DNA from: Branchiostoma floridae
Taxonomy: Eukaryota; Chordata; Leptocardii; Amphioxiformes; Branchiostomatidae
Assembly (NCBI RefSeq): GCF_000003815.2
Contig: NC_049979.1
Coordinates: 9,508,267-9,572,266, forward strand
DNA: 64,000 bases
Reading direction: 5' to 3'
The position numbers were made by a program, and so were the translations under genes. The notes under the pieces were generated by a model, which saw only the letters and a program-made list of their open reading frames with translations, had not been told where the DNA came from and did no database searches. Below, piece after piece: positions 1 to 64,000 of the stretch (the stretch's first letter is position 1; every line of letters starts with the position of its first letter).

Positions 1-440
1 AGTGCAATGTATCTTGTGTCTTGTAGTCAGTTGCACAGATTTGCCAAAGACCTTCTCTTTATCTGTGTTCACCTAAAATCTAGTAAAAAGCATGAGAAGC
101 CTTCAGATGAATTCCACACAGAATAAATCATCGAAGGTTTCTTCCAGCCTTGGATATAAAGAGTTTTGACTTACTTGTGGTCTATTACTGATATACAAGA
201 GGGAATAAGTTTTGCTACATTTTGACCAAGTATGCACTTCTGTTCATGGCAGTACTTTCTTTTTAGCTGTACTTAATCACATCATCCTATGTGAGGGTCA
301 GGGACTGTGGGTGTATCTAGAATTATTCTCCTTCATGCCTCCACCCCATTTCATTTTCTTACATTAAGTGAATTTTCTGGCATCCACCCTGTTATGAAGA
401 ACCATGATCACAAATACTCATGATGGTTGCCTGCTTGCAG

Positions 441-1022
441 AACATCTGCAGCATGTGAAGTCTCTGAAGCTGAACAGGTGCATGTACATCACAGATGAGT
501 GCATAGGGAAGCTGCATCTTCTAGCAGGTACACTGCAGCACCTGGAGGTGACCAGCTGTGGAAATGTCACAGACAAAGGACTCATGCAGCTTAAGGACTT
601 GAGGTATTTGGTGTACAAGTACTTGTGTGGTATTTGCTGTAAAGGCCCATTCCATTATGACTTTTTTTTCAGTCAATGGTGATAACTTTCTTTGGACTGA
701 GCCTTCAGCATGCATACAGTATTTACTTGTACTGTAGTGTGTGATAAGTAAAATTTCAGTGATCTCTAACCGACTGCAACAACCGTGCAAGAAACCACAT
801 GTATTGAGACCTGCCTAACATCCCCTGGAGTGACCTAGGACAGCAAAGTTTGTGTTACACAAGACTAATTTACATGTAATGCTGTTCTTTCCTTCTTGCT
901 GTTACAGCTTGCTGGAGACCCTGAGATTGTTTGACTTACCAGCAGTGAGAGACAAGACTGGCACAGTCCATCTGCTAGAAAAATTCCTGGCAAACTGTGA
1001 GATAAATGCTGAGGGAATATGA
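441..1022 (+). CDS. DMAC2L: DMAC2L / ATP synthase factor B (ATP5S), 3' end only
   Basis: The last two coding exons are visible, 441-603 and 908-1022; the rest lies upstream of the window. The first exon follows a CTTGCAG acceptor and starts in phase 1, the second follows TTACAG in phase 2, and the stop is TGA at 1020-1022. The product reads as leucine-rich repeats (HVKSLKLNRCMYITDECIGK, then LEVTSCGNVTDKGL) followed by LRLFDLPAVRDK. This matches the C-terminal half of mammalian ATP5S/factor B (IRLCKCHYIEDDCL, MEIISCGNITDKGI, LLLSDLPGVREK in human, recalled). Factor B is a mitochondrial inner-membrane protein needed for coupled ATP synthase activity. The ATG at 404 is intronic and is not the start. 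The 163-nt LRR exon has the same length and flanking phases as the LRR exon of the neighbouring DMAC2 gene, so the two are paralogues. Positions 1-440 are intron, with nothing else recognisable. Confidence 0.88.
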
Positions 1023-1573
1023 GAGATCTGTTGGAAGTGGAGATGTAGGGACTGCAATGCCAGCCAAGGCCATTTTGTTTTGGTTCTAGACAAAGCATAC
1101 CAATCCTGAACGCAGCTCATGAGTAGGACCACCGTAATTCCTCTGTGCTCACCCATATTTGAATAGCCATATCTGACTAGAGTTCCAAAATGTGGCACAG
1201 TGATAGGACTAGTACTTCTGTTGGAGAATGTTTCTTCTGAAAACAATGGAATAATCAGTAAGCATGTAACACCAGAGGGAGCATCTTCACTCTGTTGACA
1301 ACACAGTACAAACCTGTAAAGGGTCTGTGTTACTTGTTTTCCTTGGCAACATGAGGCTGACTATTAAAGGTGTGACATTTATTCCAAGGGAAGGCATTTC
1401 TGTTGAGGAAATGTTTGTCTATTTCTCACTTCAGGATTCACCCTTGAAATATGTGTGTACCCTTGCAATGCTTTATATATTTTGTACATTTTGTTGAATG
1501 TGTCAATATATATTAAGGAAACCATACTGGAAGTTTAGATGTTTCGTCAATGTATGTGAAACTGTGACTAGGT

Positions 1574-1582
1574 TTTATTAAA
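1574..1582. promoter_or_regulatory. Overlapping poly(A) signals for two convergent genes
   Basis: The string TTTATTAAA reads ATTAAA on the + strand (1577-1582, for DMAC2L) and AATAAA on the - strand (1579-1574, for DMAC2). A second - strand AATAAA lies at 1630-1625. The 3' UTRs therefore probably meet or overlap in the 827 bp between the two stop codons (1023-1849), which holds no other gene. Confidence 0.5.
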
Positions 1583-1849
1583 GACAATATGTGGATGACA
1601 AACTGTTACAGTTTTCTGTGCATTTTTATTTCAACATAAAAGTTCCAATACGTAATTGTACTTTACAATAGCCTTCATAATCACATACCTCGTCAATAAA
1701 CAAAGCAGAACACCTTTTCATATGTACAATACACTACACTATCATAAATCTGCTACATATAACATATTCAATTGTCATGTCACAAATCTTTTTAGTTGCC
1801 ACTTGATATTTATCCCCAAAGGAGATTGAACTAAAAACTATCTAAGGCT

Positions 1850-4453
1850 CTAAGCTGCAGCTGTGGATGTAGATGTAGCCTCTTGCTGATCTTTTCCTTC
1901 TGCCTTTTCTTCCACTTTTTCTGTTGGCTTGTCCAGAAGTTTCACATCCTTATTTTCCAATGCTGAGAGATCCATCTTGATGCCCAACTTTGCTGCCTTT
2001 TCCACATAGTCCACACCCTCAAACTTGCACCATGGCATCACCTCCTCCATCATCAGTGCTATCAGTTCCTTGTACTTCACTTTGGGCATTTCTTCCATCT
2101 TAACAACCTGCAGGCTCCTGGAAATATGGAGTAATAAGACTGTGACTATGTGTGACATATTTATCTTGTCCCAAACCCCAGAGATTTTTAATGTAGACAT
2201 AGACTTTCTTGTCCTTCAACTTACTTCTTGTTAAATTCAAATACTTTTTCGTGTTCTGATTAATCAGAAAATATACCCTATGCTTAATGTAACAAATACT
2301 ATAAGTGGATTAAGTTAAACTACAAAAAACATACCAATGCCAAATTACTTCAAGTATGGTATTACTTGCCTGACATTGTGAAGAGATGAGAGTCCTCTCT
2401 CCGTTACAAGTGGACACCTGCTGATGTCCAGGTAAACAAGCTTCCCACTGAACTCGTGCAGCTTGGACAGGCAGAAGTCATCTACATAGGGGCAGTCTGC
2501 AAGTCTCAGCTCTGTCATGTCATCCAACAGTTCTGTACGTAATCGGGAAGCAAGCATAAGTGTTTTCAAACATGATTAAGAGTACAATTCAGCATATGGA
2601 AGACTTCAGAGCAATCCTTAGTGGATGTCTGAGCCTACTCTACAGATTACTAAGTATTGTAGGCTCAGGCAACCAAGAAGTACCAAGTACATTGTAGAAA
2701 AGCATTACCTTTCTCAGTTCAGTTCATCCTTGTAACTTTCTCAATATTATTAATTCTGTCCAATAAATGGTATAAAAGTTACTTTGGTAAATGGTGTTTT
2801 TTTGCAGTAAAACATGAAAACCAAACAACAGCAATGTAACATGTTGCTTTAGAAGGACACACATGCATACCAAGGTTGGATAGCCCGTTGAAGGAGATGT
2901 CCGTCCCACTGAGGTCCACTGCCTCCACAGTCTCCTCTATCAGCTGCCTGACCGGGAGCTTCCTGTAGTTACCTCTGTGCCACTCCTCCTGGTTCTTGTA
3001 GCGCACTGCTCCTCGCAGCTGTAGCACCCACAAGGCCACTGCAATCTCTGTGTTGAACTGCGTAATGTACCAGGATGTCAGGCTGGAAAAAGGAAATCTT
3101 TATTCAAATATGGCAAAAAAAACATGTGTTTTGGTACCAAAAGCTAAGAAATCTCTCTCACAGGGCTGATACTCCAGCATACACAAATGCCTTATGGTAT
3201 CACCCAATGTACTTTATAGTATATATATAGAATATAAAGGTTCTACAGCCAAACCCGAAGCTAAAATAGTAAAAAGTTCTCACCTATTTCTAAGGAGCAG
3301 CTTTCGGCCATCTCTCACAAGCTTCATCTCAAACCAATAGTGAAGTTCATTAAATGTTATCTTGAACCACTTCACGAAGTATTCCCAGTCTTCTTTAAGT
3401 GTTGTCCTCCTTCCATCAAAAGGTCTTTCTGGCACTTCCCTCCTCTCAGCAAGTTGTGATGGAGTCAGGAATGGCGTAAGCTGACTAGTCCTGTGCTCAG
3501 TGTCACTGGTGTCCACGCCAAATCTCTTCGCTAGTGCCTTTATCTCCCTGTCACTTCCAGGGGAATCCTGCGATTCTGAGCCATAGATGGGCAAGTTTGA
3601 AACTGAAACATCTGAAATGTCTCCACTTGGTCCAAGTCCTCCTGATGGTGAAGATGTTTTTGTGGTACCCTGTCTGGACAGGTGTGCAGATGTCCTATAT
3701 AACGCATTTGTTGCACGGTTGATATTGCAGATACTGCTGTACTGTAGAAGCTGGAATATGATATCATGAAGTTCATCAGACCAAAAAATTTTGAAAATCA
3801 AATTTTAACCTCCTTGATCAGAGGTTATGTTTACTTAAATGTAAATACCTTAAATGTAATGAAGGCTCAGCAGTAAAACTATCCAAAGAATAAGTAAACA
3901 TTTACAATACAGCCATCACCTCTTTCATTACATAGTGTTTTTACACACAATGTATAATAACCAAGGAGGTTAATATGATGATATATTAATATTTTTCAAT
4001 ATCATTAGAGTATACAATATATATAAGTTATAACGTTAGATCTATGTGATAGAGTAGAGTAGAGTAGAGTTGTGATAGTTGGCAACTTGGCATTGCCCTT
4101 GAAGTTGAAGACTGGGAGAGGCAATGTTGACACTGAATCGTTAACGACAATAGATGACTTATACACGTATTACAAAATTCTGTAAGAAATGTAACTGTAT
4201 GTTAATTAACAATGATTAAGTATAACGTTATACGTTTCGTGGGATCTTGTCTGTGAAATATTTCTATAACGAATTCCGGGCATTTCTGTAAGTTTGACAC
4301 AATGTACCATGGTACAAATAGTAGGGTCATTACTTGTTAAGTTATACACCTTATACCTTTACATCCTACACAAAATTTTACAGGTGTTTTCATCTGTGAG
4401 ACACGTTTTTCTTCCGTATCACTCACCTTACTGACAACAGTCGGCCATGCCAT
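1850..4453 (-). CDS. DMAC2: DMAC2 (ATP5SL), complex I distal membrane-arm assembly protein
   Basis: Five coding exons: complement(1850..2117, 2370..2532, 2871..3082, 3284..3750, 4427..4453). All phases join to give 378 residues. Exon 1 encodes only MAWPTVVSK and begins a plausible mitochondrial presequence. Exon 2 holds a low-complexity region and then FVKWFKITFNELHYWFEMKL, the counterpart of the human FLTNYFYDVEALRDYLLQRE segment. Exon 3 carries LRGAVRYKNQEEW and VEAVDLSGTDISFNGL. Exon 4 is the LRR exon (LRLADCPYVDDFCLSKL, LDISRCPLVTERGL). Exon 5 has MMEEVMPWCKFEGVDYVEKA, matching human ILVEEMLPNCEVVGVDWAEG, and ends in a charged tail. The protein is known to assist assembly of the distal membrane arm of respiratory complex I. 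The intron after exon 4 starts GCAAGT instead of GT; only this boundary keeps the frame and the alignment. Introns of 250-676 bp hold one MITE (3805-3973). It is head-to-head with COX7A. Confidence 0.92.
3805..3973. mobile_element. 169-bp MITE with 12-bp terminal inverted repeats
   Basis: TTAACCTCCTTG at 3805-3816 is exactly inverted as CAAGGAGGTTAA at 3962-3973, enclosing AT-rich sequence with no reading frame. It lies in DMAC2 intron 1, 55 bp upstream (in gene sense) of the exon 2 acceptor. The inner 10-mer recurs at several other places in the window. Confidence 0.5.
4051..4070. repeat. (AGAGT)4 microsatellite
   Basis: Four perfect tandem copies of AGAGT, in DMAC2 intron 1. Confidence 0.85.
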
Positions 4454-4720
4454 GATTGACCTTTGGCACATCATACCGAGCCTCAGAGAAAAGCTCTCAG
4501 TCATTGGTCACTCTTCTACAGTTATCAGCCAATCAGTGACCTATATTTCTATTCGGACGAATCACGTACAGGTGCTTCTAAAATGGACCAATCAAAAATT
4601 GCCTTACAGTGCTCGTCAGTACAGCTACCCGGCCGCCATATTGCGGGTACAAGATCTTCCCGGCCCGGAGAGGGAGAGTTGTTGCGTTTTGTGTTCGCAG
4701 TCAAGGGAAGAAACGACGAA
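4454..4720. promoter_or_regulatory. Bidirectional promoter between DMAC2 and COX7A
   Basis: The start codons of DMAC2 (4453, - strand) and COX7A (4721, + strand) are 267 bp apart. The interval contains three CCAAT boxes (ATTGG at 4503-4507, CCAAT at 4529-4533 and 4588-4592), typical NF-Y sites. It also has GCCGCCATATTG at 4632-4643, the reverse complement of the YY1 consensus CAAnATGGCGGC. There is no obvious TATA box. NF-Y and YY1 sites are usual in promoters of nuclear genes for mitochondrial proteins, which suits both neighbours. Co-regulation is inference. Confidence 0.65.
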
Positions 4721-7324
4721 ATGAACAGAGTACTGGTAGGTTTAGAACTCAACCCCTTCAAGGCTTACGCACGATATCTGTGGCTGGGTGGGGTTGTTTG
4801 TAACGGAAAATATTACACTGGGAGTTGAGATGACCTTCAAGTTTTGCAGTACAGTATACAGTAGTACGTGTGGCGTCTCTTCAACCCCCAGGGGCCCTGA
4901 TTCCTTGCCAGATTATTCCAAAGCTCCTTGATTATCCAAGTTGATGTAAACATGATACTCAAATTGCAAGAAAATCCCAGTATTATATGTTAAACATTCG
5001 ACATGAATTATGGCAAGGACCAAAGATTTATTTTGCAAAGAGGTTAAAAATCATGTTTTGCTTTGAGGGGGAAATGCTCTTGTTTTATTACTCAAAGCAA
5101 GGAGGTTGAAAAAGGGTCCCCTTTTTCAACCTCCTTGCTCAAAGTTTTTGGTTACCAATTGTTTTATGTCAATTCATTTAGGCCCCGTTCATGATACAAA
5201 AAATGAAACGGTTTTATCGGTTACTATCGGTTAGGCCAGCTGAAACGGATAAGTTTTGTCATCATGGACGGTCCGAAACGGATCTGAAGCGATAGGAAAC
5301 GGTTTGTTCGGAACCTCCTCGCGAGGTAGTATTGAAACGGTTTCTTCCTTATCCGGAATTGCGAATTTGTATCATGAACGCAAAAGCGGCGCGATCCGTT
5401 TTACATCCGGGCATGTGTGTTCATATTTGGTGGCGCCACGGGGGAAAAGTACCATTTTTAATCTGTCATTCGGGTGTTTCGGCCGCGTTTTCAATCGTAA
5501 AATTCGTTTTTATTATCGGGCCGCCTCCTAGTCAAGTGAGGAGCCAGCAGTCCTGATATCGCAAGGGGAATGTGTCAGGAGATCCAGTGGAAATGTCATA
5601 GCATGGCATATATCGGGACCACAATGTTTTCAGAGGCATTTTCAAGGTCATAACAGAACCCAGCTTCGAATACAGTAAGACATTGGTTCAATTTCGATCA
5701 AAGACCAATAATCTGACACAGAAGTACAAGTTTGGGCAAGGAGCTTTTATGCAAGATCATAACAACCTCAGGGGTCAGAGGTCGCATTACCATGCCTTTT
5801 CAAGGAACTGAAACGGTTTGCAAGTTTGCATCGTGAACGCAAAATGCAAACCGTTTCCTGTCGTTTGCTGTCGGATTTCCAGGCCTAACCGATAGAACCG
5901 TTTCATTTTTTGTATCATGAACGGGGCCTTACTCAAGGCTAACCGATTTTTTGTAAGAGCATGAACGAAAAGTATGAAATGGATAGCATATTTATGATGT
6001 GACACTTTTCTGTTGCACAATTTATTACTGTCATGTTTTGTCCAGTCCATAAATGCCATGACATCAGAATATTGACTTTGAGTTGACGTCAGTATCTTAT
6101 AGGACAGCGAGTATAAGCCCTTTTCACAGAGAACAGAACGCATGTGTGGCGACAGGAATTCTATGTGATATGTTTAGGCAGAGGCCCGGAAGAAGAAAAG
6201 AAAAAAAATGCTTGGTCGTTGTCATGCAAATTGAATCAATAGTCAAGACAAGGAAGTTGTTTTCAATTATTGGATGGTTAACTTTGACATACTACCTAGA
6301 ATTCCTGTCACCGCACATGTGTTCTGATCTCTGTGAGAGGGCTTATTACAATCTCCAGTAGTAATCGGATCAAGGAGATTAAAATAACCTTGATCGGATG
6401 AAACCCAGGCTATTATCAGTACCTTTTCACATGGTCACAGGTGCGATCCTGTTAACTTCATGTCATGTGATTGGAGAAAACTTGGTACCATCTATCTGCA
6501 TGGTAGCATAAGGAACAAACTGGCAAAATCAGAGTTATCATTTTGGATGCACCAGTTTTTTTCTCGAATTGGTATGTTTTACCAACAACCTCCTTGGTTT
6601 TACTATGTTCATGATCTACTGTTGTTTCTAAGCTTATATTGTCATGACAAGAAATTATGTCATGTCTAAATTCTGAATTTTCTACCCTTGTGTTATCTCA
6701 GGCGGCAAGATCGCTTGTCCAGAGAGCGGGCTTTTCCACCTCCACCAGAAAAGCTCTGGACAACAAAGTTCTGGAGAAGCAGAAAATCATGCAGGTATGT
6801 AGATTCACAAAGTTAAAGTAGAAAGTTAAAGCCTTTGATTATGCTCAGTTTTTTTTTAATTCTATGATTGAGAAGGGATCAAAACAAGGGTCATTGACTT
6901 TGACTGCTTCTGCTCTTTTACTCTAAATTTTAGTTTCAAGTAAAAAACGATTACTTGCGCATCCCCTAGACCAGAATAGTCTCTAAGAGAATGTCATTGG
7001 CTGCATAGTAATGTTATCGCCAAATGTACAATAGCAAGTTATACAATAGCAAACAAAAACCCAAAACATTCCCCAATATTGTTACAAGCGTTTCAGAAAG
7101 CAGCTACCTACCAAACTATTAAAATTATGAGCCTTTAATTTCATAGCACAGGAGTGATGGCTGACTTCTGTTATTTCCAGGCGCCTGGCGGGGATATGGT
7201 TTACCTGAAGGGTGGAGCAAGTGATAAGATCTATTACCGCACGACCATGGGGATGGTCATCTTCGGCGTGGGCTATTCTATCTTCAGCCTCTTGGCAGCC
7301 TGTCTGCCGAAGAAGTCGGAATGA
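4721..7324 (+). CDS. COX7A: Cytochrome c oxidase subunit 7A
   Basis: Three coding exons: 4721-4735 (MNRVL), 6702-6794 and 7181-7324, all joined in phase 0, giving 83 residues, the same length as human COX7A2. Residues 1 to about 22 are a basic, Ser/Thr-rich mitochondrial presequence (AARSLVQRAGFSTSTRKA). The mature part carries the family signature NKVLEKQKIMQ, then VYLKGGASDKIYYRTTMG, a single transmembrane helix (about 57-76) and a PKKSE tail, matching the human NKVPEKQKLFQ, PLYLKGGVADALLYRATM and FPKKQE blocks. It is a small nuclear-encoded subunit of complex IV in the inner membrane. The length argues against COX7A2L, which is longer (about 114 residues). Intron 1 is 1,966 bp and hosts a 748-bp MITE and a perfect hairpin. 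Intron 2 (386 bp) shows nothing notable. An AATAAA lies at 7564-7569. Confidence 0.93.
5097..5138. repeat. Perfect 20-bp hairpin
   Basis: The arm at 5097-5116 (GCAAGGAGGTTGAAAAAGGG) is followed by 2 bases and its exact reverse complement at 5119-5138. Each arm contains the dispersed motif CAAGGAGGTT. It lies in COX7A intron 1, just upstream of the MITE at 5181. Confidence 0.85.
5181..5928. mobile_element. 748-bp MITE, PIF/Harbinger-like, long TIRs, TTA target duplication
   Basis: The left end begins GGCCCCGTTCATGATACAAA at 5181, and the right end at 5881-5928 is its inverse. About 48 bp match with one substitution; the left arm also carries a 10-bp internal duplication. The flanking triplet is TTA on both sides (5178-5180 and 5929-5931), as expected of PIF/Harbinger elements. 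Internally, sub-repeats built on GAAACGG occur in both orientations. No transposase frame is present, so it is non-autonomous. It is inserted in COX7A intron 1. Superfamily assignment rests on duplication length alone. Confidence 0.75.
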
Positions 7325-7563
7325 CCAGCAGTGGCGACCAGAGTGTTTGTTTTCCCTCTGTAGATTGTAAATCTGCCCAATGGTTTGATGTTGCAGACTG
7401 GCTTGTAACTTGTATCATCACACACAATTCTACCAACTACTGGTCTAACTAAGTTAGTCTCATGAAATACCATGACATCATGTACTGGGCCTGTCATACC
7501 GCACTGAATCAGATACATTATGTATGTGTAAAATATTTGTCCTTACCGGAAATGAAGGAATGA

Positions 7564-7569
7564 AATAAA
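7564..7569 (+). promoter_or_regulatory. COX7A poly(A) signal
   Basis: AATAAA lies 240 bp after the COX7A stop codon and is the first canonical hexamer downstream on this strand. Confidence 0.6.
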
Positions 7570-7890
7570 TGGTAGGAAAGGATGTTTCCTGGTTGTCAAT
7601 TACTAAAATGTGTATACATTCCTACTCATGAACATCTTGTTTTTTTTTCAATAAGTCACATACATACATACGTCACATTATTGGGACTAAGAAAAAAATA
7701 ATTGTGCTTATGAACAGCCCTTTCCTCAAACACATAAATATAAACTATTTATTAAAAGCTCATTCCAATATAACATGAAATACGAGATGCATGGAAAAAG
7801 GAAACATACAGTTTAAAAGCACACTACATGTACTAGTATCTTACATCTACCCAAAGTCCTTGATCTAACTTAGACTTTGGTGATGTTTGC

Positions 7891-8241
7891 CAGGGCTCGA
7901 AATTCGTTTTTGGGATTAGGTGCACTGGTGCACCCAGCTTAAAAAATTGGGTGCACCAAAAAATTTTGGGTGCACCACTTAGATTTAAGTAATAACCTAA
8001 TAATAAAACTTAGTTACAAGCTATCAAATTCTTAAATAAGTACCATGACAGAAATTTTTATCATCTTTCTAACACCTAGATGTCAAGAACATAATGTATA
8101 CTAGTATACTTTGATATCTTTACATACATAAACCTAAAAAAATATTTGGGTGCACCCTGTGCACCCACAGAAAATAAATGGGTGCACAGCTCCAATTTTG
8201 GGTGCACCTGGGTGCACATGCACCCAGTATTTCGAGCCCTG
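7891..8241. mobile_element. 351-bp hAT-like MITE rich in GGTGCAC motifs
   Basis: The termini CAGGGCTCGAAAT (7891-7903) and ATTTCGAGCCCTG (8229-8241) are exact inverses of the CAGGG type seen in hAT elements. The interior near both ends is packed with GGGTGCACC / GGTGCACCC sub-repeats. No clean 8-bp target duplication remains; only TTGC is shared by the flanks. It is non-coding. The intergenic sequence from 7570 to 9950 holds this and the next element and no recognisable gene. Confidence 0.65.
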
Positions 8242-8917
8242 TTGCACATATGAAAAAACAAACAAACTTGGGTCTAGTAACTAGTGCCTAAAGATGGTTT
8301 GCAAGAAGTAGGATTGACCAACTAGTTAAGTTGCTGTTGACTTTGACATGATACCTCTGCCCCAATGTCTTTTTGAAAAGAAATGGTATTTTAGATTCTG
8401 TCAAAAACCACCAGCAGCCTAAAAGTTTAAAGCTACTGTATTTGGATATAAGCTGTAGATTGTACATGTAGAATCTTATTTTGGCATAAGTTGCACAGTG
8501 TAATGATCCAATGGCCAATACTTTCAGATTAGATTGCATTGGAAGGAACAAAATAACTTTCTGCATACAAGAAAGTTCAATTTTATTCCTAGGAATTTGA
8601 ATGGCCACATAAAAATGACAACAAGGCTGCATACCATCACAAAGCAATTGTTTTTCATTCCTCTGACGCTACCCCCCAAAAAATGGTTCCAAATGTCCAC
8701 ACAGTCACAATGAGACTTTACAAATAACGCTAACGTATTCGAATGCACTGTACTGAAATTAAGAAGGAGCCCTGCAGTTATCTGATATACATGTACATGC
8801 AATATGATTTTTCAACATATCGTATTACTTGCTGGACATGAATAGTCGCACGTACATCTTTCTGATTTGTCATGACTGTCTGACCAAGGCCATGACTATT
8901 TGACACCTCAGTGTATC

Positions 8918-9478
8918 CAAGGTTAAAGGTATGCTACGTAATTATCTTTGTGTCCCCCCAAGTTAGACCCTCTTGGCTGTAAGTAACAACTTCCAGGCCT
9001 CCAGTAGGCACCCTAGGGGGTGGGCTAATGAGTTTATCACATTTCAGCTGGCTACAGGGGAAGATCAATTTTTTTCCACTTCAGAATAGGATATAATCAT
9101 GCACTTAGTCTATTTTGTAGGGTATCAATAAGCTGAGGTTACATTCCCTTCAAAACTGCAAGCAATCTTGCAAAGATTACGTTTTTCAAAAACTCTGGTG
9201 CAACTGTCATCAGACACCCCACTGTGCAGTCAGGCACACAAGACACTGATAAGCCAGATGTGGGCGTGTTTCCCTAGGAAGCATGGAAGTCCATGTAGGA
9301 AGATCACAGTTTGTAGACATCATCTGACATGTTTGTTTGATGCACTGATGTTGCAACTTCTCTCACTGAGCCTTGGTATTCAATGCTAAAGGGTAGACTT
9401 AGCTTACTATGTAAAGAAATGGCAGGAAAATCTACTTTTTGTATTGTCCAAATATTACGTAGCATAGCTTTAACCTTG
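8918..9478. mobile_element. 561-bp MITE with 25-bp TIRs and 7-bp target duplication
   Basis: The left arm CAAGGTTAAAG-G-TATGCTACGTAAT and the inverted right arm agree at 24 of 25 positions. The flanks carry the direct repeat GTGTATC (8911-8917 and 9479-9485), which could be extended to 8 bp (GTGTATCC) if the TIR starts one base inward. The duplication length points to the hAT group. There is no reading frame of note inside. Confidence 0.7.
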
Positions 9479-9949
9479 GTGTATCCTATGCACAACTACC
9501 ATTTATACCTTCTGTCTTGATTACGTTGACATAGCAATTATCAGGATAACTAATGTCCTTAGAAATGTTACTTCAACTATACATTCAGTCCGAAAATTGC
9601 ATTTCGTCAGGCGAGTCGTACTGTTCCCTGGTTCGTCACGACGACTCCTTGCAAGTCTCAGGCGAACTACACGCAAAGCTGGCGTAGTTTTTCCTCCGGA
9701 TACTGGCGTGTTTATCACAACTCAGTGTCAACTGTCTTGTCTGTAGTGGTTACTCTCAATCCGTTCAATAGATAAGTTCCTCCCAGTTACCTTTGTGGCT
9801 GGAAAAGACCAATGCGAGACCTTTGTTCTTCGCCGCTAAGCTCATAAATACGTAATGACCTGGTGCTTGTCTGGCCGCTCAAGTGGCGTCCAGTCACCTG
9901 TTCCTCACCATAGCAACAAAAGTTTACCCGGCTTTGTGTCAGAGGCTGC

Positions 9950-22752
<12,803 letters not shown>

Positions 22753-23048
22753 GAACTACTACAGTACTATCATTGATTAAGTCACATTCGCCATAGATCG
22801 TTGTTTTGATGCTGTAGAATTTTCAAGCAGGCTGTGACAAAACCAACCATCGACATGAATCGAAGACAGCCTTTTCTGTGACTATACAGATGAATCTTAT
22901 AGTATAAGTGCATACTGCCCCAGGAATATCCATTCATGCAACAATCTCTTGACGCATGTGACTGGGCCCTGTGGGGTATCTCAAATTAAAAAATTTAAGA
23001 CTACATGAAATATTATATATCTTCGATGTGGAAATTATCAACTTGAAG

Positions 23049-23054
23049 AATAAA
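23049..23054 (+). promoter_or_regulatory. ANKEF1 poly(A) signal
   Basis: AATAAA lies 297 bp after the ANKEF1 stop and is the first canonical hexamer downstream. Confidence 0.6.
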
Positions 23055-23232
23055 GTACAGTATTTTGTAAGATAAATGAGATTACTCCAAGATTAAATAA
23101 TTGGATCATAACATCAATGGTCTTCCAACTGCTGTTTATGTTGAGATTATAGGCAACTTGAGGTCTACAGGAGTGTGGCAATTGGCTATTGAATTTAAGA
23201 TTATTAAGCATTTGTTAGCACAAGCAGGTTAC

Positions 23233-24302
23233 AACCTCCTTGGTACTAGTACAACTGGCTCAGGATGTGTGCAAGTATTCATGTCAGAGATTGTTTGACA
23301 ATGTATTTTAAAATTAAAATCTGTTTAGAGGTAAATCAAGAGTGTATATCAAATGTTAAAGAATTTAAATCTGAATAGCTATGACAGCATATTGTGCAAT
23401 ACACAATGTAGGCACAAGCCTAGGGAGTGATTTCTGAATGGCTGAATTTTTCTTTGAAAAGTGATGTAACTACAGTATATTTTCATCTTGTCAAAATTCC
23501 CACAACTTAATTTCCTTCAAAGAGAGAAGTGGAAACAGTGTCAAATGTTTACCTAATACTGCCAACATGTGTGCTCATCTTCTTCCAGCTCAGTTGAGTC
23601 TTTCCAAGGATCAATAACCTGAAACAGAAAATCTGGATTTTCTTGAGATTTAGTGTAAAATTCAGGCCCGACCCAGTGGAACTTTACAACAGCTTAAGAG
23701 TTTGCTCAATACTTTTTGAACCATACACATTTCTCAAGTACTTGTATGTTGTTTGGGCTGTAGTAGAATTTTCCTTCTCTTCTAATGATGAATACAGGTA
23801 CAATACTCTGATATTATGTTGAACAATGACAGGACTTAGCTTGTATGCTAACAGTTTTGTGTTTTTGAGATACCATTAGCCAATCAAGGAAAATATAACT
23901 TTTGTAGAACACCCACATAGTGCAGGAACAGTGATGAAAAAGAGCAATGAAAATGACAAGTCTGTTACTGTTCTAATGATTTATGTGTTAAGGCTTATAT
24001 CTTACATGTTGCTTAACTTTTATTACATTTACTAAGGATGTTAAAACTCCTTGCATTTACCAAACACGGTTCTTTCTTCTCATTTACATTCTATGTACAG
24101 CTTGTTTGAGATTATAATTATGGATGATTGATCTTCAAGTTTGAATAAACATTCTTGCTGGACATGATTAAGAATTCTCATGCTGCATTTGCATTGATAA
24201 GACATTACAATGTCCTTGACCCTCCCATTGCCTGTTTAGGTGGGGCAGTGTAGCACTGCACCTAGTGGAGTACAGTGGAACTGCACCCTAGCCAAGGAGG
24301 TT
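23233..24302. repeat. Possible ~1.07-kb element bounded by inverted AACCTCCTTGG
   Basis: AACCTCCTTGG at 23233-23243 is inverted as CCAAGGAGGTT at 24292-24302. The pair has the same orientation as the termini of the small MITE at 3805-3973. No target duplication was found, and the interior has no clear gene, so this may be two unrelated copies of the motif. Confidence 0.3.
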
Positions 24303-27300
24303 ATATCCTTGCCCTAGCATAACAGTAACTGTAGTTGATGGCAACAGTAGTAATGATTAAGCTAGTCCAAACTCAGTTTAAGTTGTCATCATCTCAGAGG
24401 TGAAGGTTAATGTGCTTCTAATAGGTCTATGAATATAAGTAGAACCATGAAATATGCAAAAAATAATGGATTTTCATGTTATCTTGGTGTGTGTGACTTT
24501 GAGTGCACATGCACCTGCGCAAACCTAGAGTACCTTGGCCTCACCTAAGTGTTTACATCTTGGATCAAAGATTCAGAATTTCAGATCCAACACTTAAAAA
24601 GAATTAACCATTCTCCTTCATTATCAAATACCAGTAGGCACTTTCTCAAGTGCTGTCATAAGCTTTGAACATGATGAAAAGGAGCCGTCCCGTACATCTC
24701 ATCTATAGGCAATGTAAAGACTTTGGTCATGATCTCGGGGACTCTTGAATAGTCGGAAATAACTTCAAACAAACAACATTTAGTGAAGCTGAAAGTTTAA
24801 TTACATGTACATGTACAGTCATGGTGAAACTTTGGATGTGTCTACTTCTGACTTGCTGCTGACTGCAAGGTTCCTCATGGATTAACAGACCACACTAACT
24901 CTATCCCTTGGTTCCACAACAAAAGTATGACTTGTGCTCAGTTGGTGTCTTGTGAGGTTGGCATAGTATACGAATTGTGCAAAACATTGCACCTTATGGT
25001 TGAGAGTTCTTAGCTCAACAGTCTCCCAAACCAGCCCCAGAACCTGACAATAGAATATAACCAGAGTGTTCTTACAATTAATTCCAATGAGAAACTTGCA
25101 AGTCACATTGTATTACATACAGCAAGAAGAAATGAATCCAAACAACAGTAGTGCAACAATTAGAACATGGAAACTTCAAAAATTCCCTGCCAATGAAAGC
25201 TAACCATCGGAGCCTAACAGTATGAACAAGTTGTGAGTGGTGTCTTACAGCCTGAATCTGACCAGTGCAACAAATTGGCAATTGCCTAGCAATGATCTGT
25301 AGACACCTAGAATAAAGGTGTATGTACAATCAGCATTAGGCATGACAATGAGATGCACTTAATTTCCAAGCAGATGTTGCAAAGAAAATAGCAAGGTCAG
25401 AGAAGCCCAACCAGTCAGAAAACAAGTGTTCCACTGTAACATCTGCTTGCAGACTAAGATGCACTGACACTTCCCAATCTTGGCTGCAGAACATGAGAAA
25501 TATAACAGTTACATGCTCCTGTTTCTCCAATAGATTATATAACAAATCTGCAGTACATCAATACATTATATGGGACCAAGCAAGAACAACATTATTCTTT
25601 CTACCAGTAGTACCTTGTGTAGTATACTGACACTATACAGAACATAATGGTGCTCAAGAGCCTGATATGCAACTCATATTTCCCTACAGTTTGTTACATG
25701 TAAGTGGTAAGATTTAACAGTGCATGCACACAATAATAGTGGCTCTATCCTGTTCTTGTAACAAATGCATTAAATGTTTATAATTATATACCATTTAAAT
25801 ATATGGATATGCTGCAGGTATGTATTTAACACAATCCAATATCATTTGGCCAAATATCATCACTTTTTTCAAGTGCACATTTTAGAGCAGTGTCAAGCAA
25901 AGAAAAAAAAACATTCATTAAAACTATGAATCATTATCATTATCAATTTTTCAGATTCCATGAAAAAAATCTACAAGTATGAAATGAAACATTTCCATGG
26001 AAAGCCACTTTTCCCATAGAAGCATTGGCAAATTGTGCTTTTCAATGATGACATTATTCTCATTAAGTTGACAGACAGAAATGTGGACATAGCTTTGGCC
26101 ACTTATTTTGGATTGTGTTATACACGTCTATTTTCTTATTTCATCATGACATAATTCCTGGCTGCTACCTCCCTAACAACATTGAGCAACGCTGCTGTGA
26201 CTGTCTGTGGAAATTTTCAGGAAACTTTTCCCCCTTAACTATCTCCGTGCTGTGGTTCAATGTACCAAACTTTGCGTTTGTAACCAGTATAACTGAAGTT
26301 AGCAGGGACAAGATCGAAAGAGTGCTAGATTGGCTTGGTGTAAGATAGCTGATCATGAATGATGGTCCAGACATATTTACTCGACATGCTACTGTACATG
26401 AACTTTTGGATACTACAATCTTACATGTTAAGTGACAACTAACGTAAAACACAACACAACACAGTAATCTAGACATAATACATAATACATCTTGCAGCTT
26501 TTAGAAATAATTTATGACCAAATCTACTCAGTTTTTACTTCTCCATCTCTGTACATAATTACATTCTTATATCTTTTGATTCTGACTCACAAAAATAGTT
26601 GCACTCTCTCCTCTGCTTGTGATCAGATAATTATCAAATTTATGCTTCTTTCTCATCAAGCAGTCTTCAAAGCTAACTCTACACTAAGATGACTTGACTT
26701 CCTTTCCTATTGATGCTGAAGTACACATGTATGTCTAACACATTCACAGGAGGGTATCTATAAATGTAACGTTTCAGAACTGTCTTTGACCAATGTGCAA
26801 ATCCTAATTTTATAAAATAAAATCTAAGGTTACATATATTTCTTATTTCATACATTTAAATTCATTTCCTCTTTTTTCTCTTCTTTCTTTCACTAACCAA
26901 AAATGGTCTGGACAGTAAACAATTGCAAATATACAGAAAATCCAACCATTTCTTGGGGGGGAATTCTACAGTTAAGAATATTGCTTGAATATTTTATAAA
27001 CCAAGAAAAAATTGATCTCAAAATTCAAAGAGCATGCATGAGAGTTTGGCAAAATACACTTACTAGTACCAGTATCAGAATATTTCCTTTGTTTCTTATG
27101 TACTTATGTTTTTGTATACCGTAAACTGAAAACATTGGGATTCAAGAATTAAGTTTTCCACTACCATCAGTATTTTTCCCAGCCATCAGAAAGTGCATGA
27201 AGAATGGATTAGGGCTGCTGATCATAATAGGATAATGTTGTTGCTAATCACTACATGAAACTTCTCCAAACTTTTTGGATGTTTGTTAATGTACCATAGC

Positions 27301-28371
27301 ATCACAATCCCTATGCAGAGTAAATTATAAGGATTTTCCCATTCTTCTACATTTGAATCTTCTACAATGGCAATAGAAAATGCTCTACCCTGTTTTCTTT
27401 TGTACCATGGGAGACTACTGTCTACTCCTGACACCAATCTACATCATGTACATCTTTGGTATCGTCTCGTTCTGGAATGTCAATCAGTTGGATTATGTAA
27501 GACAAGGAATAAACACTATCTTCAGACCAAACTGGCCACTTCAAGAGTTGTACCTTTAACACTGGCCTATCATATAGAGTGTTGTTGACTGCTGCTGGAT
27601 AATGTACACCAAGGACATACTCAGGAATTGGCAGGAAGAAATAGGTAAAATTGTAAAAAGCTTCAGCATTTTTTTAAAATTAAGATGTACTTGATTTTCA
27701 GCTACACAACCAAAGGGATTTTACCTGTTATGGTAAGCCTTTTAGCTACCTTCCTTTGGGCTTCATTCTATTCAATACTTCTTGGATGTTTTGTCTTTTG
27801 ATGTACAAGGGAAGGGTGTGGCTTGGAGCATGGCTGAGTCTATACCCCGCTCATCTTTCTTTGTTACTTTATGTTGAGGGTAGCTAAAAGGTAACTTAAC
27901 TGTCAACTGATGAAATCTCTTTCGTTGTGTTGCTGTTGATGGTAAAAAAAAGGTTGCCCAATCCAATCCTAGTTTGAAGTCAATGGTTGAAATCCTTGGT
28001 GGACAGGTCCTAAATCAAACTTAACCCTTCTTGTAGTTGTTTACCCATCTCTTTCTAGTACAAGTATAATGTATATTACAAAAAAACATCCCTCTGGTAA
28101 TGTAGTTTTCTGTTCTGTACAGTGCTTAGTTGTTTGTGCTTGAGACATTGGTTCCATTATACAGGAACACAGAGTTCCGTTGTTACCATTTCATGCATAC
28201 GTAGGTTTGTCAAGAGAAGCAAGAGATATGTTTCTGTGAGCAGGACCCAGTCCTGTACACCATTGTTCCCATTCATTTTGTTTGGCTGTGCCTACCTGTG
28301 CACAGGGATCATAAGGACAATCCAACAACTAATGGCCCCTTTGATGATAATAGTCCACCTGATGCACAAAC
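24303..28371. other. Intergenic stretch, no confident gene
   Basis: About 4 kb between ANKEF1 and menin. Open frames on both strands (for example the - strand frame 24882-25106, which follows a TATTGTCAG acceptor-like site) match no family I recognise. Part of the right-hand end must be the menin 3' UTR, but I saw no convincing - strand AATAAA near 28371. Confidence 0.5.
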
Positions 28372-31300
28372 TTACTCTCTCCTTGGTCGCCGTCTGGAGC
28401 TCCCATAGTCAAAGTCACCACTCATTCTGGACCTCTTGACCACCTGCACCTGCGACTGCGCGGTCAGCTGCAGCTTGATTGCACTGGCGTTCAGCTTCCC
28501 CGTGGAGGTCAGCAGCTCCTTCAGCCCCTTCATCTTTGCACTGGAGAACTTGACGATCGGGAGGGGAGGCATGGGAACCTTGAATTTGTCATCCTCCGTC
28601 GTACCGAGAACGGGCGCGGCATTGCCCCGACTCGCGGCGTCTCCCTGGCCCTGCGATGTCTGGAAAGCCATCTCTGCAGGGCTCTCCGCTTTCAACACAG
28701 ACTCCATGGTCATGCCCGGAAAGGGGTTGCCATTGGACCGCTGACTGAGGAACTCGCTCACGTCGGGTCGGGAGTCCGCCGTGCGCGTGGCGAAGGGACT
28801 ACAGCTGCGCTCCAGCCCCCCCAGCAGGTACTCTGGGTTCAGGATGTTCTCCCCGCACTTGGCCGCCAAGTCAGCAATGTTCGGGTGTGGCGCCTCGTTC
28901 TGCGAGTCCGGGTCCACTTTCGAGGCCAGGCTCTCAATAGTGGACAGCAAGGTCTCATTGGTTAACCTGGTATTGCCACTGTGCTCCTGTCTGTTCTGTG
29001 AATCTGCCTTCCCTTTCCCCTCCTTCCCCTTCAGCACTACCCCATTCTTCTCACCTTTGCCTTTTGCGATGGCCCTACTGCCTTTTGACCCACGACCTCT
29101 ACCTTTCTTTGGCTCCTCCTTCTCCTCTGTCTTACTTTCTTCTTTATCTTTGTCCTTCTCCCCTTCCTCCTCCTCTTCCTCTTCATCTTTTAACACTTCC
29201 CCTTGATCTCCTATTAAGAGGATGTTCAACTTTGACCTGACTTGAGGTGAGAAGCTGTTTATAGATTGCACAATGTGCTTGGCCCATCCAATGTGAAGGA
29301 CTGGCGTTGAGCTCCCTTCTTCCCATTGGCAGATGCCGTCGTACAACTGCAGCAGGTAAGCAAAACATTCTGGGTCATTCAGCAACGGTGACAGTGGTAC
29401 TGCCACTGGGGTGGACCGTCCGTTTGACTTCTCTGAAGAGTCGTCAGTGCTGGAGGCGGGAGATAGCGCAGGTGACTGCAAGGTTGACAAGCTAACCGAC
29501 TTCAGCATGTTTGGAATGAGCTCGTGAGCGATCTCAAGGAACTCCTTGTAAATTTCTTCATCTTCACGGTTGTAGTTGTAGCTATGGGCCAAGAAAATGA
29601 CACAATGAACTGGCTTTCTTGTTGCCATTTTATTCTGAAAACCATTTCTAAACATTTCATCTCGATACCAAGAGACAATCACCACCAAAAGAAGAACATT
29701 TGATCATGTCACACCATCTTATCACAGACTCAACACTTACCTTCTGATGACATTAGCTGCTTGAGCCCAGCAATGAAGAGCATCTTTGAACTGACCACGC
29801 CTGAAAGCAATAATTTCAGAGTTAGGAGATCCTGTGCTCTAACATGGGACAATGAAGGTACATACAGATATTCAAAAGATACAACCACCATTCCACCAAC
29901 AGTAAGTGTGTGAGGCAGCACATGTATATAATGACACAAAAGGTATTCAAAATATTTGGACCATGGTAAGAAAGCCTACCTGTAATAGTGGCCACCAAGG
30001 TATGTATATGGGTAGACATGCTGGTTGTTGTAGTACACCTTGCCAGCATGGATACCTTCATGGAACAGCTGAATAGGAGGTGGTTTGTCTGGGGTGGGGT
30101 CGATCTCCTCTAAATCAGCCAGGTTCCCCAGAGCCATGGGATACCTTTCAGAGGAAAACCATGAAAAATGAATCACATACTGGAGACGCAGGGCCAACCT
30201 GCTTCAGATTTGTCCAGTTCACACAATACGTCTTTGTGTAACTGTTGATACATTGACTTGCAGTTGAAATGGTCTAAATTTCAACTCTCTTTGAAACATA
30301 AATGCCTTCCATGAATATTGCTTATTTAATTTATTAAAAAACAGGTAACAACACACTCACCTATGGGACTTTTGCATCACCTGGGTGGCTACAAATGTTG
30401 TGTGCTTTAAGAATTAAGATGACAAAATAGGGTAAACAAAAGAAGGAAGTCTTACTTTCGTAGATGCCCCATCTCATACAGCAACCAAAGCAGCTCCTAT
30501 AGTGGGAACAGGACAAGTGGCAACGTCACAAGTAGGTCACAGATAGTAATGCTCACTGCTGGATACATAGTTTAACTTTACTAAATTGTACACAGACAGT
30601 GTGGCTGAGATTCAGTCAGAGTAAGGTTAGTTAAGTCCCTGACTTGCCCCTACCTATAACCAGTGCCAAATTTGGCCAGCTGGTCTATAGAGCCCAAACA
30701 AGTGTCTGTACAAAGACGTACCTGTTGCAGTGATGCCATCTCAATGCTGTCTGTGTGTGAGTCTATGGATGGATTGATGGCTGACACCATGGCTGCCACC
30801 TCCATGCTCCTGGTACACTGCACAGGAAAACCATACAGATACAGCCAGCTCTTCTCCGCCACACCCACACTGATGGGCTGCCCTCTCTTGTCCTCGTTCC
30901 CCTTCCCGTGCCAGGTCACCTCTGCTGTCTCTGCACCCTTGTCCCCAAAGGTTACCCAGGCATGGTCTTCAGACAGGGCCAGGTGGACATCCTTGTAGCC
31001 GAGCACCTGGCAGGCAGCGACCACAGCAAATGCAACCCCGAAACAGTCCAGGCGATTTCCTATTAACACACAGGAACAAATGAATCAATATTACAAAAAC
31101 AAAAACTACAAGTCAACTAACAATCCATAAATATCACCTCCCCAAAGAACTATGATGGGCATAATGACATTAAAGCAAACTGAATCCAGTTCAAATCCAT
31201 CATCATCATCATCATCTCTCTTCGTGCTATGTAATGGTAAACAATTACACAAGTAATAACATACAACAGCCAAAGGGACCAAACATAGAGTCCCTTTTCT

Positions 31301-33080
31301 GTTCCCTTTTTTGGCAATAACTCAAAAGGCATATTGACCAAGTGACTCACAATGTAGAATACATTTGACTTCGGGCAGAGAAGAGGATGAGTCAGTCATG
31401 CCCATCAAGTTTTTTTTTTAAATCATCGTCAAAGATGATCGTCACCAGCATCTAGTTACATCCCATCTCCATTTAAGTCAGCTAAGGTGTAAATCTGAAG
31501 TCTCCAAAATGTATCTAGCTTCCAGGTCAAACATAATATACATACACATACACCATGTACACACAGACACGCATGCTTTTTTTTTTCTTCATCAGCTTTT
31601 ATTACAGATAATAGTCTATTACAAAGTCAGTTTAAATTCAATGGATTGGCACGTGGTGATTTATTGACACGTTATAGTAACGTTACAAGTCTATAATTTA
31701 GCCATTTACTGCGTGATTGTACCTGCCTATTTGCACATTATCACTGAGGAAGTTACCCATCACGCTTTGTTAGCACAGTTCCTCGGCAACCTATCAGAGG
31801 ACATTAACCAACCAGCAACCTCACTTCCAGTTGGCAAATGGCATACTTGGCAAACTTCCAAGACATCAGGTATGTAAAATTGTATAGTCTGGGCAGATTG
31901 AAATGCAAATAACGGACAGGCGTGCTATTTCCGCACAGCAGGACAGAGGCCGTGGCACCTGGTATGCATGACATATGAGGCCTGTTTATTGACACTTTGC
32001 CATTATTACGAGGTGAATTGTCCAAAAAAAGTATGGCAGGGTGCCTGTCGTACAGCTCTCCACTTACATGACCCCCTGAAGTGATGCATCAAGCATAGCC
32101 AGATGGCCATGTTGGCTGAGATACATGTTGGAATACAGATGTAAACAATGACTCTCAATTGGTATGTGTACTATGCATAATGCATGTCAAGGTACACTGA
32201 CTCAGAGTCCTACCTTGCTAGAAATTGGCTGGTGATGTCATCAATGAATCATGGGCTGGGTCTAATTACATGCAATAAATAATGGGAAGTCCCTACCAAC
32301 TTGCATGACAAATGAGGCACAGATAGAAGGAAACCAAATGTTCCCTCTTAGGCAGGCCATGACAACCGCTGCTTATGTACAGTTTTGTGTCTACCAATTT
32401 CCATGACAAGCATGAAACCGTTATGTTAACCTACTGCCCCACATTTGCTATTGTTATGAATCATCAGGTAACGGTAGCGAAAACGCACTGGTTTGGAACA
32501 AATGACATAACAGACAATGTCAAGGCACTATGAGTTCGGCATACCGCTGCCATGGCTCCATTTGAAGAACTGACACCCCCTCTAGCAAATCCAGTGCTGG
32601 GTAACGCCCCCTGCCCCCCTCCCCCTTGGTGCCATGCATGCGCATGTCGTAAACAACGGCAACGTTACCTGTGAGATAGCTGTAGAGGGACTGCAGATGC
32701 GCTCTGTCGGTATGGTACGACCGTGACAGCGAGCTCCATATCACGTCTGACACCTTTTTGACGAGGTCCCGTGTTGCCACCCCGTGCGTGAACAGGCTTA
32801 GATCGACAGACCCTTTGATCTGACAGACGAACTTGTGGTACAGAGCCTCCACTGGAGCCAGCTCCACTACCGGGAAGATCGGCTCCAAATTAGCCCCGCT
32901 ATCTACCTTGTTTAGAGCCCTGTTGTTGGTCAGGACATTCTCAATATACCCCAGGGTGACAGAGAGCAATGCAAGATTGGGCTCCACGCTGCATGACAGT
33001 TGCGATCGAAAGAGTTCCACGACGGATTTTATGTCCTGCAAAGGGAAGTGGCGTTTATCCTCATCTCGAAAGCCCGCCAT
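28372..33080 (-). CDS. MEN1: Menin, nuclear scaffold of MLL/KMT2 complexes
   Basis: Six coding exons: complement(28372..29581, 29741..29800, 29980..30144, 30456..30496, 30722..31059, 32669..33080). Phases close to give 741 residues (human about 610). Strong family blocks: [94 protein letters not shown], then EDEEIYKEF and [20 protein letters not shown]. Menin binds the MLL/KMT2 N-terminus, LEDGF and JunD in the nucleus and acts as a tumour suppressor in mammals. The extra length lies in the last exon: an acidic/Lys-rich linker (poly-Glu then GRGRGSKG) and a Ser/Pro-rich stretch. The C-terminus (from about residue 685) is conserved ([21 protein letters not shown]) and basic, likely the nuclear localisation signal. 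A 41-nt micro-exon (30456-30496) carries [11 protein letters not shown]. Start context is CAACATGGCGGG. It is divergent from CLPTM1. Confidence 0.96.
31060..32668 (-). other. Menin intron 1
   Basis: The 1.6-kb intron (GTAACG...TTAATAG) contains a (CAT)6 microsatellite at 31198-31215 and otherwise no recognisable feature. Confidence 0.6.
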
Positions 33081-33603
33081 GTTGAGTGAAATTGCTCACT
33101 GCGTCAGCGCGCGCAAAACTATTCGAATCAACGGCACAGTCTACTTGACAAAGTGGGGGTGATGTTACTTAGCTATTCACAAGAAATAAATACAACAATC
33201 TCTTGATCCTTGAAATCAGCTCGATTATTGTAGGAATTCTTTATTTCTATAAGCTTCTTCCATTGATTTCACTTATATCTATTCTTAGAATTACTTTGAT
33301 TCTTTGAACTTTTCATAAGTTACACGTTGACAACCGTATGATCTGTTCCGAACAAAAAGTGACCAATAAGAGGACATCTTCATCCAGGCCATGACGTAGC
33401 ATGCAATTTCGCAACAGAAACTGCAAATCATGGCTACCTCAGCGGATGAATCATAGTCGTCTAGGTTTCTGACCTTTTTAAAATCATTCCTGCGTACAAC
33501 ACTCTTCCACATAGGACGGAAATACCCATTTTCTCTGGGATTAATTCATGCAACATCGTCTCGTGAAATCACTCGTATTCACGCGAGATCTTGAAATTTA
33601 AAC
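33081..33603. promoter_or_regulatory. Bidirectional promoter between MEN1 and CLPTM1
   Basis: The two start codons face away from each other 523 bp apart. CpG-rich stretches lie next to each start (GCGCGCGCAAAACT near 33107; TTCACGCGAGATC near 33579), with an AT-rich centre. Both start codons are embedded in YY1/TISU-like contexts: CAACATGGCGGG on the - strand at 33080 and AAACATGGCGGAC at 33601-33613 on the + strand. No TATA box is evident. TISU elements direct scanning-free initiation on mRNAs with very short 5' leaders, so transcription may start very close to each ATG. Confidence 0.6.
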
Positions 33604-36600
33604 ATGGCGGACGCACAGGCGAAAGAAAACACCGGTGCCACGGCAGAAAATGTTGTCAGTAACGCCGACACTGGCGATACTGACGGTCAAGTTGTAGCTC
33701 AGCAGGAGCAAGATGGTCAGGTGCGTTGTTCGACCCAGTTTCTATTTCCATTCATTGAATTGCAAAGATTGTATTCGACAATAATGTAGACGTGGATTTT
33801 GTGAATGAGTCACTCATGACTTACCTAGCATACGGAACGATACTCATAATTTTTCCAGGCCGGCGCTCCTGCCCAGCAAGAGCCCCTGGAACAGCCACAG
33901 CAAAACACCTGGCAAGTGATAAAGAATGTCTTCTTCCGAATCTTCGTCGTCTGGATGATTGCCAGCATGTTCAAACGTCAGCCAGCCCAAGAGGGCTCGG
34001 ACCAAGGAGGGGTCACCACCCGCAAGCCTGCCCACAACCTCTTCCCTCCTGGCACGAGGATGGTAGGACCGAACGACCTTCCGATAGAAATCTAGTCTAT
34101 GATTCTATCACTCTATGGGTAGTATGGGGCATGAGAAACAAACTGTAATGGAGCTGTATCATAGACATATGTTTGTATGAGACTTGATTTCTTTGGTTTG
34201 TTTCTAAAACGTTGAGTGGAGTAGAGAGGAGTGGTTGGTTTTATACTCACCACTGTTCAATAAGAGTTAAAATTATAATGTTAATTATGTATGTACCATC
34301 ATATTCACTGGGCCAGGCAGACAATAGAGTAAACTTGTGTTTTAGCTGATTGTGTTCTAACTAAATTATATAATCATGTAAGCCAGTAAAGTTGAACATA
34401 CTAAAAGTACTAGTGTTGGTGAAATTTGGCATATTTTATTCTCAGTAATTGAATAAACCAATAATTTATCTATAGTATATCACCCCTCTTTAAGTTTTAT
34501 AAAAGGTAGTCCAGATTAAAGCCATTTCGTAATGTTTACAAAAGAATTTATCATGATGTTCATTGTTTAGTCTGTGTAACACAAACTCTGCTGTCCGGGC
34601 TGTAACTGGCCCCTCCCCGCGGGGGCAGGCAGATGTTGGGCGGGCTGCTATAGTATAAGCGAGATTAAATCAGGCTATTCATTGTTGTGTTGTTGTGTAT
34701 TTTCCTACAGGATCTACGAGTGTACCTCTCAGAAAGTGAGCACTTCAAGGAGTTCAATGACACCAGTAAGCTGTTCTGGCAGAAGAAGGGACTGACATAT
34801 GGGGACTGGGACAGCGGGGTCGACAAAGACGGGTCATTTAAATATGAAGCAGAAATCACAGCAACAGAGGTTTGCATGTCATACATATATAGTAGTTGAA
34901 AACAACAGCACATACTAAGTTGGTATAACTACTATGAGCTGTATACCAAGTTTTTCAGGCCGGTTAACACTTCAGCTGTTGTCTTTTGCTCTGTGTTTGA
35001 TGTAAGAAATGTTAGGTAAGATACAAATTTAGACCCCTGCCATTACAGTCTATCCTTGAATCCAGAATCTAGCCTTGAACTTAGCGCTTACTTATGCCAT
35101 ATTTGAAGGGTATATTCTGCACGTGCAAACTCATTGAAATATTGATAGAAATGAAGTAGAAATGTATCTCAATCAAAAGTAAGGTAGATGACAAGGACAC
35201 CCTGCAAAACTCTGTATGATGAACCAAGGACTACTAACTTTCCAAAGTTGCTATCAGAAACCTATCTTTTGTCTTTCAAGGTCATTGTATTGATCTGAAA
35301 ACAGTAATTGTTTGCTTAAGAGTCTTGATTACAAGTAAGTACAACCAGAATACTAATGAGTTTTGTTTTATTTCAGCATATGAAAAATAATGGGTCAATG
35401 TGGATCCATGTCTTTCTGACCAAGAGCGGCAAGTCACCTGACCCAACCCAGAAGAAGCTTTATTCAAGAGCATCTACCATATACAAGAAGAAGAGTAAGA
35501 AATACATACTTGTGCATTCTTTTGAGTCCATGTACACATGTATGATGACAGTAAAAAAAACTGTTACAAAATCAAGTCTTTACAGATGTTGTTATCGATA
35601 TCAAGTAAAGTCTGCTTTATTTGTGATATTAGAAAAAGAATGTGGCATACCACAATTACCTGTACATCAAATGGAGTTCAAGGTGGCATGATTCTCATAG
35701 ATATTTTCATCTGAAAATACACCCTAGTGCTTTTTGATATATGTGTTATTAGTGTGACTGTACCACCTGTAATTGTTTGTTCCCACATCAGTGCTGAACA
35801 GGTATAAGAAGAAGAGATACCTGAAGACCCAGAACCTTCTGACTGGTGCAACTGAGCTGACTCTGGAGGACCAAGCGGTAGGTCCTAGTTTTTTGCTGCA
35901 GCTTGACCATCTTCACTTCATTTCATCAAGATTACTTAAGTTCCCAGTCCTTTATTAAGTACGACCATTTCTTTCAAGAAGTAGAGTATTTGATTGCAAT
36001 AAGAAGGGGAAATCTAGAGAAGCACAGAGGCAAATGGGGCACTTTCTGTATCCAATGATTTATTCCTGCATCAATATCACAGTTTATTTCTGTTTTGAGT
36101 TACAGTTTGGGACAAGTTGATGTCCCTTTGTTTTGTTGTGTTGTGTTGTGTTGTGTTGTGTTGTGTTGTGTTGTGTTGTGTTGGTTCATACTACTGAATA
36201 GAAAATTAAAAAAATTAAAAAAAGATTACTTGTGTCTTGAGTTTTTTATTTTTATTTGGTCATTCAATCATCAATGTGACATTTTCTCAATTTCACAGAA
36301 AGCTGAAAATTCCACAGTGGAGATCCTGTCTCACTGGCACCCCAACATGACCATAAACCTGATGGACGATCACACTCCGTGGGTCAGGGGGTCCGTTCCA
36401 GCACCCCTGGATGAGTGTAAGTCATCTGGACCTGATGGTCATTAAGAGATGATGCTGTTAAAATCCTTGCATCCATACATTATATTCGATCATGTAGCGT
36501 GTGTAGTTAAATGGCTTCCTATGAACCAAGAAGTTGCAATTTTCCTTCAATCGACATGCTTGCTACCGGAAAGGGTTGCAGTCCTTTAGATGGGTCCACT

Positions 36601-37741
36601 GTTCATTGTACTTTTTGAAAAGAGCTGGGGGAGTTTTCCTATCAGTATTACAACAAACCTATATACACTGAGCACAGTGTCTTCTTTCTCTGTCATGACA
36701 AGTGGAAGAGTATCCCAACTGTTCATTGAGCTAAATTGATTGGAGATCACTTTCACTATTGCAAGTTTATTGATGATTATGATAAAAAGATAGCAGTAAT
36801 GACAAGAATGTCTTTATCTGCAAATTCTACTGGTTCTCCAGTTCTGTGTTACTCTGATAATTCTACTCTTACTGTATGTTTAGTCATAGACTTCGAGCCG
36901 CTGACAGGAGGCTACCTGCCTGTCCTGTACTTCAACGACTACTGGAACCTCAACAGGGACTTCCAACCAATCAGTGCTGCCAATGAGTAAGTCTCTGTCA
37001 TCTTCATACCATCTGAGTGATAATCTGATTTGTCATAGGACATGAAAATGACCTGAACTGCCTTGTACCTTGTCCCTTGGCTTATTAATGTATCAACTTG
37101 ACAATGGGTAAAGCACACATGATCAGAAGAAAGATCAAGTTATGAAAGCCGCACTGTTTTTCAGTTTTAATTTCTGCACTTGGCGACTAATACATTGTGT
37201 TGTTTTTAAAGCCTTGCGCCATCATGTTGATATCGCATCATGAGATAAAGGCCTTGGTTTTTAACGTGTATTATGTATGGATGTAATTCATCTTCAGGAC
37301 TCAAAATACCACCTGCATATGCAGGTTAGTGCAGGTAAAATTGGAGCTGTGCAGGTATTTCTGGTGTCTACCTGCATCTAACCTGCACTGGTTCATGTAC
37401 TGGGTTTTATACATAAGAATCCTATAATCAAATGTATGTGTATGGATTGTTTTCAGCTGCAATGACTGTTACCACCTATAGATCATAAAAGAAAAAATAG
37501 GAATGGCTCCTGAACAAATTTAGTATGATCCATACTTACTAAATTCAGAGTGGTGCAGGTAAAATTAGTCTTGTGCAGGTAATTTCCAATGTTACCTGCA
37601 CCAGTGCAGGTATGCAGAAAACGTATTTCAAGCCCTAGTCTTGTGCAGAATAAAGATTAATTTTCTTTTATTTATTCAAAATGCAAATCATTTCATAATA
37701 AAGATGATATTAACCCCCTGCTAAGCCCTTAAATAGTGGGC

Positions 37742-37772
<31 letters not shown>

Positions 37773-40216
37773 CAGGACCCTGCTGCTGAGCCTGACCTAC
37801 AGCCCCATTTCGCTGTTCCGCTGGCAGATGTACGCAGCACAGAACATGCGCTCCAAGTGGGCTAACGTGCTGGGGGAGGATGTCATGGAGAATGATGACG
37901 ATGACGACTCACTCAAGGTACTTAGAGTTTGTGTCAAAATTCTGCATTGGTTGCAGAGAATTTAGTTTGAAATTATTGTGAGCTATTCTTCTCTCTATTC
38001 CAGTACTAAGGACACAGTCCTAGACTGCTAAGCCTTGGTACTTTGTATTGGTCTGGTGGGCATGTGCTCAAATAGAGAAATTTGTTTTGATCTCTTACAG
38101 CAAGCCTTCCTGGAAACAAACCCATACCTTTTGGGACTGACCATCATAGTGTCCTTGGTGCACAGTGTCTTTGAATTCTTGGCGTTCAAGAATGGTAAGT
38201 GTTGCTTCCACAAACATATCTCTTTTTCAGTTTAATCGTCATCTTTAAGGTTAGCTAGATTCGTTGTCATGGTAAGAGAATGTCCCCTTTGAGTGTAAAA
38301 ATGTGTAACTATCTTTCCCTTCTCCCCAGATATCCAGTTTTGGAACAGCCGTAAGTCTCTGGAAGGTCTGTCTGTACGGTCTGTGTTCTTCAACGTGTTC
38401 ACGTCGCTGATCGTGGTGCTGTATGTCATGGACAACGAAACCAACTTTGTTGTCCGAATCAGCTGCATGGTGGGGTTGGCCATAGAGATGTGGAAGATCA
38501 CCAAGGTAGTAACAGTCAAGGTAAGATCCTTCCAGGAAATTCACTCCTGAAACAAGTCTAATGTTAGCATAGATTTCTGTATATAGGGTTATGAAGAAGG
38601 AAGGTAAAAGTATTCCAGATTCTGTGACCAATTCAAAGAAATGGTTCTTACTTTGGGAGAGGAAACACAGCATAGTCCTTTAGGAAGCAGGATTGAATTT
38701 TTATTAATATCTTGTAATTACTTCAACAAAGTCAGCCTTATCTGGTAAAATCCTACTGATTTTTTACACGTTTCTATATTTCCTTTTTCTCACAGCTTGA
38801 CAGAGAGGATCGAATATTAGGAGTCATACCTCGTGTCAGACTGGAGGACAAGAGCACCTATGTGGAATCATCCACTAAGCAGTATGATCAGGTAAGTCTC
38901 AAAACATTGACCTGTAAATGTAAGCCTCTCCACTGATGTATTGACAAAATTGAAATCCAACAGCTTGTTAGGGTGGCATATATCTTTTTTTAATGAATGT
39001 TTACATGTGTTGATAACTACTGATGTTTGAATTTTTGGTAATTATATCAATGTTTCTTTCTTCCTTTGTTTACAGCTGGCTTTCAAGTATTTAGGAATAG
39101 CATTGTTTCCACTGCTGGGATGCTATGCTGTGTACTCTCTCATGTACAACGAACACAAGGGCTGGTATTCTTATGTCCTCAACATGATCTATGGATTCTT
39201 ACTAATGTTTGGTAAGTCTTTTACTTTTCAAGTGTTTCAAACATTCAAATCAGTCATTTTTCTGTATCTGTGTCTTGTTTAGACATACAAATGCAGTGAT
39301 GTCTGTATTTTGAGTGAACAATTTGTTGTGACATTACCCAGAGGACATACCGCAAGTATATATCCTTGGCAGATAGAATTGCTTTTAATTAATGAATAAT
39401 CAAATTTTAATTAATAAAGCATGTCCTCTCCACCCTCAGGTTTTATCATGATGACACCACAGCTGTTCATCAACTACAAGCTGAAGTCAGTGGCCCACCT
39501 TCCGTGGCGCATGCTGACCTACAAGGCTCTCAACACGTTCATCGACGACCTGTTTGCATTTGTTATTCAGATGCCCATGATGTATCGCATAGGCTGCTTC
39601 CGAGATGGTTAGTGATTGTCTTTGGTATTGTTTGATGTAGGAAAGCATCCTTAAAAGTTGTAACTGTAAGGCTTGTTGTAGAGTTTGAGTTAAGTACTAA
39701 TAAGTGAATGAAAAATACTCTACTTTACTGTTTACCATAAATCTGGTGTAATGACCCAAGCGCAGGAGTTCTTTAGCCCTTGGCTCACACAGCCTCCTTC
39801 TGTAGTGTGTTCCAAGAGCCATAGAAATAGAGATGGGCACCAGCCCTATGCACTGAAATCTGCAGGAAGGGTTGTCACTTTTGTAACAATGAATCAAGAG
39901 ATGATTAATTATAATGTTGGCTACCATTGAGTACAAATGCACTGATGTTTGTTATTTCATGAATTTAGAAAAGTTATTGTTCTGTAAAAAGTGTTCAACA
40001 ATTTACAAACAATTCTTCGCCATCACAGACATAGTCTTCTTCATCTACCTGTACCAGCGGTACATCTACCGTGTGGACCCCAAACGTGTGAACGAGTTTG
40101 GCACCACAGGCGAGGATCACGAGGTACAGCCCAATGGAAGTATAGGGGCAACACCGACAGAGGGAGAACAGCCAGCCATCCAGGACAAACCAGCCGAGGA
40201 GAAGAAAACAGACTAA
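33604..40216 (+). CDS. CLPTM1: CLPTM1, cleft lip and palate-associated transmembrane protein 1
   Basis: Fourteen coding exons: 33604-33720, 33859-34062, 34711-34869, 35377-35494, 35792-35877, 36299-36416, 36884-36986, 37776-37917, 38101-38194, 38330-38520, 38796-38891, 39076-39211, 39440-39607, 40029-40216. Phases close to give 639 residues (human 669). Residues 1-54 are acidic/Gln-rich; helix 1 is about 59-77 (FFRIFVVWMIASMF). A large extracytoplasmic domain follows (VEILSHWHPNMTINLMDDHT, VLYFNDYWNLNRDF). Then come several membrane helices (NPYLLGLTIIVSLVHSVFEF, YLGIALFPLLGCYAVYSLMY, QLFINYKLKSVAHLPWRMLT) and a polar tail ending EEKKTD. The family contributes to ER/plasma-membrane biology; CLPTM1 retains GABA-A receptors in the ER in mammals. 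Intron 7 (36987-37775) holds a decayed MITE and ends in a tetranucleotide repeat. The 3' UTR runs to AATAAA at 41476. Confidence 0.96.
36136..36182. repeat. (TTGTG)n pentanucleotide microsatellite
   Basis: About nine perfect tandem TTGTG units in CLPTM1 intron 5. Confidence 0.9.
37295..37636. mobile_element. Decayed hAT-like MITE rich in GTGCAGGTA motifs
   Basis: The ends CAGGACTCAAAATACC (37295) and CGTATTTCAAGCCCTA (to 37636) are an imperfect inverse of each other and resemble the termini of the element at 7891-8241. Like that element, the interior carries many short sub-repeats (GTGCAGGTA and its inverse). No target duplication survives. It lies in CLPTM1 intron 7. Confidence 0.5.
37744..37772. 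repeat. (ATTG)7 microsatellite at a splice acceptor
   Basis: Seven tandem ATTG units run directly into the CAG acceptor of CLPTM1 exon 8 (exon starts 37776), leaving no separate pyrimidine tract. Confidence 0.9.
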
Positions 40217-41475
40217 AGACTGAATTTGAAATTCTAATGAAAGTTTTTTCCAAGCAAGGTCTAGTATTGTGTTACAAATAGATGCTGTTCTTTAGAAGCA
40301 GGGGCCATTCTACTCTAGATGATATGATGTAGTATTGTTAGGCACTTTGTCAACAATGAAAGTCTGTCAGATACACATGACACCTACATGTATATTATGA
40401 CACAATTAGCTTAGAATTAAAAAAAAAGATATGTACAATGTAATTCTTGTGTTGTAAACCCAAGTACAGTGAAAGTGCAACCCTAAGAAAAACCTCCTGC
40501 AGCTGTGATAGCCATTCCCTGTCCCTTTGTTCACCTTGTGTAAGATGCCAATCTGGTCCAGTTGTTTTAAACATGTACATGTGCATAGTTATGGAACCAG
40601 TTTTGTGTTCTATAGGTAGAATCTACCATATCCAAAGTGGCTGTAGTATTCAGCCCTGAGTGATTCCCCTGACTGTACACATGGTCATTATCTCTATTCA
40701 CACTGAAAGCCAGCAATAATGTGCATGGCAGTATTTCTATAGCACATGGAGAGAGGTGCTGTGTGGGGTTGCTGGGTATAAAGATGTATGCATTCCATTC
40801 ACTGCAATGATAACAAACTTGTGATCAATCAGACTTGAGTTAATGAGAAGGTCTTTAGTTTCACACTGAGGTTGTTGGATCATTTGGACACACGGAGAGA
40901 AAAAAAATCAATTTTCACATACCGGGGTATTGCATAAGATTGTTTGAAATACACTTCTTTAGTTTGATATTTTCTAGTCATCACTGTTTTCTTGTTCTCT
41001 ACAATAGTAAATGACAGAATCGGTGGGAAAACATCGTGTACAGCTTGACTTTAATCACTGATCATTGTACAGCTTTCCTTCTGGAGTTCCCCCATGTTCC
41101 CTGTGATATTTGAGGTTACCGGTACTGTGCATTCCTACCTCTGGCCATGTCACTTTGAGTTTCGTCTTATGATGCTACATGTATTAGTTTAAAAGGAAAC
41201 AAGTGTTGTTTGTCATACTAGTTATGTAATTATGAGGAGATGCAGTTGTCTCATATTATTGGCACAGACAGAATGTCCCGGTTGCTATGGTGTTTTAAGT
41301 TGCCCTAGCAAACACTACAAGATAAGTGTAGTGCATCATTATCTTAGAACTTTTTAGCAAATGGAAGGTAAAACTAAATAATTGAAGGCCAATGAAGATT
41401 AACTTGCTGTTGTAATTTATAAGGTGGGTTTATGTCAGGAATTGTATTGGAGTATTTTATCAGGATCTACAATGA

Positions 41476-41481
41476 AATAAA
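41476..41481 (+). promoter_or_regulatory. CLPTM1 poly(A) signal
   Basis: AATAAA lies about 1.26 kb after the CLPTM1 stop. No exon or other gene is seen in 40217-41475, which is taken as the 3' UTR. Confidence 0.55.
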
Positions 41482-41748
41482 CCACACCACTATTAATGGA
41501 AACGTCTAGTAATTGATTGTTACTAGAGTTTAAGTTCTGCTATCCCTTGAGTGTCACAAACATTTTGTATCACAGAAGGCTGAGGGGATCAAATGGAGAA
41601 TAAGTAGAATTATTGTTTGACAAGTTTCTAAGATACTCCCTACCCATTTTGGCTATTGTTCAACACTCATTTTGAATGCCAGTTATGTATTTAGAATGAC
41701 CCTGCAAAGAATTTCAGTGACAATGGCTGGATTTGCACTGCAAAGTGG

Positions 41749-41754
41749 TTTATT
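41749..41754 (-). promoter_or_regulatory. Poly(A) signal for the small - strand gene
   Basis: TTTATT on the + strand reads AATAAA on the - strand, 444 bp beyond the stop of the small gene at 42198. It would end that transcript about 270 bp short of the convergent CLPTM1 signal. Confidence 0.45.
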
Positions 41755-42197
41755 GTAAGAAAAACAACAAAACCAGTACTCAACGGATGCTACAACAGCT
41801 AGAACTGTGACATAGAGTGAACTTTATGATAATTATAGTAGTTCTGTATAGTATTCGAAGTTACAAAAGACGTCGACACGTGCCTATTAGGGCAATGTAC
41901 ATTTGTAAGTGCTGTTTCTGACAATGAACAATAACGACCCCAGATATGCACTCTAAATCCCTTATAACGATTAATTCCATATAAGAATCTACTTCTAATA
42001 TTCTATATAAGATGTGAAATTTATCGCCACATTACTAGTAACGTTAAGTCTGCAATGCCTGTATTTTTCTTCCGCGTGCGTCATAAGTGAAATCAGCACG
42101 GATAAAGTAAAAACTGCAGGTCGCAAAAACTACACGAGCCTCTACCAAACTCTGACATAACTGATTGACAGCAATAATGCCCAGCCGTTTTAAATAT

Positions 42198-45100
42198 TCA
42201 GTTAGACAGGAGTAATGCCATCAGTGCCGGCATCAGGACACTCAGCAGGGCTGCTGCAAGGCTGGCTGCTCCGCCGGCTGGAAATCAAAATTTCAGACTA
42301 TGTTTACAATATATGGTACAACATGCATCAGATTTGCGCTAAAGATTTATCTCTACCAAACTGACAACGCTGGCTGTTATAGGGAGAATTTTGCTACCAG
42401 AGGAGTTGGCCGGCTGCGCATTTACCTGCGCATGGACGGACTCCCCTGGCCAATTTCCCGATTCTTCTTGCCCCGCAACCCCATATAGGAAGGCCTGATG
42501 AATCCGGAGGCCAACCAAAGATGTCTAAATTCACAGCAGAGATGGCCGATATTCCACTAGATAGTTATTTTTACGAATCTTCCGACAAAAAATGCCACTC
42601 TCTCCTTTATTTGTCACATAGAATCACCACAGTATCTATGGATTAGAACTGCATGGGACATCGCTTAGATATATATACCTGGTGCAGCTGTCGTCCCTGC
42701 CATGGTGTTGTTCATGGTGGTGGGGCCCATTGCTGAAAATGTCGAAAACATACTCAAGTAGTGATCGCTTTACAATTGTAGTAAGATATGCTCGTAAGGA
42801 CTTTCTTAATAAAAGGCTGCTTATTAGGATCGATGTGATGCATTCTATAATACAGTAGAAAGGTTTGCCGCATCCGGACAAAGTTTGGCGACGTATGCTT
42901 GACATAATGGAAACTTATACTTCGAACTCTCAAACTGACCGTACAATTTGTCAAAACATATAACTTCGGTTTCACAAGAGCTATCAACATCAAACAACAG
43001 TTCTGCAGCACCTGTATTTGAGTATAAACGTCATCGTACTCACTTGTTTGCGCTTCTACTTCAACTGCACATTTCGTCAGGAATACCGCAAACACGACAG
43101 CAACGATGAAAGCCTGCAACGGTAGTCATATATCCATAGTTTATCTATACAAATCTACTGAAAACATCACATAATTCTGTACATATATTTTAATACAGCA
43201 GTTCTAGAGCTGTGTACCTTACATTTCCTCATCGATAAAGGTACCTGTGACCCGGTGTGCTTGGCTAAAACGTGAGCATTTGCAAAGCGGATATCCAAAA
43301 CTTGTCACGCTTCGTCTCAAGCATCATCAGTGCGTCTCGAGTTTGACCGGCCTTTTGTCTGGCTTAGTGGATCAGCGAACGGATTATCATACGAAGATAA
43401 CGTCCATTAACCTCATTTATCCTTTATTTGATGTCAGTCGAAATCAATATCCGGAAGGCTGACTACAGCAGTCTGCGAAGTGCGACTTTTTTTGTGGTTG
43501 CCGTCGGCACTACAAGCCCCAAGTCTACCTAATAAAATCTTAGTGGTCAACGTCTCCTTGATAGCTCTGTAAATACTGTTAAACAACCTGAGCAATCGAA
43601 GAAAGCTTTGAGACCATGCGTCAAGTGCTAGCCTGGTATCCAGCGGCATTGTAGCTCCCAAGTCTCTTCCGTCCTTGTCGCTATCAAGTGCTGAGGACCA
43701 CCCATTCAGAGACAAATATTGGTAGCAAGGAGAGCAAACGATGACTTTGATACGAGAGGCTACGGTATGCATATACAGACTGAAGAATATAGACAAGAAC
43801 GCGTACAAGATACAATTTCACGGATTCCCAGAAAAACTCCATAGACCACTCTAACGTTATATGTGTAACGTTATATGTTGTGCCTTAGACGCGGAGTCGA
43901 AATATCGCTGTTGATCTGTGGCTGTTGATGTTCATGTACAAATACGATAACGATCTTTTAAGAAGGAAAGAAAACAGAGGTGAAACAACAAGATCAAATC
44001 CCTATTCCAATATTTGTTCTTTCTTTTGTTATATTCAGATTATCAAATGGGTTTTCCGGATGCCGCGCGCGATATAGACGCCGTGCGGCTTTTCAGCGCC
44101 AGGAAACCTGATGCTAACAATAACAACTTGAGTCGGGAGACTGTAAACCTTTTCTTGTTACCTGAGGCAGACGACTAAAGTACAAGAGCCTTTTTAGGCA
44201 TGGCATCTCGTTGTGTAAACGAAAGGTCTCGAAGGACATGCGCTGACGTCAACCTACAACTTCGTTAAGGGGCAATAGTAGATCCGTCTCGGGGTCAAAT
44301 AACTTCCCTGTTTCCCAAAACCTTGCCAAATTCTACCTGAGCGCTGCTGGTATTCATCTGCTTCATTAAACGGTGTGCTATGCACGGGCTCTTATAAAGA
44401 TAGCCGGTCAGGTTCTGGTGGATTAGATTGAAATCAGTATCGAGTTACGCCAAGGAGGTTCTTTTTTACACCTTGTTCCAGCAGGTGTTCTGAGACGCAG
44501 ACCGCCATCACGGCAAGACCGCCAAGCACAAACACCGTCACTGCCACGCGGTTTTCGTCGGAGTTAGATCTTAGATTTCTCGTGGTCAGTGGGTATCGTT
44601 CGCAGACTTCGGGAGTGAGGGAGGAGCGCTGATTCACGATTTTCAACATGGACTTAGGTTCTCTGTGCTGGCAAATCTAGTTTTCCCCCCTCCCTTTCCT
44701 AGCACAGAGCACAGCTTATGTTCACCATAAAATAGTGAATGGGCGTTCCTAAAAAAAGATTAATAAACGCCGCCACTCTGGAAGTTTGCGAAGGAAGATT
44801 GAAGATCGAAGGAAGGTTGTTCACATGGTGCACGTTTATTGCAGACAGCAAACAATACGTGTATTCACTACCGCTACCGGCACAGGCAGTATTGGTCTTC
44901 TACTGGAACTAGATGAGAAGCTAGTTAGGCCACGTGTACACATTCATCAAAGTCCCTCCAGTAAATGCTGTTAAAACGTAGGTGTCCTGATCAAAATAAT
45001 TCTATAAACATGATAGCGTAATTCTGTCTTTATGGTCAGGTGGTTTGTGGACTACTCTACAGAAGGGAAACCCAAATAAATCCAACATTTTTTGCCTCGA

Positions 45101-45241
45101 GCTCGAGTCCCCAGCCAAAATGATTCCCCACTTTAATAAGGAAACTTCTTTGAGAGAACAGCGCAATGCTGAGACAAACATTATCTCGCCAAGATATTGC
45201 CTCTTTATACTTTGACATGTTTCACTTACCTTTGCGAACAT
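42198..45241 (-). CDS. Predicted 71-residue secreted GPI-anchor-like glycopeptide (novel small gene)
   Basis: Four short exons can be joined: complement(42198..42277, 42679..42732, 43044..43113, 45230..45241), 216 nt with stop. Each boundary has a good site: AAG|GTAAGT, TTGCAG|G, CAA|GTGAGT, TTTTCAG|C, CAG|GTATAT, TTTCCAG|C. The product starts MFAKAFIVAVVFAVFLTKCA, a signal peptide with cleavage likely after VEAQ. A tiny Thr/Met-rich ectodomain follows (TMGPTTMNNTMAGTTAAP) with one N-glycosylation sequon (NNT). It ends in a small-residue GGAAS patch and a hydrophobic tail (LAAALLSVLMPALMALLLSN), the layout of a GPI-anchored peptide. Overall architecture resembles vertebrate CD52/CD24 mini-glycoproteins; I claim no homology. 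Intron phases are 0, 1, 1. Alternatives: a single-span mini-protein, or a chance assembly of exons. The 2.1-kb first intron contains another possible N-terminal exon (44472-44649). A CRE lies upstream. Confidence 0.5.
44472..44649 (-). CDS. Possible alternative first exon with signal-anchor helix
   Basis: This - strand frame opens with ATG at 44649 and encodes a basic, polar stretch of about 35 residues and then a strong hydrophobic helix (VAVTVFVLGGLAVMAVCV) ending SEHLLEQ. A donor-like G|GTGTAA at 44472 leaves it in phase 1. That is the phase accepted by exon 42679-42732 of the small GPI-like gene, so the two could be spliced to give the same ectodomain with a different N-terminus. Read through without splicing, the frame stops at 44434. 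There is no homology I recognise; it may be non-coding. Confidence 0.25.
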
Positions 45242-45390
45242 CTTAGAAACTTGTTCTTGGGGGGCTGTGGCAGGATGAAAAAAAGGCGCGCACTCTCGTC
45301 AGACTTCACACAGTCGAATGACCGTCAGTGGGCTTCTGGGATTTCTATCTGCTTACGGTAACTCTACACCGCTGTTTAAGTATTGTTTAC

Positions 45391-45398
45391 TGACGTCA
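45391..45398. promoter_or_regulatory. Palindromic CRE (TGACGTCA)
   Basis: The full cAMP-response consensus lies 150 bp upstream of the proposed first ATG of the small - strand gene (45241). The 45245-45350 interval between them is CpG-containing (GGCGCGCACTCTCG). Confidence 0.45.
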
Positions 45399-47161
45399 AA
45401 CGTACAATGGACACCTCAGAGCTTTCTGTGTTTGGATCTACGCAGTCCAATTTAGTTTAGAACCAAATCATTATACAAGGGGGTAAATGTTTAGATTCGT
45501 GCCAGATACATCCGCTATAATTAACCCAACAGCAACGTGAAAAAAAGTGACCATACCTTCTTAACTTCTTGGAGTTATCACTTGGACACGTCCGGCTTTC
45601 TGAAAAGCATGCGATTTCACTTGCTTGCTTAAAATTTCGATTATCGCTTAAGTCAAGTGGTGTTTTCTCATTACCTTTAGGTAAAACGGATCTTAAATCT
45701 AATGGAGGATTTCACGGAAAAAATGGCACGACATACCCATGGCTGGGGGGTATTGCGTGCACCTAGGAAGCCGACAAGAAATGTAATCTCATCAAAGTTC
45801 TTAATGCCGTGAGTCGTATTGAGTGAACGGAAAAGAGAAGTGAGGTTGTTCAGCTGTCAGGTAACAGCAATGCGGTGTAACTTGATAATGATCAGGAACA
45901 AAATGTATCAAACTTCAACGAAATGATCCAAACAAAGCGCCTCTTTGATCTGAAGTATGACAAATCTGGGTAAATTCCGAAATTGATTCCGGTTGAAATC
46001 TTGCTAAAACTGCAGTACTCAGTTACGAAATGTGAATTATATATAATTAAGAGAAGCCACAGAACCGTTTTGAGGGGTCTCTATGAAACCAGTGACGTGC
46101 GCGCGCTTCGTGCCCTTAGCAGAACAAACGTGTACTTGCCAGGTTGAGAACGGACTCTAGTAGTTGATAAGTAATTTGCAACTTGATTGACAATGCTAGG
46201 AGGGGAAGACCATTGGGGAACTTTGTTTCCTCTTGTGCTATGAACTGGTTAAGCTAAGTGATTTCTGATAACAAGCCATTTTCACAGTCCTATGGCAGTT
46301 TAAAGCACCAAACAATTTTTCCCTTTAGGACTAGACAAGTGTTCGATTTTTTTTTTCATTTCCATAAATTTAATGGATATTTTCATTCAACATGATCATC
46401 TCAGGCCACTTGCCCAGACCAAGTCCACTATTTCTACCAAACATCCCTGCCCCCCATATTATCCTTAACAGCCATGAACAGACACCCTTTGCTCAGATGT
46501 AGTACAAATAGTTACACAATGTCATTTTCAGTAAAACTATAAATAAGTTCCATGAACTTTGAAGTGTATAAAACATTTGATTTTTATTTGTTACTATTGT
46601 ATGTAGTGTATTTGTTTGTAGATAAAATGTGTATTCCATTTCTATAGAGAATGGTCTTTTACCACACAAAACCCCATAAATTGGTCCAACAATCACTGAG
46701 TCACAGAACAGGTTATCATTTCTTGTAAACTGATCAAAACATTTGAATCTGCAAGCATATGTTCAAATTATTTTTTTGCATTTTGGACATATAGATCTAC
46801 TGGAGTCTGGTAGCAATCTTACTCTAATTGTACTAGAACAAAATTCTTCTCATCATTGACATGATTACAGCAGCCTGTTGCTTGATACCACAGTGGCTAG
46901 TACACTACCTGATGATGATATTGATGCCTATCTTGCATGATGTCGTTGTGCGAACATGTGCGAACATGTATATAGGGCTCCCTTGGAAATCAGTTACTAC
47001 GTTAACTGAAGGGACTACCCTAAAGATCAATCAATCAATCAATCTTCCAAAAAAAAAGTTACCTACTTCTTATCTCTAGTCTATCTTTTCCAAAACCTAC
47101 TTTTCTTCTGCCCAATAACATTGCATAGAAATTACTATAATGTTCCATTTTAAGGTTTAAG
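45399..47161. other. Intergenic stretch, no gene seen
   Basis: About 1.8 kb between the small gene and the BPNT1 3' end. It holds a short (ATCA)n microsatellite at 47026-47044 and no reading frame with recognisable similarity. Confidence 0.5.
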
Positions 47162-47167
47162 TTTATT
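47162..47167 (-). promoter_or_regulatory. BPNT1 poly(A) signal
   Basis: TTTATT on the + strand gives AATAAA on the - strand, 58 bp beyond the BPNT1 stop, implying a very short 3' UTR. A second one lies near 46576-46581. Confidence 0.5.
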
Positions 47168-47224
47168 GCCAAGCTTAAATCAGAAACATTTCAGTGATTG
47201 TTACAGTCTGGAGTGAGGGTCTAG

Positions 47225-50200
47225 TCAGGGTTTCACAGCTGCCTTGACTGACTCAGGCATCCTGCCCAGGTACCAGTCATGATCGCTGTACGTGGCCAGG
47301 ACACCTCCAGTGTTGGGGTGCTTCACATCCCTGTGGTACTGCAGGGCGTTCCCGTGGATGTCCGTCAGCTTGCCCCCCAGGGCGTGGAGGATGGCTTCAG
47401 GTGCACAGGTGTCCCACTTCTTGCAGCCAGGTGTGGCAAACACATACGCATGAGCCTTTCCTTCAATAACTAGCAGCACCTGTAAATCATGATGAGACAG
47501 TCTTGGCATGACATGCTGTTGTAATGCATCAGTGAAGGTTAGTTAGACATCCAGGTAATAAGATACACAATATTCAGATTTACTCAAGCAACTGGACAAG
47601 TTTAGTTAAAAGTTATCAAAACTAATCATATGCTTGAGTGACTTTTGTATTGTGTATGCTTGTGTAATGTTTTGCAAAAAAGTTACAAATCAGTAGAATT
47701 TTTTTTAGGATCAATGAATAGTTCCTATCCTATGTTACACCTTACAGTAGGTACACCCAGGTTTATGAGTGACAACACAATCAGTGTCATTGTCTCCATA
47801 CCTTGTGCCCAGCTCCCCCCACCCTCAGGACTTCATCAGGCTGCATGGCCTCTATGGACTCTGTCACCAGCTTGTTGGAGTGGGATCTAAAAACATCAGA
47901 TGTATCCATGTAATAATATATATAGAATGATGATAAAGATATGTCAATGAAGGTCTGTCATCCATGTAATAAGATACACAGTAGAATAGTTACTCGAGCA
48001 ACTGCTGAGATTTCATAAATGGTCAGAAATTTCAGATAAAATCCACCATCTTTCTTCTAGAAAATCTAATCAGTTGGCTGAGGAACTTTCGTGCTGTGGC
48101 TGATACAGGTAAACCATACACAGGTAAACCATACACAGGTAGTATGCAAATCTCTAGGCAGATTTACCAGTGGCATAAGATAGTATCAATAGCTTGACAA
48201 GAAGTATAGCCATCCAAAGGTAATCAGCTAGCTACTGGAAGCTATAACTCCCTTTAGCCAGTCATACTCCTTGCCCTTGGCCAACCCTGATACTATCTTA
48301 TGCCACTGGTAAATCTGCCTGGAGATTAGTATTATGCTACCATACCAAATCAAAAATACCATGTGACAGGGCTTTCGCCAGCTCGGAATTTTTTTCCGTC
48401 AGCCAATTCCAATTGTCGCAAAAACCACAAAAACCACGATTAGAAGGACTGAACTGAGACCTTGAAAAACGGGTTTTAATGAGATTATAGTATGCGAAAG
48501 GGCGCCGACACACATTGTCAGCAATCAAAACAATAGCAAAACAAACAGTGTGTGGCTTTTATGGCCATGGACGGCGTCCCCAAGCCGCCTGTAGCTTCCA
48601 CCAAGGATTTTTGTCCGTCAAGGTTGACAGATTGGTTTGAAAATTTTTCCGTCAGACGCAGCAAATTTCCGTCAATTGACGGAAAAACGGACGCTGGCTA
48701 GAGCCCTGCCATGTGACCCAAAAAGTCCAAAGAAAATTTTTGAAAAGCATTAAAAAAACAGGACACTGCCTTAGCCTCTATGTTATGGCTGTGCCTTATT
48801 TTGAGTTTGAGAAGAGGGAATCTTGACAAAAGTACCAATTTTCATGACAGGTCAGACAACAGTGTACCTGGTGGTGGTTACAATCCTTTTGTCAGCAGGC
48901 GGAACCAAACGCTCCACACCAAATGCTCCCAGTCCAACAATACCCCACATGGTACGACCAAGAGTCGCTCCTGGACCAGCCTTGTAGTTGTAGTAAGGCT
49001 GGTTAATGACTCCTGCCACTGCCTTCCCATTCACAGCCACACCTATCAACACTGTTACATGGTCCAGGAAACCTAAGGAGGAAAATAACAAGTTTTTATT
49101 GTCATCACTGGATCGTTGTCTTCTTTTTTCTACCTTATTACATTGCCCTTGAATATTACATCAAGATTTGCAGAGTCATATCATGGCTTGTTCCCCGTCC
49201 ACAAAGTTCTTATGACTTAAAATAATCATACATGTACCAGTAACAGTGAACATATCCTATAACCAAGGACGTTATATAACCAAGCACCTTTAAAAACAGA
49301 ACGTGTCAAGTACTAACCTTCTGTGTATTCCTTAGTACCATCCAGAGGGTCCACCCATACGACCACCTGTGTGAGGGACATGCCAATGAAAATGAAATGA
49401 TTAACACCATCTCCTTAGCTTGCTGTGGTCAAATCTTCATGCAACAGACCTCCTTTTTATCATCTTAGAGGAAGGACAAAAATGTTGCATACCAACTTTA
49501 CACCATCCGCCTCAAAATCAAAACAGTAATTGCATCAAGGCCTTAAGTACATGTATGTTATTTTGGGGTAACTGCTGGTGCCATAGCCTGTTATCTATAC
49601 TTACATCTTCATCCTTAACAGCCTGGAGGTCTTGAGGACAAACTGCTTTCAACACCTCCTCTGACAACCCAGTCTCCAGGTGTGACTCATCCACTACCTC
49701 ATCTGTTGGCTCCTTAACAGGAAAAATACAAGACAAATAAATGAGGGAGAAATAAAGAGAAAAGTTATCAGTTGCCAATAGACAAAAGAATACAATTATC
49801 AACACTATTATGCAAAATGAAATTAAATTCTTTCTCTCCTTACAATATCTGGCAACACTACACAGTTAGTTTTGCTTCCATTCAAAATCTAAGTTGTTTT
49901 GAAAACTATAATACTATGAGTGTTACTTAATGCAACTTAGTCATATAATAGTTATATGAATAAGTTGCAATGGTCCTGTATGGAACACAAACCATGTACT
50001 ATGGGAAAAAAATGAAAGTATTTTTCATGTCTCACCTCCTCTCCTATGATGGTGACCTTAGGGAACTGTCTGGACAGTGACTGTACAATACACTCCTGAG
50101 CAGAGCGGTCAGCCTGGGTCTGCAGGTCGTTTTTCCCTCCCTAATGAGAAAAAGAGAACTAGAAATCAGAAATGATAGTAAATTGAAGAGCACTTCAAAC

Positions 50201-51474
50201 TTGAACCTCAAATTTCTAATCTCCAAGCAGATCCTACTGTGACATAAGATTGTATCATAAAGCTGGCCAAGAAGTTTAAGCTGGTCGGGGAGTTTCATTT
50301 GCAAATGAATTTCCTTGGCCAAATGACTCTTTGGTCTGAGCTTTATGATACTATCTTATGCTAAGATAGGATATGTTTGGAGATCACAAATTCCTACATG
50401 GCCATAGAATCTATTCTATTTCACCTTATACCCAGGTAAATCCTGTTTCCCAGAGGGTGCTTTGCTAGAATATCCCATTGTGCATGTGACAGCTTACAAT
50501 GCTTGTTGACTTTAGGAAGTGAATTGCATTCTTTGCTAGAATTGCAAGTCATTCTTAGTACAGTAACATACCAGGCAAAGAAAGGGGCATAGTTCAGTAT
50601 CGCTTTATACACAAATTGACATGACATATAAAGCATTTAGAAAGTGCATGGTCATGGTGACATATCTCATAAGAACAGCTGTTGTAGCATTAAGTTATAC
50701 TATTATAATAAAATACTGGATACTTAAAGTTACTACTACAAAGGCAAAGGCTATTCCTGACAACAATAATCTTTTTTCGCCGTCTTTTTTTCACTATCAG
50801 TAGGACGTTAAAAGAGAATTATGTTGCACTAATGACAGGATGATTTTTTCAGGGGGTGTTCCTGTCAATATTAGTTTTACTACTGATGTCAGTAGCCATG
50901 CCAATGTATTAATGTTATTTAATTAATGTTTTTTATCATTAATCATGCAGCACTATAACTGCCTGTGTGGCAATTGCAGTCAGCATTCTCAGCATATTAA
51001 CTGACCCCAATAACTTCTGTTTGTAAACCTACTATTATTGTAAAAGGCCTGGATCGGGTTCTCAGGGGAAAACTTGATGTGTCTGCAACAAAATCAATGG
51101 CTCATTGCTCTGAATAATTATGCTCAGACAATGCAAAATTTTGTTGGTCACTTGTCATTCTATTTTATTACTTGCAACAAACATTTGCACAAATATGTTG
51201 TTGTTGTTGTTGTTGTTGTCCTCATTTAACGTCTATTATTTCGCTAGACGTGGTCTCTTGGTGCTGAGTAACACATGGTTCGCTTTAGAGTCAATAGTCT
51301 CTCTTGGTATTTAACTCTTGGTTCTTTTACAAATATTAAACCGTTTACCTTTTCTACCACCCCCAGCTCTCCGCTGTTGAACACATCCCTGACGATCGTT
51401 CCTGCCTTTTCCGCTACAGAAACTGATGCGGCCACCAGACGGAGCAGTAGAGGAGCACCTGTGTTACCTGCCAT
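47225..51474 (-). CDS. BPNT1: 3'(2'),5'-bisphosphate nucleotidase 1 (PAP phosphatase)
   Basis: Seven coding exons: complement(47225..47479, 47802..47886, 48868..49072, 49318..49366, 49605..49712, 50036..50140, 51349..51474). Phases close to give 310 residues (human 308). The enzyme hydrolyses 3'-phosphoadenosine 5'-phosphate (PAP) to AMP, clearing the by-product of sulfation. It is a Mg-dependent, lithium-inhibited member of the FIG/IMPase fold. Metal and catalytic motifs are intact: IIGEEE (73-78), [14 protein letters not shown] (117-130) and [17 protein letters not shown] (246-262). Start [20 protein letters not shown] aligns with human MASSNTVLMRLVASAYSIAQ. An in-frame ATG 13 codons upstream (51513, [16 protein letters not shown]) would add a short hydrophobic/basic leader if transcribed. 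Introns carry several MITEs (48149, 48367, 50218) and two copies of a short dispersed repeat. It is head-to-head with SCYL1. Confidence 0.95.
47541..47600. repeat. Dispersed short repeat, copy 1
   Basis: A block reading GACATCCAGGTAATAAGATA and ending TACTCAAGCAACTG recurs at 47944-48005 and, with more changes, at 57617-57715 (GACATTCAGGTAATAAG ... GTTGCTTGAGTAACT, the second half inverted). All copies are intronic (BPNT1, SCYL1). Identity is unknown. Confidence 0.6.
47944..48005. repeat. Dispersed short repeat, copy 2
   Basis: Same block as at 47541: TCAATGAAGGT, then CATCCATGTAATAAGATACA and TTACTCGAGCAACTG, in BPNT1 intron 5. Confidence 0.6.
48149..48327. mobile_element. 179-bp MITE, copy 1 of a two-copy family
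   Basis: About 40-bp terminal inverted repeats: AATCTCTAGGCAGATTTACC ... GGCATAAGATAGTATCA on the left, and the near-exact inverse TGATACTATCTTATGCC ... GGCAGATTT-type sequence on the right. The flanks share AGTAT. It lies in BPNT1 intron 5. Confidence 0.7.
48367..48708. mobile_element. 342-bp hAT MITE with perfect 8-bp target duplication
   Basis: The ends CAGGGCTTTCGCCAGC and GCTGGCTAGAGCCCTG are imperfect inverses of CAGGG type. The element is flanked by CCATGTGA on both sides (48359-48366 and 48709-48716), an exact 8-bp duplication diagnostic of hAT insertion. Internal sub-repeats are built on TTCCGTCA. There is no transposase, so it is non-autonomous. It lies in BPNT1 intron 5. Confidence 0.85.
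50218..50384. mobile_element. 167-bp MITE, copy 2 of the family at 48149
   Basis: Termini AATCTCCAAGCAGATC ... CATAAGATTGTATCA and TGATACTATCTTATGC ... TTTGGAGATC are related to the 48149-48327 copy. The interior differs. It lies in BPNT1 intron 1, just upstream (in gene sense) of exon 2. Confidence 0.6.
51197..51219. repeat. (TTG)n microsatellite
   Basis: Seven or more TTG units, in BPNT1 intron 1 near the exon 1 donor. Confidence 0.85.
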
Positions 51475-51964
51475 CGCCACACTGTGCAATAGTAATCTGG
51501 GCAAATTAAACATTTCTGCATGTGAGTACAAGTGTCCGTATGGTCAGAAATTGCCGGTATTTACTAGGAGGTAAGAACTGACAATATCACTGTATTGAAG
51601 ACGGCAAAACTGAAGGCTCAGCCTCTAACACATCAACATAAAACATAATTATATCAAAGATATAATAATAAAATGGTATTTTATGTTGTTAGAATAAAAT
51701 ATTTTACTTGACGGTTGTTACTAATGCATTTGTCTAATCTTCTTTCCGGTGTAAGAATTCAATTATACCTCCTAACAAGCTTGCTCTCAACTTTGACCTA
51801 ACGTAGAGCGGCTTTGTGGTTTTACGACAAAAATATAAATTTTACGGCAGATGTTGGTGCGCAGGTACGTAATCTGTGCACTCAAAAAAGTTTGCAGACG
51901 TGAAAGTGGGGAGGGCGAGTAGATGTTGTTAGATCATTGATGTTTTTCTCTTGATTAATTCGAC
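51475..51964. promoter_or_regulatory. Divergent promoter between BPNT1 and SCYL1
   Basis: Start codons are 490 bp apart on opposite strands. A CTTTCCGG (ETS-type) motif lies near 51743, and CpGs are clustered in 51790-51960. There is no TATA box at an expected spacing. Confidence 0.45.
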
Positions 51965-53506
51965 ATGTGGTCATTCTTCTCGAGAGATCCTACAGCTAAC
52001 TTCGCGTTTGAAATCGGGGATGTGGTGACGGGGCTAGAGGAGAAGTCTATCTGGACCCTACACAAGGGAAAACGGAAGGTGGGCTGACGTCCTGATCTTG
52101 TCTCGATCGGTCGCCTTGATGTTGCCGACGTGGCTGGATATATGTTGTAACGTTACCTTGGTTGTTGTGTCTTACCCAAAGTTTTGTACTTTTATTTTAT
52201 AAACGTTCAATTAGAATATAGATCAGTCGCTTTTTTGGGGGTGAAATATTTGTTATGATAGCTATGAAACAAGGAGCTTTTAGCTCCTTGCTATGAAATA
52301 ACTTTCGTTGCGGAGCGAATTATCCACTGAATATATCACCATAATTTTCAGTTGGAAGTACGATGTGTTTATAGAAATTAAACTGATATATTTTGTTCAT
52401 ACAGGCTAATGGGGAACCAGTCTCAGTTTTCGTGTTTGACGTTAAGGACTATAATGAGACCCAGGTGAGTTTCGCGAGACAAAACTTGAAAAAAAAGAAA
52501 AGAATGGAACTTGGAAGAGTACTGAAAGCACATACCTGTGAGGAAGTTGAAGAGATGCGTCTGTCTCACTCTAGATTTGTGGAATAGTGAGATTGACTAG
52601 GCAGGGTAGACAAGTGACATGAAAACTAAAAACTCTGGATGGACAGGTTTGACTATTTATCATCCAAATGTCATGGGCTGGTACTATTTCAGTATTTGTC
52701 TTAGGCCAATAGAAAAAAAGATGTTAGAATTGTCTATTAAACCTCCATTTGCATGTATTGAATGATGTAAGATCAAATGTTCTGCGTAATGGTAATGTAT
52801 TAATAACTTAATTGCATGTTCTTGCCCGAGGGCTAATTGCAATGAATTATAACAAATTTGACTAATGATAGCTTATTTTTTCTGATTCCCTTGAAAATGA
52901 AATCAAGAGTCAATTCCAGGAAGGATCCTTGTGATTGGTGTGAAAGTTGAAGTAGAAAAATATTGAAAAAAATAAAGAATGTCAGAAAAGACATGTTTCA
53001 CCTTGCAGCTCATTCTGTGCAGTACATTGCATGGCATGAATACTATATGTCTTTACACGTCTTGTGACAGGCATAATTGTCCAATGATTTATTTGAGTAA
53101 TTTAGAGAAGATAAATCATTGGGTAGTTATACCTGTGATAGGACAAGCAAAGAACTGTAAAAATATGATGTCATTTCACTAAATGTTATTGTATTCAAAT
53201 TTTCAGCTCAAAAATATCAAAAGTCACCAGTATTAAAACGAAGATCTGCATGGTCAACACAAATCTTTAGTTTAAGTTACTAACAGTGTTTTTGAATGTA
53301 CTGTTTTTTGGTTTCTAGATGCAGACAGCCAGAACCTCGCTGAAAAGACTCAAAACACTTCGTCATCCCAATGTTGTTACCTATGTTGACAGTTTAGAGG
53401 TAAGCAACACAGTCCCTCTGCGTTGAGAATAAATGACATTGTTTCATGTCTCAATATTGAAAATAACTAGCACATATATATATATAGAGAGAGAGAGACC
53501 CAGGTG

Positions 53507-53560
<54 letters not shown>

Positions 53561-56500
53561 AAAATCTCCTTTACTTTCTGTAATAGTACATTGATGAGAT
53601 GTTATGTTGTACTTTACCCTCTACAGACAGACAAGACAGTGTATGTGGTCACTGAACCAGTGGTTCCCTTGGTAACATATATAGCTGAGCAAAAACCCAA
53701 TGAACTGGTCATCTCATGGGGTTTGCACCAAATAGTGGTAAGTTCTCTGCAGTGAAAAACATCTAAGTATGCATTCTAGCTAGTACTTTGATTAAACTGA
53801 ATAGAAGTACTAAGTTTTAAAGTTCAATGAGATTTTATTCAAAATATTGACCTTTAGTTTTTCATTGTAGTGATAATGAATTGTAAGGAAGGGAATGTGA
53901 TGGCTATCTCAGTATGAATAGCTGACATTTAGTTTTGTCAGGTGAACAGTAACGAGCAAAAATCATTGTAATGTAGGAAGGCAGGAAAAATATTTTTATG
54001 TTTTTGACCTTTGGATATTTCCAATCTTATATATCAATCTCAAAGAAAGAGGACTAGGACTTACGGTCAGAAAGGAAATGGTGGATTATAATAAGGCCTA
54101 TTAAAAAATGTGTTTCCTGTCCAAAGTCTAAAAATAGATTAAAAAATCTGTACCTAAAGGTCGTAATTTTTTTCAGGACTGAAACAGGAAACAACAGTAT
54201 TTTTCCAAGGCCTGTATATCACACTAAGACTTTTCCCTCTTTCCCATCCAGAAAGCCTTGAGCTTCTTTGTGAATGATGTGAATCTGATCCACAACAACG
54301 TGTGCAGTGCCTCCGTGTTCGTGGACCCTGGTGGGGAATGGAAGCTGGGCGGCGTGGACTACATGTACCCAGCCACGGGGGAGGGCAGCATCCCTCCTGT
54401 GAAAGTCCTACCTGCACTGGAGAGGTACGACCCACCGGAGAAGAATGACCTGAGCAGAGGGAGGAAGGCTGAGAAATGGTCAGTATTGGATGTCTTTATT
54501 GAAGATTGTTCTATCTTATTAATTGGACAGTCAAACCTGTGCTAGTGACCACCTCTGTATAATGCTATTGTATCTGGATTTGGTGGTCCTTTAGATTATT
54601 GTTCCCGTTAATCAAAGCATTTAGAATCTTGTCTATCATTAAAAGATGTTCCAATAGATGCAGTTCTAACTGAAATTTCTTGCATATACTCTGTTGGTAC
54701 TGATGTGGACATTTGAAATGGATAGGTCCTCTGACATGTGGGGTCTGGGCTGTCTGATCTGGGAAGTCTTCAATGGACCTTTGCCGAGAACTTCAGCACT
54801 TAAAGCACTGGGGAAGGTGGGTCAGCTGCTATATACAGATTGTTTAATGATTGTCAACATACAAGTAAACTTTGTTGATTATGGTTACGAGAATAATGAC
54901 TGTATGATTGATAATGATGCTTCAGGACCTCCAGATCTGCAGGATGATGTGCTAATGTCATTTTTTCAGTATGACTTCTTCTTTCAACTGCTTGCTAAAT
55001 ACACCAGTCTTATGACTTTACATGCTATGCCAAATCACTTTCTTCACCACTGCTCTATTCTGTTGTCTTTATAAAGTTTATAGAACATAATCTTTTTCAC
55101 TAATCTGATTGCATGGTGATCAATAGGAAATGCACATTATTTTTGGCAATTTTATTTCATACAAATGATTCAGAATACTTGATTCCAAAATAGCACCTAG
55201 TTATAACCACTTATCACTAAAATAATTCAATAGCTTGTGGAAATCAGTTATCAGCACTAACTTTGACATAGTATTGGACCCACATTGACTGGCTGGTTGT
55301 TTCAAATTTTGACTGGCTATTTATCTGCAGCCTTGGGTGTATTGAACAATGGAGGCATAAGCCTGATCCAACTATGATACAAATTTGTCAAAAATCAAAA
55401 TACAGTGAAACTTCGGCAAAATCACCATGCAGTAACACAGCTCTTTTTACTACTCCATACCTCTTGTTCTTCCCTACACTTCTCATTAGGTTGGAACTGA
55501 TGGAAAAAGTCAAGAAGGGGTGATTGTATTGTCTTTTTATCATGCATTTTTTTTGTATGTTTTTGGTGATCATCGCTTTATAATTTTGTGCAGAGGTCCG
55601 AAAGCATCTCGTTTTTGAACCCAGCTGTTTTTGTTCTACAGATCCCAAAGTCCCTGGTGCCCAACTACTGTGAGTTAGTCGGTGCCAACCCTAAAGTTCG
55701 TCCCAACCCTGCCAACTTCATCCAGTCCTGTAGGAAACCAGGTGGCTTCATGAAGAACAGTTTTGTGGATACTAACCTGTTCCTGGAGGAACAACAGGTA
55801 CAAACAGTCAGTCTAGTTTTCAATTCCAGTTGAGGAGATGGATCAAAACCACTGCAAGATTACTGGCTAGATACTGTAAGTCTTGAAACTTTTCGTTGTC
55901 ATTATTTTTACAGTGACCTCTGCACTGCAAATTCATGACACTTGGAAAATATGTCTCCTTTGTATGACTACTGTACTACAGTATTGTTTCAACTGTAGGA
56001 TTCAAAACACTGTAAAAAAAACCCTTTTCCTCCTACTGTGAAATGAAACCATCGAAAGGTTATTCACAGTAAGCACAGTGTTAGAGAGACTTACATGTTC
56101 CTTTGCAGCTAGAGCCTATGCATCTACATGTGACAAGCTCTTAATTTGGAATACTACTAACATAGTAGTCAGCCATTAGTCAAGTTACAAAATACTATAC
56201 TATGCTCAGTATGTTTGCTTACTGTCCCTCTCCTAGATCAAGGATCAGAATGAGAAGACGAAGTTCTTCAGTGAGCTGACTCCCAAGCTGGATGACTTCC
56301 CAGACAACTTCTGTAAACACAAGATCTTGCCACAGTTACTGAATGCATATGAGTTTGGCAATGCTGGCCCTTCTGTGTTGGCACCTCTATTCAAAGTGAG
56401 GAAATTTTTAATCTTTAATTTCATTCTACATATTGATCCAAGATAGTGAGAGATGTAGGTAACTATGCTAGTGAATATTGGGTTCAAGGAGTTGAGGTTA

Positions 56501-59500
56501 GTTTCAGGATGTCAGAAGAGTTAAGATCAAGAAATACTAGTAGTTGGATACAAGCAAATTAAAATACAGCCTCATCAAGCCAAATTCACACAGCAGGAAA
56601 AGAGCTTGACTCTCCAGTGATTTGGAAATTCAGCTTTATTTCTCTGAACTGTTTATACAGTTACAGTTGTTTCCTTAAGGCTTCAAGTCAGCTATTAAGT
56701 ACAAACATGTATTACTAAACTATTCAGTAGTGAGTAATACAAGTTTATTTTGCAGCTTGGAAGACTCCTTGATCAAGAAGACTACCAGAAGAAAATAGTC
56801 CCATGTGTGGTGAAGCTCTTCTCATCTACTGATAGGTCAACAAGAATCAAACTTCTAACGCAGGTAATATTGTCATTTTCTTTGTTACAAGTGCTACATT
56901 CCTGATTGAGTATCCTCTGAAATGCTGTTTCACACATCAAAGCGGCAAACTTCAAGTGGCTTTGTCTGAATTTTGCAAACATTTTGTGACATCGCTGATG
57001 ACCTGAAGAAAATGTAAAAAAAAATCCTGTCAAATGGGACATAATGTTTGAAAACGTTGCACATGTCTGTATCATCAAGGCACAGAAGGATTGGTGCTCA
57101 AGAGAGCCTTGGGCAGGGTTTAACTTTTGGAAAACCATGAAATTGCATGACTTCTTATTTTTGAATATGTGTGTTTCAGATGGACTTGTTCATCGAGCAC
57201 TTACAGCCCGCTACAATCAATGACCAGATCTTCCCTCCGATTGTTCATGGCTTCATGGACACCAACCCTGCCATCAGGGAACAAACAGTCAAGGTAGGTT
57301 GATGTCATCATTGCTGCATATCCGGACCTACATGTACTGAGACAGGCCATCATTGTTTTCCATTGTCTCTTGTCAGTTGCCCCTCCCATCTGCAACCCAT
57401 CTCTTGGGTAAGTTGAATGAACTGGAGAAGAAAATCATAAAGGCATCAGTTGACACTGCAGCTGTGCTATATTGTGGAAGCCTTGCTTTCTCTGCAGGGT
57501 GTGCACCTTAGTAGGAAATTATGCCATCTGTGCCCCTGTGCCTAGGGTAGGAGCTGGCCCCTAGTCATTTGTCTTTAATGACTTGGTGACTGGGGTTGGC
57601 AAACTGCTATTTGTATGTCAATGAAGTTTAGACATTCAGGTAATAAGTTAGACCAAAAAGCAATTACTGACAGAAGACGTTTCCCAAATCATATCCAGTT
57701 GCTTGAGTAACTACTTTTTGCTATTTGTATGCTTTGTAAACCAACATTTTTTTTTGTAGGTCTCCTTATTTCATGACCAAACTTACAGCAGGTAATTGAT
57801 ATGTTGTTATTTTGTGCTCAGGCTATGCTGCTGATGGCTCCCAAACTGAATGACAAGAACCTGAATACAGAACTGATGAAGCATTTTGCCAGACTTCAGT
57901 CCAAGGATGATCAGGGTGGCATCAGAACAAACACAACTGTGTGCCTGGGGAAGATTGCATGTCATCTCAACCCACAGGTGTGGAAAAAACTGACACAAGA
58001 GAGCATTCACTAGCCTCCATAGCAGGCTCTCTATGGGCTTTTTTGGCACTTTTTGTACTGGGTCGCTGATTGCTGGCCTCTCTCATAGCCGCCCATTTTA
58101 GAGCCTGCATCTTTTCGGCCTTACAAAGTACTATTAGAAAACGATTAGGGCGATTAACAAGGAGGTGCGAATTCCCTGCCTGCCGTGGACGGCTAATAAA
58201 CTGCACGCATCTCCGCCGGACGCGGACAGTGGGCTGTCATGCCCCGTGTGCACTGACCCGACAATTCTCTAACGGTTTTGGGGTCAAACTGTTTTTAAAA
58301 AATATGCCCACGTCCATCCATCGGACTCCAGGCTCTGTTTGCGTGTTTCCCGATCTCACTGAATGACACAAGTACAGGCAACGCCACATAAAGGGAACAA
58401 ATCTCTGGTGAACTTCTCAACGTTTGGCGAGAATAACGTAGCAAATATGGCGGGCTTGACTACCCTTGACCCCGCCGCAGCTACGTAAGATCTATTTTTT
58501 AAAATTATTTTGTCTCTAAGTCAAGAAAATATGGCATTTTTGCGAACCAAGCTTAGAAAAACATATTTAACAGTTCATGATATTTCGGAAAATCCGTCAT
58601 ACAACGTTTGAAACACCAAAAACGTCACGATGCCAGCAAAAACGAGTTCACGGATGTACGGGGGCGGCGGGTGTTGGTAAACAAGCATGCTCTATGCAAA
58701 TGAGCAGATGGCGGCCGGGAGGCGCGTGTCGCCAGAGTTGTAAAATACTTGCAGCCGACATGCGAATTGCCTCTCACGGAGTTGTGAATTATTCCTAACG
58801 TATGTGTTAATAGGGCAGATGAATGGCTAATCGTTTTCTAATAGTACTTTGTAAGGCCGAAAAGATGCAGGCTCTAAAATGGGCGGCTATGAGAGAGGCC
58901 AGCAATCAGCGACCCAGTACAAAAAGTGCCAAAAAAGCCCATAGAGAGCCTGCTATGGAGGCTAAGCATTCACATTGAAAGATAGTTTTGCTACGTGATC
59001 AAATGTTTGAATTCTGTTCACTGCACCTTTTTTTAGTGTCTTATTAGTTTTGTGATTCGTGAATTTCAGGTTAAGTTGTTGATAGGTTAAACAAAACGAA
59101 ACCTCTTCATATGACAGTCAATTCATAGCATCTGTCTTCCAAGATCAAAAAAATTTGCAGCTTTCAATGTCATGAATAAACAATAGTTGAGAGTCCAGTG
59201 TCCTTGTTTATTTCATTTGCAGACAAGACAGAAGGTGCTTGGTTCAGCCTTTACGCGGGCCATGAAGGACCCGTTCCCCCCAGCCAGAATAGCGGGTGTG
59301 ATGGCCATGGCTGCCAACCAGAAGTACTTCCCTCTGAAGGATGCTGCCACCAAGGCTCTCCCTACCCTCTGTACACTCACGGTCGACCCAGAGAAGGGAG
59401 TTAGGGACCAGGTGTGATAGTTACTAGTATATGAATTTAGAATTAATTCAAAATTATCTTCCCGTAGCATCAGTCTTGGAAATACTGTCATTTCTGAAAG

Positions 59501-62500
59501 TTTCGTTACAATAATTATGCCTTTTTTTATTTCTAATTGATGATGTCATTTATACAGTAATTGTACATTATTTATAACATCATTGATGAAATAATTGTTT
59601 TTCCCATGCATTCTGTAGGCCATTAAAGCCATCAGATGTTTTGTTGACAGCTTGGAAAAAGTTTCGGAGGACCCAGAAATGTTGGCAAAATTAGGTGAGT
59701 ACTTTTTATTTTGTTTGCTTGTTTGAAGTCTAGTTTTAGTTTCTAAGAAAGGCTTTGACAGTCAGTTTATAGTTTGTATTGCATGCAGCTACAGGCAAAG
59801 CAACCTTTGTTGAATTATTATACACACATGTACATGTACTTACCAATTGTCATAGTAACAGTCAAAACACAAATACCACTTCAATTGACTTCAAGTATAC
59901 TTCTATGTGTCAAATGAAAATAGTAATTCTTGTGGCACCAACCACTTGTTTCCCGGTACAGAGAGTGAAGTGAACAGCCCAGGTACCACAGACAGCAGTG
60001 CAAGTGGCTGGACAGGATGGGCTGTCACCGGGGTGAGCTCGCTCACATCTAAGCTGTACAGGGGAGGCAACAAGCCAGCTCCAACAGCACCGGGCACACA
60101 GCAGCCACCTGGTGAGAATATCACTGGCTAACGTCTCCTTCCACTGGATGGGAGTTGTAGAGGAACTAAGAATTAGATTTGTATGATCACGGTATGATTG
60201 GAAAATGATTTAAGATGTAAAAGTATGATTGAAAATTGGCAAAATCCACATAGCGTACAAAATGCACAAAAAATCAATGAGATCTAAGGAACTACTAAAT
60301 AAATTAGTTGCTCCAAAGGCTTCTTGATGGCCACCACATGAGTGGAAAGCGGGTATGAGTGAGATATTTCATTATCATAACTTAAGAATGTTGCCTTGGG
60401 ACTTCTAAAACCAGACAGTCCTTGTGTCAACAATTTTGCTTGTTGTGAAATAACTGGATTTTAAAAGGCTTGTTGTGAAGCAACCAGATTTTAAGAGACG
60501 CAATACATAGTTCTGTTATCCCTAATGTAGCAAAGGCACCCAGTGCAGAGCCAGCACCCAGCCAGCCAGCCAACGCCCCAGTAAGCACCAGGCAAGAGCC
60601 TCAGGTAGAAGTAGAGGAGGAGGAGAGGGACTCTGATGATGGAGGAGGATGGGACAATGATACAGAAGATTGGGGCAGCATGGAGGTGGGTGATCCATTC
60701 AATGGCACAAAACTGGATTTTTACTCAAAAGGCCATTGATAGATTTATCCTACTTGCTGCTTTAAGTTGTTGTCAGTAACAAACACATATTTGCTATGTT
60801 CAAAGGTGTCTTGGACACTTAAATAGGCTATGTAACTTTGCACGGCTACAACAATGTATGATTTTATTGTGCCTACCTGCCTTCTTGTTAGCATTCAAAT
60901 GCAAGATGCATTTGAATTTTGGTAACAGCATTCCATTGGTTCAACTGAAATGTTCTAAATAGCAAACCTTAAAGTTAATACATTGTAGCACAATTATTCT
61001 TCTGTTTATGGTTTTAAAATTACTCAAAACAGCTTAGTGAGAACTGTCTGTAGCCCCCATGCATCAGCAAAAGATACCAGCGAATGAATGATTGAATGGT
61101 TGATTGTTTGAAAACAACCAACCTTTTGGGTTTGTTCTATAGGACTTCTCAGCCCCCAAACCCAGGGAGCCTGTGCAGAGATCTCCGCAGCTGTCCAGAC
61201 CAGGAAGTACCGCTGTACAGTCAGGCCCTGCAGACCCTGAAGACGAGATCTGGGCTGAACTCAAGGGGACAAAACAAGCTCAGAACACCATGGAGGTTTG
61301 TGTGGTCATCCCTTTTACAAAACAGTTTCATATGTGTTTTGTTGCATTGTTGAGTCATGTAAGATCCCAAACTGGGAATAGGAATTCCATGCACGCTTTT
61401 AGGCAGCCCGTTTAGCTAGCTGTACTAAGATTGTCAAGTTACTTAGATCGTCCTGAATGCAGTTTGACAAGTATGAAATTGTTTGTTTTTTTCTGATACC
61501 AACAATGATTAAACATGGGCAAAATTTTAGAGCACCTTAGTCTTTACACTTGTTTTATTGGAGAACAATGTATCATACAGGTTGATTTGGTAGACCAAAA
61601 GCCAAACTGTTTGGATGAAAAATGATGTTTCATTGCTATAGGATGACTTTGGTACAGAAGAGGCTGAAGGCTGGGGAGATGATGATGCTTGGGAGGACTT
61701 TGATGTACCCAAAAAGGTAACTTTAAAGTTATTGTGCTCAAGTACCATTGATAATTTGGTATACTTAGTAATTTTCAATTTTGCAAATCACCTAGTGAAC
61801 GAAGCATTGAATGTCAATCACAACATGTCGGCTTCTTTGTATAGCTTGTTCACATAATTAAATGATGATAAAATAATGATTCACAAATAGTGAATATCCA
61901 TACAGACAATATACATACTGGTAATTGCTAAAAGTACAGAAGCATCTTGAGAGTGAGCCCCATTCTGTTAGCATCCTGCTGGATGCCACTTGCATTACTG
62001 TGCTATGACTAATGCCTGCCCCTCCATGGCTCAGTCCTGAGGACATCTTGGCCTTGGTACAGGATCAGGGCAGGTTACAGCCGCTACAGCTGGGTACTTT
62101 CTACCCTGGGTCCGGGGACTTTCCACCAAGCAGAGGAGAGAAACTTGTTCTCAGTGTGTCGCTCAGAAGCAAGTCTTCATGATGCTTCATATGATTCTGT
62201 CTTTAATGCACTCCTTATAAATGGGCGTTATCTTTGGTCATTTTTGCTTGTGGGAATGAAGAAAAAAGCCTATTTTCAAATTTACCTGTTAACTCTTCTA
62301 CTATGAGGGAAAAACTTCTTGAAGTCATTACTCACACTTTTAGAAATTTTTTCTAGCCATATATGAGCTTATATCACCATTGCAGACACTGTAATGCTAT
62401 ATCTATATTTGTAACATAAATTATGATAATGACCTGCCTCATTAACATAATTACCCACCATTCCTACAGGCATCGGCCCCATCCAACAACCCGCCAAAAC

Positions 62501-63326
62501 TGGTCTCCTCCAATGCCTGGGATAATGAAGACTGGGGAGATGACATTACTACATCCTCAGCCTTACCTCCTGCTAGCTCCTACAACTGGGGTGGCAGTGG
62601 TGGGAATGATCCTTTCTCAGCAGTAAGTCTTGATACATTGCTTTGGGTCTGAATTTGTTTTGCGATGTTTTCAAATACTGTACATTCTTCATTTTCTCTA
62701 TCTTGCGCAATTGATGCAATGTTTTCCTCACTCAGAGCTCTGATACCAAGTCAGCCAAATCCACCAGTGTTTTAAGAAGTTCTTCTAGAAAACAGGACGA
62801 CTGGGGTGAGGTGGACAATAGCTGGGACTCGTGGGACAGTGCTGGAAGTAGCCAAAGTCAGTATTGCCGATTAGTCGATTCACATACTTCACATGAACTT
62901 CTGAAATAAGTGGCAGTATACTATTGTAGCCAATTTTGATTACTTGTTTTGCAGGTTGTAGTGTTTTTTTTACTTTCATTTTAAATACTTACAGCATTTT
63001 TGTCTTGCAATCAATCAATCGTTAAAATGTTAACCATTGAAATTACAGTACTAGTTTCACTGTTCATTGTGATGTATCTTATAAACTGGTATCAAATCAT
63101 ATCCACTAGTTTTTCAACTGACATAGTAGCCATTGACTGATGATCACACTGTATGTACATGTACATTGTTTATCCTTCTGTTTCAGGTAAAGGTAAAGAT
63201 GATGCCAGAAGACAACGGGAAGAGAAGCAGCAGCAAAGACGACAAGAGATGGAGAGAAAACGTGCCGAGAAGAAGTCTGGCAAAGGAGCCATGAAGCTTG
63301 GAGCCAAGAAAGTCGCTGTGGATTAG
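51965..63326 (+). CDS. SCYL1: SCYL1, N-terminal kinase-like protein (COPI-associated pseudokinase)
   Basis: Twenty coding exons: 51965-52078, 52405-52464, 53319-53399, 53627-53737, 54252-54478, 54726-54816, 55642-55797, 56237-56395, 56756-56863, 57180-57293, 57822-57977, 59223-59411, 59619-59694, 59962-60111, 60531-60685, 61143-61295, 61642-61716, 62470-62622, 62736-62856, 63187-63326. Phases close to give 862 residues (human 808). Residues 1-280 form a protein-kinase fold that cannot be catalytic: IHNN (135-138) replaces HRD and GVD (156-158) replaces DFG. HEAT repeats follow (about 281-560: [33 protein letters not shown]-like [13 protein letters not shown]). Then comes [16 protein letters not shown], an acidic Trp-rich tail ([21 protein letters not shown]) and a basic coiled coil ending [14 protein letters not shown]1 acts in Golgi-to-ER COPI traffic; the human C-terminal COPI-binding RKLD is not preserved exactly. 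No AATAAA is seen before the window ends, so the 3' UTR probably continues beyond it. Confidence 0.96.
52270..52290. repeat. Small perfect hairpin
   Basis: CAAGGAGCT, a TTT loop, then AGCTCCTTG, in SCYL1 intron 1. The arms share CAAGGAG with the dispersed CAAGGAGGTT motif. Confidence 0.8.
53473..53557. repeat. (TA)n / (GA)n microsatellite enclosing a copied splice-donor segment
   Basis: Alternating TA runs flank a GA run and the 17-mer GAGACCCAGGTGAGTTT (53495-53511). That 17-mer is identical to the exon 2/intron 2 junction of SCYL1 at 52456-52472. It lies in SCYL1 intron 3. Confidence 0.8.
58011..58964. mobile_element. 954-bp Mutator-like MITE with identical 138-bp TIRs
   Basis: The arm at 58011-58148 begins TAGCCTCCATAGCAGG and is the exact reverse complement of 58827-58964, without a single mismatch over 138 bp. 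The 9-bp direct repeat AGCATTCAC flanks it (58002-58010 and 58965-58973). Long TIRs and a 9-bp duplication are the hallmarks of Mutator-like elements (MULEs). The 678-bp interior has no transposase, is CpG-rich, and contains a possible captured first exon at 58447-58494. It sits in SCYL1 intron 11, 33 bp after the exon 11 donor. Identical arms imply very recent insertion. Confidence 0.92.
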
Positions 63327-64000
63327 ATGTCCTTAGGTCATATCACATCAACTGTTTACAATTTTAGTTTTAACATTGTGGGACTGATAAATCAGGTGGG
63401 GCGGGTACATCAAAAGCACTGGGACAAATGCTTGACAACGGTACATCATATACTTTCCATAGACAAGAAAATTTGATGATGACTCCAGGAATGTTGCTTA
63501 GAACAGAATCATGTCTTGACCGAACACCTCATAACAAACCTTTCCATTCCACATACTGGTAAACAGAAATTTGAGGCAACTGGCTTCTCTGGAATACATA
63601 TAGACTACAATAACATTGCAGAAATGGCCAGATGTAGTGCAAAAGCATATATTCTGTACAGTGTGTAATGTAAAAGTACTATGAGCCATTTATTTGTAAA
63701 TCTCAAATATTTTAAACGTAGATAGGAATTAATCAATGGAAGATGTGAAAAAGATGTAAGATGATAAAATTGTACCTTCTTCGGCTTCGTCTTAGTTGTA
63801 TTCATGATCAATCATACTCCACTATAGCAAATATTCGGACAACTTTCTTAGGATCTACAAATGTTAGTCTTCCTTGTTTTGTCATGAAATCATTAATTTT
63901 AAATGTGCAAGGCATTGATATATACCAAGTCAAAAGTAAGGTTAGGTACCATGATGTATGTGTTCTATTGCTGGTACAATAGCACAATGCTTTTGCGATT
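63327..64000 (+). other. SCYL1 3' UTR / downstream sequence
   Basis: Sequence after the SCYL1 stop to the window end. I see no canonical poly(A) hexamer on the + strand and no further gene. Confidence 0.4.

Follow-up and report, generated by a model that had tools for sequence, protein, structure and literature searches.

Does the minus strand of the 64-kb stretch of amphioxus DNA analysed here (the window) carry a real gene built from four very short exons, or have splice-like sites merely fallen into line? The initial annotation had proposed that exons of 12, 70, 54 and 80 nt join in phase on this strand into a 71-residue precursor. The lengths and the three named junctions proved exact, and the joined coding sequence (216 nt) translates in a single frame, with intron phases 0, 1 and 1, into 71 residues and a stop. 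The features, in window coordinates, are as follows.

45230-45241, minus strand: coding part of exon 1, 12 nt, ATG plus three codons (MFAK), phase-0 donor AAG|GTAAGT
43114-45229, minus strand: intron 1, 2116 nt, GT-AG, phase 0
43044-43113, minus strand: exon 2, 70 nt, hydrophobic core of the signal peptide and cleavage region, ending in phase 1
42733-43043, minus strand: intron 2, 311 nt, GT-AG, phase 1
42679-42732, minus strand: exon 3, 54 nt, symmetric (1-1), bulk of the mature Thr-rich stub with the sequon N35-N36-T37
42278-42678, minus strand: intron 3, 401 nt, GT-AG, phase 1, containing a dispersed repeat
42198-42277, minus strand: exon 4, 80 nt, 61% GC, cleavage region of small residues, then the hydrophobic GPI-type tail and the stop
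41749-41754, minus strand: AATAAA, a candidate poly(A) signal by motif only, ~440 nt 3' of the stop

The nearest ATG upstream of exon 1 is 230 nt away. The three longer exons were recovered by tblastn within the window at E 5.7e-8 or better, all remaining rows having E 2 or worse. Exon 3, the mature exon, is flanked by phase-1 introns on either side, and no other 1-1 exon lying between exons 1 and 4 passed the splice thresholds. The translated product has the layout that had been described for it, a precursor made almost entirely of a signal peptide and a GPI-type tail, with a Thr-rich stub and one sequon. Its N-terminus is short, with one Lys, and leads into the hydrophobic core and a cut site of the V-E-A|Q type. 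Residues 26-47 hold seven Thr and two Pro, the single sequon being at N35, and the C-terminus consists of a G/A/S-rich stretch, 18 mostly hydrophobic residues and a final SN. Depending on the choice of the two signal cut points, the stub is ~15-30 residues long, a range that includes the 20-25 residues suggested earlier for the mature peptide.

Splice-site strength was scored with a generic, vertebrate-like matrix. On this scale, the scores in bits were 8.46 (donor 1), 5.17 (donor 2) and 1.99 (donor 3), with 1.84, 3.43 and 2.85 for the three acceptors. Donor 1 is near-perfect (equal-strength sites, 0.025-0.047 per kb) and donor 2 is good (0.25-0.38 per kb). Donor 3 is weak (2.3-2.6 per kb of strand) and the acceptors are average (1.7-5.5 per kb; weakest acceptor, 4.3-5.5 per kb). 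The earlier description of the splice sites as good thus holds only in part.

Coding signal was measured with a codon model whose training set, 1540 codons, came from eight open frames in the window (six Pfam-matched, one unmatched, one unscanned). The joined coding sequence scored 13.5, the background averaging -7.1; of 20,235 open background stretches, 6.7% scored at least as high. The exons were also compared singly with 3000 such stretches: 0.4% of these reached the score of exon 4 and 4.5% that of exon 3, and the score of exon 2 was ordinary (reached by 41% of background stretches). Exons 3 and 4 are thus supported by codon usage, which is neutral on exon 2. The remaining two sense frames of the joined sequence contain six and two stops; one of the three antisense frames is open throughout, and openness of the joined frame by itself therefore proves little.

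We asked how often such a structure would arise by chance. GPI-tail and signal-peptide exons were detected with home-made rules (for the tail, an acceptor leading into a short last exon that encodes a GPI-like tail), and the rules for all chance controls were fixed after the candidate had been seen, which favours the candidate. By these rules the two strands of the window contain one GPI-tail exon, the candidate itself, and 400 strand-kb from 20 other genome stretches (200,000 bases, of which 8,583 are N) also contain one, whose tail is weaker and whose acceptor is better. Signal-peptide exons numbered five and two on the two strands of the window and 20 in the 400 strand-kb elsewhere. For simulated sequences, chaining of a tail exon to a signal exon was allowed directly or via one middle exon. 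Order-4 Markov sequence (60 Mb) yielded 153 tail exons, of which nine were chainable, with seven distinct stops between them. Order-5 Markov sequence (420 Mb, one strand) yielded 1108 tail exons, of which 53 were chainable, 47 of the 53 giving 50-100 residues; from this control, ~0.016 chains of any quality are expected per 64-kb window, both strands counted. A GC-rich Markov control (54% GC, 160 Mb) gave 10 chained exons out of 234, none equal to the candidate at both ends. Under the cut rule of the simulations the candidate stub has a T/S/P value of 0.286, itself below a threshold of 1/3. With stub T/S/P at or above 1/3, four of the 53 order-5 chains and two of the 10 GC-rich chains passed, none with a sequon. 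The order-5 set was rescored with the candidate's own T/S/P value replacing 1/3, and the GC-rich set was scored at 1/3 alone; at the candidate's level, eight of the 53 order-5 chains passed, one of the eight with a sequon. None of the 53 was as Thr-rich as the candidate, one was as strong at both ends, and none combined ends, stub and sequon. A chance origin of the mini-gene structure is judged unlikely, although the rules were set post hoc.

These observations bear directly on the possibility that splice-like sites have aligned by chance and that there is no gene. The weak donor 3, the ordinary acceptors and the ordinary codon usage of exon 2 speak for such an accident, as does the one simulated chain in 420 Mb that equals the candidate at both ends; against it stand the small number of chains expected per window, the absence, among the 53 simulated chains, of any that equalled the candidate at both ends and also in stub and sequon, and the codon usage of exons 3 and 4. 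We regard it as an outside chance. It is very improbable that the gene is real but its small product, secreted or in the membrane, lacks a GPI anchor, the tail acting as a transmembrane helix or the signal peptide staying uncut. GPI signals have a G/A/S-rich stretch before the hydrophobic tail and no basic residues after it; here a G/A/S-rich stretch precedes the tail, and the chain ends two residues beyond it (SN) without basic residues, although 18 hydrophobic residues are nearly enough to span a membrane and GPI attachment is itself a prediction from sequence. The same pieces might also belong to another gene model, in which exon 2 continues into intron 2 (ORF 42754-43125) or extra exons are used. 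From stop to stop the read-through frame spans 123 open codons, but the read-through part scores -24.5, a non-coding-like value that 86% of open background equals or exceeds, and no further 1-1 exon lies above the thresholds, which makes such a model exceedingly improbable. We consider it likely that the locus is a genuine protein-coding gene, with no second copy within reach of the searches, and that its product is a tiny GPI-anchored glycopeptide.

Copies of the mini-gene were sought in the genome (513,431,437 bases in 431 contigs). In these shallow searches neither a homologue nor a paralogue was found: the whole protein, the tail, the DNA of exons 2-3 and the DNA of exon 4 with its downstream sequence each matched this locus alone. 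The first-stage screen returns very few candidates for queries this short (three were scored for the whole protein and one for each other query), and distant relatives could escape. The mini-gene thus appears to be single-copy as far as the searches reach. The dispersed repeat inside intron 3 (~42340-42520) has 39 other scored places genome-wide at 70-89% identity; 440 first-stage candidates were returned for it and 40 were scored, its own locus among them.

For a GPI-anchored glycopeptide, the following path is suggested by the product. Exons 1 and 2 would supply the signal peptide, with A25 (V-E-A|Q) as the probable last residue removed and C19 as a possible alternative. GPI transamidase would then cut at a small residue at about positions 40-50 and attach the lipid. 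The stub left over may carry O-glycans on its Thr residues and perhaps an N-glycan at N35; once mature, the molecule would consist mostly of glycan held by a lipid anchor. It could serve as a glycocalyx spacer, or as an adhesion or lectin-ligand scaffold, the choice among these being a guess.

Is this a new kind of molecule? The CD52 gene has two exons, and CD24 is small and has an exon layout that differs from that of the mini-gene. Against Pfam the 71-residue protein matched no family at E up to 10, hence neither the CD52 family PF15116, the CD24 family PF14984 nor the arabinogalactan-peptide family PF06376. When the CD52 profile (PF15116) was run on the genome, seven of nine first-stage candidates matched, none of them above the cut-off and none at the mini-gene locus; with the CD24 profile (PF14984), one of six candidates gave a match, at another locus (C1:23887870-23888004) and under the cut-off. 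Six of the eight sub-cut-off CD52 and CD24 loci were inspected in the forward frames of their middle 400 bases, and none of the six showed a similar layout. The claim that the layout mirrors CD52 and CD24 therefore stands as a statement of design; neither the protein nor the locus matches either profile. Judged by titles and the beginnings of abstracts, the open-access literature yielded no report of an amphioxus CD52-like gene.

CD52 (CAMPATH-1 antigen) is described as GPI-anchored, with a released form of 12 residues that carries one N-glycan and O-glycans, the glycans doing the binding (PMC11982460). In design the mini-gene product resembles it, home-made rules predicting a signal peptide, a very short stub and a GPI-type tail, and the stub having one sequon; it differs in a longer, Thr/Met/Ala-rich stub and in having four exons. 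CD24 (heat stable antigen) is described as mucin-like, GPI-anchored and heavily glycosylated (PMC5186806). Plant arabinogalactan peptides are reported to have precursors that stay below 90 residues with signal peptide and GPI signal counted in, their members usually being without sequence homology (PMC8471777). The mini-gene likewise has a <90-residue precursor with a predicted signal peptide and GPI-type signal; unlike them it is from an animal, has two Pro in residues 26-47 and matches no Pfam family. The small GPI mucins of trypanosomes, which have a signal peptide, a Thr-rich stub and a GPI tail, are multicopy and intronless. The mini-gene is like them in layout, and differs in having four exons and in belonging to an unrelated lineage. 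The occurrence of the same design in unrelated lineages argues for convergence over descent. The product of the mini-gene is probably of a style already known among cell-surface peptides, its likeness to CD52 and CD24 being one of design.

Most of the stub sits on one symmetric cassette exon, and skipping of exon 3 would therefore keep the frame. The result would be an almost stubless 53-residue precursor, which the chaining rules gave as a direct exon 2-exon 4 chain. A more specific proposal, that the product is a lineage-specific chordate glycopeptide filling the role of CD52 or CD24 without shared ancestry, with exon 3 skipping as an on/off switch by splicing, is a long shot.

If expressed, the mini-gene would be a clean example of a class of genes that tend to escape ORF finders and homology searches, because their exons are micro-exons, they contain no domain and their mature part is too short to align. 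Expression would also make it a probable example from an invertebrate chordate with which to ask how frequently minimal glycan-on-lipid scaffolds arise independently.

Upstream of the mini-gene and on the same minus strand lies an inositol-monophosphatase-family gene (47225-49160, two frames Pfam-matched), which we take to be BPNT1-like. Elsewhere in the window, frames of a Menin homologue lie at 28372-33095 on the minus strand (Pfam matches in two scanned frames), and two plus-strand frames have ankyrin-repeat matches (10394-10882 and 18198-19064). An RNase MRP RNA gene is found at 61941-62187 on the minus strand, with a full-length Rfam match of 146.9 bits.
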